A DNA stretch of 61,218 nucleotides from Acidimicrobiaceae bacterium (GTDB taxonomy: Bacteria; Actinomycetota; Acidimicrobiia; Acidimicrobiales; JAUTXP01). Shown here piece by piece: positions 1 through 61,218 of this stretch. A program made the position numbers and the translations under genes. Within the stretch, counting starts at the first letter, position 1; each line of letters begins with the position of its first letter. Under the pieces are notes generated by a model. It made no database searches. It had not been told where the DNA came from and worked only from the letters and a program-made list of their open reading frames with translations. The stretch is from positions 1 through 61,218 of the forward strand of contig JAUTXP010000041.1 of the NCBI GenBank assembly GCA_030837965.1. Reading direction: 5' to 3'.

Positions 1-30
1 CCCGCCCCCGCCCCCGCGGCCCCGCCCTCC
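1..30. repeat. C-run tract at window edge
   Basis: The first 30 bases are almost only C and G, with runs of C separated by single G. On the minus strand this G-rich tract follows the family A hairpin and the 3' end of the DUF58 gene. Similar G-run tracts flank other hairpins in the window (32589-32621, 58494-58565). Confidence 0.6.
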
Positions 31-65
31 ATCTTTTCCACAGCAGCAGGTGCTGTGGAAAAGAT
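31..65. repeat. Family A inverted repeat, copy 1
   Basis: A perfect 15-bp inverted repeat: arm 31-45 (ATCTTTTCCACAGCA) pairs with 51-65 across a 5-base loop. It lies 11 bases past the stop of the DUF58 gene. A related copy lies at 30569-30619. There is no T-tract on the minus strand after the stem, so it is not a classical intrinsic terminator, though it could still end or stabilise the transcript. Confidence 0.85.
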
Positions 66-76
66 GGGAGGGGTCG

Positions 77-1312
77 TCATTGGGGGGTCCCGACGGTGCG
101 CACGGCCCGCACCACGCGCTGGAAGACGCGCTCCAGCGGTGCGCCGGCGGCCAGTTCGACCACGTTGCACCCCAGTGACCCGGCCCGGTGCAGCGACGCG
201 AAGTCCGACGACTCCCACAGCACCATCACGAGCAGCAGCGACCGGCCCCGTTCGAGCAGCAGCCGCAGCCGGGTCGCCGTCTCCCGATCGAGGTGCGGGG
301 TGATGACCACGTTGTGGGCGTTGCCCTGCGGCGAGTGCATGAGCCGGCTCAGCGCGTCGCGCAAGGGCGCCTTCTCGGTCGACACCGCGGCCAGCGCGTC
401 GAGCAGCGGGATGCCGCTGTTACGCCCCCGCAGCGACGCGGCCAGACGTCTGCCGTTGGCGTCCAGCGACACCGAGAACCCGTCGTTCAGATGCTTCATC
501 CCGAGCGACGCGGCCACCTTCACGGCCAGCTCGAACGTCTCGCTGGGCTGGCCCGGACTGTGCCATTCGCGGTCGGTGTCGAGGAACAGGTTGATGCGGT
601 CGGTGATCCCTTGCTCGGCCTCGCGAACGAGGTACTTCGGCTCCTCATGTCGGGCCGCGGCCCGCCACACGATGCGACGAGGGTCGTCGCCGCTCACGTA
701 GTCGCGCATGCCATAGAACTCGAAGCCGGTGGGCCACGGCTTGGACACGGGCGGACGCAGCGGCGGGTCCTCCCACTCCCTGCTGCTGACCCGGTCGGTC
801 ACGGGCTCGGTCGACGGGTGCACGATCAGCGGCGCCGCGGGCGCCAACTGCACGCGGTGCCGGGTGAGGCCGAACGGGTCGCTCCACTCCGCGCTCAGCG
901 GGCCCACGTCGTGCACGCCCCTGCGCCCGGCCCGCAGCCGGTACCGATGGGTAGCGGACTCCCCCGCGCCCAGCGACGCCACCGGGATGCGAACCGCCCG
1001 TCCCAGCGCGGGTGCCAACCGCTCCTCGACCACGATCGTCGTGACCCGCTTGGCGGGCGACAGCGTGACCTCCACATCGACGGCCTGGCCCTCGCGCAGC
1101 CGGGTCGGGAACGAGGACCGCTCGGCCGACAGCCCGAGCCTGCGCCTGCCCAAGGACCAGGCCACTGCGAAAAAACCCAATGCGCCAAAAGCCAAAAGCA
1201 CCACGGCCTCGCTGCGGAGAACGCGGCCAAGGACCTGCGCGAACAACGCGAGCACCAGCACGGCTTGACCGACAGGTGTGACACCCGCGCGCCGCTCGAT
1301 CTCGCGGATCAC
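77..1312 (-). CDS. DUF58 family protein
   Basis: A 411-residue protein of the DUF58 family, which normally travels with a MoxR AAA ATPase as here. Two hydrophobic segments lie near residues 13-57, followed by a beta-rich region and the family hallmark GDDPRRIVWRAAAR near residue 210. After it comes a stretch with LFLDTD that resembles the first strand of a von Willebrand factor A fold. The GTG start lies 7 bases after the moxR stop, so the two are cotranscribed. Family knowledge: MoxR-DUF58 pairs are proposed to act as chaperone or metal-insertion systems for a partner protein, but no substrate is established. Here the likely partners are the transporter genes just upstream in the same series. 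The hairpin at 31-65 follows the stop. Confidence 0.9.
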   Translation of the reverse strand: MIREIERRAGVTPVGQAVLVLALFAQVLGRVLRSEAVVLLAFGALGFFAVAWSLGRRRLGLSAERSSFPTRLREGQAVDVEVTLSPAKRVTTIVVEERLAPALGRAVRIPVASLGAGESATHRYRLRAGRRGVHDVGPLSAEWSDPFGLTRHRVQLAPAAPLIVHPSTEPVTDRVSSREWEDPPLRPPVSKPWPTGFEFYGMRDYVSGDDPRRIVWRAAARHEEPKYLVREAEQGITDRINLFLDTDREWHSPGQPSETFELAVKVAASLGMKHLNDGFSVSLDANGRRLAASLRGRNSGIPLLDALAAVSTEKAPLRDALSRLMHSPQGNAHNVVITPHLDRETATRLRLLLERGRSLLLVMVLWESSDFASLHRAGSLGCNVVELAAGAPLERVFQRVVRAVRTVGTPQ

Positions 1313-1319
1313 GACGGGC

Positions 1320-5400
<4,081 letters not shown>

Positions 5401-5404
<4 letters not shown>

Positions 5405-7623
5405 GACAGCGCCCACTGGTCGTCCAACTCGTAGCGCGGCGGCGTGGGCCCGTCGGCCCGGACCGGCGTGATGGCCGCGCCACCAACCGGGCCACCAACG
5501 GCCCCGGCCCGGCCCAACAACCCAGGCACATCGATGCGATGGCGCCGAGCGACTCGCCGCAGCCACGTGTCGCGCAGCGAGGCGAACAACCCGCTCAACC
5601 CGCCGGGCAGCAACAGCAGCAGAACCAGCCCGCCCGCGCCGGTGGACAGCCCCACCACCAACGGGCTGGCCGACGCCAGCGACAGCACGCCCTCATAGGC
5701 GAAGCCCAACAACGGCCCGCCCACAGAGCCCAGTCCGCCGATGACGGCGAAGGCGAACAGGCGGATGCTGCGCTCGGGCGGGAAGGCCAGCACCTGCACG
5801 CCGCCCTGCTGGAAGGCCACCAACGAGCCCGCCAACGCGGCTAGGAACCCGGACACGGCGAAGGCGCCCAGCCGGGCCGTGACCAAGTCAATGCCGAAGG
5901 ACTGGGCCGCAGCAGGGTTGTCGCGCGCCGCGATCAAGGCCCGGGCTGTGCGGCTCCGACGCATGCTCGTCACCGACGCCACCACCAGGCCGAGCGCGGC
6001 CAGGCACAGGTAGTAGTACGAGCGGGGGTCGCCCAGGTCGAGGCCGACGAGGGAGGGCCGGGCCAGTCGGGCGGGCAGGGCCCGGCCGCCGTAGCGGGGG
6101 TTGAGGAGGAGGGCCGACGCGGCCAGGGCCAAGGCCAGCGTGGTGATGGCCAGGTGCAGGCCGCGCAGCCGCAGCGCGGGGACGCCCACCACGACGGCCA
6201 CCACCGCGCCGGCCACGGAGCCGACGAGCACGGCCAACGGGAAGGGCAACCGGCACGCGGCCGCGACCCACGCCCCCACCGCGGCGAAGGCGAACTGCCC
6301 GAGGCTCACCTGCCCGGCCCAGCCGGTGAGGACGAGCAACGACAGACCGGCGACCGCCTCCAACAAGACGATGGACGCAACGCTGGTCTGCGAGGACGAG
6401 AGCACCCACGGCAGCCCCAGCACGACAACGGCCACCACGCCCACGGCCCGTCGCCGCCAGGCCTTGACCACCGGCAGCGCAGCCAGCACAGCCGGAATGG
6501 GCCGCACCTCCCGCGTGGCCCGCCACGTGCCCGCGCTGTCGTCGTCGGATCGAGAGCGCCGGTCGCTCTGCAACAACAGGGCGCCGCCCACCGCGAACAG
6601 CAGCGCGCCGTCCATGACCTGGCTGGTGTCGAAGGCGAAGAACGCGGCCTGGTCGAGCACGCCGATGGCCAGCGCGGCCAGGCCCGCCACGGGCAGGCTC
6701 GTCATGCGGGCGATGACGGCCACGGCCAGGATGCGCACCAAAAGGGCCACCGGGGTCACGCCCGCCGACCCGCTGCCGCTGCCCACCGACGTGGCCGTGA
6801 GCACGCCCGCCACCCCGGACAACAGCCCGGCCAGCAGCCACACCTGTCCGTCCAGCCTGCCCACATCGACGCCCAGCGTCTCGGCCCGCTCGGGCCGCTC
6901 CGACGCGGCCCGGATGGCGGTGCCCCGGCCGCTGCCTCGCAGCCACACGGTGATGCCGACCACGGCCGCGGCCGCGGCGGCCAACAGCAACAGGTCGCCC
7001 GCGTGAAGCACGACCTTGCCCACCCGCAGGCGCACGTCGAACGGAAGCGGCGCGGGAGCGCGCACGGCCACGGCCGACTCCCGCTGGGCGCGGGTCGACA
7101 AGAAGCGGGGGACGGCGTTGTCCAGCGCGGCCAGCAGTTGCAGCAAGAAGATGGACGCCACGGTGAGGACGAGTCGAGGCGCGGCGGCGAAGCGCCGGAA
7201 GACCAGCCGGGACGAGGCCCACGACAGCCCGGCCGCCACCCCGAGGGCGACCACGAAGGCGAGCGCGTAGTTGGCATTGCGCACCGCGGGCGTGACCCGC
7301 TCGAGGCACGGCGGGCACACCGACTGCACGGCCCTGACCGCGGGCCGGGCGTGGACCATGACGGTGAAGGTGGTGGCCGCCACCGCGCCAAACGCGACCT
7401 GCGCGAAGTTGACGAAGCGGTTGCTGCGGTAGACCAGCACCAGCCCCACGGCCTGCAAGGCCAGGGCCGCGCCCGCCACTGCGCCCAGGCCCACGACGCC
7501 GGCCGTCGGCCTGCGGGGCAGCACCAGCGGGACGACGAGGACCACGGCAGCCAAGGCGACCAGTTCGCCGTGGTCCGTGACGAGGCGCCTGATCGACCTC
7601 GGCCCGCCGGTCCCGCTTCTCAC
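5401..7623 (-). CDS. Branched-chain amino-acid-type ABC permease, LivH-LivM fusion
   Basis: A 740-residue membrane protein joining both permease subunits of a LivHM-type ABC importer. The N-terminal half carries the LivH-like stretch YRSNRFVNFAQVAFG (near 70-90), and the C-terminal half carries the LivM-like stretch TGWAGQVSLGQFAFAAVGAW (near residue 440). A short hydrophilic Arg/Asp-rich linker joins them. The start is GTG at 7623. Its stop overlaps the GTG of the ATPase fusion by four bases. No periplasmic-type binding protein (LivJ/LivK) is visible in the window, so the substrate cannot be named; members import branched-chain amino acids, amides, urea or other small organics. Confidence 0.92.
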
Positions 7624-7679
7624 GTCGCCGCTCCTCCCACCCCCAGGGCGGGTGCGAGATTAGGCGGGATCAGTCGGGA

Positions 7680-8381
7680 TCAGGCGGCGTGGAAGCTCAC
7701 GTCGTCGTAGCTGACCTTGGTGATGAAGACGTCGTCGGCCGCACCGAACAGCGGCACGGCCTGGGCCGCGCCCGCGGGCGCCACGACAACGGCCGAGAAG
7801 AAGGTCCAGTTCAGACCCTCTCGATCCGCGATGCGGGTGACGGCGTTGTCGGTTCGCAGCGGCACGCCGTTGGCGTCGAGCCAGCGGACGGAGACGATGG
7901 CGCCGCCGTCGGTGATGCTGGCCAACTGCCATGACATCCAGCCCGACACGACGTAGGCCGTGCCCGCCCGTACTGCGAGCGGCAGGGCGGGCCGCCAGGC
8001 CGGGTTCACCGAGTACGCGGTGAGGGCGGCGGACTTGGCCGTGTTGAGCGGCGTGTTGTCGTGACAGCCGACGGGTTCCTGGGCGCACGCCTTGCGCTTG
8101 CCGCCCGCCGGGATGGAGATGCCTGCCGAGTAGCGGCCCGAGTGGCGCTCGGCCGCGGTGTGGTCGAACAGCCCCGCGGCCCCCTCGAAGGCCCAACCGG
8201 TGGGCAGCATGGGCTGGTCGACGGTGCCTGCGGCCGACTGGACCGGATGGTTGTTGACACCGTCCTCGAAGCCGGGGTTGGGCAGCAACTCGCCGCCTGC
8301 ATGAGCGGCAGGCACGACCGCGATAGCCGCACCGAATGCGGCAAGGGAGACGAGAACGGCCCGAAACGACATGTCGTACAC
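7680..8381 (-). CDS. Secreted protein, carbohydrate-binding-module-like
   Basis: A 233-residue exported protein (230 if the ATG at 8372 is used instead of GTG at 8381). The N-terminus is a clear Sec signal peptide ending in PAAHA before GGELLPNPGFEDG. The phrase LLPNPGFE after the signal is typical of beta-sandwich modules of the CBM4/9 type that begin NPGFE, and the C-terminal YDDVSF is also usual there. No catalytic domain is present. Four Cys or fewer are visible, including CAQEPVGC, which may form a disulfide. It lies 56 bases upstream of livHM in the same gene series, but it is not a solute-binding protein. The ligand is unknown. Confidence 0.75.
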   Translation of the reverse strand: MYDMSFRAVLVSLAAFGAAIAVVPAAHAGGELLPNPGFEDGVNNHPVQSAAGTVDQPMLPTGWAFEGAAGLFDHTAAERHSGRYSAGISIPAGGKRKACAQEPVGCHDNTPLNTAKSAALTAYSVNPAWRPALPLAVRAGTAYVVSGWMSWQLASITDGGAIVSVRWLDANGVPLRTDNAVTRIADREGLNWTFFSAVVVAPAGAAQAVPLFGAADDVFITKVSYDDVSFHAA

Positions 8382-8414
8382 ATTTCGGCGCGCATGCCCG
8401 CCGGACCTGCCCGA

Positions 8415-11400
8415 TCAGGATGCAGGCGTGGGTCCCGAGGCGGCCAACTCGCTGCGGATGCCGTCGACCTCGGCGGCCAGGGCCGACACGCGCTGGGCAA
8501 TCACGCCGGCCTCACGCTCGACCACCTCGCTCACACCGGCCACGGCCTGCGTGAGACGGGCCTGGTCCTGCTGATGCTGCTTGAGCACCTCGAGGTGGAT
8601 GCTGGACTCGACCCGCTCGATGTCGCTCCTCGTCGCGGCCCGGACCTGGCTGACCAACTCGGCCAGGCGGTTGCCCATGGCCTGTTGCTGTTCGACCGCG
8701 CCCGACATGCCTCGGGTCAGGTCGCCCACCTCGGCCACGTGCCTGCGGGTGGCGTCGAGCGCGGCGCCGATCTGGTCGAGGCGCTGGGGCACCACGCCGT
8801 GCCCGTCGCGCAGGTCGACGAAGGCGCCCGCCAAACCGTCCTGCGAAGCCCGCATGGCCTGCACGGCCCGGTCCAGCGCGGCCGCGTGCTTGCGCAGCGC
8901 GCCCAGCGCGTCGGTGACCCGGTCCAGTGCAGTGGTGGCCTCGTTGTGCCTGCGCTCGACGTCGGCCGGAACGCTGGTGACGGTTGCCGACAACTGCACC
9001 AACTGCTGACGGATCTGGTCGAGGTAGGGCTGCTGCGCGTCCAGCCTGCTGCTGACCTTGTCCAGTGACGGGCCCAGCGTGCGAGCCGCCTCCAGGCTGC
9101 CCACCAACCCGTCCAGCGTCTCCACGATGGTGCGGGTGCGGGCGTCGAAGCGCTTGGCCAGCGAGGAGTGCAAGGCCTGCAACACCTCTTGATGCTCTTG
9201 GTTGGCCGAAGTGACCGCGTCCAGCACGGCCTTGCCCTGGTCGGACCGCTCCTTGTCCGACACGGTCAGCGCCGCGACCGTGGCCTGGACGGCCTCGATG
9301 GCCTGGCCCAGGTCGGCCTCCTGGATGACGCCGCGCAGGACGTCAGGCAGGTGCTGGGCCGTGGCGCCCGCCTCGCGCCTGGCCGCGCTGACCGACTTGG
9401 ACAGCTCGTCGATGCGGGCCCCGACCGCCTCCACCTCCCGGCGCACGGCCTCGGCCGAAGGACGCTCCTTGTTGACCCGCTCACCCACGGCCGACACCGC
9501 GGCCTGGACCACCTCGTCGACCTGCCGGGCCACGGCCGCGGCGACCGAGCCCGCCCGCGCATGGGTCTCCAGCACGGCGTCGCGAAGGCGGGCCATCTCC
9601 TCGCCTAGCCAGTTGCGCAGATCCTCGTGGTCCGACCCGGGCATGGCCTTGGTGATGGCGTCTTGGGCCATGGCGATGCGCGCCGTGGTGGCCGCCGACG
9701 CGCGCTGCATGGCCTCGGCCAGTCGGGCGTCGCGCCTGCCCAAGTCCTCGTGCACCGCGGCCAATCGGCTGGCGACCGCGGCCACCGCCTCGCTGTGAGC
9801 CTCGGCGTGGACGTCGGCTTGGCGCTCGCTCCCGGCCCGTGCCGCGTCCAACAGTCGACGCACTTCGGCCACCGTGGTCTGGGCCGCCTCCAGCGACTCG
9901 CCTTGGGCCCGGTTGACTGCCTCGTGCACACGGCTGAGGCCTTCGGACAGGGCCGTCTCCGTCTTGGCCATGCCTGCGCGCAGTTCGTCGAACGCCTTGC
10001 GCACCGACTCGTCGTTCTCGCCCCGCCGCAGCCGGTTGCGCCAACTGCCGATAGCGGCCTGGACCTGCTCGCCCACGTTGGCGGGAAGCGCGGCCGACTC
10101 GGCCCGCAGGGCGGCGACGGTGGCGTCCACCTCGGCCAACTTCAAGCTCAGCGACTCGGCCGTCTGGGCCAGGGCGTCGGCCCCTTCGGCCCTGGCCGCG
10201 GCCACCGCCGCCGTCGTGGCACTGACCTGGGCGGCCATGTCGTCGGCGGCCCGGTCGATGCGCTGCGTGAGGTGTCCGGCCAGTTGCTCGGCCGCGACCC
10301 GCCCGGTCTCCTCTGTGCCCGCGTTGATGGCCTGCTCCGCCGCGTTCACGCGCTCGAGGATGCGCCGCTCCGACTCCTCGGCGCTGCTGTTGATGGCCTG
10401 TTCGGCGGTGGCGACGCGCTCGACCACTCGGCGCTCGGCCTGCTCGGTGCCGCCCGCCACGACCTGCTCGGCCTGGCTGATGCGCTCGGCCAGTTGGCCC
10501 GCCACCTCGTCCAACCGGTGGCCCACGGCCGCGGCCTTGGCCTCGACCACGGACGCGATGTGGTCGGTCGTTCGGGTCGCGGCGGCCTCGGCCTCGGCCC
10601 TGCTCTCGGCCAGCGACGCCTCGAGTTGGGCCATCCGCCTGCCCACCGCGGCCTGCACCAGTTCCTCGATGCGCACGGCCGACTCGGCCAGCGCCCGCTC
10701 TACCGCGGCCATGCGGGCGTCGACCCCGCCCACCACGGCGTCGGGGACGCGGCCCAACTGCTCGGTCAACTGTTGGGTGAATCGTTGGCTCAGTTGGTCG
10801 ACGGCCTTGGCCGCAGTGGCGTCGGCGCGGGCCGTGGCCTCGCCCAGCGCGCCCAGCGCGGCCAGCACCTCCACACCCCGGTCGGCCACGGCGTCGTCCA
10901 GCCCGGACAGGCGCTCGGCCAGGGCCGACTCGATATGGGTGACCCGCTCGGCCACGTGCTCTTCGATCAGCCCGGCGCGTTGCTCAATGCCCGCGGCCGC
11001 TTCAGCCACGGCATGCTCAGCGCCCGCGGCCGCGTCGGCCACGGCGTGCTCGACTCTCGCGGCCGCATCAGCAGCAGCACGCTCGATGGCGCCGAGCCGC
11101 TCCCCGACCTGCCCGGCGACGCGCTCGGCGGCCCGCTCGACGACGGCGTCCTCGACCTGGGCCAGGCGCTCCAGCAAGGCCGCCTCCAGGCCGCCGACCC
11201 TGTCCCCCATCGTGCGCTCGACCTCGGCGATGCGCTCGCGGCCCTCGGCCACGTCGGCCGCCAGCCCCTCGATATGGGACCCGACCTTGCCGACCAGCTC
11301 GGCCAGTCGGTCCAGCCGCGCACCCTGTGCAACGGTGGCCGTGTCGACCCCGCCGACCGCGCTCGCGATCCCGCTCACGGCGGTGTCGATACCGGTCTGC

Positions 11401-11729
11401 ACGCGGTGCTCGACGTCGGCCATGCGCTCTTCCATGCGCCCGGCCAGCCGATCCACGGCTTGGCCTATTCCTTGGCCCACGGCCTCGGCCTGGTCGGGTC
11501 CGTCGGCCGACGCCATGACAGCCGCCATTGTCGACGCCAGCGAGCCCAGCCTTTCGTCCATGGCGTCGAGCCTGTGGTCCAGGCCGTCGAGCACCTCGGA
11601 CAGCATGTTCATCAACCCGTGGAGGACCGCGGAGGTGCCGGGGTCGACCAAGCGAAGATGACCGTTGCCCTTGTCTTGCAACACCGTGTCTTGCACCACC
11701 ACGGCCTCAGGGGCCCTGTCTCCGGCCAC
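8415..11729 (-). CDS. Very long Ala/Glu-rich coiled-coil protein
   Basis: A 1104-residue protein made almost wholly of helix-forming, Ala/Glu/Arg/Val-rich sequence with heptad spacing and many short near-repeats such as ERVAHIE-type and AAVERALAES-type units. No signal peptide, membrane segment or catalytic motif is visible. The C-terminal third (LRDGHGVVPQRLDQIGAAL, then QQAMGNRLAELVSQVRA) resembles the signalling coiled coils of chemoreceptors without their conserved hairpin tip. The GTG at 11729 is chosen because AGGAGG lies six bases upstream; ATG codons at 11771 and 11768 have no good ribosome-binding site. It lies between yceH and the secreted-protein gene. A scaffold or cytoskeletal role is possible; function unknown. 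Confidence 0.8.
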   Translation of the reverse strand: MAGDRAPEAVVVQDTVLQDKGNGHLRLVDPGTSAVLHGLMNMLSEVLDGLDHRLDAMDERLGSLASTMAAVMASADGPDQAEAVGQGIGQAVDRLAGRMEERMADVEHRVQTGIDTAVSGIASAVGGVDTATVAQGARLDRLAELVGKVGSHIEGLAADVAEGRERIAEVERTMGDRVGGLEAALLERLAQVEDAVVERAAERVAGQVGERLGAIERAAADAAARVEHAVADAAAGAEHAVAEAAAGIEQRAGLIEEHVAERVTHIESALAERLSGLDDAVADRGVEVLAALGALGEATARADATAAKAVDQLSQRFTQQLTEQLGRVPDAVVGGVDARMAAVERALAESAVRIEELVQAAVGRRMAQLEASLAESRAEAEAAATRTTDHIASVVEAKAAAVGHRLDEVAGQLAERISQAEQVVAGGTEQAERRVVERVATAEQAINSSAEESERRILERVNAAEQAINAGTEETGRVAAEQLAGHLTQRIDRAADDMAAQVSATTAAVAAARAEGADALAQTAESLSLKLAEVDATVAALRAESAALPANVGEQVQAAIGSWRNRLRRGENDESVRKAFDELRAGMAKTETALSEGLSRVHEAVNRAQGESLEAAQTTVAEVRRLLDAARAGSERQADVHAEAHSEAVAAVASRLAAVHEDLGRRDARLAEAMQRASAATTARIAMAQDAITKAMPGSDHEDLRNWLGEEMARLRDAVLETHARAGSVAAAVARQVDEVVQAAVSAVGERVNKERPSAEAVRREVEAVGARIDELSKSVSAARREAGATAQHLPDVLRGVIQEADLGQAIEAVQATVAALTVSDKERSDQGKAVLDAVTSANQEHQEVLQALHSSLAKRFDARTRTIVETLDGLVGSLEAARTLGPSLDKVSSRLDAQQPYLDQIRQQLVQLSATVTSVPADVERRHNEATTALDRVTDALGALRKHAAALDRAVQAMRASQDGLAGAFVDLRDGHGVVPQRLDQIGAALDATRRHVAEVGDLTRGMSGAVEQQQAMGNRLAELVSQVRAATRSDIERVESSIHLEVLKQHQQDQARLTQAVAGVSEVVEREAGVIAQRVSALAAEVDGIRSELAASGPTPAS

Positions 11730-11801
11730 GAGACGCCTCCTGTCACGAGGAACGCGGACGGCGTCCATCATCGGCCGGCTGCGTGTCGCGATCGGGGATG
11801 C

Positions 11802-12440
11802 TCACATGAGCTGGTCGCGCAGTGCATCGAACTCGCGCCGCAACTGGTCGAGGTCGGCCCGCAGCCGGGCGACCTCGTCGTCGCTTGCCGCAGGCTGGAC
11901 TGCCACTGCTTCGGCCGTCGCCGCCTCCGCAGGTGCGGGGCCAAGGAGGTGGCAATACCTGACCTCCTTCTGCCCGGCCTGGCGTTCCATGCGTGCAGCC
12001 ATGGCGTCATCGGGGCGTGAGGCCAGCCCGTCAAGTGTCTGCTCCACGTCGCCTAGCGACGAGAAGGGGTGCATGCGCTCGGTCCGGGTGCGCAGCTCGC
12101 CCACCGTCTGCGGGCCCCGCAGCAGCAGGACGCAGAGCACCGCGCACTCGGCCCGCTCCAAGCGGTGGGCCTCGTCCAGGACATGCCGGTACTTGGTGGC
12201 CCGGTTGGACGGGCTGTAGACGATCCGCAACAGGCCCTTCTCGCGCAGCGAGTCGAGGGCCCGGTGGACCGTCGCCTCGTCGTACGACACGACCGGGTTG
12301 CGATTCGAGACCTGGTTGCACGCGCTCAGCAGCGCGTTCATGGTCAGCGGATAGACGTCGGGTGTGACGTACTGCTTTTCGATGAGCGCGCCCAGCACGC
12401 GCTGCTCCTCGGCCGACAGGTCGATCATGGCCACCGGCAT
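11802..12440 (-). CDS. YceH / DUF480 family protein
   Basis: A 212-residue protein of the YceH (UPF0502, DUF480) family. It shows the family's N-terminal block LSAEEQRVLGALIEKQ, then TPDVYPLTMNAL and NQVSNRNPVVSYDE, which form tandem winged-helix folds. The C-terminal tail after residue 160 is Ala/Glu-rich and ends in a predicted coiled coil (VARLRADLDQLRREFDAL). An alternative ATG lies at 12428 (MIDLSAEEQ). It is the first gene of the minus-strand series and diverges from the M48 protease across 77 bases. The function of YceH is not established; DNA binding is inferred from the fold. Confidence 0.9.
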   Translation of the reverse strand: MPVAMIDLSAEEQRVLGALIEKQYVTPDVYPLTMNALLSACNQVSNRNPVVSYDEATVHRALDSLREKGLLRIVYSPSNRATKYRHVLDEAHRLERAECAVLCVLLLRGPQTVGELRTRTERMHPFSSLGDVEQTLDGLASRPDDAMAARMERQAGQKEVRYCHLLGPAPAEAATAEAVAVQPAASDDEVARLRADLDQLRREFDALRDQLM

Positions 12441-12517
12441 AGCAGGGCCGGCGGTGGCCGCGGCCCTCGCCGCGCCCTCTCCGGGTTCCTGTTACACCCC
12501 AGTGGTTTACTGGCGCC

Positions 12518-13732
12518 ATGACCGACACGGCCCCCACCCCGCCGGCCCGGCGCGGGTCAGCACACCCGCCGCTGGCCCGGCGCACGCCGTACCGGACCGA
12601 GGACTGGTTCAGCGCGGACGAGCTGGCCGAGGCCCGCCGTTACGCGGGTCCGCTGAACCGGCTGCGCATCGTGCGCACGATCTTGACCACGGCCGTGTTC
12701 GCAGTGCTGATTGTCACCCATGCCGTGCCCAACCTTCTCGACGCGCTCGACGTGCGGGGTTGGGCCCTGCAACTGGTCGTGGCTGCGCTGGTGATCGTCT
12801 TGGCCGACATGGCCGCCACCGCCTGGATCTCCGGCTACATCCAGCTCGTCTACGACAAACGCTTCGGCCTCAGCAACCAAACGCCGGCGCGCTTCGCCGC
12901 CGACCAAGCCAAAGACGTGGCCGTCACTGTGGTGCTGACCACGGCGCTGCTCCTGCCGGTCTATGCCGCCATCCATGCCACCGGCTTGTGGTGGTTCTGG
13001 GGGTGGGTGGCCTTCCTCGTCGTGGTGTTGGCCGTCACCTTCATCTATCCCGTCGCCATCATGCCGAGGTTCAACAAATTCACCCCGTTGGCGGACGGCG
13101 AGCTGCGCCAACGCATCCACGTGGTGGCCGACCGAGCCGAGACCCGGATCGAGGGCGTCTACACCATGGACGCCAGCAAGCGCAGCACGCGCGGCAATGC
13201 ATTCGTGGCCGGTTTCGGGGCCACCAAGCGGGTCGTGCTCTTCGACACGATCCTGCACTATCCCATGGGCACCATCGAGCAGATCGTGGCCCATGAGATC
13301 GGGCATTACCGGTTGAAACACGTGACCAAGTCGGTGCCGTTCCAAGCCGTGTTGTTCCTGGCCGCGTTCGGATTCGTGGCCGCGTTGGGCGGTTGGCACT
13401 CGCTGTTGGACCTGGCGGGCGTGGACCGGCTCGGCGACCCTGGTTCGCTGCCGCTGTTCCTCGCCCTGTTCGGACTGGCCTGGTCGGGGCTGAACCTGGC
13501 CCAGGCCTGGTTCAGCCGGTTCAAAGAGCGCGAGGCCGACCTGGAGGCGCTGGAGCTGTTGGGCAGGCCCGCGGACTTCATCGACGTCTGGCGGCGGATG
13601 GCGCCGGACAACAAAGTCGAGCTCGAGCCCTCGACATGGGTGCGGCTCAACCACAATCATCCTGAAGTGCCGGAACGCATGGCGTTCGGGCAGGCCTGGG
13701 CGGAGGCGAACGGAATGTCTGCTACAACCTGA
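12518..13732 (+). CDS. M48 family metalloprotease (Ste24-like)
   Basis: A 404-residue integral membrane zinc protease of family M48. The zinc motif HEIGH is at residues 259-263 and the third-ligand motif KEREADLEALELLG follows about 85 residues later. Five to six hydrophobic segments flank the site, and the family phrase TMDASKRSTRGNAFVAGFG precedes it. Length fits Ste24-type proteases (about 400-450) rather than the shorter HtpX (about 290). In bacteria these enzymes take part in membrane-protein quality control. Start ATG at 12518. The receiver-GGDEF gene begins 24 bases after the stop, so the two may be cotranscribed. Confidence 0.92.
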   Translation: MTDTAPTPPARRGSAHPPLARRTPYRTEDWFSADELAEARRYAGPLNRLRIVRTILTTAVFAVLIVTHAVPNLLDALDVRGWALQLVVAALVIVLADMAATAWISGYIQLVYDKRFGLSNQTPARFAADQAKDVAVTVVLTTALLLPVYAAIHATGLWWFWGWVAFLVVVLAVTFIYPVAIMPRFNKFTPLADGELRQRIHVVADRAETRIEGVYTMDASKRSTRGNAFVAGFGATKRVVLFDTILHYPMGTIEQIVAHEIGHYRLKHVTKSVPFQAVLFLAAFGFVAALGGWHSLLDLAGVDRLGDPGSLPLFLALFGLAWSGLNLAQAWFSRFKEREADLEALELLGRPADFIDVWRRMAPDNKVELEPSTWVRLNHNHPEVPERMAFGQAWAEANGMSATT

Positions 13733-13756
13733 CGCACTTTGCCGACTGGGGTCATC

Positions 13757-14701
13757 GTGAATGAGCGAATACTCATCGTGGACGATGAGGCGGACATCGC
13801 CCGACTGTTGGAGTTGAACCTCGATTCCGAGGGGTTCGACGTCGAGGTCGTGACGGACGCCCTGTCGGCGTTGCCACATGCCATCAGCTTCCGGCCCGAC
13901 CTCGTCCTGCTGGACGTGAACATGCCGGACATGGACGGCTTGGCCGTCACCCGCGCCTTGCGGTCGGACGCGCTGACGGCGGCTGCCAGTATTATCCTTT
14001 TGACGGCCAAAGCGAGCATGGACGACCGATTAGTCGGATTGGCCGCCGGGGCTGACGACTACATCACCAAGCCCTTCGACCTGGACGAGCTGCTGAGTAG
14101 AGTCAGGGCCGCATTGCGGCGGGCCAGCCAGCTTCGGGGCGCCTCCCCGCTGACCGGGCTGCCCGGAAATTTCGAGATCCTGCGCCAATTGCAGGTGCTG
14201 ATCGACGCCGAGGGCTCCAGCTTTGCCCTCGTCCATGCCGACCTCGACAACTTCAAGGCCTACAACGACCACTACGGCTTCGTGCGGGGGGACCAGGCCA
14301 TCCAGGCCACGGCCGACCTGCTGCTCGAAGAGCTGGGGAAGGTGGTCACCCGCCCCCGGTTCCTGGGCCACGTGGGCGGCGACGACTTCGCCCTCATCGT
14401 GCCCGCGGCCGTGGCCGAGGAGGTGGCCGAGGCCGTCACCTGCCGCTTCGACCAGCTCGTGCCCCTGTTGTACGAGCCCGACGACTGGCAGCGGGGCTCG
14501 GTGTCGGTGGTGGGCAGGGACGGCGTCACCCGCGAGCTGCCCTTCCTCACCATCTCCCTGGGCATCGCCTCGTCGGCCACCCGCGGCTTCACCTCGCCCG
14601 TCGAGATGGCCGCGGTGGCCAGCGAGATGAAGCAGTTCGCCAAGCAGCACGTCGGGTCCACCTGGCGCATGGACCGCAGGCGGGGCGATCGGGTGGGCTG
14701 A
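13757..14701 (+). CDS. Response regulator with C-terminal GGDEF-like domain
   Basis: A 314-residue protein with an N-terminal receiver (acidic pair in IVDDEAD, phosphoacceptor Asp53 in LLDVNMPDMDG, Thr/Lys of LLTAK) and a C-terminal diguanylate-cyclase-like domain. The metal/nucleotide half-motif ADLDNFKAYNDHYGF is good, but the signature loop reads GGDDF, not GGDEF or GGEEF. Whether it still makes cyclic di-GMP is uncertain. The chosen start is GTG at 13757, which puts the first beta strand at residue 3; a TTG at 13739 is in frame upstream. No cognate histidine kinase is adjacent. Confidence 0.88.
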   Translation: MNERILIVDDEADIARLLELNLDSEGFDVEVVTDALSALPHAISFRPDLVLLDVNMPDMDGLAVTRALRSDALTAAASIILLTAKASMDDRLVGLAAGADDYITKPFDLDELLSRVRAALRRASQLRGASPLTGLPGNFEILRQLQVLIDAEGSSFALVHADLDNFKAYNDHYGFVRGDQAIQATADLLLEELGKVVTRPRFLGHVGGDDFALIVPAAVAEEVAEAVTCRFDQLVPLLYEPDDWQRGSVSVVGRDGVTRELPFLTISLGIASSATRGFTSPVEMAAVASEMKQFAKQHVGSTWRMDRRRGDRVG

Positions 14702-14732
14702 GCCCGCTGGCCGCGGTCTGCGTCGGGGGCCC

Positions 14733-14763
14733 GGCGCGACGAATGCCGAACCCGGGCCGTACT
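14733..14763 (+). promoter_or_regulatory. Two-part promoter-like motif, copy 1
   Basis: GGCGCGACG (14733-14741) and GGGCCGTACT (14754-14763) lie 12 bases apart and end 8 bases before the ATG of the DUF3892 gene. The same two blocks, 11 bases apart and 7 bases before an ATG, lie upstream of the DeoR-family gene (30683-30712). If TACT is the start of the -10 element, the transcript would begin at or next to the start codon (leaderless). Confidence 0.45.
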
Positions 14764-14771
14764 AGGACTTG

Positions 14772-15077
14772 ATGGATCGTCGGCCGGTGAGTCAGATCCG
14801 ACGCAGCGCGGACGGCCGGATCGAGGCAGTGGGCGATCCGGGCAAACCCTGGTCGCCGCGCCACACGGCCGACGCCATCAGGGACATCCTCGAACAGGGC
14901 ACGGTGTACTTCGTCCCGTGGGCTGACGGCGACACAGAGCTTCGGGTGGTGGGCGTGCAGCAGGGCACGCCCCAACTCTGGTGCGAACGCAGGCCGAACG
15001 CTCGCGTCCGGGGGCGCGGCCCAGGCGCGTGCAGGGCGGGCAACGACCTGCACGACCTCCCGACCGCGGCCCCGTGA
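14772..15077 (+). CDS. DUF3892 domain protein
   Basis: A 101-residue protein matching the DUF3892 pattern: a first strand with Arg-rich QIRRSADGRIEAVG, a GKPWSPRHTADAIRDI helix, a YFVPWADG strand and a C-terminal NDLHDLPT close to the family's NNLDDLP ending. The fold family has no established function. It is a single small gene between the receiver-GGDEF gene and the convergent HtrA-like protease gene, with only 8 bases to the latter's stop. ATG 14772 is used; a TTG one codon earlier is in frame. Confidence 0.8.
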   Translation: MDRRPVSQIRRSADGRIEAVGDPGKPWSPRHTADAIRDILEQGTVYFVPWADGDTELRVVGVQQGTPQLWCERRPNARVRGRGPGACRAGNDLHDLPTAAP

Positions 15078-15085
15078 GGCTCCGG

Positions 15086-16027
15086 CTAGGACGCAGGCGA
15101 AGACTTTCGCGGTGCCTCGTCCGAGGGCGGTGACTCGTCCGATGGCCCGACCAAGGTCACTTGGACGTCCATCTCCTCGACGCCCCTGACCACCCTCACC
15201 TGCAAGGTGGCGCCTGGTTGGGCCGCGTCGAGCACCGCGTGCAGGTCGTCGGCCGTGGCCAGCGGCCGTCCGTCGGCCTGGACCAGCAGGTCGCCCTCAC
15301 CGATGCCCGCGTTGGCGGCCGGGCCGTTGGCGACCATGCCCCGCACGAGGAGTCCGTCTCGCTCGGGCAGGCCCACCGCCTTGCGCAGTTGCCGAGCCGC
15401 GCTCGACGGGGCCAGGGCCACGCCCAGGAGCGGCCGCCGGCGCGACTCGCCCCGGCCGAGGGCGTCGATGCGCTGGCGCAGGGCGCCGTCGGCGGGCAGG
15501 GCCAGGTAGAACCCGTCGCCGAGCCGGTGGGTGTTGATGCCGAGCAGCCGGCCGTCGCCGTCCACCACAGGCCCGCCCGACGAGCCCCGGGGCAGCGGAG
15601 CGGTGTGCTCCAGGCTCCCGGTGATTCTGCGCCCACGGGGGCCCCTGAACGCCTCGTCCGTGCCCGAGACGGCGCCGAAGGTCACCCGGAGCCCCCGCCC
15701 GCCCGGGTTGGCGACGGCGAAGACCACCGCGCCCCGCTCGGGACCGCCCTCCGTCCAGGGGAGGGCAGGCGCGTCGGCCGTGTCCACGGCCAGCACGGCC
15801 AAGTCGCCGTCGGGGTCGACGGCCCGCAAGGTGGCCGAGGCCCGCCGCCCGTCGGCGAAGCTGACCGACACCGTCTCGCCCCCGAGATTGTGGGCGTTGG
15901 TGAGCACCGACCCTGGACCGAGCACGATGCCCGAGCCCACAGCCCGGCCCCCGCTCACGCCCACCACCGAGGGACCGGCCTGGTCCGCCACCCGCCTGAT
16001 CGTCGCCGCCAACTCGTCCAAGGCCAT
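15086..16027 (-). CDS. HtrA-like trypsin-fold serine protease with PDZ domain
   Basis: A 313-residue protein with a trypsin-like domain and a C-terminal PDZ domain. The triad is visible: His46 in LTNAHNLGG, Asp75 in DPDGDLAVL and Ser150 in PRGSSGGPV. The PDZ part starts near residue 190 (LLGVALAPS) and includes NAGIGEGDLLVQADGRPL. No signal peptide or membrane anchor is seen from the ATG at 16027, so it may act in the cytoplasm or be exported by another route. It diverges from an HxlR-type regulator, and a 23-bp palindrome lies between them, so the regulator probably controls it. Confidence 0.9.
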   Translation of the reverse strand: MALDELAATIRRVADQAGPSVVGVSGGRAVGSGIVLGPGSVLTNAHNLGGETVSVSFADGRRASATLRAVDPDGDLAVLAVDTADAPALPWTEGGPERGAVVFAVANPGGRGLRVTFGAVSGTDEAFRGPRGRRITGSLEHTAPLPRGSSGGPVVDGDGRLLGINTHRLGDGFYLALPADGALRQRIDALGRGESRRRPLLGVALAPSSAARQLRKAVGLPERDGLLVRGMVANGPAANAGIGEGDLLVQADGRPLATADDLHAVLDAAQPGATLQVRVVRGVEEMDVQVTLVGPSDESPPSDEAPRKSSPAS

Positions 16028-16085
16028 CACTGCCTCCCGTTCTGCCGTCCGCCGCCCGGCGTGTGCTGGGCCGACCGTACGCCGA

Positions 16086-16108
16086 GTCACTTGCAGTTTG
16101 CAAGTGAC
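16086..16108. promoter_or_regulatory. Palindromic operator between protease and HxlR genes
   Basis: Perfect 9-bp arms GTCACTTGC (16086-16094) and GCAAGTGAC (16100-16108) flank a 5-base spacer. The site lies in the 111-base divergent region, 59 bases from the protease ATG and 31 bases from the regulator GTG. Its size and placement fit a dimeric winged-helix regulator such as the adjacent HxlR protein. Confidence 0.75.
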
Positions 16109-16138
16109 AAATGCTGACGGGTCGGCGACAATGACGGC

Positions 16139-16621
16139 GTGCCCCGTCCCCTGGCCTCCCCGGCGCCACCGGCGTCCCCGGCCACCCTGGCGCCACCGAC
16201 CGTCCTCGACGCCGCCCTGGACCGGGTCGGGGACCGATGGTCCCTCCTGGTCGTGGCTGCCCTGCTGGTGGGCGCCCGCCGTTTCAACGACCTGCTGGAG
16301 GACGTGGGCGGGATCGCCCCCAACGTGTTGAGCAAGCGCCTGAAGCACCTCGAGCACGAAGGGGTGGTGGTGGCGACCCCCTACTCGCGGCGGCCGCCGC
16401 GGTTCACCTACCAGCTCACCGCGTCGGGCCTGGAACTGGCCGACGTGCTGCGGGTGCTGGCCCAGTGGGGCGCCTCACACGGCCACCTGCCTGCGGGCAG
16501 CAGCGAGCACGGTGGCCGGGCCCACGACGCATGCGGCACAGCCCTGGAGACCCGTTGGTACTGCCCCACGTGCGCGCGTGTGGTGGACGACGACGAGGGC
16601 GACGGCCTGCTGCATCTGTGA
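16139..16621 (+). CDS. HxlR family transcriptional regulator
   Basis: A 160-residue winged-helix regulator. The HxlR core runs from about residue 22 to 110: DRVGDRWSLLVVAALL, then RRFNDLLEDVGGIAPNVLS and TYQLTASGLELADVL. The first 20 residues are Pro/Ala-rich, and a C-terminal extension holds CPTC plus an earlier Cys, a possible small metal or redox site not seen in minimal HxlR proteins. The start is GTG at 16139. It is likely autoregulated and controls the divergent HtrA-like protease through the palindrome at 16086-16108. HxlR regulators often sense aldehydes, quinones or redox change; the signal here is unknown. Confidence 0.9.
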   Translation: MPRPLASPAPPASPATLAPPTVLDAALDRVGDRWSLLVVAALLVGARRFNDLLEDVGGIAPNVLSKRLKHLEHEGVVVATPYSRRPPRFTYQLTASGLELADVLRVLAQWGASHGHLPAGSSEHGGRAHDACGTALETRWYCPTCARVVDDDEGDGLLHL

Positions 16622-16669
16622 GGCCCGCGGGCCTGCGCCGCCGTCGGCGCCCCCGGCCGATCAACCCAG

Positions 16670-17719
16670 CTACAGGCGAAGGGCCTCAGGGGGAACGGCG
16701 GACATAAACCGGCCTTCGCGCGAAGGCCGAATGAGCCGCAGCGACACGGCCAAGGCGGCGGCGTGGGCCCGGTCCTTGGCCCCCAGCCGGTGCCGCACTG
16801 CTTCCAGCAGATCCTTGACGTAGTGGATCGAGTACCCGAGGGCCCGAGCGATCTCGTCGTTGGTCGCACCCGAGGCCACGCCCGCCAACACTTTGGCCTC
16901 GAGGGCGGACACCCGGTCACGTCGCGAGCCGAGCACGCCCGCCCCGTCCCACGACTCGCCGTTCGCCGCCGCGAGCACGGCGGCGAGGACGCTGTCGGGC
17001 GGGGCCGAGCTGGCCAGACAGGTCCTGGCCCCTGCGAACATCGAAGCCACCCGCGCCCCGCGCACGCTGAAGCGGGTAATGACCACGAGCTGCGGGCGCG
17101 GCGCAAGAGGCACGAATCGGTGCTTGAGGGCCACGGCGTCGCCGTCGGGCAGGAACAGCTCGGACAACACCACGTGGGGCTTGGTCCTGCGGGCCAGCTC
17201 GACCGCGTCGGCCAACGTGCCCACGCTGCCGCTGAGCCGGACGCCTTCGGCCTTGGCGATGATCTGGCAGAGCCGGGCCCGGCCCTCGGCGTCGCCGTCC
17301 ACCACGAGCACGGCAACGGGCGGACGCTCTTCGACCACCTCGGCCGCAGCGACGGCGTCGACGTCGATCACGTCGTCGGGAGCAGCCTTGGCCCGTCGGG
17401 CCGCGGGCTTGGCTCGAGTGGCAGTCTTGGCCGCCGCGGCCCGCCGGGCGGGACGCGCCTTGGACGCCGGCGCGGCCGGGGACGCGGCTGCAGACGGAGC
17501 CTGCGCGACCCCTGATCGGCTGCTGCGGCCTGTCGCCATGCGCACCGGCGTGGGCGGGCGGGCCGAGTTGCTGCGCGCCGCGCCCTTGACGTCTGGGCGC
17601 GGGGTGGACGTGGCCTGCGGCGCGTCGCCTCGCGGGTCGTTCGGCCGCAGCCGGTTGCTGCGAGCCGTCTGGCGGGTCGTCTCTTCGCCCACCTGTGCCG
17701 CCGGGCCATGTACTTCCAT
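16670..17719 (-). CDS. LuxR-type regulator with degenerate receiver and Lys/Ala-rich tail
   Basis: A 349-residue protein. Residues 1-130 are disordered and include a histone-H1-like Lys/Arg/Ala/Pro-rich stretch near 85-113. Residues about 134-255 have a receiver-like fold, but the phosphoacceptor position is Glu187 (VVLSELFLPDG) and the conserved Lys is replaced by Ser, so it cannot be phosphorylated in the usual way. Residues about 268-330 are a LuxR helix-turn-helix (SALEAKVLAGVASGATNDEI, then the recognition helix YSIHYVKDLLEAVRHRLG). ATG 17719 is chosen because longer frames would run into the divergent XRE gene. It is single and convergent with the HxlR gene. Confidence 0.82.
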   Translation of the reverse strand: MEVHGPAAQVGEETTRQTARSNRLRPNDPRGDAPQATSTPRPDVKGAARSNSARPPTPVRMATGRSSRSGVAQAPSAAASPAAPASKARPARRAAAAKTATRAKPAARRAKAAPDDVIDVDAVAAAEVVEERPPVAVLVVDGDAEGRARLCQIIAKAEGVRLSGSVGTLADAVELARRTKPHVVLSELFLPDGDAVALKHRFVPLAPRPQLVVITRFSVRGARVASMFAGARTCLASSAPPDSVLAAVLAAANGESWDGAGVLGSRRDRVSALEAKVLAGVASGATNDEIARALGYSIHYVKDLLEAVRHRLGAKDRAHAAALAVSLRLIRPSREGRFMSAVPPEALRL

Positions 17720-17849
17720 CGTCTCTCTCAATACGAACGAGACGCCGAAACGTGCCAGAAAAACGGCCGGAAAATCCACGTTTGTCGCCTCGGACCCGGC
17801 GCGCCCCTCCCCCGGTGCGGAACGGGTTGCAACACATTGCGACGTTTTC

Positions 17850-17858
17850 GCTGTAGAC
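17850..17858 (+). promoter_or_regulatory. GCTGTAGAC element upstream of first XRE gene
   Basis: The nonamer GCTGTAGAC begins exactly 42 bases before the ATG at 17892. The identical nonamer begins exactly 42 bases before the ATG of the second XRE gene (18877-18885). TAGAC could be the -10 element of a shared promoter type, or part of an operator for the XRE proteins themselves. Confidence 0.45.
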
Positions 17859-17891
17859 CGATAGTGTGCCGATCGACAATCGTCATGCGTG

Positions 17892-18125
17892 ATGGTCCGT
17901 CTCCAACCCCGCCCCAACCGGCTCTTTGGCGAGCGCGTCCGTGCCTTTCGGTCGCGCACCGGCCTGACTCAGGAGCAACTCGGCCGCGCCTCTGGACTCC
18001 ACCGCACCTACATCGGTGGGGTCGAGCGCGGTGAGCGCAACGTGTCGCTGATGAACATCTTGAAGCTCGCCAGCGCCCTGCGTGTCGACGCCGCCGACCT
18101 GGTCACCGGCCTCCCCGCCCCCTAG
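17892..18125 (+). CDS. Small XRE-family helix-turn-helix regulator
   Basis: A 77-residue protein that is nearly all Cro/C1-type helix-turn-helix: LTQEQLGRASGLHRTYIGGV (residues about 25-45) then ERGERNVSLMNILKLASALRV. Size and motif match stand-alone XRE regulators such as restriction-modification controller proteins, though no restriction or methylase gene is visible. It is about half identical to the XRE protein at 18919-19161. A GTG codon directly before the ATG (17889) could also be used. It diverges from the LuxR-type gene across about 170 bases. Confidence 0.88.
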   Translation: MVRLQPRPNRLFGERVRAFRSRTGLTQEQLGRASGLHRTYIGGVERGERNVSLMNILKLASALRVDAADLVTGLPAP

Positions 18126-18303
18126 CCCGCCCAACCTGTCACACCCCCTCCCTACCATCACCCCCACATCTCATCGCGCCCCACCGCCCAGCCCCGCCGG
18201 GCCGCGGGGACGTGCCGGCGGCTCGTGGGCTTCGGCCCGCCTTCACAAAACGTGGACCGACGCGCGCCCTGCGGGCGGCGGTCCCAACAAGCGAAGGAGT
18301 GCG

Positions 18304-18399
18304 ATGACTCCCCGATACCACGCGGGCCGGCGCGGCCCGCGTTCGACCCCCGGCGCCGGGACCGGCATCCCGGCGCAGCACGAAAGGGGCCTGCGATGA
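18304..18399 (+). CDS. 31-residue Arg/Gly-rich leader ORF
   Basis: A short open frame with GAAGGAG six bases before its ATG. The product (31 residues) is rich in Arg, Gly and Pro and resembles no family I know. Its stop overlaps the ATG of the next gene as ATGA. A leader or translational-coupling role is inferred from the good ribosome-binding site and the overlap; no attenuator structure was worked out. Confidence 0.5.
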   Translation: MTPRYHAGRRGPRSTPGAGTGIPAQHERGLR

Positions 18400-18773
18400 G
18401 CGACATCCCCACGACGAGGCCTGGTGTGGTGCGGGCCACCCGGGTCGAGCTCGTCGACCAACGCGGCGCTGTGCGCGCCGTCCTCGGTCCGCTCGACAGC
18501 CCCGACCCGGACACACCCGCGTACGGCCTCGCCCTGTTCGACGGGGCCGAACGCGAACGGGTCTGGCTGACAGTGGACCGCACCGGGCCCGCCCTGGTCT
18601 TCGACCTGGCGGGCAACAACATCATCACCCTCGGGGTCAACGACCCCGTGGGTGACGCCCTGCATATCGGCGGCTACCTCCACGTGGCCGACGTGGACGG
18701 CACGCCGGTGCTGGGCTGGCAGGTCGAGGACGACGGCAGCGTCCTCGCCCGAGCGGGCGGTCCGACCCGGTGA
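18396..18773 (+). CDS. Small beta-rich protein of unknown function
   Basis: A 125-residue protein without a signal peptide, membrane segment or Cys. The sequence alternates short strands and turns (RATRVELVDQRGAVRAVLG, YGLALFDGAERERVWLTVD, ALVFDLAGNNIITLGVND), suggesting a compact beta fold with repeated hairpins. I do not recognise the family. AAAGGGG lies 9 bases before the ATG, and this start also overlaps the leader ORF stop. It is flanked by the two paralogous XRE genes, all on the plus strand, so they may be functionally linked. Confidence 0.75.
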   Translation: MSDIPTTRPGVVRATRVELVDQRGAVRAVLGPLDSPDPDTPAYGLALFDGAERERVWLTVDRTGPALVFDLAGNNIITLGVNDPVGDALHIGGYLHVADVDGTPVLGWQVEDDGSVLARAGGPTR

Positions 18774-18876
18774 CCGGGCCTGTGCGCATCCGACCGCCGT
18801 AGGCCGGAACGCGCTGTCGCCGCGGCACGAGGGGCGACACCCATGTCGGATAAAAACCGATCCGTGCTACACATAG

Positions 18877-18885
18877 GCTGTAGAC
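18877..18885 (+). promoter_or_regulatory. GCTGTAGAC element upstream of second XRE gene
   Basis: Identical nonamer and identical distance (42 bases) to the ATG as the element at 17850-17858. The flanking bases differ, so the identity is not just a recent duplication of the whole upstream region. Confidence 0.45.
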
Positions 18886-18918
18886 GGAAAGAGTTCCCGA
18901 CGCTGGGATCGCCCCTCG

Positions 18919-19161
18919 ATGCCGACCAACCGCACCCGAGCCAGCGTCACCATCGAACTGGGCCGCCGCGTCCGCGCCCTGCGGATCGAGCGCGGGCTGT
19001 CGCAGGAGAAGCTGGCCGAGAAGGCCCACGTGCACCGGACCTATGTGGGCTCGCTGGAGCGCGGTGAGCGCAACGTGGCCCTGATCAACATCGTCCGCCT
19101 GGCCGAAGCCCTCGCCGTCGACCCGTCCGAACTGGTGCAGGGCATGTCCAGCAATCGCTGA
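18919..19161 (+). CDS. Small XRE-family helix-turn-helix regulator, second copy
   Basis: An 80-residue Cro/C1-type regulator: LSQEKLAEKAHVHRTYVGSL near residues 30-50, then ERGERNVALINIVRLAEALAV. It is a paralogue of the protein at 17892-18125; the central HRTYxGxxERGERN block is shared. The ATG at 18919 has no strong ribosome-binding site. A 108-base gap separates its stop from the convergent vapC stop, with no visible terminator hairpin. Confidence 0.88.
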   Translation: MPTNRTRASVTIELGRRVRALRIERGLSQEKLAEKAHVHRTYVGSLERGERNVALINIVRLAEALAVDPSELVQGMSSNR

Positions 19162-19269
19162 CCCACGACCCGTCCTGTCGCGCTCGTTCCCGCATACCGA
19201 GCGCGTCGAACGTGGCCCGTCCCCACACCCTCCTCGATGTGGTCACCGAGGCCCGTCCCGCGTAAGCCC

Positions 19270-19680
19270 TCAGGCGGGAGGTGATGCCGCGTCCAGGGCG
19301 ACGCCGATAACACCGGCAACCCGGGCGAGGTCGGCGTCCTGGGCCAGGAGCACGGCCTGATGTCGTCGCGCCACCGAGGCGATCATGCAGTCGATCATTC
19401 CTCGGGGGGTGATCCCGACGCGTCGGCAGGCGCGGTAGATGCGGGCCGCAGCCTCAAAGTCAACCGCAGCGTCGAACCTGAGCAACTCGAAGCGAAGGAG
19501 GAGCCGACGCAGGTCGGCCTCCCGGTCATCGCTCCGCGCGCCGGCGACAACCTCCATGACCACCGGCTCGGTGACGCCGACGTTGTCGTCGCTGGCAATG
19601 AGCTCGGTGAGGCGTTGGTCAACTCGGCTGTTCGTCGCTCGGTCGTACTCCACCCAAGCCGACGTGTCGACCAGGATCAC
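19270..19680 (-). CDS. vapC: PIN-domain ribonuclease toxin VapC
   Basis: A 136-residue PIN-domain protein. The acidic metal-binding residues are in place: Asp5 in ILVDTSAWVE, Glu in PVVMEVVAG (near 43), Asp in GMIDCMIAS (near 96) and Asp in LLAQDADLARV (near 116). VapC toxins cut specific tRNA or rRNA sites; the target here is unknown. Its ATG overlaps the antitoxin stop by four bases (ATGA), the usual arrangement. Confidence 0.92.
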   Translation of the reverse strand: MILVDTSAWVEYDRATNSRVDQRLTELIASDDNVGVTEPVVMEVVAGARSDDREADLRRLLLRFELLRFDAAVDFEAAARIYRACRRVGITPRGMIDCMIASVARRHQAVLLAQDADLARVAGVIGVALDAASPPA

Positions 19681-19889
19681 GCCGCACTCGTCGGGGCGAC
19701 ATCGCTCGGCACCTCGTTGATCGCACGGGTGCCCCGCATGGCCAAGGCCTCCTCACGGGTCATCGGCTGACCGGCGAGGTGTCGGAGGGCGAGGTCGACG
19801 GCGTCGGTCTTGGTGTGGACGCCAAAGCGGTCCATGATCGCCTTCAGGTATGTCTCTTCCAGTTCAATGTTCGTCCGGACCTTGGCCAT
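19677..19889 (-). CDS. vapB: VapB antitoxin
   Basis: A 70-residue antitoxin with an N-terminal ribbon-helix-helix-type DNA-binding segment (RTNIELEETYLKAIMDRF, then HTKTDAVDLALRHLAG) and a flexible C-terminal tail that would bind VapC. It is translationally coupled to vapC. A nested symmetric operator overlaps and precedes the start codon (19889-19925), and TACGAT six bases before the ATG could be a -10 element, which would make the transcript leaderless. An upstream ATG at 19907 is in frame. Confidence 0.88.
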   Translation of the reverse strand: MAKVRTNIELEETYLKAIMDRFGVHTKTDAVDLALRHLAGQPMTREEALAMRGTRAINEVPSDVAPTSAA

Positions 19890-19925
19890 ACACGCATCGT
19901 ACACCATCCGTGTAGGCGACGTGTA
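19889..19925. promoter_or_regulatory. VapBC operator with nested symmetry
   Basis: Two TACAC half-sites (19889-19893, 19900-19904) face two GTGTA half-sites (19910-19914, 19921-19925). Spacings are 6, 5 and 6 bases, so both pairs are centred on the same point at 19907. This fits cooperative binding of two ribbon-helix-helix dimers or of the VapBC hetero-octamer, giving autorepression. Confidence 0.75.
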
Positions 19926-19951
19926 GAGCGGCGGCTCACCGCCATCGACTG

Positions 19952-20461
19952 CTATTCGACGACGGGGTCCTCGACCACGAGCACGCCGGTCCAGGTCGAC
20001 CCACTGGGGGGGCACCCGGCCGCAACTGTCGCCAGCTCCCCAGCAAAGACGAGGCTGTTGTCGTCACTGACGCCCACGATGGTGGCAGTCGGGCCGATCA
20101 CGGTGAGCTTGACGTTCACACCGCCGTTGAAGCTGGCGGTGCTCACGGCCGGCTTGCCCGTGTACTCCCCGCTGTTGCAACTGATTCCGGGGACGACGGC
20201 AATGAGGCCACCGTTCACCGTGATTGTGGCGCCAGTCGACCCTGCATAGACGCATGGCCCGCCCAGGTTCAGGCCAGCCGTCGTGTTCGACAGGTTGGTG
20301 GGCGATGGGGCGGACCCAAACGTGATGGATCCACTCACGGTGCACTCGCCACCGAACACCCGTGGCACGGCATGGGCGGGACTGACGGGAACGACCAGGA
20401 CAAAGAGCGCGGCAAGCGCGAGAAGCACGCGGCAGCCGCCGGGAAAGCGCACGATTTTCAT
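19952..20461 (-). CDS. Secreted small protein of unknown function
   Basis: A 169-residue exported protein with a signal peptide (hydrophobic core LLALAALFVLVVPVS, cleavage likely after PAHA). The mature part is rich in Gly, Thr, Val and Asn with beta-strand character and has four Cys (in GGECTVSG, GPCVYAG, ISCNSGE and AGCPPSG), which could form two disulfides. There is no catalytic motif and I do not recognise the family. It stands alone on the minus strand, with 175 bases to the ECF sigma gene stop upstream; that gap should hold its promoter. Confidence 0.78.
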   Translation of the reverse strand: MKIVRFPGGCRVLLALAALFVLVVPVSPAHAVPRVFGGECTVSGSITFGSAPSPTNLSNTTAGLNLGGPCVYAGSTGATITVNGGLIAVVPGISCNSGEYTGKPAVSTASFNGGVNVKLTVIGPTATIVGVSDDNSLVFAGELATVAAGCPPSGSTWTGVLVVEDPVVE

Positions 20462-20636
20462 CCGACCCCTACTTGATGAAGGACACCTGCTAGAGGTGAC
20501 TACGACTCAAAGGATCGGCCGTGTCAGGATTTTGTTAACGCAGGGCGGCGGAATGCTGCTCAAAGGCGACCGGAAAAAGGTGTACTCGCGCCAAGCGTGT
20601 CCGTACACCTCCCGGTTTGCCCCCCACACGAGCGAG

Positions 20637-22637
20637 CTAACAGGCGGGCCGCCAGGTCCGCCCTTGGTCGTGCGAGCAGGCCACCCCCATGATCTCGCCG
20701 TTCAAGCCGACGAGGATGGTGCCATCGGGAAGGGGCTTGACGGTACCGAGGTATCCCGTGGGGAGTGCCGCGGTGGAGATCTCCTGCCAGGAGGCGCCCA
20801 GGTCGGCTGTTCGCCAGATCTGGTTGAGCAATCGTTCCTGGCGCAGACCGAGGACGTAGTACTGCCCGTCCGGCCCGGCCGTGGGCTCCATGACACCGAC
20901 GACTGCAGGCGGCAGGGCGACTCGGGTATACGTAACGCCTCCGTCCAGGGAGCGGTACATCACCGAGGAGTCAGTGGCCCAGAGGACGTCGCGGCCGCCG
21001 GTGTGGGTGACCGTCATCTGCGGCTCGCCCGCCATGCCCGCCAAGGCCACGCCCGTGTCGCATGACGTCCCTTGACAGCGGTACACGGTGCTGACCGAGC
21101 CGCCGGTGGCCTGGGGCACGGCCGCGCCCACGTACATGAGGGGGTGGGCCACGTCGTAGCCAGTGGGGAAGGCGAAGCTGAACCGCAGGGAGGCGCTGTT
21201 GGGCCCGGGCTTCCAGCCGAGCGGCTCGGGCAGGTTGGACGTGGCGTTGTACTGCCAGCCCGGAGCGTCCGGCAGGAGGAGTCGGGGGTCGCCGGCCGAG
21301 AAGGCGGGCGACATGGTCGCCGTGCCCGTGGTGGCCAGCAGGGTGATGAAGGTCTCGCCGCCGTCGGTCGAGACCTGGAGCCCGAGCGAGCCGGTGGCGA
21401 AGATGCGGTTGTCGGCAGGCCAGGCGGGCGGGAGCACGATCTTGGTGGCGTTCATCGACACGCTCTTGGAGCTGTGCCAGTCGGCCCCGCCGTTGGTGGA
21501 CTTGAAGAGCACGCCGCAGGTGGTCGCGCACCCGGACCGGGGGGCGCCGACCGCGAAGACGGTGTGGTCCTCCTCGTAGTGGGGCGAGGTGGTGAAGGAC
21601 TCGAAGATGGCGTCGCCGGGATCGGTGGACGTGGTGCCGGGCAACAGCGTCTGGGCCTTCCACGGCGAGCCCTTGGACCACGGCGGCACGACCGGCGCGG
21701 CCGCAGCAGAAGCGGCGGCGCCCGAACCGGCGACCGAGGCGCCCGCCCCCGACGCAGACGAGGCGACGGGCGGCACCGCAGCCGCGGCTTGGCCGTTGAC
21801 GGCGGCGAGGCCGCGCCCGGCGTCGGAGTGGACCACCCCGCCGGGCCCGCCCATGCTCACCGCCCCCACGGACAGGGCCATGAGCGATACCAGCGCCTCG
21901 CCCAAGCGGGTGGAGGCCACGCCGGTGTCGTGCAGGGCCGTTTGCCAGCGGGCCATGCGCACCGCCATGCGGGCCCGAGCCCGCTGGAAGGCACGGATGA
22001 AGGCGCCCAGGGGGGCCAGGGCGGGCACGCCGCCCTTGGCCAGCGACTCGTAGGACTTGCGCAGCGACATGCGGGCCCGGCGCAGCGAGCCGCGGATGGA
22101 CTCGACGGTGACGCCTTCGAAACGGGCGATGTCCTCGTAGGACCAGCCCTCGATGTCACGCAGGCCCACGATGCGCTGATGGTCAGGCCGCAGACGGCGG
22201 AAGGCGGTGACGGCCATGCGGCACTCGTCGGCCGCCTCGGACAACTCGTCGGGCCGGGGCTGGACGCACGGCTCGAGGGCGGCGGCCCCGCCCGCCCGGG
22301 CGATGGCCCGTTCGTCGCGGCGCCAGTAGTCGACGCACAGCCTGCGGGCGATGGTGGCCACCCAAGGCCAGAATGGGCGGCTGGGCGAATAGCGGTCCCA
22401 CGACGACCACGCCCTCGACAACGCCTCTTGGGCGATGTCCTCGGGGTCGTACCCCGGCGGACAGTACCGGCGGCAATAGGCCACCAGCGGGTTGAATGTC
22501 CGGTTGTACAGATCTGCGAACGCGTCAACCTCAGAGGGTTGTCCCACCCCTCCGGGTCGGTGTTCGACAAAGATCTCCACAGTCGTGGGCAATGCCGTAT
22601 CCCCCCGGGTTGCGCTCCGGTAGGTGTCATTCGACAC
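20637..22637 (-). CDS. ECF-type sigma factor fused to a predicted BNR-repeat beta-propeller
   Basis: A 666-residue fusion. Residues about 40-108 are sigma region 2 (YDPEDIAQEALSRAWSSWDR, then PFWPWVATIARRLCVDYWRR); about 143-193 are region 4 (GWSYEDIARFEGVTVESIRG). A weakly hydrophobic stretch (LGEALVSLMALSVGAVSMGG, near 245-264) may be a membrane segment. An Ala/Gly/Ser-rich linker follows, then about 340 residues with five Asp-box/BNR-like motifs (STNGGADW, STDGGETF, SLDGGVTY, TADLGASW, SHDQGRTW), typical of sialidase or photosystem assembly propellers. GTG 22637 is chosen for AGGAGG 11 bases upstream; a GTG at 22688 is in frame. It diverges from the GAF pseudokinase gene across 63 bases. 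Confidence 0.85.
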   Translation of the reverse strand: MSNDTYRSATRGDTALPTTVEIFVEHRPGGVGQPSEVDAFADLYNRTFNPLVAYCRRYCPPGYDPEDIAQEALSRAWSSWDRYSPSRPFWPWVATIARRLCVDYWRRDERAIARAGGAAALEPCVQPRPDELSEAADECRMAVTAFRRLRPDHQRIVGLRDIEGWSYEDIARFEGVTVESIRGSLRRARMSLRKSYESLAKGGVPALAPLGAFIRAFQRARARMAVRMARWQTALHDTGVASTRLGEALVSLMALSVGAVSMGGPGGVVHSDAGRGLAAVNGQAAAAVPPVASSASGAGASVAGSGAAASAAAAPVVPPWSKGSPWKAQTLLPGTTSTDPGDAIFESFTTSPHYEEDHTVFAVGAPRSGCATTCGVLFKSTNGGADWHSSKSVSMNATKIVLPPAWPADNRIFATGSLGLQVSTDGGETFITLLATTGTATMSPAFSAGDPRLLLPDAPGWQYNATSNLPEPLGWKPGPNSASLRFSFAFPTGYDVAHPLMYVGAAVPQATGGSVSTVYRCQGTSCDTGVALAGMAGEPQMTVTHTGGRDVLWATDSSVMYRSLDGGVTYTRVALPPAVVGVMEPTAGPDGQYYVLGLRQERLLNQIWRTADLGASWQEISTAALPTGYLGTVKPLPDGTILVGLNGEIMGVACSHDQGRTWRPAC

Positions 22638-22700
22638 GTGTTGGGCGTCCTCCTGCTTTGAATCCTGACACGAACTCACAGGGCGCACGTACTACTTGAT

Positions 22701-24791
22701 GTGACGTTGTCGCCTTTCGTCGGCGACCTCCCGCGCCGCGCCACGTACGTCCGGCCTGCCGAGGAGGTCATGGCAGACGTGGCCTCGGCCGCGTCTCAAG
22801 CCGCGGACCTCGACGTCCTCCTCAACCGCCTGGCCGACCTTACGCTGGAGGCGACCGGCGCAGACCGGGTCTCGCTCTTCCTCCTCGACAACGAGAGCGC
22901 GTCGCTGCGGCTGTGGTCGGTGACCGGTCAACAGCCCTCGGACCAGCTCTGGGACCTGGCCTTGGCCATGCCCGCCATCCCGATCGACCAGTTCCCTTCC
23001 CGACGGGCCTTGTTCGACGGCGACGGACCAGTGGCCATCCCCGACGCCCAGGACAGCCCCTTCGTCCCGCCCGAGTGGGCCGAGGCCTTCCAACTCCGGG
23101 CCTTGGTAGCCGCGTCCCTGCGCTGCGGCCAGGACAGTTTGGGCCTGCTGGTCGTCGACTACCGGTCCGACCCCGACTTCTCGCCCGAGCTGCTCCGCCT
23201 GGTCGGCACCATCGCCAGCTCCTGCGCCCTGGCCGTCGGCCATGCGCTCGTGTCATCCGCTCTCAAGGAGCGCAACGACAACCTCCAGAGCCTGCTCGAC
23301 GCCAGCCGGACGCTGTCCTCGCCTGTCTCCCTCGACCACGTGGCCGACCGGGTGGCCGAGTCGATCATCCGCGTGCTGGGCGCCAGCTACCTGTCGGTGC
23401 ACCTGCTCGACGACGGCCGCACCCGCTACCACACGCTGACCCAGCGCAACATCCGCTTCCCGGCCGAGGGCAGGATCGCCGACCTGCCCCGACCGGCCCT
23501 GCGCGCCGTGATCGCCGCGTGGCGGGGGGAGGTCGTGCCTGAGCCCGTCCTGCTTCCCGACGTGCAAGGCGGGCCCTCGGGAGGCACGACCGTTGTGCTC
23601 CCGCTGCTGCGCCCCGCGGCCGACGTGTTCGGCTTCATCGTCTTGGGCCTGGACGGCGGGCGTGAGCCGACGCCGGCCACCCTCGAATTGGCCGGGGCCC
23701 TCGCGTCGCACGTGGCCTTCGCCGTCGACCGGGTGCGCATCGACGAGCAGATGGCGCTGGGTGCCGAGTTCGCCCGCACCGTCCTCGACCTTTACGAGTT
23801 CGAGCCCGACGACCCCGAAGGCCTCCTCGCCGGACTGCGCAGGGCGGTGCCCCCCACCCTCGGATTCCGCGTCCACGGCCTGCGTCTGTCGGCCGAGATG
23901 GGCGACCTGCGCGTGAACTCGCCCACGTCGGAGCAGGAGCGCCAACTGTGGAAGGCGTGGCGCAGGCGCAAGACCCGGCCCGCGGTCCATCAGGTCGGCA
24001 CCGACGTCTACGCGCCGGTGTGGCGCGCCGGGCGGGTGGTCGGCATGGTTCTCGCCACCGCGTTGCGACCCGATCTGGCCCGCCATGAACGCGAGCTGCT
24101 GGAGGGCCTGGCCTCGGCCCTGGCCCACGCCGTGGAGCGCATCCGCATGCGGGCCGCGGTGCGCAGCAGGGAGAGCGAGTTGGCCTTGGCCGAAGAGCGG
24201 GCCCACGTGGCGTCGAACATGCAGTCGACCATCGGCCGCTTCCTCGAGGCCATCCAGGTCTGCGGCGAAGACCTGGCCGCGTCGTATGAGGGCCGCATCG
24301 CCCAGCGGGCCGAGGGCATCGTGTCACTGGCCCGCACAGCCAGGGCCGAACTGCACGACACGTCCCGTTCCCTGCCCGCGCTCACCTATGACAGGGGCGG
24401 CCTCGAAGCCACGCTTTCTGAGGTCGTGGTGGAGTTGGGCGGGCAACTGGACGCGGCCGCGGCGTTCGAGGTGAGGGGCCAGCGCAGGGACCTGTCGGTC
24501 GAGGTCGAGCAGTCGCTCATCCGCATGGTGCACGAGACGCTCTCGAGGGTCGAGCGCAACGGCCGGGCCAGCGCCATCGCCGTGCGCCTCGAGTTCCGAC
24601 CGGACGAGGTGGAGCTGGTGATCCGCGACGACGGCACCGACCTGGCCACCCGAGAACTCGGACAAGGAGGGCTGGGCGCCCACTTCGGGCTTCGCCTGGT
24701 CCAGCGCAGGCTGGAGGCGCTGGGCGGCAAGCTCTACATCGAGCGGCCTTCGCCGCGCGGCCTTGAGCTTCGGGCCCGCGTGCCCGCTTGA
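22701..24791 (+). CDS. Multi-GAF protein with degenerate histidine kinase module
   Basis: A 696-residue cytoplasmic protein with GAF-like domains near residues 25-180, 190-350 and 355-470 and a C-terminal histidine-kinase-like ATPase fold (about 590-696). The region matching the NarL/DegS-type dimerisation helix reads ERAHVASNMQSTIGRF near residue 500, so the usual His-Asp pair is Gln-Ser. The N-box reads ETLSRVERNG, lacking the conserved Asn and His. The G-boxes (IRDDGTDL, GGLGAHFGLRLV) are better kept. It is therefore probably a pseudokinase or ligand-controlled scaffold. The start is GTG. It diverges from the ECF-propeller gene, which may be its functional partner. Confidence 0.85.
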   Translation: MTLSPFVGDLPRRATYVRPAEEVMADVASAASQAADLDVLLNRLADLTLEATGADRVSLFLLDNESASLRLWSVTGQQPSDQLWDLALAMPAIPIDQFPSRRALFDGDGPVAIPDAQDSPFVPPEWAEAFQLRALVAASLRCGQDSLGLLVVDYRSDPDFSPELLRLVGTIASSCALAVGHALVSSALKERNDNLQSLLDASRTLSSPVSLDHVADRVAESIIRVLGASYLSVHLLDDGRTRYHTLTQRNIRFPAEGRIADLPRPALRAVIAAWRGEVVPEPVLLPDVQGGPSGGTTVVLPLLRPAADVFGFIVLGLDGGREPTPATLELAGALASHVAFAVDRVRIDEQMALGAEFARTVLDLYEFEPDDPEGLLAGLRRAVPPTLGFRVHGLRLSAEMGDLRVNSPTSEQERQLWKAWRRRKTRPAVHQVGTDVYAPVWRAGRVVGMVLATALRPDLARHERELLEGLASALAHAVERIRMRAAVRSRESELALAEERAHVASNMQSTIGRFLEAIQVCGEDLAASYEGRIAQRAEGIVSLARTARAELHDTSRSLPALTYDRGGLEATLSEVVVELGGQLDAAAAFEVRGQRRDLSVEVEQSLIRMVHETLSRVERNGRASAIAVRLEFRPDEVELVIRDDGTDLATRELGQGGLGAHFGLRLVQRRLEALGGKLYIERPSPRGLELRARVPA

Positions 24792-24994
24792 GCCCGGTGT
24801 TCCGAGACCGGCACACCTCGCGGCCTGAGCCGCTGCGCATGGTGCTCGACGACGAGACCGTCGATCGGCTCAAGTCCTCGGCCGAGGTCTACGGGCTGGA
24901 GGTCGAGGAGCTCATGGTCGCTCTGTTGCAGGCCGCGGCCGAGCACGTGCGGGACCTGCTGGGCGAGCCGCCCAGCCGCCGCCACCTGAGTTGA
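24788..24994 (+). CDS. Small helical protein of unknown function
   Basis: A 68-residue open frame beginning with TTG that overlaps the stop of the GAF pseudokinase gene. The centre (LDDETVDRLKSSAEVYGLEVEELMVALLQAAAEHV) is amphipathic helix, and the ends are charged. A shorter version from ATG 24839 (51 residues) would keep this helix. I do not recognise the family. The overlap suggests it is the second gene of the GAF operon. Confidence 0.5.
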   Translation: MSPVFRDRHTSRPEPLRMVLDDETVDRLKSSAEVYGLEVEELMVALLQAAAEHVRDLLGEPPSRRHLS

Positions 24995-25120
24995 CGGCCC
25001 GCATGGCCCGGCAAAAGCCCTGGTCAGCGCCGTGCTCATCACAACTTGTCACGCCCGGTGGCGGAACAACTTCGGAGAGCTAAGACTCTTCTAGTTCCCC
25101 AAAATGACTACGGCCAGAGG

Positions 25121-25149
25121 TTGGCTGAACGCTCTCCGTTTGTCATATT
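25121..25149 (+). promoter_or_regulatory. Candidate sigma-70-type promoter, leaderless
   Basis: TTGGCT (25121-25126) and CATATT (25144-25149) are spaced by 17 bases. Transcription would begin about 7 bases after the -10 element, at the ATG at 25156, so the message would be leaderless, which is common in actinobacteria. The match is four of six bases in each hexamer. Confidence 0.35.
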
Positions 25150-25155
25150 GGCGGT

Positions 25156-25638
25156 ATGGGGGCGACCGATTCGGGGATTCCGTCGATGTTGGCGCGATGG
25201 GAGGGGACGGTGGCCAGCACGGCAGCCTTGGTCTTCGCCCTCGTCTTCGGCGAGGCCGTCATCGTGGCTTTCACCGCGATGGGCCGGACGGTGGCCCACG
25301 GCGCCAACCCCCTCGCCTGGGCCGTGGCCACCGCGGCCAACGCGGTGGCGGGCTTCTTCGTCCTCGGCCTGACCCAGATCCGGGCATGGGAGTCCGGCGC
25401 CCGTCCCCACACCGACGTCGACCGCGACCCGCGGACCCGCTTCGCCGTGCGCGGCCTGTCGGGCGGCGGACTGGCCGCCTTCGTACTGGCCAGCGTGACC
25501 GGCGGACCGCTGGCCGTGGGCTGGTTCTACGGCCGACGCCGCGACCCACGGGCCCGCTCGCTCACATGGACCGCGGCATGGCTTCTCGCCGCCGTGTGGT
25601 CCGCCCTCTACCTCGGCCTGTTGGCCTGGGCCTTCTGA
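25156..25638 (+). CDS. Small integral membrane protein, unknown function
   Basis: A 160-residue protein with four hydrophobic segments: about residues 18-42, 53-73, 97-116 and 138-158. Loops are short and carry Asp/Arg (HTDVDRDPRTR, YGRRRDPRARS). There is no known motif. It lies alone between the GAF operon and the acetyltransferase gene. No ribosome-binding site is visible before the ATG, in line with a leaderless transcript. Confidence 0.72.
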   Translation: MGATDSGIPSMLARWEGTVASTAALVFALVFGEAVIVAFTAMGRTVAHGANPLAWAVATAANAVAGFFVLGLTQIRAWESGARPHTDVDRDPRTRFAVRGLSGGGLAAFVLASVTGGPLAVGWFYGRRRDPRARSLTWTAAWLLAAVWSALYLGLLAWAF

Positions 25639-25735
25639 ACCGCACCACGCCGGCACCACCACCGAGACACACACCACCGCCTCACCTCCGCCGTCACCAC
25701 TGCCACCCACGGCTAAGCGCCGCGAAAGGAAGCCT

Positions 25736-26284
25736 GTGCGTATCGAGATCCGAAGCTCCCTGCCGAACGACATGGCCGAGGACTTCTTGAAGGTCTACCG
25801 GGCCGCCTTTCAGCCTTTGGAGACGCTGTCGGCCGTGCGCCAGTCGCTCACCGACGCCGAGTTCATTGAAGAGATGCACCATCCCGCGGTCTTGAAGTGG
25901 GTGGCGTGGGACGAGTTCGACCAGCCCTGCGGCCTGGCGTTCATGACCACCGACCTGGCCCTGGTGCCGTGGATCAGCCTCCCCTATTACCGGGCCCGCT
26001 TCCCCGAGCACTACGAACGCAACGCCATCTACTACTTCGGCTCACTGGTCGTGCACCCCGAGTACCACGGCACGTCCGTGTCCCGCGAGCTGGTGGAGAC
26101 GGTGGTGGCCAAGGTCGGGGCCGACGATGCCATCGCCGCCTTCGACTGCTGCGCCTTCAACGTCGACGTGAAGCGCTTCCCCAAGATGATCGCCGACCTG
26201 GCCGCCCGGGTCTGCGTCTCGGTCGACCCTGTCGAGATCGACGTCCAGCGCTACTACGCCTTCGAGATGCGGGGAGTCAAGTGA
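25736..26284 (+). CDS. GNAT-like acetyltransferase
   Basis: A 182-residue protein with features of the GNAT acetyltransferase fold: an N-terminal helix pair, a central antiparallel sheet (LKWVAWDEFDQPCGLAFMTT), and the acetyl-CoA loop region YYFGSLVVHPEYHGTSVSRE, where GNATs have V-P-x-x-Q/R-x-x-G-x-G/A. The Gly spacing is not perfect, so acetyl-CoA binding is likely but not certain. GTG 25736 has AAAGGA six bases upstream. Its stop overlaps the start of the pyruvoyl arginine decarboxylase gene by four bases (GTGA), which suggests both proteins act on the same compound family. Confidence 0.65.
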   Translation: MRIEIRSSLPNDMAEDFLKVYRAAFQPLETLSAVRQSLTDAEFIEEMHHPAVLKWVAWDEFDQPCGLAFMTTDLALVPWISLPYYRARFPEHYERNAIYYFGSLVVHPEYHGTSVSRELVETVVAKVGADDAIAAFDCCAFNVDVKRFPKMIADLAARVCVSVDPVEIDVQRYYAFEMRGVK

Positions 26285-26856
26285 GCACGTCCCATCGGCC
26301 CACCACCTTGGCCGCCGCCCTGCGACCTGCCCCTGCCCTCAACATCGAGGTGGCGTCCGGCGTGGGCCGGGGGCCCACCAAGATTGCCGCCTTCGACGGG
26401 GCCCTGCGCGAGGCGGGCGTGCACAACTTCAACCTCATCTACCTGAGTTCCGTCGTGCCGCCCGGCAGCGTCATCACGCCGCTGGAGGGAAAGGCCGCCG
26501 CGCCTGCAGGTGGTTGGGGCGACCGCCTCTATGTGGTGATGGCCTCGGAGCGGGTCGACCAGCCGGGCCAAGAGGCTTGGGCAGGCGTGGGCTGGGTCCA
26601 GCAGGAAGGCGGATCGAACGGGCTGTTCGTCGAGCACGAGGGCAACAGCGAGGAGCAGGTGCGAAGGGACGTGCGCGAGAGCCTGACCGCGCTGTGCGAC
26701 GGGAGGCCCGAGTCGTTCGGGCCGCAGCAGTCGGTCGTGCGCGGGGCGGTGTGCGACGGCGAGCCGGTGTGCGCCTTGGTCGTCGCCGTTTTCGAGTCGG
26801 CCCCGTGGCGGGGACAGGTCATCGACCTGTCGGACGGCGAAGGCCGAAGGGACTAG
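26281..26856 (+). CDS. Pyruvoyl-dependent arginine decarboxylase
   Basis: A 191-residue proenzyme of the PvlArgDC family, which converts arginine to agmatine. The self-cleavage site is Ser56-Ser57 within NLIYLSSVVPPGS; cleavage would turn Ser57 into the pyruvoyl cofactor. Family features also seen: the N-terminal GVGRGPTKIAAFDGAL and the C-terminal ALVVAVFE strand. It is slightly longer than the archaeal enzyme (165 residues). The GTG start overlaps the acetyltransferase stop. Agmatine would feed polyamine synthesis, but no agmatinase or spermidine synthase is seen in the window. It is convergent with the GGDEF-EAL gene, 15 bases away. Confidence 0.9.
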   Translation: MSTSHRPTTLAAALRPAPALNIEVASGVGRGPTKIAAFDGALREAGVHNFNLIYLSSVVPPGSVITPLEGKAAAPAGGWGDRLYVVMASERVDQPGQEAWAGVGWVQQEGGSNGLFVEHEGNSEEQVRRDVRESLTALCDGRPESFGPQQSVVRGAVCDGEPVCALVVAVFESAPWRGQVIDLSDGEGRRD

Positions 26857-26871
26857 AGGTCCGCAAGAAGG

Positions 26872-29800
26872 TCACGTCGCGGTCACGGCCGGAATGGCGC
26901 GGGCGCGCACGACGTCGGGCACTTCGGACGCAGGCATGGGCCGGGCGTAGTAGTAGCCCTGTCCGTACTGCACGCCCAAAGCCTCGAGGATCTGGCCCTG
27001 CTCGGGCTCCTCGATGCCTTCGGCCACCACGGCCAGGTCGAGCTCGGCGGCCAAGTCGACCACCGCTCGGATGACGGCCGCGTCCTGCGCGCCGACACCC
27101 AGGTCGGCCACGAAGCTGCGGTCGACCTTGACCACGTCCACCGGCAGCCTGCGCAGGTAGCCGAGCGATGAATAGCCGGACCCGAAGTCGTCCAAAGCCA
27201 GACGCACGCCCACGGCCCGCAACTCCGCCAGCCGAGCCCGCACCGAGTCGGTGTCGGCCATCAAGATGCTCTCGGTCAGCTCCAGGGTCACATCCGCCGG
27301 CTCCAGCCGGTGACGGCGCAGCGCAGCCGAGACCTCCTCGATCAACTGCGGGTGCTCCAACTGCCGGACCGAGACGTTCACGCTCATGGTGTAGTCGGGA
27401 CATGCAGGGTCGGCGTCGCGCCAGGCCCGCAGGTCGGCGCAGGCCTGGTCCAGCACCCACGCGCCCAGGGTCACGATGAAGCCGGACTGCTCGGCGATCG
27501 GGATGAAGACGTCGGGCCGCACCGCGCCACGCGTGGGATGGCTCCAACGCAACAGGGCCTCGACGCCAGTGACCTCACCCGTGGCCAGGCTCACGATGGG
27601 CTGGTAGTGCACGGCGAACTGGCCCGACGAGAGCGCGCTCGGCATGTCGTTGCGCAGTTCCATGCGCTCGACGGCCACCTCGTGCATCGACTCCTCGAAC
27701 ACCTCGTAGCGGGCTTTGCCCCGCGCCTTGGCGGAGTACATGGCCACATCCGCGTTTCGCAGCAGGACCTCGGCCGACGAGACGCGCGCCGAGTCGATGG
27801 CGATGCCGATGGTGGCGCCCGCCTGCACCGTGCGACCGCCCAGTTCGAACGGCACCAGCAGCGCTTCGAGGACACGGTCGGCCAAGGCCACCACCTGGTC
27901 CTCGGTGTAGATGTCCTCCAGCAGCACGGCGAACTCGTCGCCGCCCAGTCGGGCGGGCGTGTCGGCCGAGCGCAGGCAGTTGCGCAGCCGGTCGCCCACT
28001 GCGACCAGCAGCTCGTCACCCGCGGCATGGCCCAGGCTGTCGTTGATGGTCTTGAGGTCGTCCACGTCGATGCACAGCACGGCCACCATGTCGGGCCGGT
28101 CGCTGCGTCGGAGCAGGGCGTGAGCCGCTCGGTCGGCGAACAGGGTCCGGTTGGCCAGTCCGGTCAGCGAGTCGTGCAGGGCCCGATGGCGGAGCTCGCC
28201 CTCCAACTCCTTGCGGTCGCTCACATCGCGGGCGTTGAGCACCACACCGCCGACCGTCGGCTCGGCCCGAAGGTCGGTGGCCGTGATGTCGAGCGTGTGC
28301 CACGACCCGTCTGCATGGCGCACGCGCAGCTCGGCCCGGTTCTGCTCGTCGGGGTTCGGCGTGTTGAGAGCGCTGAGAACGATGGCCGCTGCCGTCTCGA
28401 CGTCGTCGGGATGCACGAGTTCGACCGGGCTGCGGCCCGAGACCTGCTCGGGCTCGTAGCCCAGCACGCGCCGCACGGCTGGGCTCACGTAGCTGAAGCA
28501 GTTGTCGTCGCCCACCACGGCCACCACGTCGCTGGAGTTCTGCACCAGCGAACGGAAGCGGGCCTCGCTCTCGCTCACGGCCAGCTCTGCGTGCTTGCGA
28601 TCGGTGACGTCGCGCGACGTGAGAACCACACCGGCCACCTCGGGATCGCGCAGCAGGTTGGTGGCGATGGTCTCGAACCAGCGCCACGCCCCGTCGGCCT
28701 GGGCCGCCCGAACCTCGACCGCGTCGAGCACGCCGCCGGGCGTGCGGAAGGCCTCGTCCAACAACCGCTCCACGACGGCCGCGTCGTCAGGATGGACGCT
28801 GGGGAACGGCGTGCCGCCGATGACGGCAGTCGGGTCGACGCCCAGGACGCGGGCTGCGGACGGGCTGGCAAAGGTGACAAGGCCCTCCGGGCTGACCACC
28901 GTCAGCACGTCGGACGACTGCTCGATGAGGGCCTTGAACCGGCGTTCGCTCTTGCGCCGGTGGAGGCTCTCGACCAAGGCGGCCGACTCGATGGCCAAGG
29001 CCACCTCGGAGCCGAAGTCGGACAGGCTCTCCACTGCCTCGGCCGCGATGGGCCGGGGCGAAGTCACGATGATGGCGCCCCGGAGCTCGTTCTGACTGAC
29101 CAGCGGGAGGACGACCACGGACACGTCGTCCACGGCCACCAGGTCCTCCGGCCGCTCGACGTCGCGCAGGTCGACCACTCGGGTGCCATGGGCCACTCGG
29201 GCCCGCCGGTCGCCGAGCGCGTCGGCCAGGCCGTCGCCCAGTGCGGCGGCGCCCAGCACGCGGCCGATGGCCTGGCGCGAGCCCGCGCCGACGGAGGCCA
29301 CGACCTGCATGGCGTCGGCTCGACCGGTGGCCAGACTGGCCCGCACATCGGCCCGTCCGCCCGCCAGCGCCAGCGCGGCGCGCAAGGCGCCTTCGTGCAT
29401 CTCTTCCTTCGTGGTCGCGCCCACTAGCACCACGCCCGCCTCCCGAAGGATGCGCTCGCGCTTGGCCTTGCGCTCGTTGGCGCGCAGCAGCAGGACCATG
29501 CGCCACAAGACCAGCGACGCCAGGATGAACGAGCCCGCCACCACGGTCGAGTCGTCCACCGGTCGGTGCGTCACCGCGGAGATGACGAGCACGGCCGGCG
29601 CCATGGACAAGGCCGCGCCCAGGATGAGCAGCCGTCGGCGGGTCAACTGCATGGGCGCGTGGTCGCGCTCGGTGAGGTGCACCATCTTCGGGTGCAGGGC
29701 GCCCGCGCCGCAGGCCACGAAACCGAAGGTCGAGAAGACGGGAGTGAGCAGGCCGTTGTAGGCGCCCGCGATGGTGAGGGTGGTGAGCACGTCGGCGAAC

Positions 29801-30390
29801 AGCACGCAGACGAAGCACGAGGCCAGCAGGTAGTAGCTCGGGTTGCGGGCGCCGGGGCCGATGGCCAGGCGGGCCCAGACGCCGAGCAGGGCCAGGTCGA
29901 AGAAGGAGTAGCCGGTCGACACCGACCGGTCGAACAGGGGCAGCGCGCCTTGGCGCGCGTACGGGGCCATGAAGAAGGCCCACACGATCAGGCCCGCGCC
30001 CGCGGCCACGATCAATGCGTCGACCAGGTTGGCCCAGTCCCTGCGGCGTGACCGGCTGCGGATGAGCGACGCGCCGCCTGCGATCAGGCTCAGGTACCCG
30101 GCGTAATAGATGGCGTCGGAGACCGAGGGGAAGGGGTCGGCCCCGCCGTTGGCCTTCATGATGTGGGCCAGGACGGCTGCGGCCACGGTGAACGAGCCCG
30201 CGCCTGCGGCGATGAAGTACCAGGCCCGGCGCTGCCTGGCCCACGCCCGGGCCCCGACGACCACGGCGACCACGGCGCCGATGGCGATGCCCTGGCCGAT
30301 CAGTTGGGCCCTCGCTGGGGCGGAGGAGCTGGCCACGGCCATGGCCAGCAGGTTCACCACGAGATAGCAGGCCCACAGGCGCTGTTTCAT
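26872..30390 (-). CDS. Membrane-anchored GAF-PAS-PAS-GGDEF-EAL signalling protein
   Basis: A 1172-residue protein. Residues about 1-320 hold 8-10 membrane segments; a GAF-like region follows (about 330-490), then two PAS domains (near 500-620 and 625-745). A GGDEF domain follows with an intact RLGGDEFAVLLED motif (near 830), then an EAL domain with EALLRW (near 960) and the DDFGSGYSSLGYL and VKVDRSFV motifs (near 1060-1085). Both activities look possible: cyclic di-GMP synthesis and breakdown, with one usually dominant. The ATG at 30390 gives the first membrane segment at residue 5. It shares the divergent region 30391-30719 with the DeoR-type gene. Confidence 0.93.
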   Translation of the reverse strand: MKQRLWACYLVVNLLAMAVASSSAPARAQLIGQGIAIGAVVAVVVGARAWARQRRAWYFIAAGAGSFTVAAAVLAHIMKANGGADPFPSVSDAIYYAGYLSLIAGGASLIRSRSRRRDWANLVDALIVAAGAGLIVWAFFMAPYARQGALPLFDRSVSTGYSFFDLALLGVWARLAIGPGARNPSYYLLASCFVCVLFADVLTTLTIAGAYNGLLTPVFSTFGFVACGAGALHPKMVHLTERDHAPMQLTRRRLLILGAALSMAPAVLVISAVTHRPVDDSTVVAGSFILASLVLWRMVLLLRANERKAKRERILREAGVVLVGATTKEEMHEGALRAALALAGGRADVRASLATGRADAMQVVASVGAGSRQAIGRVLGAAALGDGLADALGDRRARVAHGTRVVDLRDVERPEDLVAVDDVSVVVLPLVSQNELRGAIIVTSPRPIAAEAVESLSDFGSEVALAIESAALVESLHRRKSERRFKALIEQSSDVLTVVSPEGLVTFASPSAARVLGVDPTAVIGGTPFPSVHPDDAAVVERLLDEAFRTPGGVLDAVEVRAAQADGAWRWFETIATNLLRDPEVAGVVLTSRDVTDRKHAELAVSESEARFRSLVQNSSDVVAVVGDDNCFSYVSPAVRRVLGYEPEQVSGRSPVELVHPDDVETAAAIVLSALNTPNPDEQNRAELRVRHADGSWHTLDITATDLRAEPTVGGVVLNARDVSDRKELEGELRHRALHDSLTGLANRTLFADRAAHALLRRSDRPDMVAVLCIDVDDLKTINDSLGHAAGDELLVAVGDRLRNCLRSADTPARLGGDEFAVLLEDIYTEDQVVALADRVLEALLVPFELGGRTVQAGATIGIAIDSARVSSAEVLLRNADVAMYSAKARGKARYEVFEESMHEVAVERMELRNDMPSALSSGQFAVHYQPIVSLATGEVTGVEALLRWSHPTRGAVRPDVFIPIAEQSGFIVTLGAWVLDQACADLRAWRDADPACPDYTMSVNVSVRQLEHPQLIEEVSAALRRHRLEPADVTLELTESILMADTDSVRARLAELRAVGVRLALDDFGSGYSSLGYLRRLPVDVVKVDRSFVADLGVGAQDAAVIRAVVDLAAELDLAVVAEGIEEPEQGQILEALGVQYGQGYYYARPMPASEVPDVVRARAIPAVTAT

Positions 30391-30540
30391 GCTGTCCTGT
30401 CGGAAGCCAATAGGCCACCTTGACGAAAACAGTCAATGCCGGGCATTGCTCAATGGCCCGCGGGCTGAATGCGGGGTGTACACAACCGGCCCGGCCTGAC
30501 TAGCCCCGACCGGCCCTCCCCCGCCCTCGTCGGCTCTCGT

Positions 30541-30560
30541 CGGCCCGCATCGGCCCGCAT
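30541..30560. repeat. Tandem 10-bp repeat
   Basis: Two exact copies of CGGCCCGCAT, followed by a third partial copy (CGGCC). It directly precedes the family A hairpin, like the other short tandem repeats beside hairpins at 44315-44353 and 58408-58434. Confidence 0.7.
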
Positions 30561-30568
30561 CGGCCGAC

Positions 30569-30619
30569 CTTTTCCACAGCTCTCCCGACTTTTCCACACC
30601 AACAGGTGCTGTGGAAAAG
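30569..30619. repeat. Family A inverted repeat, copy 2
   Basis: Left arms CTTTTCCACAGC (30569-30580) and CTTTTCCACA (30589-30598) can each pair with the single right arm 30608-30619 (GCTGTGGAAAAG). The duplicated left arm means two alternative stems. The right side CAGGTGCTGTGGAAAAGAT is identical to copy 1 at 31-65, and a run of six G follows (GATCAGGGGGG). Confidence 0.85.
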
Positions 30620-30682
30620 ATCAGGGGGGCAGCGATACGCATCGGCGGTAAAGACAGGCCCCGCCTGACGTTTCGCCCTTTT

Positions 30683-30712
30683 GGCGCGACGTTTTGGGCC
30701 CTGGGCCGTACT
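30683..30712 (+). promoter_or_regulatory. Two-part promoter-like motif, copy 2
   Basis: GGCGCGACG (30683-30691) and GGGCCGTACT (30703-30712) lie 11 bases apart and end 7 bases before the ATG of the DeoR-type gene. The same pair precedes the DUF3892 gene at 14733-14763. Confidence 0.45.
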
Positions 30713-30719
30713 GCTAGGG

Positions 30720-31478
30720 ATGACGATGAGCGGCAATCTGGCGACGGAGGAGCGGCTGGCCTGGCTGCGGTCCCGACTGGGCGACGACGGACGGGTCCGC
30801 ATCGCGGACGCGGCCCAGTATCTGGGCGTGAGCGAGATGACCGTGCGCCGCGACCTCCAGGAGCTGGAGGCCACCGGCCTGGCCCGACGGGTGCGGGGCG
30901 GGGCCGTCGCCCTGGGCCCCGGGCTGAACGCCCACCACCTGCCCGGGCGAGGCAAGGCCAAGACCCGCATCGCATCCAAGATCCTCCCGCTGCTGCCGCC
31001 CGTCGGCGGCCTGGGGATGGACGCGTCCAACACCGTGGCCAGGATCGCAGCCGGACTGGACTCGGCCCGCGACCTCACCGTGATCACCAACGGGCTGGAA
31101 ACCTTCCAGGGGCTCCAGGACCGGCCCGGCATCACCCCACTGCTCACCGGCGGTCGCCTCGACCACCGCACCTCGAGCCTGGTCGGGCCCATCGCCGTGC
31201 GGGCCGCCACGCACGTGCTGTTGTCGGTCTTGCTGTTGTCGGCCGCGACGGTGGATGCCGACCTGGGCCCGTCCGAGGAGTCGATCGAGGAGAGCGAGGT
31301 CAAACGGGCCATGGCCTCGGTGGCCGAACAGGTCCTGCTCGCGGTCGACTCGTCCAAGCTCGGCGTCCGCTCCATCGCCGTGTCCGTCGAGTGGGACCAG
31401 GTCACCACGCTGGTCACCGACCTGGACCCGGGCGACACCCGGCTCGACCCCTACCGAGAACGGGTGGCCATCCTCTAG
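30720..31478 (+). CDS. DeoR/GlpR family regulator
   Basis: A 252-residue regulator with an N-terminal winged helix-turn-helix (RIADAAQYLGVSEMTVRRDL near residues 27-46, then ELEATGLARRVRGGAV) and a C-terminal DeoR sensor domain of sugar-phosphate isomerase fold (GLGMDASNTVARIAAGL, then LTVITNGLETF). Family members respond to phosphorylated sugars. The likely target is the sugar-epimerase-like gene that follows at 31644. ATG 30720 is used; an ATG two codons later is possible. The transcript may be leaderless if the upstream motif is its promoter. Confidence 0.88.
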   Translation: MTMSGNLATEERLAWLRSRLGDDGRVRIADAAQYLGVSEMTVRRDLQELEATGLARRVRGGAVALGPGLNAHHLPGRGKAKTRIASKILPLLPPVGGLGMDASNTVARIAAGLDSARDLTVITNGLETFQGLQDRPGITPLLTGGRLDHRTSSLVGPIAVRAATHVLLSVLLLSAATVDADLGPSEESIEESEVKRAMASVAEQVLLAVDSSKLGVRSIAVSVEWDQVTTLVTDLDPGDTRLDPYRERVAIL

Positions 31479-31643
31479 GCGGGCCGGGCCGAGGCCCGGG
31501 CGCGCTCCTGTCGCCTCGAACACGTTCCAACCGAGGGCCGTCGAATGGGGCTGGTACCGTGGCCGCCACTCGACCGGCGACGAAATGGCCACCCGGCGGG
31601 CCCGCATCCTGGGTCTGTCCGGCGGCGCCGAGGGCGGGGCACC

Positions 31644-32501
31644 ATGGCGGGGCTGGGGTCGCAACGACAACCAGCGACCTGGCGGGGCCTCCCCGCATGG
31701 CGGGTCGCGAGCGGACAGGTGTGGGTCGTCGTATGCCCCGAGCGCGGCGGCAAGATCACGTCCCTGTTCGACGTCAAGGCCCGGCGCGAGTGGCTCGTCC
31801 CCGCTCCCGTCCAGCCCTTGCGGGCCCTCACCTACGGCTCGCTGTGGTCGGCGTATGAGATGTGCGGATGGGACGATGCCTTCCCCACGTTGGGCGACTG
31901 CGCTCATCCGGGGCCGGGCCGCGCCGCCGACGTGCGCCTGCCCGATCACGGCGAGGTCTGGGCTCTGCCCTGGGCCGACGAGACCGACCGGGCCGACGCG
32001 GCGGTGATGACATCGGTCCGGGGTGCGGCCCTGCGGTATCGCCTGCGCCGCAAGCTGTCGGTGGACGGGCCGACCCTGCGTCTCGACTACACGCTCGACA
32101 ACGAGGGGCCCGACCCAATCCCGTTCCAGTGGGCCGCCCATCCGCTCATCGGCACCCGCCCCGACAGCGAGGTGGTGACGCCCGTGCCCGTGGCCCGAGG
32201 ACCAGGTTCGGTCCCCCGCTTCGCGCCCACCGATGCCGGGCTGGGCTGGGCCACCGTCGTCGACCGGGGCTCGGGCCACTGGCTGCGACTGGCCTGGGAC
32301 CCGGTCGACGTGCCGTGGTTCGCGCTGGCCGTCGACCAGGGCGCGCTCAACCCGCAGCCCAACGTGGTGCCCATACCAGCCACGGGGTGGGGGCGCGACG
32401 TGCGGGCCGCGTGCGACATCGGCCGAGTGCGGGTGGTGGCCGCGGGCGCCACCGCGGCCTGGGCCGTCACCGCCACCGTGGGCACCGGCGGCATCCCCTG
32501 A
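31644..32501 (+). CDS. Aldose-1-epimerase-like (galactose mutarotase superfamily) protein
   Basis: A 285-residue beta-rich protein resembling the galactose mutarotase/aldose epimerase superfamily. PERGGKITSLFDVKARREWL matches the usual opening strand pair, and FQWAAHPLIG carries the position of the catalytic His. The usual acid/base Glu near the C-terminus is not clearly placed, so it may be a distant or non-canonical member. ATG 31644 is used with GGCGGGGC upstream; a longer frame from 31545 has an Arg/Pro-rich lead-in that looks non-coding. It follows the DeoR regulator by 165 bases and probably acts in sugar handling. A family B hairpin lies 24 bases after the stop. Confidence 0.78.
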   Translation: MAGLGSQRQPATWRGLPAWRVASGQVWVVVCPERGGKITSLFDVKARREWLVPAPVQPLRALTYGSLWSAYEMCGWDDAFPTLGDCAHPGPGRAADVRLPDHGEVWALPWADETDRADAAVMTSVRGAALRYRLRRKLSVDGPTLRLDYTLDNEGPDPIPFQWAAHPLIGTRPDSEVVTPVPVARGPGSVPRFAPTDAGLGWATVVDRGSGHWLRLAWDPVDVPWFALAVDQGALNPQPNVVPIPATGWGRDVRAACDIGRVRVVAAGATAAWAVTATVGTGGIP

Positions 32502-32525
32502 CCTGACCCGTCCCCCACTACACGT

Positions 32526-32568
32526 CTGGAGGACACGACCTGCGGTTTGCCCGGGCTATGTCCTCCAG
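32526..32568. repeat. Family B inverted repeat, copy 2
   Basis: Arms CTGGAGGACA (32526-32535) and TGTCCTCCAG (32559-32568) are perfect complements. The loop includes CCTGCGGTTT, identical to copy 1 at 5257-5303. It lies between convergent genes, just after the epimerase-like gene, and could end transcription there. Confidence 0.85.
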
Positions 32569-32588
32569 TCGGGAAAACCCGGCGGCGC

Positions 32589-32621
32589 GGGGGCGGGGGG
32601 CGGGGGGCGGGGGGCGGGGGG
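32589..32621. repeat. G-run tandem array between convergent genes
   Basis: Five runs of G (5, 6, 6, 6, 6) separated by single C, abutting the stop codon of the minus-strand cyclase gene. On the plus strand it could fold as a G-quadruplex; on the minus strand it is a C-tract directly after the stop. The unit GGGGGGC is repeated in tandem. Confidence 0.85.
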
Positions 32622-35600
32622 TTACTTGAGGAGCAACTGCAGGAGGCGCTGCCACTCCTTGACGTCGCCGCCGCGTTGGGACAGCGCATCGGTGAGGTCG
32701 TCGAAGTCCCTGTGCACCGACTCGGGCAGGGCCGCGGCCAGCGCCTCCAGCCGGGCCAGGCGACCCGGGTCGGGCCGGTCGGCCAGCAGCACCAGGCGCA
32801 TGTACTCGAACAGCTCGACCGTGACCTGGGCGGGCAAGGCCAGGTCGCCCACCGGGCCCAGCGACGTCAGTGCGTCGGCGTAGGCCTCGGCATCGCCGCG
32901 CCCGTCCAGCAACAAGAACTCCAACAGGTTCAGCTTGGGGAACGGCGACGCGGGCATGCGCTCGACCGCACCCCGGACCAAGGCCTCGGCCCGATCACGC
33001 TCCCCCAGTCGCAGCAGCATCAGGGCGTAGCGCTTGACCGCCCACGTGTAGGTCGGGTGCTCGGCCAAAAAGGCCTCGTAGGCCGCGGCGGCCTCGTCGT
33101 CGCGCCCGGCCTTTTCCAAGAACCAGCACTGATGCGACAGCGTCCACAGATCCTCGGGCCCGCCCACCGGATGGGCCACGGCCACGTCGTACCAGCGGCC
33201 CGCCTCGTCGAAGCGGCCGTTGCGCTCCAGGATGTAGGCGTAGTAGTTGGCGCCCTGCACTCTGTCGGGCTCGGCCTCGAAGGCGCGTGACAGGTGGGTC
33301 AAAGCCGTGTCGAAGTCGTACGACTTGCCGTAGCACTGGCCGATCCCGAACTCCACGTCCGGGTCGCCGTGGCCCGACGCCAGCAGCCACGAGTACAGCT
33401 CGATGGCCGTCTTGTACGCGTCCGCCTCGCGGAGCACCTCGGCCGCGGCCTTGACGGCCCCGGCCGACGCGTCCCGATAGGCCCCGGCCACGCCGGCCAG
33501 ATCCCCGGCCGAGGCCATGGCCGCCAACGCGGCACCGTCACCCTTTACAGCGTCACCCTGCACCGAACCAGCCATCGCGCTCCCCCTTGTCGACCGTGCC
33601 CCCAACCTGCCCAGGATGGCATCCGCCTCGCGCCCGTGCTCGGCCGCCCGCTCGTCCAGCCCCACCTGCCGCTCCAATGCGGCCAAGGCCAGCAGCGTCT
33701 GGCCCACCTCGTACATCACCGAGGACTCGCGCCCAAGGCGCAGGCTCTCCTCCAAAAGGGACTGGGCCTGGTCGACGTCGCCCATCCCCGCCGCGGCCAG
33801 GCCTTGGTTGCGCAAGGCCATGGCCACCAGGGCGCTGCCCCCGGCCGTCACCTTGCCCTTCATGGCCGCCGACAGGGCCGTGGCCTGCTCGTAGCGCTCG
33901 GCCTCGACCAGGAGCTCGGCCATGCGGGCCTGCGTCTCGACCACGAACAGGTCGGCCCGGATGGCGCGGAACCCGTCGAGGGCGCCGGACAACAGGTCGG
34001 TGGCCTCGTCGATGCGACCGGCTCGGCCCGCAGCCCGGCCCAGGTTGCTGGTGGCCAGGGCCACGCCCACTGGATAGTTGGCGTTGCGGAAGACCTGGCG
34101 GGCCTGTCGGAAGAGGGTCTCGGCCTCGTCCAGCCTGCCTTGGTCGGACAGGATCTCGCCGATGTTGTTGGCCGCGGTGGCCGCGCCGACCACGTCGCCC
34201 GCCCGCTCCCTGGCCACCCGACTGCGCTCGTACAGCTCGAGCGCGCCCTCCCAGTCGCCTTCGTAGTACGCGTCGATGCCGAGGTTGTTCAACACGTTGG
34301 CCTGGCCCAACAGGTCGCCGATCTCCTCGTAGATGGGCAGGGCCATCTCCCGGTACTTCAACTCCGGCCTGCCCAAGTCGGTGAGCGCGTTGTCGAGGAT
34401 GAAGTAGGCGTGGGCCAGCGTGGACTTGTCGCCCGCGGCCTCGGCGTCGGGCACCGCGCCCTCGGCCCACCGCACGCACTCTCGCAGCCTCCCCTGCCGG
34501 TAGCGCACGACGGCGTAGCCCACGGCCAGCCGGGCTCGCAGCGCGGCTCGCTCCTCGGTCGTGAGCCCCTCGATGACGCGCAGCCCACGCCCGTACCACC
34601 GCAGCGCGTCGGTGTAACGGCCGAGCCGCTCGCGCAGCACCGCTTCTTTGACCATGACCCGGGCCCGGCCCTTGGCGTCCGCGGCGAGCAGCTTGCGCAC
34701 CGAGCGATAGGCCGACGACGCCTGGTCGTAGAGCGCGGCCACCTCGCACACGTCGCCCAAGGCCTCGTTGACCCTGGCCACCTCGGCGGGCGCGGTTGCG
34801 GTCAACTCGGGCAGGGCGCGCGCCGCCTCGAGGCCCCGGCGGTAGAACTCGGCCGCCTCGACATTGGCGTAGACGCCTCGCGCGTGGTCGCCCGCGGCCA
34901 CCGAGTAGTGCCACGACTCCGGGTGCCTGCCCGCGTGGTGGAAGTGCAGTGACAACAGGCCAATGGCCTCGTCGCCGTGCACCGCGCTCGACCGTTCGAG
35001 CACCTCGCCCACCCGGCCGTGCACCTCGCGCCGGCGGGAGAAGGGAAGCGCCTCGTAGGCCACCCGGCGGAACAAGTCGTTGCGGAACCGGTACACGCCG
35101 TCGTCGGCGACAACGAACTCGGCCAGGCGCGCCCACGCCGACTGGTCGGCCGCCTCCGCCACCAAGGGGGCCAGCGCGTCGTGCATCAACTCGCCGGTGA
35201 AGCGGGCGCCGAGCACGCTGGCGTAGCGCAACAGTTTTCGGTCGGGCCCGGCCAGCCGGTCGAGGCGCGACGACACGATGGCCTCCACGCTGTCGGGCAG
35301 GGCATCGAGGTCGGCCTGGGCGCCGCATGCGGCCACCAGTTCCAGCAGGAACAACGGGTTCCCCGACGACCGCTCGACCAGGCGCGAGAAGAAATGGGGG
35401 GGAATGGTGACACCGTCAATGGCGAGGGACAGCAGCGCGGTGGCGTCGTCGTCCGGCAGCGGCCCCAGGTCCACGGCCACGGCCTCGTAGCCCATGCCCG
35501 CGTGCAGGCCGGTGTCCACGCCGCGGCGGCTGACGCACAGCACCCAGGGATGGTCGGCCGCCGTCGCGGCCACGTGGGCAACCAACTCGGCCGACGCCTC

Positions 35601-37442
35601 GTCCATCCAGAAGGAGTCCTCGAACACGATCAAGGTCGGGTCAGGCCAGGCCTGGCCCAACAGGTGCTCGGCCGCCTCGTGCAGGCGCGGGCGTCGGAAC
35701 TGCGGCGCCAACTCGTCCACCTCGCGCGTCGTCGGCACCGTGGCGTCGGCCGCCATGGCCAACAGCGGCGTCCACGCCAGCAGCTCGGGCGCGAGGGCGC
35801 CGACCAGGCCCACGAGGTCCTCGCCCGCGGCAGCCGGGTCGTCGTCCAGCGAGATGCCCAAGGCCGTGCGCAGGAGCAGCCGGGCTGCGAAGTACGGCGT
35901 GTTCGACTCGTACTGCTCGCACTCCACCACCACTCGGCGCAGACCCTGGGCCCCGGCCCGCTCCACGGCCTCGCCCACCAGGCGGGACTTGCCCATGCCC
36001 GCGTCGCCCACCAACTCGACGACAGAGCCGCGCCCCGCCACACCGGTGGCCGTGCCGGTCGCGGTAGCGGCGGCAAAGGCGGCGTCGAAGACGGCCAACT
36101 CCGCGGCCCGACCCACGAAGGGCTGGTCGCCGATCACTCGACGCCGCCCGGCCCGCATGGGCCGGTTCACGGCCAGGGCCCGCACTGGCAGGCTCTTGCC
36201 CTTGACCATGAACGGGGCCAGGGCCTCGGTCTCGAACCGGCCAGGACAGCGCTGCACCACGGCCTCGGTGGCCAGGAGCTGGCCGGGCCCGGCCTTGCCC
36301 ATGACGCGCGCGGCCAGGTTCACGGCGTCGCCCATGGTGGAGTAGGTGAACCGGAAGGGGGCACCGACCGCGCCCGCGTACACATGCCCGCGGTTGACGC
36401 CCGCCCGAATGCGCAGGCCGTACTCGCCGTCGAGCACTTGGCGCAGAGCGCGCAGCATCCGCTCCTCGCTGTCCTCGAAGGCCTCGGGCGCGCCCGCGGC
36501 CAACATGAACTTGCCGCCGTCCGGCCCGATGTCGGTGCAGATGACCGTGGCCCCAAAAGCGTCCATGGCAGTGACCACCGCGCTGGTCAGCCGGTCCAGC
36601 CGGGCATGCACCTCCTCGGGTCCGGCCTCGGTGAGCAAGGCGTCCACCCCGCCGAAGTGCATGAAGGCCACCGCCACCTGTCGATGCTCGGACTCCTCGA
36701 CGACCGACCCCAGCCTGCCCCGCAGGGCGAGGGGCACGAAGGTGTCGAGGTCAGCACCCGCGGCCACGGCCTCGGCCGCAATGCGCATGGCGTCGCCCTC
36801 GCCCACGATGTCGGCCTTGGGAGCCGAGGCCAACAGCCTTCCGCCCGCCTTCTCCTCCCCCACGCTCTTCGGGTCGAGGCCCGCGGCCGCGGCCGGGGAT
36901 AAGAGGATCTCCCCGGCGTCGGCGGCCGACTCCATGTCGACCGTCTCCGTCGCGGCCGGACCGGCTACCACCAGTTCCTGATGGCGGCCGCCGACGAGGA
37001 AGAAGTGGAAGGTGCCGGTGTGGACGCCTTGCGACATGCGCAGGATCACTTCGCCGGACGACGTGGAGATGCGGCCCGCTTGGCGCAGGACCCGGCGCAT
37101 CCCGTGCGAGGCCCGACAGGCCCGGGCCAGGTGGCCCTCGCCCGAGAAGAACAGGAGCAGGGCGTCGCCCCCGAACTTCAACACGTCGCCGCCGTACAGA
37201 CCCGACTCGGTGAGCAGGTGGGTGAAGACCGAGGAGATGGCGCCCACCAGCTCCTCGGCCCCCGCCTTGCCCTTGCGGGCCAGTCGTTCGGACAGCTTGG
37301 TGAAGCCGGACACGTCGGCGAACACCATCGTGCCCTGCTCCGCCCATACCCGTTGGCCCATGGCCGCCCGGTGCAGCAGGACGCGCGGGAGGTAGTCCAC
37401 CACCTCCCGAGCGGGCCCGCCGGCCGGGACTGCCGGGCTCAC
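32622..37442 (-). CDS. Adenylyl cyclase-AAA ATPase-TPR protein, soluble-AC-like
   Basis: A 1606-residue cytoplasmic protein. Cyclase domain 1 lies near residues 30-190 (metal-site FADVSGFTKLSERL and VLKFGGDALLLFF). Cyclase domain 2 lies near 250-430, with the metal Asp lost at its first strand (VAFMHFGGVD) but MGDAVNLAARV kept. An AAA/STAND ATPase follows (Walker A GDAGMGKSR near 490), then about 20 TPR-like helix pairs to the end. This order matches mammalian soluble adenylyl cyclase, where one active and one degenerate site form the catalytic pair. The start is GTG at 37442. It lies 16 bases downstream of the giant secreted-protein gene, so both may share a transcript. Confidence 0.88.
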   Translation of the reverse strand: MSPAVPAGGPAREVVDYLPRVLLHRAAMGQRVWAEQGTMVFADVSGFTKLSERLARKGKAGAEELVGAISSVFTHLLTESGLYGGDVLKFGGDALLLFFSGEGHLARACRASHGMRRVLRQAGRISTSSGEVILRMSQGVHTGTFHFFLVGGRHQELVVAGPAATETVDMESAADAGEILLSPAAAAGLDPKSVGEEKAGGRLLASAPKADIVGEGDAMRIAAEAVAAGADLDTFVPLALRGRLGSVVEESEHRQVAVAFMHFGGVDALLTEAGPEEVHARLDRLTSAVVTAMDAFGATVICTDIGPDGGKFMLAAGAPEAFEDSEERMLRALRQVLDGEYGLRIRAGVNRGHVYAGAVGAPFRFTYSTMGDAVNLAARVMGKAGPGQLLATEAVVQRCPGRFETEALAPFMVKGKSLPVRALAVNRPMRAGRRRVIGDQPFVGRAAELAVFDAAFAAATATGTATGVAGRGSVVELVGDAGMGKSRLVGEAVERAGAQGLRRVVVECEQYESNTPYFAARLLLRTALGISLDDDPAAAGEDLVGLVGALAPELLAWTPLLAMAADATVPTTREVDELAPQFRRPRLHEAAEHLLGQAWPDPTLIVFEDSFWMDEASAELVAHVAATAADHPWVLCVSRRGVDTGLHAGMGYEAVAVDLGPLPDDDATALLSLAIDGVTIPPHFFSRLVERSSGNPLFLLELVAACGAQADLDALPDSVEAIVSSRLDRLAGPDRKLLRYASVLGARFTGELMHDALAPLVAEAADQSAWARLAEFVVADDGVYRFRNDLFRRVAYEALPFSRRREVHGRVGEVLERSSAVHGDEAIGLLSLHFHHAGRHPESWHYSVAAGDHARGVYANVEAAEFYRRGLEAARALPELTATAPAEVARVNEALGDVCEVAALYDQASSAYRSVRKLLAADAKGRARVMVKEAVLRERLGRYTDALRWYGRGLRVIEGLTTEERAALRARLAVGYAVVRYRQGRLRECVRWAEGAVPDAEAAGDKSTLAHAYFILDNALTDLGRPELKYREMALPIYEEIGDLLGQANVLNNLGIDAYYEGDWEGALELYERSRVARERAGDVVGAATAANNIGEILSDQGRLDEAETLFRQARQVFRNANYPVGVALATSNLGRAAGRAGRIDEATDLLSGALDGFRAIRADLFVVETQARMAELLVEAERYEQATALSAAMKGKVTAGGSALVAMALRNQGLAAAGMGDVDQAQSLLEESLRLGRESSVMYEVGQTLLALAALERQVGLDERAAEHGREADAILGRLGARSTRGSAMAGSVQGDAVKGDGAALAAMASAGDLAGVAGAYRDASAGAVKAAAEVLREADAYKTAIELYSWLLASGHGDPDVEFGIGQCYGKSYDFDTALTHLSRAFEAEPDRVQGANYYAYILERNGRFDEAGRWYDVAVAHPVGGPEDLWTLSHQCWFLEKAGRDDEAAAAYEAFLAEHPTYTWAVKRYALMLLRLGERDRAEALVRGAVERMPASPFPKLNLLEFLLLDGRGDAEAYADALTSLGPVGDLALPAQVTVELFEYMRLVLLADRPDPGRLARLEALAAALPESVHRDFDDLTDALSQRGGDVKEWQRLLQLLLK

Positions 37443-37458
37443 CCGGTACTGACCTCGA

Positions 37459-40400
37459 TCATCGAAGGGCGATGTTTACCGTCTGGATCGTCCCATCGTC
37501 GAGCATGACCCCGATCCGCCAGTAGTAGCCGGCCTGCGCCTTGTCCGTCTTCCAGTTGTACTGGTAGTGGTCGCCGTCCAAGGTGAAGGTCCCGCCCGCC
37601 GACGGCGGGGCGATGTAGTCGCTCTCGTTCAACGGCAACGAGGTGCGCCCACCCTGGACCGGCGTCATGAACAGCGGCGTGCTGTTGGCCGAGACCAGGC
37701 TGCCGTCGGCCCGCTTCAACTGGAACTTCACCGGGACGTTGCTGCCCGCCTTGAACACGCTCGTGGTCTCGTTGACCTCGTGGCCCGTGTCGTTGATGGG
37801 CTGCTGGAAGCCGTCCCAGCGGTACAGGACCCGGTAGGTCACGGAGACGGAGCGGCTGTTGCCTGCCTTGTCCGTGCCCACGGCCACGTAGGTGTAGGTC
37901 CCGACGCCGTTGGCCGCGCCACCGGTCACCGAGGTCGTGCAGCCCGCCGGGCCGGACAACGAGTCGGTCACCGTGCACGTCGGCGTGGGAACGCTGCCGA
38001 CCGTGTAGACGGCGTTGTTGGCCACGCCGCCAACCGTCACGGTCGGCTGCACCTGGTCGAGCTTGATGGTCTTGGTCACGGAGTTGGTATTGCCCGCGAA
38101 GTCGAGGGCGGTCCCGACGGTGGCCACGGCCGCGCCATCGGTATTGACCTGCGTCGACGGCGAGCAGGACCGGATGCCGGACGTGACGTCGGTGCAGGCG
38201 AACGACACCGTCACCGGCGCGTTGTACCAGCCGTTGGCGTTGGCCGCCCGGTCGGTGGCCGCGTTGATGGACGGGGCCGCCTTGTCGATCACCACGACCA
38301 GCGTGGCGCTGCTGCCGTCATTGCCGGTGGCCTTGACCGTGTGATTGCCATCGGTGTTCACCGAGAAAGGCCCGGTGTAGCTCGTGGCCGCGCCGCCGTC
38401 GACCGACTTGGTGTAAGCGACGCCGGGCTTGCCTTGCAACGAGACCGAGACGCCGTTCACGTACCAGCCATTGGTGCCCGTGGGCTGACCCGGATCGATG
38501 ACCAGCTTGGGAGTGGCCCCGGCCAGAGGCACCGGGACGCCGGTGAAGTAACGGCCCTTGTTGGTGGTGAAGCCCACGTTGCCGTTGGAGTCCTGGCTCT
38601 CGGCCAGGTACTCGAAGTTGGTGCCCGTCACCGCGAAGACCGCGCTGTAGTGGTTGGGGTTGCTCGGATCGACCGTCAGCGCGTGCAGCGTCCACTGCCC
38701 GGAGCCGTCCTTCACGAGGACGGCCACCCGCTTGACGGTGCCCGCGGCGTCGGCCGTGTCCAGGCTGATGGTGAGCTGGCCGCCCGCCAACACGGCGTTG
38801 ACGTTGGTCAACTGCGGCGGCGTGAAGTCACCGCTGTTGGCGTACTTGACCTCGGCGCCGATGCCGTCGAACAGCCGCTCCACGCCGCCCGCGTTGGCCC
38901 AGCTCGCGTCCCTGAAGAACTGGCCAGGCAGCAGCACGGCCTGCTGGCGCGGTCCGGTCGGGGTGTTGAACTGGGTCAGCGTGTTGAAGCTGGTCGGGAA
39001 GGCCACGTCGCCTGCAGGCGGCGGCGGCTCGTTGACGGTCAGGTCGATGGTGGGCCTGGCCACGGCGGGCACGGCAGCCACGTCATGCGACTGGAGGCTG
39101 GTCAGGAACACGCCGTGGGCCAGCGTCCCCGCGGGCACGCTGTTGGGCGTCACGTCCACCGACACCTTGGGCACGATGGGCCGGTACTGCGTGACTTGCA
39201 GGCCCGAGGACACCACGTTGGGAGCGGTGGCGGTGAAGAACGTGCCCCCGCCCTTGCTCGTGTTCTGCGAGAAGGTGGGTGACACCGAGACCGGCGCCGA
39301 CAGCACGCCGGTGGCGTCGGCCGAAGGCGTGAGGCCTGCGTTGGCGGGGGCCGCGGCGGGCGCGGTCGCCATCTTCCACATCGGGAAGCCGTAGAAGGTG
39401 GCCTCCTGCATGGCCTTCTCGTCGTACGGGCCGTAGGCGCCGAGCTGGCCGAAGTAGGCCTGCTTGGCGTAGACGGCGGCCTCGCCCACGGACATGCTGC
39501 CGTCCAGGCGCTTGGCGAACTCGTTCATGAGCTGCTCGGACAAGGCCACCGCCGCGGTGTCGCCGTAGCCGAAGCCGGTGTTGGCCAGGTAGACGGCCGC
39601 CTTCTGCGAACTACCGAGGTAGTTCTGGGCCCAGTCGCTGCCCTTGGCCGCGTCGTCCGCATAGGCCGCGGGCATCGAGAGGCCCGCATGGCAGCCCATG
39701 GTGAACAGGATGCGCTTGCTGAGGGTCTGCGGATGCAAGGCGATGTCCGCGGTGGTGACCAGGTCCGACTCGTCCTGCGTGCTGTTGCCCAGCGCGGGCA
39801 GCGAGCGGTAGTGGTCGTAGTGGGCGTTGAGGCTGGCCACGTCAGGCGAGCCTGCGGCCGGGAACAGCGCGGCCAGCTCGTCGGACTTGGCCCACGTCTC
39901 GTTGATGAGGGTCTTGCGCTTGGTCCCGTCCGTGATGCGCGAGGCCAGCGAGTTGCTGACGGCCTGTGATCCATCGGCCAAGAAGTCGTAGCCGGTCGTC
40001 AGCGAGGACTTGGGGTCGAGCTTGCCCAATGCCGTCGTGAACTGGTTGACCTGGGCCACCACGTCGGCCGGGGTCTCGACCAGTCGGCCCACGGCCAGGT
40101 CGGGCACGTAGAGCGTGTGGTCCAGCCACCCGATCGGATCGACGTCGGCCAGCGGGTCATCGGTGAGGATGTTCTGCGTGGCCATCGAGGCGGCGATGGG
40201 CGTGCCCCGGTTGGTGCCGGTCTTCAGCAGGGCCGTGGCCGAGTAGTCCGACTCGTTGGAGATCTGCGTGTAGTCGGCCACCCGGGCGAACGGGATGATG
40301 TCGTCGCCGCCCACCACCACGATGTTCTTCAGGGTCGGGCGCTGGGCCCGCACGGTGTCGACGATCGAGGCGATCGACGTGAACACGGCATTGGCGTTCT

Positions 40401-43400
40401 CGGGCGAGCACGGGGCTGCGTCCCACGCCGAATAGGCCGCGGCGGCCGCCGCGCTCGACTCGACCGGATAGACGACGCCGGTGATCCCGAGGTCGGCCCG
40501 GTTGCTCAGCGAGTTTCGCAGCGCGTTCAGAGCCGAGTTGGTGTCCGTGGCGCCGAACGTGTCGCCCATGCGCTTCTGGTTGACGAGGTACAGCGTGTTC
40601 AGGCCGCTGGGCAGCGCAGGCGCGGCTCCGGCCACGCCCGAGCCTGCGTTGGCGAAGGTGCGGGCCGAGCACGTGGGTGCGGGCGGGGCCGCCCACTCCT
40701 TGACGTACAGCACGTACGGCGAGTTGCTCAGGCCGCCGTTGTAGGCCGTGACTTGGAGCGTGTAGTACTGCTGCACGCTGCCGTCGTTGCCGGGGACGGT
40801 CGGCTCCGCGTCGGAGACGGTGGCGATGAACTCGTCGGCCGTCGACCGGTTCTCCGAGACGCTGCGCAGCGGGGCCGCGCCAACCGGGATGTCGTCCAGC
40901 GTCTCAGGCGACAGGGACGACGTGGCCGCGCTGGCGTCGATGCCGTTGTCGGCGAGGGGGACGCTGCGGAGGGGGACGCTGCGGAGCGGGACGCTGCGCA
41001 ACGGCGCGCCGGTGGCCGTGTTCAACATGGCCACGTCGAAGTCGGCATCGGTGCTGTGGTTGCCCAGCCGCACCTGTAGGCGGGTGCCCTTGGCGGGCAC
41101 GGGCACGCGGTAGTAGTCGATGTCGCCCGCGCTGGCGATGTGCGATGCCAACAGCGTGTTGGGCGCAAGGACCGGTGCCGTGCCGGGCGCGTTGTTGCCG
41201 GTGCAGAGGAACTCGCATCCCACGGCGCCGCCCTCGAAGTCCTGGACGACCTGGACGGGGGCCTGGCCTTGGGCCGACACCGTGACGCCGTTCATGGTGA
41301 CTGCGATGGCCGACGTCGCTGCGCTGGCCAGGTCGAAGCCTGCATAGGCGCGGAACGTGAAGGTCGTGGTGGCGCCGCCCGGTGCGTTCAAGGTCCAGAC
41401 CAGGTGCTCGCCCGTGGCCACCGGGTCGGGGTAGGTCACGTCGTTGAACGACGAGCCGGGCACGTAGCGGAAGCCGGCCGGGAGGTCGACCACCAACGTG
41501 GCCGGCGCGCTGCCGTTGCCGGTCGTGGCGAAGGTGGCCCGATAGACGACCGTACGCGCCGCCTCACGGGCATCGGCGTAGGGCTGGAGGCCGGCCAGGG
41601 GCAGGTCCTCCCACGGGTAGTTGCTGGTGTCGATGAAGCCCTGCAACAGGTCGGCCAGCGACCCGGGAAGGTCGTTGGCGTTGACCGCGTCGAACAAGGT
41701 GCCGAGGCTGGCCGTGGTCACGATGGCGTTGGCCGTGGCCGCCTGGGCCAGGGTCTGCGTGGCGCAGTCGACGGCCGAGCAGTCGATGATGTTAGGCCGC
41801 TTGGCCGCGTCGATCTTGTTCAGCAGCAGGCCCCCGAGCGGGATGTCCTGGAGGAACACGCTGCGCAACGGCACGCTGCGAAGCGGGGCCGCACTGAGGT
41901 CGACCGACCGCAGGGGAACGCTGCGCAGGGGCACGCTGCGAAGGGGAACGCCGGCCAGGTCGACGGCCAGGATGGGGCTGTCCTGGGTCAGGCCCAAGGA
42001 CGCGCACGTGAAGCCGAGGCTCTGGATCAGCGCGCACCAGTTGCCGAACGGCGTGGCCGCCGGGCCGGGCACCGGCACCGAACGCAGGGGCGTGGCCCCG
42101 AGCAGCACCGAGGCCAAGGCGACCGAGCGCAATGGCGTGGAGGACAGGTCGACGTCGCCGAGCGACACGGAGTTCAGGCCCGTCGCAGTGGGCTGGGCGT
42201 CGAAGGCGTTGAAGAGGGCGTCGAGGGTGATGCCCTGGAGGGGCACGCCCGCGAACGGGTTGGGGTTCAGCGTGGCGAGGACGGACTCCCACGTGACGGA
42301 CCGCAGCGGGATCTCGGAGAGGGTGACGCTGCGGAGGGGCACGCTGCGAAGCGGCACGCTGCGCAGGGGCACACTGCGAAGCGGCACGCTGCGGAGGGGG
42401 CTCGATGCCACGTCGACGCTGCGCAGGGGGACGTCGGAGACGTCGTCCTTGTTGGGCGAGTCGAGCGGGATGGCCGTGGGCGGGATGGCGCTGGCAGGCA
42501 GCATGCTGAAGCCCGGCAGCGTCGAAAAGGCCTCGGTGTCAAGGCTCACGCTGGTCGGCGTGGGCGGCGTGTTGGCCACGATCGAGTGGACGAACACGTC
42601 GCTGTTCGTGTTGGTGTCGTTGATCGTGACGCCCGCCGCGCTGGTGGCGAAGCCGACGCTGTCGCCGCTCGAGCTCAACGTGGTGTTGGCCACCGGCTTG
42701 ACCGAGCCGTCGGCCGCGTTGCTCACCGCGTTGATGGCGCCGTTGGTGCGGTTCTTGACGAAGGAGCCGCCGCTCGCCGCGGCCGGGTCGAGGTTGGATG
42801 CAGACGACGTGAACGCGACCAGGTTGCCGTCCGCGCTCACCGCGCCCTTGGGGAAGTTGTTCGTGCTCCCGGCGCTGTCGGCATTGCCGTCAGTCCCGTC
42901 CGGCAACTGCGACATGCGGACGGTCTCGTTGGCCGTGTCGCCCGCCTTGAAGGCGACCAGGTTGAAGGCGTAGACGGCGCGGGGCTTGGCGGTCAGCGGG
43001 CCGTAGGCGTCGCCGTCCGACCAGTAGGCCATGATGTTGCCGTCGAAGGACATGGCGTCGGGGCCCAGGATCCCGGCGAAGTCGCAGAAGTTGCTGGACG
43101 TCCCCCGGTTGGCCAGGTTGGCGATGTTGTTGGCGCTGTCCCAGACGTAGAGCTCGTAGAAGCCGCCACCTGGGCAGCCCGCGTTGGCCGCCGTGCGGAG
43201 GTAGGCGACCTTGGTGCCGTCGCCGCTGATGGCCACTTGGCCACCTGCCTCCACGAAGCTGACGTAGGTGGTGGTGGACTGGCTGACATGGCGGACGTAG
43301 ACGCCCTGCCCGTTGCCCAGGTTGGGACCAGAGGAGTAGGCGATGAAGGCGATGTCGTTGCCGTCGGCCGAGGTGGAGAAGAAGTCGGGCCCGAAGCCGG

Positions 43401-43914
43401 ACAGGCCGTTGTTGCCCAGGTTCACCTGGACGGTGGAGCCGGTGCCGAAGTCGCGCCGGAACAGGTCGGTCTGGTTGTTGGTGTCGCCTGCCACCAGGTC
43501 GGTGGCCGAGGAGCGGAACACGACGCGCGCGCCGTTGTCGCTGATGGCGACCTCTTCGCCGCCGCTGGCCCCGTTGCCCGCGGCCACGCCGGACACGTTG
43601 ACGCTGACGAGGTCGATGGCGCCGGTGTTGATGTTCTTGCGGTAGACGTCCTCGACGCCGTTGGTGTCCTGCGGCACCAGTGCGCCGTCGCTGATGAACG
43701 CCACGTAGGTGCCGTCGGCGCTCAGCGCGGGCGTGTGGCTGGCCGCGTTGTTGGCCGCCTGCGCGCCAGACGCGTCAGTGCTGACCAGGGTGGTGCCCGG
43801 CGGACTGGCCGAGACCGTGGTGCCAGGGACGGCGAGCGCCCCCGAGATCAATGAGGAGGCTGCGATGAACGCGACAGCCCGTTGACGCCATCCCCCCGAC
43901 TTGGAGCCCCGCAT
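37459..43914 (-). CDS. Giant secreted protein: TolB-like propeller, PLRSV repeats, clan-CD-like peptidase, PxKF domain
   Basis: A 2151-residue exported protein. A signal peptide (core AVAFIAASSLISGALAV) is followed by a TolB/WD40-like propeller to about residue 455 (repeated LSADGTYVAFIS-type units). Next is a region with 14 PLRSV units (about 488-690), then 3 more near 968-986 and one near 1013. A caspase-like (clan CD, C25-type) peptidase region (about 1060-1500) has His near 1366 (NAHYDHYRSLP) and Cys near 1407 (FTMGCHAGL). Ig-like domains follow, then a C-terminal PxKF domain (VPVKFQLKRADG). ATG 43914 is chosen for GGAAAGG seven bases upstream; an ATG at 43920 is in frame. Probably cell-surface or extracellular. 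Confidence 0.85.
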   Translation of the reverse strand: MRGSKSGGWRQRAVAFIAASSLISGALAVPGTTVSASPPGTTLVSTDASGAQAANNAASHTPALSADGTYVAFISDGALVPQDTNGVEDVYRKNINTGAIDLVSVNVSGVAAGNGASGGEEVAISDNGARVVFRSSATDLVAGDTNNQTDLFRRDFGTGSTVQVNLGNNGLSGFGPDFFSTSADGNDIAFIAYSSGPNLGNGQGVYVRHVSQSTTTYVSFVEAGGQVAISGDGTKVAYLRTAANAGCPGGGFYELYVWDSANNIANLANRGTSSNFCDFAGILGPDAMSFDGNIMAYWSDGDAYGPLTAKPRAVYAFNLVAFKAGDTANETVRMSQLPDGTDGNADSAGSTNNFPKGAVSADGNLVAFTSSASNLDPAAASGGSFVKNRTNGAINAVSNAADGSVKPVANTTLSSSGDSVGFATSAAGVTINDTNTNSDVFVHSIVANTPPTPTSVSLDTEAFSTLPGFSMLPASAIPPTAIPLDSPNKDDVSDVPLRSVDVASSPLRSVPLRSVPLRSVPLRSVPLRSVTLSEIPLRSVTWESVLATLNPNPFAGVPLQGITLDALFNAFDAQPTATGLNSVSLGDVDLSSTPLRSVALASVLLGATPLRSVPVPGPAATPFGNWCALIQSLGFTCASLGLTQDSPILAVDLAGVPLRSVPLRSVPLRSVDLSAAPLRSVPLRSVFLQDIPLGGLLLNKIDAAKRPNIIDCSAVDCATQTLAQAATANAIVTTASLGTLFDAVNANDLPGSLADLLQGFIDTSNYPWEDLPLAGLQPYADAREAARTVVYRATFATTGNGSAPATLVVDLPAGFRYVPGSSFNDVTYPDPVATGEHLVWTLNAPGGATTTFTFRAYAGFDLASAATSAIAVTMNGVTVSAQGQAPVQVVQDFEGGAVGCEFLCTGNNAPGTAPVLAPNTLLASHIASAGDIDYYRVPVPAKGTRLQVRLGNHSTDADFDVAMLNTATGAPLRSVPLRSVPLRSVPLADNGIDASAATSSLSPETLDDIPVGAAPLRSVSENRSTADEFIATVSDAEPTVPGNDGSVQQYYTLQVTAYNGGLSNSPYVLYVKEWAAPPAPTCSARTFANAGSGVAGAAPALPSGLNTLYLVNQKRMGDTFGATDTNSALNALRNSLSNRADLGITGVVYPVESSAAAAAAYSAWDAAPCSPENANAVFTSIASIVDTVRAQRPTLKNIVVVGGDDIIPFARVADYTQISNESDYSATALLKTGTNRGTPIAASMATQNILTDDPLADVDPIGWLDHTLYVPDLAVGRLVETPADVVAQVNQFTTALGKLDPKSSLTTGYDFLADGSQAVSNSLASRITDGTKRKTLINETWAKSDELAALFPAAGSPDVASLNAHYDHYRSLPALGNSTQDESDLVTTADIALHPQTLSKRILFTMGCHAGLSMPAAYADDAAKGSDWAQNYLGSSQKAAVYLANTGFGYGDTAAVALSEQLMNEFAKRLDGSMSVGEAAVYAKQAYFGQLGAYGPYDEKAMQEATFYGFPMWKMATAPAAAPANAGLTPSADATGVLSAPVSVSPTFSQNTSKGGGTFFTATAPNVVSSGLQVTQYRPIVPKVSVDVTPNSVPAGTLAHGVFLTSLQSHDVAAVPAVARPTIDLTVNEPPPPAGDVAFPTSFNTLTQFNTPTGPRQQAVLLPGQFFRDASWANAGGVERLFDGIGAEVKYANSGDFTPPQLTNVNAVLAGGQLTISLDTADAAGTVKRVAVLVKDGSGQWTLHALTVDPSNPNHYSAVFAVTGTNFEYLAESQDSNGNVGFTTNKGRYFTGVPVPLAGATPKLVIDPGQPTGTNGWYVNGVSVSLQGKPGVAYTKSVDGGAATSYTGPFSVNTDGNHTVKATGNDGSSATLVVVIDKAAPSINAATDRAANANGWYNAPVTVSFACTDVTSGIRSCSPSTQVNTDGAAVATVGTALDFAGNTNSVTKTIKLDQVQPTVTVGGVANNAVYTVGSVPTPTCTVTDSLSGPAGCTTSVTGGAANGVGTYTYVAVGTDKAGNSRSVSVTYRVLYRWDGFQQPINDTGHEVNETTSVFKAGSNVPVKFQLKRADGSLVSANSTPLFMTPVQGGRTSLPLNESDYIAPPSAGGTFTLDGDHYQYNWKTDKAQAGYYWRIGVMLDDGTIQTVNIALR
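41856..42450 (-). repeat. PLRSV-coding 15-bp repeat block
   Basis: Inside the giant gene, units of 15 bases coding PLRSV recur, most in uninterrupted tandem groups of five, three and two, with imperfect units (TLSEI, VDLSA, VFLQD) between. Codons vary slightly at third positions. A second tandem group of three lies at about 40955-41010. Confidence 0.85.
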
Positions 43915-44093
43915 CAGCATCCCTTTCCCCCAGGTGGCCGCCTGTGGGCGGCCGGTTCGTGCCCGGTCGTATCTGCAGTGGCAGGACACGTCGAGCCGAC
44001 CGGACGCCTTTGCGCCCACTCCGGTCCCACGCCCCCGTCCGCAGGGTACAGCGGCTTGTTCGCCCCTCGATACCCCTTCTCCCGCTGAGAGTG

Positions 44094-44117
44094 AAAAAAT
44101 GCCGCTTTGGCAGCGGC
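44094..44117 (-). terminator. Intrinsic terminator on the minus strand
   Basis: On the minus strand GCCGCT and AGCGGC form a 6-bp stem with a 5-base loop, followed by A and six T. This is the only clear T-tailed terminator found in the window. It would end transcription coming from the GAF and metallo-beta-lactamase-fold genes before the giant gene. Confidence 0.7.
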
Positions 44118-44237
44118 CGGAGGCTCGACTTCACCTCAAATGTTCACCCTGCGTGAGAGGGTACGCCTGGAGCCGGCGCCGTCGCCAACTCGGTCCGTGA
44201 CTATTGCGATTCCGAGCCCTTCTTCGTCACCTCTCCC

Positions 44238-44284
44238 TTCTGGGCACCTTTTCTGGGCACAGAGGCAAACAAAGGTGCCCAGAA
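44238..44284. repeat. Family C inverted repeat, copy 1
   Basis: Perfect 14-bp arms TTCTGGGCACCTTT (44238-44251) and AAAGGTGCCCAGAA (44271-44284) with a 19-base loop. The right arm is followed by CGGGACGGGGGGGTTACGGG. Copy 2 (58447-58493) has the same arms and a closely similar right flank. Confidence 0.88.
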
Positions 44285-44314
44285 CGGGACGGGGGGGTTA
44301 CGGGCGTCGCTGGA

Positions 44315-44353
44315 GCGGGTCACGGGACCGGGTCACGGGAGCGGGTCACGGGA
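44315..44353. repeat. Three tandem 13-bp repeats
   Basis: Units GCGGGTCACGGGA (44315-44327), CCGGGTCACGGGA (44328-44340) and GCGGGTCACGGGA (44341-44353). The last unit contains the stop codon of the metallo-beta-lactamase-fold gene, so the gene's 3' end appears to have been duplicated twice. Confidence 0.85.
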
Positions 44354-45179
44354 GGCGAATCACTTCGCCCTCGGTCGCGGCGGTGACGGGGACCTTGGCG
44401 CCCTGGCAGGACTCGACGATGGCGTCGAGGGCGTCGTCGGTGCGCATCGAGTCGTGGTGGAACAGCACCACTCGCTTGGCCCCCGCCTCTTGGCCCAGTT
44501 GCACGGCGTAGTCGATGGTGGTGTGGCCGAACGTCTTGCGCCCTTCGAACTCAGCGGCTGTGTACTGCGCGTCGTGCAGCAGCACGTCGACTCCGTCGGC
44601 CAAGGCCAGGGCGGCCGCGTGCAGCTCGCCATGGCCCTCGGGCCCGGGCCCGAAGTTGATGGGGCTGTGGTCGGACAGGTAGGCCAGGCTCGCGGTCCCG
44701 TCCGAGACCCGGTAGCCGAAGGTGCGCCCGCCTTTGTGCGGGATGTCCGCGGCCGTGACCGTGAAGCCCTCGATCTCGACGGTGCCTGCCTCCAACAACT
44801 CGATGCGCCAGTCGCCCCGCAGCTCGGCGGGCGTGATCGGGAAGTGGGGCGGGGCCATGAGCTGCTCGAGCACGCGGGTCCCGCCTTCTTGGGCCGGGAT
44901 GAACAGCCGGACCCTGGCCTCGGGCCGGTCGCCCGCAGGGAAGAACGGCAGCCCGTGGGTGTGGTCCCAATGCAGGTGCGACAACAAGATGGACCCGTGG
45001 AAGGCGGTGCCCTCGTACTGGCGGGACAGGCGTTGCAGGCCGGTGCCCGCGTCGAGCACGAGGGAGGGAAGCTCGTCGTCGTGGGCCACGGCCACACACG
45101 ACGTGTGGCCGCCGTATCGGATGAAGTCCGCGCCAGGTGCAGGGGTCGAGCCGCGTGCGCCGCAGATGTGGACCCGCAC
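44346..45179 (-). CDS. Metallo-beta-lactamase-fold hydrolase
   Basis: A 277-residue metallo-hydrolase. The metal motif HLHWDHTHG (near residue 68) is complete, and later ligands are visible in YLSDHSP, LLHDAQY and LFHHDS. The opening VHICGARGSTPAPG with YGGHTSC and the closing LFHHD resemble the subgroup related to RNase Z and cyclic-nucleotide phosphodiesterases. Substrate cannot be stated. GTG 45179 is the start. It lies 14 bases after the GAF gene and is therefore likely cotranscribed with it. Confidence 0.88.
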   Translation of the reverse strand: MRVHICGARGSTPAPGADFIRYGGHTSCVAVAHDDELPSLVLDAGTGLQRLSRQYEGTAFHGSILLSHLHWDHTHGLPFFPAGDRPEARVRLFIPAQEGGTRVLEQLMAPPHFPITPAELRGDWRIELLEAGTVEIEGFTVTAADIPHKGGRTFGYRVSDGTASLAYLSDHSPINFGPGPEGHGELHAAALALADGVDVLLHDAQYTAAEFEGRKTFGHTTIDYAVQLGQEAGAKRVVLFHHDSMRTDDALDAIVESCQGAKVPVTAATEGEVIRLP

Positions 45180-45193
45180 CCCCGAGCCCGCGC

Positions 45194-45727
45194 TCAGATT
45201 CGGTAGGACATGCGCGCCGCCACCACTGCGTCGGCCAGCCGGGCGTACATGGTCGCATTGTCGATGGCCACGGCCGCCAGCGCGGCCAGGGCCTTGGCGA
45301 TGTCCAAGTCCTCTCCCGCCAGTTCCGCGGCGGACCGGTTGATGGCCTCCAGCACCCCGATGGGGCGGTCCTTCAGAATCAATGGCACGGCGAGCAGATT
45401 GCGGGTGGTGGAGCCCGCGGCCTTGTCCACCTCGCTGTAGTGGCGGGAGTCGCCCGCCACGTTGTCCTGCACCACGGGCTCGCGCTGCGACAGGGCCGCG
45501 CCGGCGATGCCTTGGCTCGACGGCATGCGCACCCCGACCAGCTCAGGGTCGCCGGTGGCGACCTTGAACTCCAGCTCGTCGGTGTTCTCGTCGAGCAGCA
45601 GGAGCGACGAGCTCTCGGCGCCCAACAGCTCGGTCGTGGCCGACATGATCCCGGCCAGCAGCTCGTCCAGATTCAAGGTGGAGTTGAGTTGCGTGGCCAC
45701 CTCCACCAGTCGCTTCAGCTTGTCCAT
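45194..45727 (-). CDS. Stand-alone GAF domain protein
   Basis: A 177-residue protein that is mostly one GAF domain: a leading helix (LKRLVEVATQLNSTLNLDEL), then the core LGAESSSLLLLDENTDELEF, the central IAGAALSQREPVVQDNV and the final LLAVPLILKDRPIGVLEAIN. No effector domain is attached. The ATG at 45727 has GAGAGA upstream; the longer open frame is Arg-rich and unlikely. The 5' leader contains a near-perfect 12-bp hairpin (45743-45769). A sensor role for the downstream metallo-beta-lactamase-fold protein, perhaps binding a cyclic nucleotide, is inferred from the pairing only. Confidence 0.87.
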   Translation of the reverse strand: MDKLKRLVEVATQLNSTLNLDELLAGIMSATTELLGAESSSLLLLDENTDELEFKVATGDPELVGVRMPSSQGIAGAALSQREPVVQDNVAGDSRHYSEVDKAAGSTTRNLLAVPLILKDRPIGVLEAINRSAAELAGEDLDIAKALAALAAVAIDNATMYARLADAVVAARMSYRI

Positions 45728-45742
45728 GGTCTCTCGCTTCTT

Positions 45743-45769
45743 CGTGGCGCAACCGGAGGTTGCACCACG
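45743..45769 (-). promoter_or_regulatory. Hairpin in the leader of the GAF gene
   Basis: Arms CGTGGCGCAACC (45743-45754) and GGTTGCACCACG (45758-45769) pair over 12 bases with one mismatch and a 3-base loop, about 15 bases upstream of the GAF gene ATG. It could affect translation or mark a transcript boundary. Confidence 0.5.
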
Positions 45770-45839
45770 AGTTGGATCGGGCGGCCTGCGGCCGCGCTCG
45801 TCTTGGCTGGCCCGACGGGCAGAGCCCGATCGGGCCACA

Positions 45840-45871
45840 CCGAGGGGGGACCCGGGAGGGTCCCCCCTCGG
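45840..45871 (-). terminator. Strong GC stem-loop downstream of accC
   Basis: A perfect 14-bp stem (45840-45853 with 45858-45871) and a 4-base loop, 76 bases past the accC stop. No T-tract follows on the minus strand. Its place at the end of the carboxylase operon suggests a transcription-ending or RNA-stabilising role. Confidence 0.6.
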
Positions 45872-45947
45872 GCACCCCCCAAAGGGCCCTCGTCGGCGTG
45901 CCCTCGTCGTGCGGCGGGTCGGGCGCGTTCCTGCCTCGGTGCGGGCA

Positions 45948-47297
<1,350 letters not shown>

Positions 47298-47312
47298 GGC
47301 GGCGGCTCCGGC

Positions 47313-47801
47313 CTACTCCGCGTCCAGCGGTTCCAACAGCATGAGCTTCTGACCGAACTCGACCATGTCGCCATCGGTCACGATGATCTCGGCCACTCGG
47401 CCGCCCACGTCCGAGACGATCCGGTTCATGATCTTCATGGCCTCGATGATCCCGACCTCCTGCTCGGGCTCGACCACGTCGCCCACCTCCACGAAGGCCT
47501 TGGCCCCCGGCTCCGGCGAGCGGTAGAAGGTGCCGACCAGTGGCGCCGTCACCGACGCCATGCCCGACGTGTCCGCCGCGCCCGACGCGCCTGCGGCGCC
47601 GTCGACCGAGGGCATGGCCACGCCGCCGGTCATGGGCGCGGGGGCGACCGCAGGGTCCCACTCGATCACGATCTTGTGGTCGCCGGACTCGACCGACACT
47701 CGCGTGACCGGGCCGCCCGCCTTCTTCAACAGCTCGTGGGCCTCGCGGCTGACCTTGTCGAAGAGGTCGGACGCCTGCGATCCGTCGTCGTCTTTGCTCA
47801 T
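47313..47801 (-). CDS. accB: Biotin carboxyl carrier protein of acetyl-CoA carboxylase
   Basis: A 162-residue carrier. The biotin attachment Lys123 lies in IIEAMKIMNRI. The preceding SVTAPLVGTFYRSPEPGA is the usual start of the lipoyl/biotinyl fold, with the thumb-type insertion found in AccB. An N-terminal helical region and an Ala/Gly-rich linker precede it. ATG start, 12 bases after the accDA stop. Confidence 0.95.
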   Translation of the reverse strand: MSKDDDGSQASDLFDKVSREAHELLKKAGGPVTRVSVESGDHKIVIEWDPAVAPAPMTGGVAMPSVDGAAGASGAADTSGMASVTAPLVGTFYRSPEPGAKAFVEVGDVVEPEQEVGIIEAMKIMNRIVSDVGGRVAEIIVTDGDMVEFGQKLMLLEPLDAE

Positions 47802-47813
47802 CGAAGCTCCCTG

Positions 47814-49499
47814 TTAGAGCGAGACCTGGGCACCAGGGGTGCCGAAGGCCCGGAACCGTTCGTAGCGGGCGGCCACCAGCGCGGCGCCGTCCATGGGCAA
47901 CAGCTCACCGAGGCAGGAGAGGAGTGCCGTCTTCAAGTTGGCCGCACTCACCACGGGGTCCATGTGGGCCCCTTCCTCGGGCTCGGGGACGATGGCGTCC
48001 ATGACCCCGAGGCGCAGCAGGTCGGGCGGCGTGACCTTCAGCGCGGCCGCGGCACGCGGCGCCGCGGTGGCGTCGCTCCACAAGATGGTGGAGCAGCCCT
48101 CGGGGCTGATGACCGAGTAGTAAGAGTTCTCGAGCATCAGCACCCGGTCGCCCACGCCCAAGGCCAGCGCGCCGCCGCTGCCGCCCTCGCCCGTCACCAC
48201 TGCGATGGCCGGGATGGGCAGGCGGGACATTTCCATGATGCAGCGGGCGATGGCCACGGCCTGGCCCCGCTCTTCCGCGCCGAGGCCGGGATACGCGCCC
48301 GGCGTGTCGATCAAGGTGATGAGCGGCATCTTGAACTTGGCCGCATGGTTCATCAGCCGCAGCGCCTTGCGGTAGCCCTCTGGGTCCGGCATGCCGAAGT
48401 TGCGGGTGACCATCTCGGTCGTGGAGTGGCCCTTTTGATGCCCGATCACGACGACGGGCAGGTCGCCCAGCAGGGCCACGCCGCCCACGATGGATGCGTT
48501 CTCCCGGTACAGCCGGTCGCCGTGAAGCTCGATGAAGTCGTCGAACATGAAGCCGATGTACTCGAGCGTGGTGGGGCGGTCGATGTGCCGGGCCAGCACC
48601 ACCGCCTCCCACGGATCGCGCTCGCGCAGGCGAGCCGGGTCGGTGATGGGCGCCTCCCCCTCCGGCTCGGGGAGCTTGGACCCGTCCGGCCTCGGGGCAT
48701 GAAGGGCGAGCAGCTTGCGCAGCGTGTTGCGCAGGTTCTCGCGGGGCTCGACCAGGTCGAGCATGCCGTGCTCCAAGAGGAACTCGGCCGTCTGGAACCC
48801 GGGCGGCAGCTTCTGGCGGATGGTCTGCTCGATGACCGAGGGGCCCGCGAAGCCGACCAGGCTGTTGGGCTCGGCGATGAGGACGTCGCCCAGCATGGCG
48901 AAGCTGGCCGTGACCCCGCCAAAGGTCGGGTCGGTGTTCAGGCAGATGCACAGCACGCCGGACTCATGCAGCCGGGCCACGGCCTGACTGGTCTTGGCCA
49001 ACTGCATCAGCGAGATGCAGCCCTCCTGCATCCGGGCGCCGCCCGATGCAGCGATGAGCAACAAGGGCGTGCCCGTCTCCAACGACAGCTCGGCCGCCTG
49101 GGTGATGAGCTCGCCCACTCCCCCGCCCATGCTGCCTCCCATGAACTGAAAGTCCATGGCCGCGACCACGAGCGGGTAGCCCGACACCGTGCCCGTGCCG
49201 AACACGGCCGCCTCGTTGTTGCCCGTCTTCTTGCGGGCGTCCTCCAGGCGGGACGGATAGGGCTTGGAGTCAACGAAGCCGAGCACGTCCGTGCTCATCA
49301 CGTCCTGGCCCCGCTCCTCGAAGCTGCCCTCGTCGAACAGTTGGCCCAAGCGCTCGCGCACCCGCAGCCGGAAGTGGTGGTTGCACTCGGGGCAGACCTT
49401 GAGGTTGCGGACCAGCCGCTTGGAGTAGACGAAGGCGTCGCACGACGGGCACTTCACCCACTGGACGTCGCCTGCCGCAGTGGTGGGCGCGGTGCTCAC
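47814..49499 (-). CDS. Acetyl-CoA carboxylase carboxyltransferase, AccD-AccA fusion
   Basis: A 561-residue carboxyltransferase with the beta-type (AccD) half first and the alpha-type (AccA) half second. The beta half begins with a four-Cys zinc ribbon (Cys17, Cys20, Cys36, Cys39) and continues with FQFMGGSMGGGVGE and SGGARMQEG. The alpha half contains LHGDRLYREN, TLIDTPGAYPG and EGGSGGALALGVGDRV. It transfers CO2 from carboxybiotin to acetyl-CoA, giving malonyl-CoA. The GTG overlaps the TPR gene stop (GTGA). The zinc ribbon favours acetyl-CoA over propionyl-CoA-type enzymes. Confidence 0.94.
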   Translation of the reverse strand: MSTAPTTAAGDVQWVKCPSCDAFVYSKRLVRNLKVCPECNHHFRLRVRERLGQLFDEGSFEERGQDVMSTDVLGFVDSKPYPSRLEDARKKTGNNEAAVFGTGTVSGYPLVVAAMDFQFMGGSMGGGVGELITQAAELSLETGTPLLLIAASGGARMQEGCISLMQLAKTSQAVARLHESGVLCICLNTDPTFGGVTASFAMLGDVLIAEPNSLVGFAGPSVIEQTIRQKLPPGFQTAEFLLEHGMLDLVEPRENLRNTLRKLLALHAPRPDGSKLPEPEGEAPITDPARLRERDPWEAVVLARHIDRPTTLEYIGFMFDDFIELHGDRLYRENASIVGGVALLGDLPVVVIGHQKGHSTTEMVTRNFGMPDPEGYRKALRLMNHAAKFKMPLITLIDTPGAYPGLGAEERGQAVAIARCIMEMSRLPIPAIAVVTGEGGSGGALALGVGDRVLMLENSYYSVISPEGCSTILWSDATAAPRAAAALKVTPPDLLRLGVMDAIVPEPEEGAHMDPVVSAANLKTALLSCLGELLPMDGAALVAARYERFRAFGTPGAQVSL

Positions 49500-50365
49500 A
49501 GGACGGCCGCCTCCTCGTGCATGCGCCGGTGCTCGGCCCGTTCGGCGGCCAGGGCGGCGTCGATCTCGGGCCAGGACTTGGCCTCGCGTTCGGCCTCGCC
49601 GAACAGCTTGGCCGCGATGAAGGCCAACAGGTCGGTGGTCAATTGATGGCGGTCGACGCGGGTGGCGTCGATGGCCACGTCCAACGCCTGGCGCCAGTTC
49701 TCGTCCCGCACCAACGCCTCGGCCTGCGCGTGACAGGCGAAGGCCTCATGGCCGTCGTCCACGTCGGCCGAACGCAGCTTGTAGAACGCGGCCGCCGCGG
49801 CTCGGTAGTCGCCTTCGGCGAGCAGCAGCTCGGCCACGTCGAGCGCGGCCAGCACGTCCTTGGGGTCCTGCTCGGCCAGTCTGCGGGCCGCTTCGAGTGC
49901 GGTGCCGTTGGCCCCGGCGGCGCGGGCCATGCCCACCAGGCTGCGCAGGATGTCCGTGCGCTCGGGCAAGAGGTCGCAGGCCTGCAACAGGAGCGACACG
50001 GCCTCGTCGGTCTGGCCCATGGCATGGCGGGCGTGGGCCAGATGCACCATGGCCGACGTGTCGTGCGGGGCCAGGTCGAGGACTCTCGCAAAGGCGGTGG
50101 CCGAGCCGGAGATGTCGCCCTCCTCCATCTCGGCCAGGGCCAGGTCCCGCCAGCCGTCGACGTCGTTAGGGGCCACCTTGACCAAGGCCCGCAGATGGCG
50201 GGCGGCCTCGTCCAGCTCCAACTCCAAACTGGCCTTGCCCGCCACCCGGAGCAGGCGCGGGTCGCTCGGGTCGTCGACCAGTCCTTCGACGGCCAGCGTG
50301 CGGGCCTTCATCAGTTGGCCCGCGGCGAGCGCCGCCTCGGCTTCAGCCACTCGATCGTCAGCCAT
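49496..50365 (-). CDS. TPR-repeat protein
   Basis: A 289-residue, all-helical protein with about six tetratricopeptide repeats (ADDRVAEAEAALAAGQLMKA, DEAARHLRALVKVAPNDVDG, ISGSATAFARVLDLAPHDTS and so on) and a charged Glu/Arg-rich helix at the end. No signal peptide. ATG 50365 is chosen; the longer open frame is Arg-rich. It is coupled to the carboxyltransferase gene by a four-base overlap, so it may help assemble or regulate the carboxylase, but that is inference from position. Confidence 0.85.
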   Translation of the reverse strand: MADDRVAEAEAALAAGQLMKARTLAVEGLVDDPSDPRLLRVAGKASLELELDEAARHLRALVKVAPNDVDGWRDLALAEMEEGDISGSATAFARVLDLAPHDTSAMVHLAHARHAMGQTDEAVSLLLQACDLLPERTDILRSLVGMARAAGANGTALEAARRLAEQDPKDVLAALDVAELLLAEGDYRAAAAAFYKLRSADVDDGHEAFACHAQAEALVRDENWRQALDVAIDATRVDRHQLTTDLLAFIAAKLFGEAEREAKSWPEIDAALAAERAEHRRMHEEAAVL

Positions 50366-50393
50366 CTTCGTCCACTCCCCGCCGCGCCTCGGG

Positions 50394-50723
50394 CTACGCG
50401 CCCGGCGCGTCCCAGCTATAGAACTCGCGAGCGGTCGCATCCTTGGGCGAGCGCCAGGTCTCCGGGTTGTACGGGACGATGAAGTCGTCCAGCTTCTTGC
50501 TGATCTCCTTGAACAGCGGGTGGTCCCGGACCTCCGACACCTTGTCGTCGAAGTCGTCGTTCAACTCCACCAAGTGGATGTAGACGTCTTCGAGGATGAA
50601 GAGGCTGCGGTGCTTGACCCCCACCAGGCCTGGAAGCTCGGTGGCATCCGACTCGGCGAAGATCCGGGCCACGTCCTCTTCGGCGCCAGGCTTGATCTTG
50701 GCCACGATCACTCCACGCCTCAC
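50394..50723 (-). CDS. TcmI-like polyketide cyclase-family protein
   Basis: A 109-residue protein of the TcmI/polyketide cyclase family (dimeric ferredoxin-like fold): VIVAKIKPGAEEDVARIFAE, then SLFILEDVYIHLVELNDDF, and an ending EFYSWDA. In Streptomyces, TcmI closes polyketide rings; homologues also occur outside such clusters. No ketosynthase lies nearby, so a polyketide role is not shown. Its position as first gene of the malonyl-CoA-producing operon is suggestive. GTG start, with an in-frame GTG four codons later. Confidence 0.82.
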   Translation of the reverse strand: MRRGVIVAKIKPGAEEDVARIFAESDATELPGLVGVKHRSLFILEDVYIHLVELNDDFDDKVSEVRDHPLFKEISKKLDDFIVPYNPETWRSPKDATAREFYSWDAPGA

Positions 50724-50802
50724 CGCGTCCCCCTGGTCGACTGCGCGCCGGCGCGCGCTCGGCCAAGTGTTAGGTGGGCGGTGGCGCTCCCGTCAAGCGT
50801 TC

Positions 50803-50853
50803 TGGTCACATTCCACACTTCTCCCCCTCCGTCCGTCGAGGAATGGTCACATT
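50803..50853. promoter_or_regulatory. Direct repeat TGGTCACATT
   Basis: Two exact copies (50803-50812 and 50844-50853), 41 bases apart, which is close to four helical turns. They lie in the divergent region between the TcmI-like gene and the transporter gene. TCACA is a half-site typical of CRP-type regulators, but no matching inverted half is visible beside either copy. Confidence 0.4.
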
Positions 50854-50948
50854 GTCCCGGCGCGCGCGGTGAGTCAAGCGGCGCGCCGGGCCGGGCGGTA
50901 TGGTCGCCAACGAGCGACGTGCGCATGCACAGGGGCGGAAGGGGCGGA

Positions 50949-53432
50949 ATGGCCGAGGTGTCGAAGACGCGTGCGGCGCGGCCTCGGGCCAAGAAGGCCA
51001 CCAGTGTCTCGCCGCTCACGCGTGACCTGCTGGCCAGAGTGCCCCTCTTCGCGGGCGCTTCGGACGCCGTCCTCAACGCAGTGGCCGAAGCCTTCACCCA
51101 GGTGTCGGTGGCGGGCGGCGACGTCGTGTGTACTGAGGGCGAGCCGGGGACGACGTTCCATCTGGTGGACACGGGCACGCTCGTGGTCGAGTCGCAGGTC
51201 GGCGCGCAGCGCAGGGAGTTGGCCCGCATCGGCCCGGGCGACTTCTTCGGCGAGATCGCCTTGTTGGGCGGCGGCACGCGCACCGCCACCGTCACCGCCT
51301 TGAGCCCGAGCAGGCTGTGGACCATCACCGCGACCGACTTCGCCACCCTGACCGCGGCCGACGACGGCGTGCGCGCCCAAGTCGAGGAGATGGCCCGGGC
51401 CCGCATGGGCCGGTCGTTGGCCGCCGCCTTCGAAGTGCGCCACCAGACCCTGGGCGACACGCTGGCCCGGCGGGGCAAGGTGGCCTTGGGACGGGCTGTC
51501 GACAACGACATCGTCCTGCCCTCTCGCGGCGTGTCCGCCCACCACGCCCTCATCCGCGGCAACGACAACGGCGTCGTCGTCATCGAGGACCTGGGCAGCA
51601 CCAACGGCACCTTCGTGAACGCCAAGCCCATCACCCGGGCCGAGCTCCACGACGGTGACGAGGTGTGGATCGCGGACGAGCTGTTCGTCTTCCAGACCAG
51701 CAGCGCAGGGGCCGAGCTGACAGACGTGGTGCGCCCTCCTGGCGTGCGCATCGACGCCATCGACCTGCGCAAGGAGGTGGGCCAAGGCGTGTCGCTCCTG
51801 GCCGGCGTGTCGCTGGCCGTGCTCCCCGGCGAGCTGGTGGCGCTGGTCGGCGGAAGCGGGGCGGGCAAGAGCACGCTGCTCGACGCGTTGGCGGGCACCC
51901 GCCCAGCCACCAGTGGCCGGGTGCTGTACGACGGCGAGGACCGGTACGAGCACGACGCCCGCTTCCGCTCGATCTTCGGCTACGTGCCTCAGGACGACAT
52001 CGTGCACACCGCCCTCTCTTTGCGGCGGACGCTGCGGCACGCGGCCCGCATCCGCCTGCCCGCCGACGTGGGCGACGAGGAGCGCGACGCCATCGTGGAC
52101 CGCGTCATCGAGCAGTTGGCCCTGTCCGGGCAAAAGGACGTGAAGGTCGCAAACCTGAGCGGCGGCCAGCGCAAACGGTCGAGCATCGGGGTGGAGCTGC
52201 TCACCCAGCCGCGGGCCTTCTTCCTCGACGAGCCCACTTCCGGCCTCGACCCGGCTACCGACTCCCACATGATGCGGCTTCTGCGCACCTTGGCCGATGC
52301 AGGCAGCACGGTGATCGTCACCACCCACGCGACGAAGAACGTGCAGTTGTGCGACAAGGTCGTGGTGCTGGGAAGGGGCGGCCACCTCGCCTTCGTGGGT
52401 ACGCCGGCGCGGGCTCTCGAGCACTTCAGGGTCACCGCCTTCGACGAGATCTACGATCGCCTGGAACCGCAGGACGCGCCGCAGCAGGCGGCCGAGGCCT
52501 ACCGCGCGTCCGAGGAGTTCGAGAGCCAGCAGTCGCTGCTCCTGGCCCCGCCCCCTGCGGTCGACGGGGCGGACAACCGGAGACGCAAGCTGCGCACTCG
52601 GGCCCGTCACGCCATGCAGCAGTTCTTCGCGTTGAGCCGCAGGAACCTCGACATCCATCTGCGCAACAAGGACCTGCTGCTGCCCGTCGTCGCGCAGCCC
52701 ATCGTGTTGAGCGTGCTGCTGCTCGCCCTGTTCGAGAGCGGTGTGTTCAAGGCGGGCAGACCCAACGCCACCGCGCCACTTCAGCTCGTGTTCCTGCTGG
52801 CCTTCAACGCGTTCCTGCTCGGACTGCTTTCGTCGGTGCAGGAGATCGTCAAGGAGCTACCGATCTTCTTCAGGGAGCGCTCGGTCGGCGTGGGCACGGT
52901 GCCGTACCTGCTGTCGAAGACCACGTTCTTGGTGCCCGCCGTACTCGCCGGCTGTTTCATCATGGCCAGCGTCGTGTGGGCCACCAACCGCCTGCCGGAC
53001 ACCGGTTGGTCGATGTTCGGCCCCCTCCTGCTCGCCATGGGCATGGCCGGGATGGCGGGCATGGCCCTGGCCCTGTTCACGTCGTCGTTCGTGTCGTCGT
53101 CGCAGCAGGCCACCGACATGCTCTCGCTCTGGATCATGCCCCAGGTCCTCTTCGGCGGCGGGCTGTTCGCGGTGCCCAGCATGAACTTCGCAGGCCGCTT
53201 GATCAGCAACGGGGCGCCGTTGCGTTCGGCGTTCGAGGCGGCCGGCCACGCGGTGGACATGAACGGCGTCTTCCGCCGGTCCGGGGGCGTCACCGGCCGT
53301 TCCCTGCTGGCCCAGTACGGCAACAGCTTCTCGCTGGCGCCGACCAAGCAGTGGCTCATCCTGATCGGCTTCATGGTCGTGCCCTTCACCCTGGCCGGGC
53401 TCATCCTGCGCAGGCGCCAGTCGTCCCGCTGA
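50949..53432 (+). CDS. cNMP-FHA-ABCG-type transporter
   Basis: An 827-residue membrane protein. Residues about 25-150 form a cyclic-nucleotide-binding domain (GDFFGEIALLGGGTRTATV). Residues about 175-250 form an FHA domain (GRAVDNDIVLPSRGVSAHHA, then DLGSTNGTFVN), which binds phosphothreonine. Residues about 265-480 form an ABCG/White-type ATPase (Walker A GGSGAGKST near 303, signature NLSGGQRKR near 403, FFLDEPTSGLDP). Six membrane segments follow from about 570. One chain is a half-transporter, so it should dimerise. ATG 50949 has AAGGGG just upstream; ATG 50925 is also possible. Both second-messenger and kinase signals may regulate export. Confidence 0.9.
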   Translation: MAEVSKTRAARPRAKKATSVSPLTRDLLARVPLFAGASDAVLNAVAEAFTQVSVAGGDVVCTEGEPGTTFHLVDTGTLVVESQVGAQRRELARIGPGDFFGEIALLGGGTRTATVTALSPSRLWTITATDFATLTAADDGVRAQVEEMARARMGRSLAAAFEVRHQTLGDTLARRGKVALGRAVDNDIVLPSRGVSAHHALIRGNDNGVVVIEDLGSTNGTFVNAKPITRAELHDGDEVWIADELFVFQTSSAGAELTDVVRPPGVRIDAIDLRKEVGQGVSLLAGVSLAVLPGELVALVGGSGAGKSTLLDALAGTRPATSGRVLYDGEDRYEHDARFRSIFGYVPQDDIVHTALSLRRTLRHAARIRLPADVGDEERDAIVDRVIEQLALSGQKDVKVANLSGGQRKRSSIGVELLTQPRAFFLDEPTSGLDPATDSHMMRLLRTLADAGSTVIVTTHATKNVQLCDKVVVLGRGGHLAFVGTPARALEHFRVTAFDEIYDRLEPQDAPQQAAEAYRASEEFESQQSLLLAPPPAVDGADNRRRKLRTRARHAMQQFFALSRRNLDIHLRNKDLLLPVVAQPIVLSVLLLALFESGVFKAGRPNATAPLQLVFLLAFNAFLLGLLSSVQEIVKELPIFFRERSVGVGTVPYLLSKTTFLVPAVLAGCFIMASVVWATNRLPDTGWSMFGPLLLAMGMAGMAGMALALFTSSFVSSSQQATDMLSLWIMPQVLFGGGLFAVPSMNFAGRLISNGAPLRSAFEAAGHAVDMNGVFRRSGGVTGRSLLAQYGNSFSLAPTKQWLILIGFMVVPFTLAGLILRRRQSSR

Positions 53433-53451
53433 GGGCTTGACCCGCGGTGGG

Positions 53452-54465
53452 CTAGAGGCCGAACAGGGTCTTGGCGTTGCCGGACAGGATGCGCTGCTTG
53501 TCCTCGTCGGGGATGGGCATGTCGGTTACCGCGGCGATGGCGTCTTCCAGGGGCGAGGTGAGGGGCGGCGCGTCGGTCCCGAACAGGACATGGTCGGCGC
53601 CCAAGGCGTCCACGTTGGCGTGGTGGTGGTGCTGGCTCGGGTTGGTGGTGTCGACGTAGACCTGGTTGAGGAACGACGTCGGCTCCCTGTCGATCTTGTT
53701 CTCGTAGCGCGCCCACGGCGGCGGGCCTCCTGCGCCGGGCGGCGGGCCGCCTCCACCGGGGGGACCGCCACTGGGAGGGCCGCCGCCGGGGGGACCGCCC
53801 CAGTGCATCGGCTTGTAGGCCTTGTCCAGCCGGTTGGCGATCAGCGAAAGGGCCCCGCCCGCGGTGGCCCCGATGATGCGCAGGTTCGGGTACTTCTGGA
53901 GCTTGCCCGAAAACAAGATGACGGCCAGGGCCATGGTCACGTCGCAGAAACGACCCACCTGCTCCACCAGTCGGAAGTCGCTGACCGCTTCACTGCCCAC
54001 CGGCTCGGCGGGCGGGTGGAGCATCACCGGCTTGTCCAACTCGGCGGCCATGGCCCAGAACGACTCGCACGCATCATCGTCCAGATACCGGCCCTGCACG
54101 CTGGTGTTGGCGATGATGCCGACAAACCCGTCCTCGCGCACCATGCGCGCCGACTCCTCCAGCATGGCGTCGTCGCCGAACGGGTTGGTGTAGGCGTATG
54201 AGTAGAGCTGCCCGGGATGAGACGACACGAGCCCGGCCAGCCAGTCGTGGTGGACCTTGAGCTCCTCCTTGCTCTGGGCGTAGTTGTCGTGACCGGGAAT
54301 CCGCATCATGGTGCCCGCGCCCACCGGCGTGCCCACGATGGTGATCTCGATGCCGAACGCGGCCTTGCGTTCGAGCATGCCGTCCACATCCCCCAGGCTC
54401 GGCGGCATCGGGTAGCGCTTGAGCAGCGCGGGCGACGACACGTGCCCATGCACATCGATGATCAT
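53452..54465 (-). CDS. Amidohydrolase family 2 protein with Gly/Pro-rich insertion
   Basis: A 337-residue TIM-barrel amidohydrolase of the ACMSD-like family 2. Metal ligands are visible: the HxH in IIDVHGHV (His6, His8), His in KPVMLHPPAEP, and Asp in HVLFGTDAPP. Such enzymes decarboxylate or hydrolyse ring-cleavage and lactone compounds. Between about residues 234 and 263 there is a low-complexity insertion of repeated GGPP-type units, placed where related enzymes have a short loop. ATG at 54465 lies 8 bases after the SDR gene stop. It ends a minus-strand set of five genes. Confidence 0.87.
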   Translation of the reverse strand: MIIDVHGHVSSPALLKRYPMPPSLGDVDGMLERKAAFGIEITIVGTPVGAGTMMRIPGHDNYAQSKEELKVHHDWLAGLVSSHPGQLYSYAYTNPFGDDAMLEESARMVREDGFVGIIANTSVQGRYLDDDACESFWAMAAELDKPVMLHPPAEPVGSEAVSDFRLVEQVGRFCDVTMALAVILFSGKLQKYPNLRIIGATAGGALSLIANRLDKAYKPMHWGGPPGGGPPSGGPPGGGGPPPGAGGPPPWARYENKIDREPTSFLNQVYVDTTNPSQHHHHANVDALGADHVLFGTDAPPLTSPLEDAIAAVTDMPIPDEDKQRILSGNAKTLFGL

Positions 54466-54473
54466 TGGGCTCC

Positions 54474-55370
54474 CTACGAGCTGGCGGTCACGCCGCCGTC
54501 GACGAACAGGATCTGGCCGGTGACGAAGCTTGCAGCCGGGGCGGCGAGGAACAGCGCGGCGGCCGCCACTTCGAGGGGCGTGGCGAAACGCCCGGCCGGG
54601 ATGCGGTTGCGCATCATGTTCACGAAGCCCTCGTTCTTGAGCAACTCCTTCACCAGCTCCGTGGGCACGAAGCCGGGCCCCACCGCGTTGACCGTGATCC
54701 CGTGCTTGGCCCACTCGGTGGCCAACTGCTTGACAAGCATGTTGAGCCCACCCTTGCTCGACGCGTAGGCGGCGAAGCCGCGGCGCCCGCCGGCCACGCT
54801 CCGCGTGGAGGAGAAGTGGATGATGCGACCTCCGTTGCCCGCCGCGATCATCGAACGACCGGCCGCCTGCGAGAGATAGAAGGCGCCGCCCAGGTTGACG
54901 TCGATCACCCGCCTGAAGTCCTCGACCTCGAACTGCTCGGCCGGTGCGTCGGCGTCCACACTGGCCAGGTTGACGAGGATGTCGATGCGGCCGAACCGGT
55001 CGACCACCTGTTGGACAGCGGCTTGGGCGCTGGCCGGGTCGGACGCGTCCACTCGCACGCCCAGCGCGTCGACGCCGCGACCGCTGAGCGTCGACGCCAG
55101 GGCATCGGCCTTCTCCGCGCTGCGCCCGCCGATGGCGACGGCAGCGCCGTGGGTGGCGAACAGGTCGGTCGTGACCTCGCCGATCCCGCCGTAGCCGCCG
55201 ACCAACAAGGCGACGAGGCCGTCGAGGCGGAGCATGGAGGCCGGGTCGTGTTGGGGCACGGGCGCCGACATCGGCGGCCCCGGAGGACCGCCGCCGGGAG
55301 GGCCGCCACCTGGCGGACCGCCGCCGGGAGGACGCCCAGGGGGACCGCCGCCGGGTGGTCCGTCAGCCAT
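54474..55370 (-). CDS. Short-chain dehydrogenase/reductase with Gly/Pro-rich N-terminus
   Basis: A 298-residue SDR. The first 33 residues are GGPP-type repeats, like the insertion in the amidohydrolase next door. The NAD(P) motif is atypical (GGYGGIGE), the catalytic Ser is in HFSSTRSV, and Tyr/Lys are in YASSKGG. The C-terminal VNAVGPGFVPTELV and FVDGG are typical of FabG-like enzymes. It overlaps the glycosylase gene by 8 bases. An internal ATG at 55271 would remove the repeat tract, but it has no obvious ribosome-binding site. Confidence 0.87.
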   Translation of the reverse strand: MADGPPGGGPPGRPPGGGPPGGGPPGGGPPGPPMSAPVPQHDPASMLRLDGLVALLVGGYGGIGEVTTDLFATHGAAVAIGGRSAEKADALASTLSGRGVDALGVRVDASDPASAQAAVQQVVDRFGRIDILVNLASVDADAPAEQFEVEDFRRVIDVNLGGAFYLSQAAGRSMIAAGNGGRIIHFSSTRSVAGGRRGFAAYASSKGGLNMLVKQLATEWAKHGITVNAVGPGFVPTELVKELLKNEGFVNMMRNRIPAGRFATPLEVAAAALFLAAPAASFVTGQILFVDGGVTASS

Positions 55371-56265
55371 GTCCGGCCCGGAGGTAAAACGCCCAATACC
55401 CGAGCCAGGGTCCGTAGCGGTCGGCGAACTCCTGCATCTTCTGGCCCGGCCCGTACAGCTCCTCCACTGCCTTCAACATGGGCTTGAGGTCGAGAGGCAT
55501 GTGCTCCATCCGTCCCAGGCCTCGCAACAAGATGAAGGCGGCCGACCACTGGCCCACGCCCTTCACCCCGCGCAGGTAGGCCTCGGCCTCGTCGTACGGC
55601 GCCGTGCGCAGGAACTCCTCGTCCACCGCCATGAGCGCCTCGACCACGTTCTTGACGTAATGGGCCTTGCGCTCATTGGCGATGACGCGGGCCATGTCGG
55701 CCTCATCGACTTTGGCCATGGTCGTCAACTCGGGGAAGGCCCAATACGTGCGGCCGTCGACCTCCAGGCTGCAACCGAAGGCCTCGGTCAGCCTGTGCTT
55801 CAACGTGCGCGCCACCTGCACCGGCGCGTGCTGGGCCAGCGGGGCCCAACAGCCGCTCTCGCACAGGGTGAGGAACTTCACGTGGTGCAGGCCGTGGTGC
55901 TCCTCGATCCGCGATGCGAACGGCCCGTCGGCCTGGCCGATCTTGTAGAACTCACGCAGGTCGTCGTCCAGACTGAGGAAGAACGAGATGCGGTCGGCCA
56001 CCGCCTTCTTCGTGGCCTCGCTGATCGGGGCGTCCGAGAACAGCTCGTAGTCGACGCCATCGCCACCGCCATCGCCACCACCACCCGCGGGGCGAGCCCG
56101 GAAGACCACGGCCTGTCCGTCGACGGCCATGGCCTTGGTGATGGCGCCGTCTTCGATGCTCTGCTCGTCCAACACCGGGTTGAAGCGGCCCAGGAACCAC
56201 GCCGACTTGGCGAAGTCGAAGGGGGCCACGGCGCCGACATGACCGTCGACGCGGGTGAGCTTCAT
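55363..56265 (-). CDS. DNA-3-methyladenine glycosylase (AlkA-like)
   Basis: A 300-residue HhH-GPD superfamily glycosylase. The helix-hairpin-helix is LRGVKGVGQWSAAF (near 233), and the catalytic Asp lies in HMPLDLKPM, about 20 residues on, as in AlkA. The N-terminal part resembles the AlkA N-domain, with a short Gly/Asp-rich loop near residue 60. It would remove alkylated bases from DNA. It lies between metabolic genes and overlaps the SDR gene, so it is probably cotranscribed; whether that reflects a genotoxic substrate is speculation. Confidence 0.85.
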   Translation of the reverse strand: MKLTRVDGHVGAVAPFDFAKSAWFLGRFNPVLDEQSIEDGAITKAMAVDGQAVVFRARPAGGGGDGGGDGVDYELFSDAPISEATKKAVADRISFFLSLDDDLREFYKIGQADGPFASRIEEHHGLHHVKFLTLCESGCWAPLAQHAPVQVARTLKHRLTEAFGCSLEVDGRTYWAFPELTTMAKVDEADMARVIANERKAHYVKNVVEALMAVDEEFLRTAPYDEAEAYLRGVKGVGQWSAAFILLRGLGRMEHMPLDLKPMLKAVEELYGPGQKMQEFADRYGPWLGYWAFYLRAGHG

Positions 56266-56280
56266 CCCCGGTCCACGCCG

Positions 56281-56583
56281 CTACGAGTCGAGTCGGTGCG
56301 CGACTTCATAGATGTTGCGCACGACTCGGCCCGACCAGTAGGGCCGCATCGGCGTGGTGGTGTTCATGTGGACGGGGTCGTCCTCCCAGTTGAGGAAGGC
56401 CTCCTTGCTGTCCCACTCGCTCAGCAGGATGAACTGGGTGGGCTCGCCCTCTTGGCGCAGCAGCTCGTCGCGGATGTGCCCGGGCGTGCCCTTGACCTTG
56501 GCCGTCACTTCCTTGAAGGCCTCGATGAACTTGTCCTCTTCGCCTTCGCGGATGCTGGCGAAGACCATGATGCGTGCGACCAT
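56281..56583 (-). CDS. ABM-domain monooxygenase-like protein
   Basis: A 100-residue protein with the antibiotic-biosynthesis-monooxygenase fold: VARIMVFASIREGEEDKFIE, then HIRDELLRQEGEPTQFILLS and EWDSKEAFLNWEDD. Members are small dimeric enzymes acting on quinones or haem, or have no known activity. ATG 56583, with 29 bases between it and the SDR stop upstream. It lies 15 bases before the glycosylase gene. Confidence 0.85.
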   Translation of the reverse strand: MVARIMVFASIREGEEDKFIEAFKEVTAKVKGTPGHIRDELLRQEGEPTQFILLSEWDSKEAFLNWEDDPVHMNTTTPMRPYWSGRVVRNIYEVAHRLDS

Positions 56584-56612
56584 TCGGTTCGTTCTCCTGG
56601 ATCTCGGGTGAG

Positions 56613-57350
56613 CTAGATGCAGCCGTCGACAACCAGCGTCTCGCCGTTGACATAGCGCGACAGGTCGCTGGCGAGGAAGAGGACGGGTCCCGCAATCTCC
56701 TCGGGCTGGCCCATGCGCCCGAGGCCGATCATGTTCTTGTAGCGGGCCCGGCCCTCGTCGGTGAGGCCGCCGACTTGGTCGGTCTCGATGATCCCTGGCG
56801 CCACCGCGTTGACCCGGATGCCGCGCGGCCCGACTTCCTTGGCCAGCGAGCGGGTGAAGCCAATCACGCCCGCCTTGGACGACGTGTAATGGGTGCGGGC
56901 GACCATGCCCTTGAGGCCGACGGCCGACGTGATGTTGATGATCGACCCGCCCGAGGGGATGGCGGGCAGCGCGGCCTTGACCACCATGAAGATTCCCTTG
57001 AGGTTGGTGTCGACGACCCTGTCCCACTCAGCCAGGTCGAGGTCCTCGATGGTGCGGTGGCTGACCACGCCCGCGTTGTTGACCAGGATGTCGATCTGCT
57101 CGAAGCGGTCGCGCACGCTTTGCACCATGCGCTCAACGCTTTCGGGGTCGCTCACGTCCGCCTGCACGACGTGGCTGTCGTTCCCGAAGCCGGCCAGTTC
57201 CTTGTCGAGCGCCTTGATCTCGTCGGTGTCACGCGCATACCCGGCGGCGACGGACGCACCGTGCTGCGCCAGCTCGAACACGATCGCCTTGCCGATGCCG
57301 CGCGAGCCGCCGGTGACAAGGGCCCGCTTGCCCTTCAGGTCGAGCTCCAC
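56613..57350 (-). CDS. Short-chain dehydrogenase/reductase (FabG-like)
   Basis: A 245-residue classical SDR: NAD(P) motif TGGSRGIG (near 13-20), NNAG (near 86), catalytic Ser in NITSAVG, Tyr-x-x-x-Lys in YTSSKAG, and the ending LVVDGCI. It is close to 3-oxoacyl-ACP reductases in length and motif. GTG 57350 is chosen because GGAGG lies 5 bases before it; another GTG four codons upstream is possible. It is the first gene of the minus-strand set and diverges from the dehydrogenase gene across 136 bases. Confidence 0.9.
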   Translation of the reverse strand: MELDLKGKRALVTGGSRGIGKAIVFELAQHGASVAAGYARDTDEIKALDKELAGFGNDSHVVQADVSDPESVERMVQSVRDRFEQIDILVNNAGVVSHRTIEDLDLAEWDRVVDTNLKGIFMVVKAALPAIPSGGSIINITSAVGLKGMVARTHYTSSKAGVIGFTRSLAKEVGPRGIRVNAVAPGIIETDQVGGLTDEGRARYKNMIGLGRMGQPEEIAGPVLFLASDLSRYVNGETLVVDGCI

Positions 57351-57486
57351 CGTTGCCTCCACTCCCCCGATGTGCCCACCGCGCTTGATCGCGGGGACGC
57401 GGCCAACCATACCGGGCCTTCGACACGGCCGCCGCCCGTCCTGGCAGACTGAGCACGGCGGTCTTGACGACATAGGGGGGCATCGC

Positions 57487-58395
57487 ATGGGCGGGCTTCG
57501 CATTGCATTCGTAGGGCTTGGCGGCATGGGCGGCGGCATGGCCTGTCGACTGGCGGAGAGCGGCTTCCCGATGGCGGTCTACAACCGGACTGCATCCAAG
57601 GCCGACGAGGTGGCGGGGCTCGGCGCCCGGGTGGCGTCGTCGCCTGCCGACGCGGCAGCCGAGGCGGACATGGTGCTGTTGAGCCTGGCCGACGAGAGCG
57701 TGGTGGAGCAGTTGCTCTACGGCTCGGACGGCGGGGCCTTGCAGGGGTTGAAGCCGGGGGGGCTGGTGGTCGACATGAGCACGGTCTCGCCCGACTTCGC
57801 CCGGGCCAGCGCGGCTCGCGGCAAGGAGGCGGGCTACCGCGTCCTCGACGCCACCGTGCTGGGCAACCCGTTCCATGCCCGCTCCGGCGACCTGCGGGTG
57901 ATGGTGGGCGGCGATGCCGACGACTACGCCGAGGGGCTCCCCGTCTTCGAGGCCCTGGGCAAGCAGGTGCTGCATGTCGGGACCAACGGCATGGGAGCCA
58001 GCATGAAGCTGGTCCTCAACCTGCTCATGGGTATTCAGATGCCGGCCATGGCCGAGGCCCTCGTGTTCGGAGAAGCGCTCGGGTTGACCCGCCAGGCCAT
58101 GCTCTCGCTGATCAACGGCAGCGGCTACAGCTCGCCGGTTATGAACTTCCGCTGCGACATCATCGAAAAGCGGGCGTTCGACTTCGCCGCCTTCAAGCTC
58201 GGCCTCATGCGCAAGGACGTGATGCTCGTGCTGGAGGAGGCCCACAAGCACGCCGTGCCCATGCCCGTGTCCGAGGCCGCCTACTCCATGCTCACCGCGG
58301 CCAAGCAGCAGGGCCTGGGCGACTTGGACGTGTCGGCCATCGTCGCCTTCCAGGAACGGCTCGCGGGCAGCGACACCTACCCCTGGCCCGTCTGA
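57487..58395 (+). CDS. 3-hydroxyisobutyrate-dehydrogenase-like NAD(P)-binding protein
   Basis: A 302-residue beta-hydroxyacid dehydrogenase. The N-terminal Rossmann motif is FVGLGGMGGGMA (residues 8-19), the substrate-binding block is LDATVLGNPFHARSGDL (near 120), and the catalytic Lys is in GMGASMKLVLNLL (near 176). Members reduce or oxidise 3-hydroxyacids or related semialdehydes; the substrate here is not evident. A family C hairpin and a 9-bp tandem repeat follow the stop. Confidence 0.9.
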   Translation: MGGLRIAFVGLGGMGGGMACRLAESGFPMAVYNRTASKADEVAGLGARVASSPADAAAEADMVLLSLADESVVEQLLYGSDGGALQGLKPGGLVVDMSTVSPDFARASAARGKEAGYRVLDATVLGNPFHARSGDLRVMVGGDADDYAEGLPVFEALGKQVLHVGTNGMGASMKLVLNLLMGIQMPAMAEALVFGEALGLTRQAMLSLINGSGYSSPVMNFRCDIIEKRAFDFAAFKLGLMRKDVMLVLEEAHKHAVPMPVSEAAYSMLTAAKQQGLGDLDVSAIVAFQERLAGSDTYPWPV

Positions 58396-58407
58396 GCCCG
58401 CCTCCCC

Positions 58408-58434
58408 CTCCACGCCCTCCACGCCCTCCACGCC
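58408..58434. repeat. Three tandem 9-bp repeats
   Basis: CTCCACGCC occurs three times without interruption just after the dehydrogenase stop and 12 bases before the family C hairpin. It is pyrimidine-rich on the plus strand. Confidence 0.8.
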
Positions 58435-58446
58435 CCCGTCCACCGC

Positions 58447-58493
58447 TTCTGGGCACCTTTTCTTAGGCATGGGCGAAGAAAAGGTGCCCAGAA
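58447..58493. repeat. Family C inverted repeat, copy 2
   Basis: Perfect 18-bp arms, 58447-58464 and 58476-58493, with an 11-base loop. The inner 14 bp are identical to copy 1 at 44238-44284, and the right flank GGGTTACGGG is also shared. It lies between the dehydrogenase and SnoaL-like genes. G-run sequence continues to about 58565. Confidence 0.88.
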
Positions 58494-58598
58494 CAGGAGG
58501 GGCAGGGTTACGGGGGCGAGCGTGGGGCGGGTGGGGGTGTTGCGAGGCGGGGGCGGGGGCGGTAGACAAGCGCGAGTACCGGACAGGGGCGGCAACCG

Positions 58599-59063
58599 AT
58601 GGAACGCAGCGCGGCCGAAGCGAACAAGGCACTCGTCAGGGAGATCATCGACGAGTGCTTGAACAAGGGGAACTTCGAGGCCGCGACGGGGCGGTTCGCG
58701 GGGGACTACACCATCCACCTCCCGTCGCAGACCCACATGCCGAGCGGGCCCGGGGTGTTCCAGCACATGATCACCATGTGGCGAACGGCGTTCCCCGACT
58801 GGCACATGCGGGTCGAGGAGATGGTGGCCGAAGGCGAGTTCGTGGCCAACCGCTTCACCACCACCGGCACCCACGACGGCATGCTCATGGGCATCCCGCC
58901 CACGGGCAAGCAGATGGTTGTGCGAGGCCAGGAGATGCACCGCGTGGTCGACGGGCAGGTGGCGGCCACGTGGGTGTGCGACGACCTCCCGTCCATCCTG
59001 GTGCAACTCGCCGTCCTGCCCCGCCCGCCGATCGCGCCGCCGCAGGGGGAAGTGGTGTCCTAG
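58599..59063 (+). CDS. SnoaL-like / ester cyclase family protein
   Basis: A 154-residue protein of the NTF2-like SnoaL family: ALVREIIDECLNKGNFEAA, then MWRTAFPDWHMRVEEMVAEG and VANRFTTTGTHDG, which is the usual family order. SnoaL enzymes catalyse aldol ring closure; most relatives have unproved roles. ATG 58599 has GGGGCGG upstream. It stands alone, 203 bases after the dehydrogenase gene. Confidence 0.88.
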   Translation: MERSAAEANKALVREIIDECLNKGNFEAATGRFAGDYTIHLPSQTHMPSGPGVFQHMITMWRTAFPDWHMRVEEMVAEGEFVANRFTTTGTHDGMLMGIPPTGKQMVVRGQEMHRVVDGQVAATWVCDDLPSILVQLAVLPRPPIAPPQGEVVS

Positions 59064-59415
59064 GCCATCAATGGCCGACCATCCCCGGCGCGCCGGGCAC
59101 GACCATGGTGAGCGACACGCAGATCGTCGGCCTGGAGACCCGCACCGTCCAACTCGACGGCGGCGCGGTCGGCCGGGCCCGTGTTCCAGGCGACTACGTC
59201 TACGGCGACCGCCGGGGGCCTACCGCTAGGCCGGGGTGTGGGGCATCCTCCGAGTTCTGCCGCCGGCGCCAAGGCGCCCACCAGGCTGCGCCCCATCGCC
59301 AGTCGCAGCAAGGACCTCTCGGACGATTAGGCCCCGCTCCTCGCAGGCGGTGCCGCCTTCCTCGTCTTGACCATGTTGCTGCGGCGCAGCCGGCGCGCCT
59401 TGCCGGCGCGCTGGG
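59064..59415. other. Gap between SnoaL-like and exporter genes
   Basis: About 350 bases without a convincing gene. A plus-strand frame from 59104 (starts MVSDTQIVGLETRTV) runs about 45 codons with plausible composition and then becomes Arg/Gln-rich, so it may be a decayed remnant. A minus-strand Lys/Arg-rich frame ends at 59327. I could not assign either. Confidence 0.4.
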
Positions 59416-61107
59416 TCAGTGGCCTTCGAGGGTGGCCTCTTCGATGCGCGCCGGGTCGACCTTGGGCAGCGCGAACACGGCGGCCAAGGCCAGCAGGAAG
59501 GCCAGCCCGATGTAGAGCGCGGTGCGCTCCATGGTGTCGGTGAAGTCGATGCGCTGGGCCTGGGGCAGGGCCTTGGCCGTCACCGCCTTGTCGACGGCGG
59601 CGCCCGAGCCCGATCCGCTGTCGTCCTGCCGACAGGATGCGGGCGTCTCGGACGGGTCCTTGGCGTGGGCCCGGTCGTTGAAGCAGGTGCGAAAGCCGGC
59701 CACGACGCCGTCGGCCTGGCTCGTGGACAGCCCGGACGCGGCCAGGTCCGACCGCAGCGCCGGCGCGACCTGGGCGGTGGCGTGATTGGCGTTGGTGCCG
59801 AGCAGCCCGAAGAAGACGACGCCGACGATGGCCACGCCCGCCGCCCCCGCGAACTCCTGCATGGTGGCCAGCACGCCGGACGCGCTGCCTGCGTCGTGCA
59901 GCCCGATGCCGGCCAGCACGACCGCCGTCACCGGCGCCACGAACAGGCCCATGCCCAGGCCGCACACGAACAGCGCAGGCACCAGTTGGTAGCCGTGCAC
60001 GCCCGGTCCGGCCAGGTGCAGCGACACGCTGAGCAGGCCCATGCCCGCGGCCATCACCACGCAGCCCAGGGCCAGCACGTTCTTGCCCAAGCGCTTGGCG
60101 ATCTCCCCTGAAGGGGCGGACGTGGCCGAAGCCCCGAGGGCGAACGGGACCAGCAGCAGGCCAGCGCCCAAGGCGCTGAACCCGACGCCCACTTGCAGGA
60201 AGAAGATCACGGTGAAGAAGAACGGGATGATGCCCATGAAGAAGGCCAGGTTGAGGATGAGCCCGGCCGAGAAGGCCCGCTCCCTGAACAGCCGCAACGG
60301 CACCAGTTGGGGCCGGCCCCGTCGCCCCCGCGCTGCCTCCCAGGCCACGAACAGCAAGAGCACGGGCACGGACCCGGCGAGCATGGCCCACGACCACCAC
60401 GGCCAGTCGTACGTGCGCCCTTCGACCAGCGGATAGATCAACAGCAGCAGCCCGACGGTGACGATGACCACGCCGATGGGGTCGAGCCCCACTGCGCCCG
60501 CGGCCCGAGACTCGGGCAGGTGTCTGGTGGCGACCAGCAGTGCGAAGAGGCCGATGGGCACATTGATGAAGAAGACGGCCCGCCAGCCCGCGCTGCCCGA
60601 GAAGATGGAGATGAGGCCGCCACCCAACAGCGGTCCGAGGATGGTGGCCATGCCCAGCGTCACGCCGTAGATGCCCAGCACGCCCGCCCGCTCCTCGGGC
60701 TTGTACGCGACCTGGATGATGGAGAGCACCTGCGGGAACATGAGGCCCGCGAACATGCCTTGGATGACCCGGCCCGCCACCAGCGCCCCTGCCGTGGGCG
60801 CCAGCGCGCAGCCCGCCGACGCCAGCACGAAGCCCATCATCCCGAGCATGAACAGGCGGCGTCGTCCATAGATGTCGCCCAATCGGCCGCCGGTGATCAG
60901 GGTGGCGGCGAAGGCCAACAGGTATCCGGCGACCACGAACTCGATGGCCGACACGCTGGCCGACAGGTCCCGCTGGATCGACGGGATGGCCACGTTGACG
61001 ATGGTCGAGTCGATGATCTCCATGAACGCAGCCGAAAGCACGACGGCCAACATGAGGCCCCGCTTCTCGGTGTCGCCGCCAGTTGTCAGTACGTCCCCCG
61101 CGCCCAT
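59416..61107 (-). CDS. DHA2-type (14-helix) MFS drug exporter
   Basis: A 563-residue major facilitator with about 14 membrane segments, the DHA2 (EmrB/QacA) pattern. Motifs include DSTIVNVAIPSIQRDL (motif D1, near 33), GGRLGDIYGRRRLF (motif A, near 74) and GPLLGGGLIS (motif C, near 157). A large hydrophilic loop near residues 465-520 precedes the last helix. Substrates of the group include drugs, dyes and toxic lipophilic compounds. It may export a product or substrate of the neighbouring enzymes, but there is no regulator gene next to it. ATG at 61107. Confidence 0.92.
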   Translation of the reverse strand: MGAGDVLTTGGDTEKRGLMLAVVLSAAFMEIIDSTIVNVAIPSIQRDLSASVSAIEFVVAGYLLAFAATLITGGRLGDIYGRRRLFMLGMMGFVLASAGCALAPTAGALVAGRVIQGMFAGLMFPQVLSIIQVAYKPEERAGVLGIYGVTLGMATILGPLLGGGLISIFSGSAGWRAVFFINVPIGLFALLVATRHLPESRAAGAVGLDPIGVVIVTVGLLLLIYPLVEGRTYDWPWWSWAMLAGSVPVLLLFVAWEAARGRRGRPQLVPLRLFRERAFSAGLILNLAFFMGIIPFFFTVIFFLQVGVGFSALGAGLLLVPFALGASATSAPSGEIAKRLGKNVLALGCVVMAAGMGLLSVSLHLAGPGVHGYQLVPALFVCGLGMGLFVAPVTAVVLAGIGLHDAGSASGVLATMQEFAGAAGVAIVGVVFFGLLGTNANHATAQVAPALRSDLAASGLSTSQADGVVAGFRTCFNDRAHAKDPSETPASCRQDDSGSGSGAAVDKAVTAKALPQAQRIDFTDTMERTALYIGLAFLLALAAVFALPKVDPARIEEATLEGH

Positions 61108-61218
61108 GAGCGAGGCACCTTAACCACGGCTGCGCCCGCGTGGGCGATGGGCGCCAGTGCGCGTCGCCGGGTCGGTCCCCTCGCTTCTCGTCGCACTGTG
61201 TCCCGGTCCTCGGGACAC
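61108..61218. other. Upstream of the exporter gene, window end
   Basis: About 110 bases that should hold the exporter promoter. I see no clear promoter, operator or other gene before the window ends. Confidence 0.4.

Follow-up and report, generated by a model that had tools for sequence, protein, structure and literature searches.

We found a gene in which an ECF sigma factor, a candidate membrane segment and a seven-bladed Asp-box β-propeller are joined in a single protein chain, an architecture that we regard as secure. It is a real, conserved variant of the tethered ECF sigma factor, undescribed within the literature searched, where we found no description of a sigma-propeller combination. 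By analogy with known tethered sigma factors, we lean slightly toward reading the protein as a single-pass ECF sigma factor anchored in the membrane, N terminus inside and C terminus outside, that would be freed by regulated proteolysis. The gene lies in a stretch of 61,218 nucleotides (the window), with the following layout:

20637-22637, reverse strand: whole gene (sigma half, membrane segment, linker, propeller), 666 amino acids plus stop
22649-22654, reverse strand: Shine-Dalgarno sequence AGGAGG, 11 nt 5′ of the GTG start
22308-22511, reverse strand: sigma region 2, residues 43-110 (Pfam PF04542, E 9.5e-18)
22062-22208, reverse strand: sigma region 4, residues 144-192 (Pfam PF08281, E 5.1e-8)
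21897-22031, reverse strand: basic juxtamembrane helix region, residues 203-247, Arg-rich, with a low-confidence AlphaFold helix at 208-238
21831-21896, reverse strand: candidate transmembrane segment, residues 248-269, 22 residues with none charged, weak here and clear in the family mean
21627-21830, reverse strand: Ala/Ser/Pro-rich linker, residues 270-337, predicted to be disordered (pLDDT <50)
20640-21626, reverse strand: seven-bladed Asp-box β-propeller, residues 338-666, with close Cys pairs 370/374, 521/526 and 654/666

The gene is one continuous open frame from its GTG start, with no internal stops. Both sigma domains match Pfam above cut-off and TIGR02937 matches at E 1.9e-21, which identifies the protein as an ECF sigma factor and bears out the complete regions 2 and 4 described in an earlier note on this DNA. 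The ribosome-binding site claimed there was likewise found, and so was the BNR-like half in the same frame, now seen as five Asp boxes and a propeller modeled with high confidence. BNR itself scores marginally above its Pfam cut-off in the window protein; BNR_2 and Sortilin fall below theirs. Cysteines stand at residues 55, 59, 101, 124, 139, 370, 374, 521, 526, 654 and 666.

The earlier note had named non-conservation of the fusion as its refutation. Instead, sigma half, hydrophobic segment and propeller are present together in all 10 complete members of the family, which has 12 propeller members in 7 genomes that span 4 families and 2 orders, all within a single actinobacterial class; the other two members (L067 and L068) are interrupted by contig ends. 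The chance that an assembly error or frameshift merely joined two genes is vanishingly small. Nothing was found in its favor, and we reject it because nine more complete fusions exist outside this genome; in addition, third-position GC is high throughout the gene, at 0.84 to 0.94 across sigma half, linker and propeller. Pfam region 2 was detected in 9 of the 12 members, and the three without it are consistent with the two cut proteins plus L032, whose sigma half is degenerate.

A whole-protein search of 40 relatives returned full-length matches in G013 only. We then used a propeller profile built from four propellers on overlapping draws of genomes from the order, class and phylum, scoring the best five candidates per genome. 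In the order draw at E 1e-10, 9 of the 397 genomes matched among these candidates, six strongly (at least 164 bits) and three weakly (G257, G205 and G022; 43 to 50 bits). The class draw at E 1e-15 gave 3 of 395 genomes on the same five-candidate basis, the new one (G527) from another order, and the phylum draw, again with five candidates each, gave 3 of 396. The new match there, G739 at 59 bits, is a generic, secreted-looking BNR protein. When all candidates were scored, the fusion was found in both genomes of family f14 and in 3 of 10 of family f29; the three f29 carriers all belong to genus g133, and scoring every candidate added no further copies. A scan of named genomes with the window protein matched the sigma half only, and a search of 72,556 plasmid records for a homologue of the propeller gave no matches.

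The ratio dN/dS for sigma half, linker and propeller is 0.11, 0.45 and 0.17 in the closest pair (L069/L070), 0.17, 0.46 and 0.53 in L031/L065, and 0.37, 0.78 and 0.85 in L033/L066. In all three pairs the sigma half is thus the most constrained part, with the propeller drifting fast. Since dS is about 0.7 to 1.7 in the latter two pairs, constraint on the propeller in some pairs may be either weak or saturated, and L033/L066 cannot separate the two.

The five boxes follow the S/T-x-D-x-G-x-x-W/F pattern of the seven-bladed propeller class. They stand at residues 380, 423, 563, 610 and 655. When the propeller half was shuffled 5,000 times, the mean number of boxes was 0.04 and the maximum 2. Their spacing of 43, 140, 47 and 45 fits a period of about 46, and therefore seven blades in 329 residues. 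AlphaFold with a 12-row alignment modeled the propeller alone at pLDDT 88.9 and pTM 0.87; for the whole protein the mean pLDDT was 69.4, with good sigma and propeller domains and low confidence at residues 228-337. In a structure comparison with VIA-align 2, the WD40 propeller RbBP5 (Z 23.4, rmsd 2.9, 271 residues aligned) and a GH74 xyloglucanase (Z 22.5, rmsd 3.4, 295 aligned) were tied within one Z unit, and solved propellers overall reached Z 20 to 23. Profile searches of solved structures matched GH74, sortilin, dispase autolysis-inducing protein, Ycf48 and sialidases. The Asp-box propellers of GH74 xyloglucanases, sortilin VPS10, dispase autolysis-inducing protein and Ycf48 are alike in both profile and fold, but the propeller described here is single, short and joined to a sigma factor; it lacks a second propeller such as GH74 has, as well as the remaining ectodomain of sortilin.

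We also considered enzyme activity. In GH33 sialidases an F/Y-R-I-P motif precedes the first Asp box, and inspection by eye showed that it is absent from the window translation. The active cleft of GH74 enzymes is formed by two tandem propellers; the window protein has a single propeller of 329 residues, at its C-terminal end. A sialidase or GH74 enzyme is therefore unsupported. No arginine is invariant in all 12 propellers, and the best conserved (R411 and R562 in 10, R452 in 9) look structural in the alignment. Because no catalytic site is evident, the propeller more likely binds a glycan or envelope protein than cleaves a substrate.

Several known sigma factors are built in a similar way. 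ECF52 (SCO4117) and the related ECF48 and ECF53 of Actinobacteria have the same order of sigma factor, membrane segment, Pro-rich linker and sensor-like outer domain in one protein, as described in PMC5826349 and PMC8999054. Unlike the window protein, they carry a zinc-finger (ZAS) anti-sigma domain after region 4, and its absence sets the window protein apart from ECF52: the zinc-finger motif HxxxCxxC occurs in none of 25 rows, the window protein included, and zf-HC2 is not among that protein's Pfam matches at E up to 1. The outer domain of SCO4117 is a carbohydrate-binding module, where we find a propeller. These groups also have one or two transmembrane helices, compared with a hydrophobic peak that is seen here across the family and is not significant in the window member alone. 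IutY (ECF243) of Pseudomonas putida is likewise a sigma factor fused to a membrane-bound regulatory part. Its extension is a fused anti-sigma factor for iron cell-surface signaling, of which we found none here, and according to PMC8999054 its release by Prc and RseP has been demonstrated. PMC8999054 and PMC5826349 state that SCO4117 is thought to be freed by proteolysis. The earlier note had compared the protein with WD40 fusions of planctomycetes. These fusions, the ECF57 group, do likewise pair a sigma factor with C-terminal propeller-type repeats, yet the comparison fits less well than that with ECF52-like tethered sigma factors. The ECF57 repeats are WD40-like rather than Asp-box, and here there is family evidence for a membrane segment. 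Furthermore, a Cys pair is described as joining sigma2 and sigma4 of ECF57 (PMC8999054), and region 4 of the window protein (144-192) has no cysteine to match it.

We looked for evidence of the side on which the propeller lies. In the window member, segment 248-269 has a Kyte-Doolittle hydropathy peak of 1.57, which is unremarkable against shuffles of its own linker (P 0.30). The 10 complete members together have a mean peak of 1.99, as compared to 1.68 for the highest of 2,000 shuffled means. The one-protein layout, perhaps across the membrane, that the earlier note had suggested is supported at the level of the family, with the window member's own segment weak. Cysteine counts add an independent line of evidence. 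The set comprised 34 membrane-tethered ECFs lacking a zinc finger, of which 10 are propeller members and 24 are siblings. All 34 have an even number of cysteines past the hydrophobic peak (19 have any there), and 15 have an odd number before it. This difference has a Fisher P of 8e-6, or 2e-4 if only halves with cysteine are counted; as the rows are related, both P values serve as guides. For L102, the peak picked by the script is a Pro-rich stretch and the likelier segment is upstream; its outer count is zero. Two Cys pairs, C521/C526 and C654/C666, are present in 12 of 12 propellers, and C370/C374 in 10 of 12, being lost jointly in L033 and L066. By eye, two sigma-free relatives of the propeller (G022 and G739) have signal-peptide-like N termini. 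Each of these signs is indirect. Taken together, they make it likely that the propeller is outside the cytoplasm, with the N terminus inside, and an outer location of the sibling tails is supported in the same way.

Alternatively, the sigma factor may be cytosolic and its propeller may bind proteins, which has been proposed for the WD40-like ECF57 group; the hydrophobic stretch would then be an Ala-rich linker. The unremarkable peak of the window member agrees with this, as does the tie for top Z between WD40 propellers and GH74. Still, we consider it improbable, given that the peak is family-wide, that cysteine counts are consistently even only beyond it, and that two sigma-free relatives look secreted. 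We also noticed a pattern in the tails of tethered ECFs: among 27, the last 120 residues hold exactly two cysteines in 11 and none in 16. The two are 6 to 12 residues apart and mostly close to the C terminus (L035, L036, L037, L040, L098, L100, L105, two genes in L108, L090 at 514-2073 on the reverse strand, and L107). Such a pair could possibly form a small disulfide-closed cap.

In the tethered, protease-released sigma factor that we favor, the tether would keep the sigma half off productive RNA polymerase in the resting state, possibly with help from the basic juxtamembrane helix. With the zinc-finger anti-sigma domain missing, the tether, that helix or both would have to take its place. 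The propeller would read a ligand or the state of the envelope, and this reading would lead to a first cut outside. A second, intramembrane cut would be made by an M50 protease of the RseP/Rip1 type, and the freed sigma half would then start transcription. In this scheme the propeller would gate the sigma half, as the earlier note had suggested. M50 proteases are present in the genome of the window and in 14 of 14 control genomes, and being near-universal they carry little weight. Searching for a cleavage site, ligand or regulon of the window protein gave none. A trypsin-like protease with a PDZ domain is encoded 4.3 kb from the gene (15086-16357, reverse strand) and is a candidate site-1 protease, by its kind only.

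Two other readings concern how the sigma half works. It may be active in place, uncut at the membrane, with a propeller ligand altering its oligomeric state or exposure. The long, disordered linker would suit such a protein, which has no recognizable anti-sigma domain and, across subgroups, no protease neighbor in common. We think this unlikely, since the tethered ECFs reported so far are believed to act once they have been cut (PMC8999054). A still more doubtful reading, and the least probable of those that accept the protein as it stands, is that some members act as decoys or anti-sigma factors, holding partners at the membrane without starting transcription. The degenerate sigma half shared by L032 and L102, kept at 51% identity over 220 residues, speaks for this, whereas the window member matches Pfam above cut-off in regions 2 and 4.

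The neighborhood of the gene offers no conserved partner. An all-against-all comparison of neighborhoods found no conserved gene adjoining the fusion across sigma subgroups, and on that basis we see no sign of a separate anti-sigma gene. Shared neighbors occur mainly within one genus (L033/L066, L069/L070 and L068/L071). Scattered matches, for example of the L032 and L065 contigs, lie further out and do not adjoin the fusion. Neither of the two flanking genes recurs beside other members. These genes and a nearby motif are as follows:

22701-24791, forward strand: GAF/histidine-kinase gene, divergent neighbor
19952-20461, reverse strand: small secreted-looking protein, neighbor, with no family matches
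14733-14763 and 30683-30712, forward strand: GGCGCGACG-N12/11-GGGCCGTACT motif, present twice in exact form in the window

Just past the small neighbor, on the downstream side of the gene, is a PIN-domain toxin with a VapB-type antitoxin (19270-20015, reverse strand), and the window also encodes a large PAS-GGDEF-EAL protein (26872-30390, reverse strand) and a receiver-GGDEF protein (13739-14701, forward strand). The earlier note had offered the motif at 14733 and 30683 as a possible promoter for this sigma factor. The motif is real: 100 shuffles predicted no copies, and a slightly shorter GGCGCGACG/GGGCCGTACT pattern has only these two copies in the 3.5-Mb genome, each directly preceding a possible start codon. 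A tie to the sigma factor of the window was not found. The canonical ECF promoter consensus is of the GGAAC type, and this gave three loose matches in the window, none close to the gene.

The family indicates that the outer part has been exchanged. Two groups can be told apart among the sigma halves, group I (window, L031, L065, L069, L070 and L071) and group II (L033, L066 and L076), each with support of 100/99. Constraining the two groups together was not rejected (p-AU 0.0706, with L032 omitted for its long branch), so a single origin of the fusion is compatible with this tree, yet not shown by it. In L032 this propeller is attached to a third sigma half, which is degenerate; L102, in the genome of the window, has the matching half, with the shared 220 residues including the membrane segment, followed by a short, different tail and no propeller:

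L032, 7191-9008, reverse strand: degenerate ECF-like half with membrane segment, propeller present
L102, 1464-2480, forward strand: degenerate ECF-like half with membrane segment, propeller absent

One propeller on three sigma modules, and one module with another tail, argue that the outer part is exchangeable. Because its sigma half is degenerate, L032 cannot simply be a released sigma factor; its conservation between two families raises the possibility of a non-initiating sigma-like module. The sequences discussed here, with L032 among them, were themselves used to build our in-house sigma profile. The matches of that profile to them are circular, and Pfam and NCBIfam serve as the independent tests.

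The genome of the window has 33 Sigma70_r2, 5 zinc-finger and 5 M50 matches, one of the last strong. WhiB matches eight times in this genome and in one of 14 control genomes, that of Corynebacterium, which places the source organism in Actinomycetota. The window gene and L039, L040, L098, L100 and L102 each have a hydrophobic segment followed by a tail, and they lack a zinc finger; the genome holds at least six ECFs that look tethered in this way, besides two that are ECF52-like. The latter are adjacent genes (L090, 514-3962, reverse strand) with sigma factor, zf-HC2, hydrophobic segment and Pro-rich tail. The outer parts would comprise the propeller, short tails that a single Cys pair may close, and low-complexity tails. 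Separately, a single stop-to-stop frame in L109 (1715-3571, forward strand; G219) holds Kelch repeats together with a sigma half and a membrane segment. By eye, this frame appears to shift inside region 4, which makes two genes probable, and we set it aside. The likely pair is an ECF gene and, after it, a gene for a membrane protein with an outer Kelch propeller.

In most known ECF pathways, a separate anti-sigma protein carries the signal across the membrane. These data suggest that a single protein could link an outside signal to gene expression. We propose tentatively, and with somewhat less confidence than we give to proteolytic release, that the class uses a set of one-piece receptors, membrane-anchored sigma factors without an anti-sigma domain whose exchangeable outer parts tune them to different signals. 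If so, sensor, membrane anchor and transcription factor would be one chain with a swappable sensor, and it would become directly testable how a sigma factor that lacks an anti-sigma domain is kept inactive. Such a protein would also be a compact chassis for synthetic sensing.

Follow-up and report, generated by a model that had tools for sequence, protein, structure and literature searches.

The window (the whole analyzed stretch of 61,218 nucleotides) encodes a large secreted protein in which the exact five-residue word PLRSV recurs at two separate sites upstream of a domain related to C25 (gingipain-type) cysteine peptidases. Relatives of this protein have arrays at these two sites too, but written in other words. 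The word seems to change in every copy of an array together, while the silent positions of the DNA are free to drift. The probable, if far from settled, explanation is a pentapeptide-repeat solenoid combined with a second, word-matched insert on a secreted C25 peptidase, with the copies kept alike by concerted evolution and purifying selection. The preliminary description of this DNA had missed the peptidase, the second insert and the lineage-specific switching of the word.

All 18 PLRSV copies lie in one frame of the host gene (Table 1) and the other frames of the window contain none, while 2000 shuffles of the protein gave a mean of 0.0025 copies and a maximum of one. The preliminary description had located 18 units between 41856 and 42450. 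The count is correct, but only 14 copies (41857–42429, residues 531–721) fall inside that interval, and the other four (40858–41004, residues 1006–1054) lie 0.85 kb beyond the main block in a different domain. Its remark that the degenerate units keep leucine at the same step agrees with our reading, as in-phase degenerate units hold a hydrophobic residue there. A text search of the literature, judged by titles, returned no PLRSV in any relevant sense, and none of the relatives found below comes from a genome of the same genus or family as the window.

Table 1. Coordinates of the host gene and its parts in the window.
Feature	Coordinates	Strand	Basis
Host gene, 2186-aa multidomain secreted protein	37459..44019	-	Open frame; all 18 PLRSV in frame
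N-terminal PD40/WD40-like beta-propeller region, approx. residues 75–480	42580..43797	-	PF07676 and SADG/SxDG motifs
Ig-like (integrin/pilin-type) beta-sandwich	41239..42567	-	AlphaFold2 model and VIA-align
Block A run 1, residues 531–575	42295..42429	-	Seven PLRSV and in-phase DVASS, TLSEI
Block A scaffold between runs, residues 576–691	41947..42294	-	Family alignments; AlphaFold2 bridge and three-residue-turn pattern
Block A run 2, residues 692–721	41857..41946	-	Five PLRSV and in-phase DLSAA
Block A C-terminal scaffold with IIDCSAVDC motif, residues 722–815	41575..41856	-	Alignments; AlphaFold2
PPC (pre-peptidase C-terminal/collagen-binding type) beta-sandwich, approx. residues 938–1109	40693..41208	-	Fold comparison
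Block B first part, three tandem PLRSV in PPC loop, residues 1006–1020	40960..41004	-	Exact word count
Block B second part, one PLRSV before SENRST, residues 1050–1054	40858..40872	-	Exact word count
C25 (gingipain-type) cysteine peptidase domain, residues 1141–1550	39370..40599	-	PF01364
C-terminal PxKF domain, residues 2069–2186	37459..37815	-	NF038114, E = 3.5e-27

The listed start codon of the host gene is a GTG, and the ATG at residue 34 (ending at 43920) is the likelier start. Residues 34–72 read as a likely signal peptide, in line with the earlier suggestion of a secreted protein. The N-terminal region matches the PD40 family PF07676 in Pfam at residues 93–113 (E = 4.6e-05), and the extent of the putative propeller follows from recurring SADG/SxDG motifs. 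An AlphaFold2 model of residues 485–1115, computed with 19 relatives, had a mean pLDDT of 74.8. In this model the first strand of the Ig-like domain comprises residues 487–495 and the remainder extends from about 823 to 927, with block A in between; VIA-align matched this domain (model range 1..443) to integrin and pilin Ig-like domains with Z scores of about 11–12.6. The following domain aligns with the collagen-binding domain 3jqw (Z = 13.0, rmsd 1.8 over 109 residues) and, by Foldseek, with 5sv5 (TMt 0.78). Since the Pfam PPC profile scores 15.5 bits in the window protein, below its cut-off of 25.9, we call the domain PPC-like; of five family members scanned, three match the profile with E values of 0.1 or less, the best being 3.3e-05. 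Based on the fold comparison and the predicted domain limits, we read both arrays as loop insertions in beta-sandwich domains, with block A in the Ig-like and block B in the PPC-like domain. The scaffold between the two runs of block A holds GVPLQGITLDAL, VDLSSTPLRSV and LGATPLRSV pentads as well as a conserved NWC...C motif. At the place homologous to the second part of block B, three relatives (L030, L033 and L060) also carry a copy of their own word.

The C25 assignment rests on PF01364 (E = 5.1e-10, 39.6 bits versus a cut-off of 23) and on the putative catalytic residues His1400 (39820–39822) and Cys1443 (39691–39693), which correspond to H260 and C303 of alignment A1 and are invariant among five relatives. 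In addition, the best PDB match of a model of relative L083 is gingipain R (1cvr, E = 5.1e-11). The host protein is thus a C25 peptidase by relatedness, with putative proteolytic activity. With the gingipains RgpB and Kgp it shares the Pfam C25 family, the invariant His and Cys and, through L083, the fold match to 1cvr and 4rbm. Unlike gingipains, it also contains the propeller, the repeat-bearing Ig-like and PPC domains and the PxKF end. The PPC or bacterial collagen-binding domains 3jqw, 2o8o and 5sv5 are alike in fold, but in the present family one loop of this domain carries an array, consisting of pentads in Actinomycetota and mostly of hexads in Chloroflexota. The downstream neighbor on the same strand (32622–37442) codes for a protein of 1606 residues; its sequence reads like that of a regulator of the adenylate/guanylate-cyclase type and includes an ATPase region as well as TPR-like repeats.

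Sequence comparison provides good support for reading block A as a pentapeptide repeat in the register V-P-L-R-S, as the preliminary description had proposed. The window segment matched 13 PDB sequences, of which ten are pentapeptide-repeat proteins; these fill the first ten places and align leucine to leucine, although the best E value of 0.003 is weak. A query composed of window units reached E = 3e-05 against PDB; because it was composed by hand, we give this value little weight. The orthologous block of relative L047 scores 99.3 bits with PF13599 (cut-off 38) and 54.1 bits with PF00805 (cut-off 20.2), and aligns in register with HetL (3du1, E = 1.6e-15) and also with 2j8k (E = 1.2e-10). 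The orthologous block of L062 scores 42.0 bits with PF00805 (cut-off 20.2). The best Pfam E value among these orthologous blocks is 1.3e-28. The window protein's own block is below the Pfam pentapeptide cut-off.

The units that interrupt the arrays point in the same direction. We collected 202 such units, defined as in-phase units with at least two positions unlike the word, from the window protein and 27 relatives. Asp occupies the first position in 90 of them (45%), Leu, Val or Ile the second in 183 (91%), Gly, Ala or Ser the fourth in 135, and Thr, Ser or Ala the fifth in 134 (66%). The resulting form, D-L-x-(G/A/S)-(T/S/A) across the family, fits the published pentapeptide consensus (PMC7337050). 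That consensus has D/N at position i-1, or D/N/S/K/E/I/R in an amended list, and does not include Pro (PMC7337050). Many interrupting units carry such a residue, and none of the 18 PLRSV copies does, as all have Pro in this position. With runs of nine and six in-phase units plus the scaffold pentads, block A contains at least eight pentads in tandem; their position i is Leu (once Val) and their position i-2 is V, T, S, A or I. A search for a four-unit period of the interrupting units gave no clear signal (z = 2.6 at lag 3, 1.7 at lag 4 and 2.6 at lag 12). Because of the Pro at i-1 and the score below the Pfam cut-off, block A would be a variant pentapeptide repeat rather than a standard member.

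The likeness to known pentapeptide-repeat proteins (PF00805, PF13599; HetL 3du1, Alr5209 6omx, NP275-NP276 2j8k, MfpA) thus comprises the five-residue period, Leu at i, an aliphatic or small residue at i-2, a polar residue at i+1, interrupters that follow (T/S)-D-L-x-(G/A/S), matches of orthologous blocks to the same Pfam models, and their in-register sequence alignment to proteins of solved structure. In contrast to these proteins, the majority word of the present family has Pro at i-1, recurs exactly in 18 to 53 copies in many members, and sits in a secreted peptidase. In pentapeptide-like stretches of related genomes the commonest unit makes up 9–30%, whereas here the word is exact and lineage-specific. 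The Knotted Solenoid, which was described recently in bacteria and is close to the pentapeptide family, is reported to be exclusive to a specific group, Brevundimonas (PMC13123833), and we set it aside as a match on taxonomic grounds.

Structure prediction, which had been suggested as a check of the beta-helix reading, supports a regular five-residue pattern over residues 555–815 but not over residues 520–553. Between about 555 and 815, most pentads show a bridge and, after it, a turn of three residues at L-x-x, with pLDDT mostly at 71–96 and at 62–63 in two ten-residue blocks (run 2: about 76–86; C-terminal scaffold: about 74–96). Residues 520–553, the purest run, and most of the window PPC insert remain below 50; values are about 20–45 for the PPC inserts of the window protein and L083, and about 22 for the hexad array of L083. 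For perfect repeats, AlphaFold2 is reported to predict solenoids too readily (PMC11795689), so the absence of a confident solenoid in the pure run is noteworthy. Foldseek and VIA-align matched the window model to beta-sandwich domains only; these searches hardly probed block A, and the lack of solenoid matches carries little weight. By eye, words from Chloroflexota such as I-G-Q-I-S-N and I-A-Q-L-S-D fit [LIV]-[GAED]-x-x-[STAV]-x, the period-6 pattern of the left-handed hexapeptide-repeat helix, a triangular coil.

No relatives came out of a contig scan that used only the repeat block. In contrast, a scan with the C25 alignment identified 80 loci in named genomes, distributed over Acidimicrobiia, other Actinomycetota, Chloroflexota and a few others. 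Of 148 sampled genomes from the window's class, only six are carriers, including the window's own. Profile searches of PDB gave no match for the C25 alignment and a single ribosomal-protein chain for alignment A5, which we dismissed as chance since it covers only profile positions 91–134, within the repeat. The preliminary description had asked for PLRSV-type repeats in other actinobacteria. Such arrays do occur at the same two sites in both Actinomycetota and Chloroflexota, with other words, and nearly every sufficiently long member has one at block A, in the PPC loop, or at both. The five-residue words include PLRSV, PLGAI, PISSL, PLAAV, PLSAI, PVGSI, PIRST, PMRST, PIRFS, QLRQV and GVGHT, and the six-residue words, which are not pentapeptide repeats and occur in Chloroflexota and one actinobacterial clade, include APNLRR, GNLSSI, GQMSNI and AQLSDI. 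Chloroflexota members carry their array in the PPC loop, mostly with six-residue words and with in-phase interrupters such as GELLDM and GFLNEV. An acidimicrobial clade (L022/L050, L037, L046, L053, L023) has hexads at block A, where its relatives have pentads; its words are APNLRR, APNMRR, APNARR and APAGKR, as well as APNGRR in L023.

Mapping these words on a C25 tree revealed whole-word differences between close relatives (PLAAV versus PISSL; PLSAI versus PLRGV versus PLRSV; and, with weak support in the tree, PLRAV within PIRFS), and PLRSV itself occupies two distant places. Three Herpetosiphon proteins (L098, L102, L105) with about 90% identical C25 domains contain eight hexads each, with the word GNLNAI in two species and, in the third, GNLDAI together with one interrupting GQIESL hexad. 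These members belong to named strains and would make a good experimental system. Similarly, L077 and L097, at 85% identity in C25, contain eight GNLSSI and eight GNLGSI, respectively. Two MAGs encode pairs of paralogues: L041 and L044 share PIRFS, and L032 and L059 have different words (GIKHI and STIRH), so that paralogues need not share a word. Two further loci occur in MAGs labeled Gammaproteobacteria (L091, PFFGL) and Rhodobacteraceae (L043, PLRAV); L043 nests inside acidimicrobial PIRFS sequences, possibly due to a binning error or to transfer.

The two sites of a protein can share one word. This is the case in nine of 37 proteins, where the block A word also occurs in the protein's own PPC insert; it is absent from this insert in the other 28. 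No block A word was found in the PPC insert of a protein with another word (0 of 1300 pairings), and 5000 permutations of the pairing gave on average 0.66 and at most four matches, a figure that overstates the significance because relatives sharing a word do not count as independent cases. Six different words match at both sites (PLRSV, PIRST, PMRST, PLGAI, PVGSI and KLSSI). In the four genomes searched, no word array was detected outside this gene, and we reject for these genomes the idea of a genome-wide tag common to many proteins. Matches on another contig of the window's genome (G000:C54) were discarded as antisense to another repeat. With the array confined to one gene, matching would take place inside one protein or between its copies. 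Contig G000:C54 also encodes, on the forward strand, an S8-subtilase-like protein (read from its sequence) with a C-terminal array (about 38600–38960) of about 25 GSQWA/GSQWG pentads; their silent positions are mixed (codon identity 0.59). This protein, L112, adds to the genome another secreted peptidase with pentads in tandem.

Exact repeats are usually ascribed to recent duplication. The preliminary description had read recent expansion from near-identical codons. This premise failed: the 18 copies of PLRSV comprise 16 distinct 15-mers, with AGC, AGT, TCG and TCC for Ser and CTG, CTC, CTT and TTG for Leu. Whole-codon identity among the copies is 0.46, compared to 0.38 ± 0.03 expected for independent draws from the gene's own codon usage. 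In relative L030, the 49 copies of PLGAI come in 39 DNA versions (codon identity 0.39 versus 0.41 expected) and one-residue variants are absent among them. L033 (0.43 versus 0.43) and L065 (0.41 versus 0.41) also behave as expected by chance, and in L033, L065, L055, L074 and L034 the codon likeness of copies is within two standard deviations of chance. Partial DNA homogeneity was observed in L043 (0.82), L036 (0.75) and L060 (0.72). Summed over the family, about 680 exact five-residue copies compare with about 30 one-residue variants. In several orthologue pairs, the codons of aligned copies are less conserved than those of the C25 domain (e.g., 0.48 versus 0.71 for L055/L056), which fits copy turnover inside the array; this comparison counts exact copies only, and the trend is reversed in a few pairs, for example in L084/L087. 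The silent diversity may reflect selection for codon diversity, which would stabilize the DNA repeat, or slow saturation, and the data fit both alike. Taken together, identical protein copies, near-random silent DNA and wholesale replacement of the word point to concerted change combined with very strong selection for identity.

We suggest the following model. Block A would be a pentapeptide-repeat solenoid in the loop of the Ig-like domain, in which a lineage-specific word, present in many copies, is combined with canonical (T/S)-D-L-x-(G/A/S) units, and a smaller second insert with the same word would sit in the loop of the neighboring PPC domain, next to the catalytic domain. Recombination within the gene may carry a single word into every copy of both inserts, after which strong purifying selection would fix the amino-acid word while silent positions diversify. 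The pure runs may likewise adopt the solenoid fold, including its four-sided coil. Most likely, the array would then serve to position the extracellular peptidase, as a rigid arm or as a scaffold, with copies matching within one chain or between copies of the protein. Uniform copies would be needed if, as we propose, they pack against each other, in the same chain or across chains.

Several other explanations deserve consideration. PLRSV copies resemble their immediate neighbors slightly more than they resemble distant copies (0.58 versus 0.45), and a 74-bp sub-block (42326–42399), the only one with the pattern of recent duplication, shows a 30-bp period with 93% match. These observations, together with the partly homogeneous copies of L043, L036 and L060, are what a recently expanded DNA tandem repeat without special role would predict. 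They suggest some local duplication, not a recent origin of the entire array: the 16 DNA versions among 18 copies, the random or nearly random silent positions of many relatives that have 30–50 copies, and the rarity of one-residue variants largely refute such an expansion and rule it out as the sole cause, which leaves this explanation very improbable. A better case can be made for flexible disordered linkers or low-complexity stalks without any solenoid, in view of the low pLDDT of the PPC inserts and of residues 520–553 despite the bias of AlphaFold2 toward solenoids. Nevertheless, the strict five- or six-residue phase persists through the interrupting units, a hydrophobic residue is fixed at one or two steps, and block A is related to pentapeptide repeats and, outside residues 520–553, regular in pattern at a pLDDT that ranges from moderate to high, so that we regard disorder as unlikely on the whole, although it may apply to the PPC inserts.

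Up to 53 identical copies with free silent sites, lineage-specific words and a peptidase in the same chain are also reminiscent of multi-copy precursors of neuropeptides and pheromones, which show identical copies with free silent sites. Release of each copy as a small signal peptide by the peptidase is nevertheless the least probable of the explanations considered, since the copies are not separated by any constant cleavage site, many words (PLGAI, PISSL, GNLSSI) contain neither Arg nor Lys so that gingipain-type specificity could not be general, and a hydrophobic pattern that keeps step with the structural units is common to all words. Alternatively, the array could be a multivalent ligand for an outside partner whose preference shifts by lineage and thereby drives coordinated word switching, as in recognition proteins whose repeats undergo concerted evolution. 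The uniformity of the word within a protein and its difference between close relatives would fit such a scenario, and a related pattern has been described for the Brachionus mate recognition gene (PMC3495898). However, such a partner is hypothetical, and of the two paralogue pairs, each from a single MAG, L032 and L059 have different words and L041 and L044 share theirs; we therefore consider an outside partner rather improbable. Somewhat less doubtful, though still not likely, is a self-matching code in which copies at the two sites recognize each other, the array changes its word as a block, and lineages become incompatible. If this were true, the family would represent secreted peptidases with a lineage-specific, rewritable assembly key that is built from five- or six-residue repeats at the same sites.

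For the preferred reading, a pentapeptide-repeat solenoid with a word-matched second insert, a literature search by titles and abstracts returned nothing evidently concerned with a link between pentapeptide repeats and secreted gingipain-type peptidases. The present family makes this link. Furthermore, the occurrence of five- or six-residue words at homologous sites makes the family a natural experiment that bears on the tolerance of repeat proteins, and on the reason why their copies must match.
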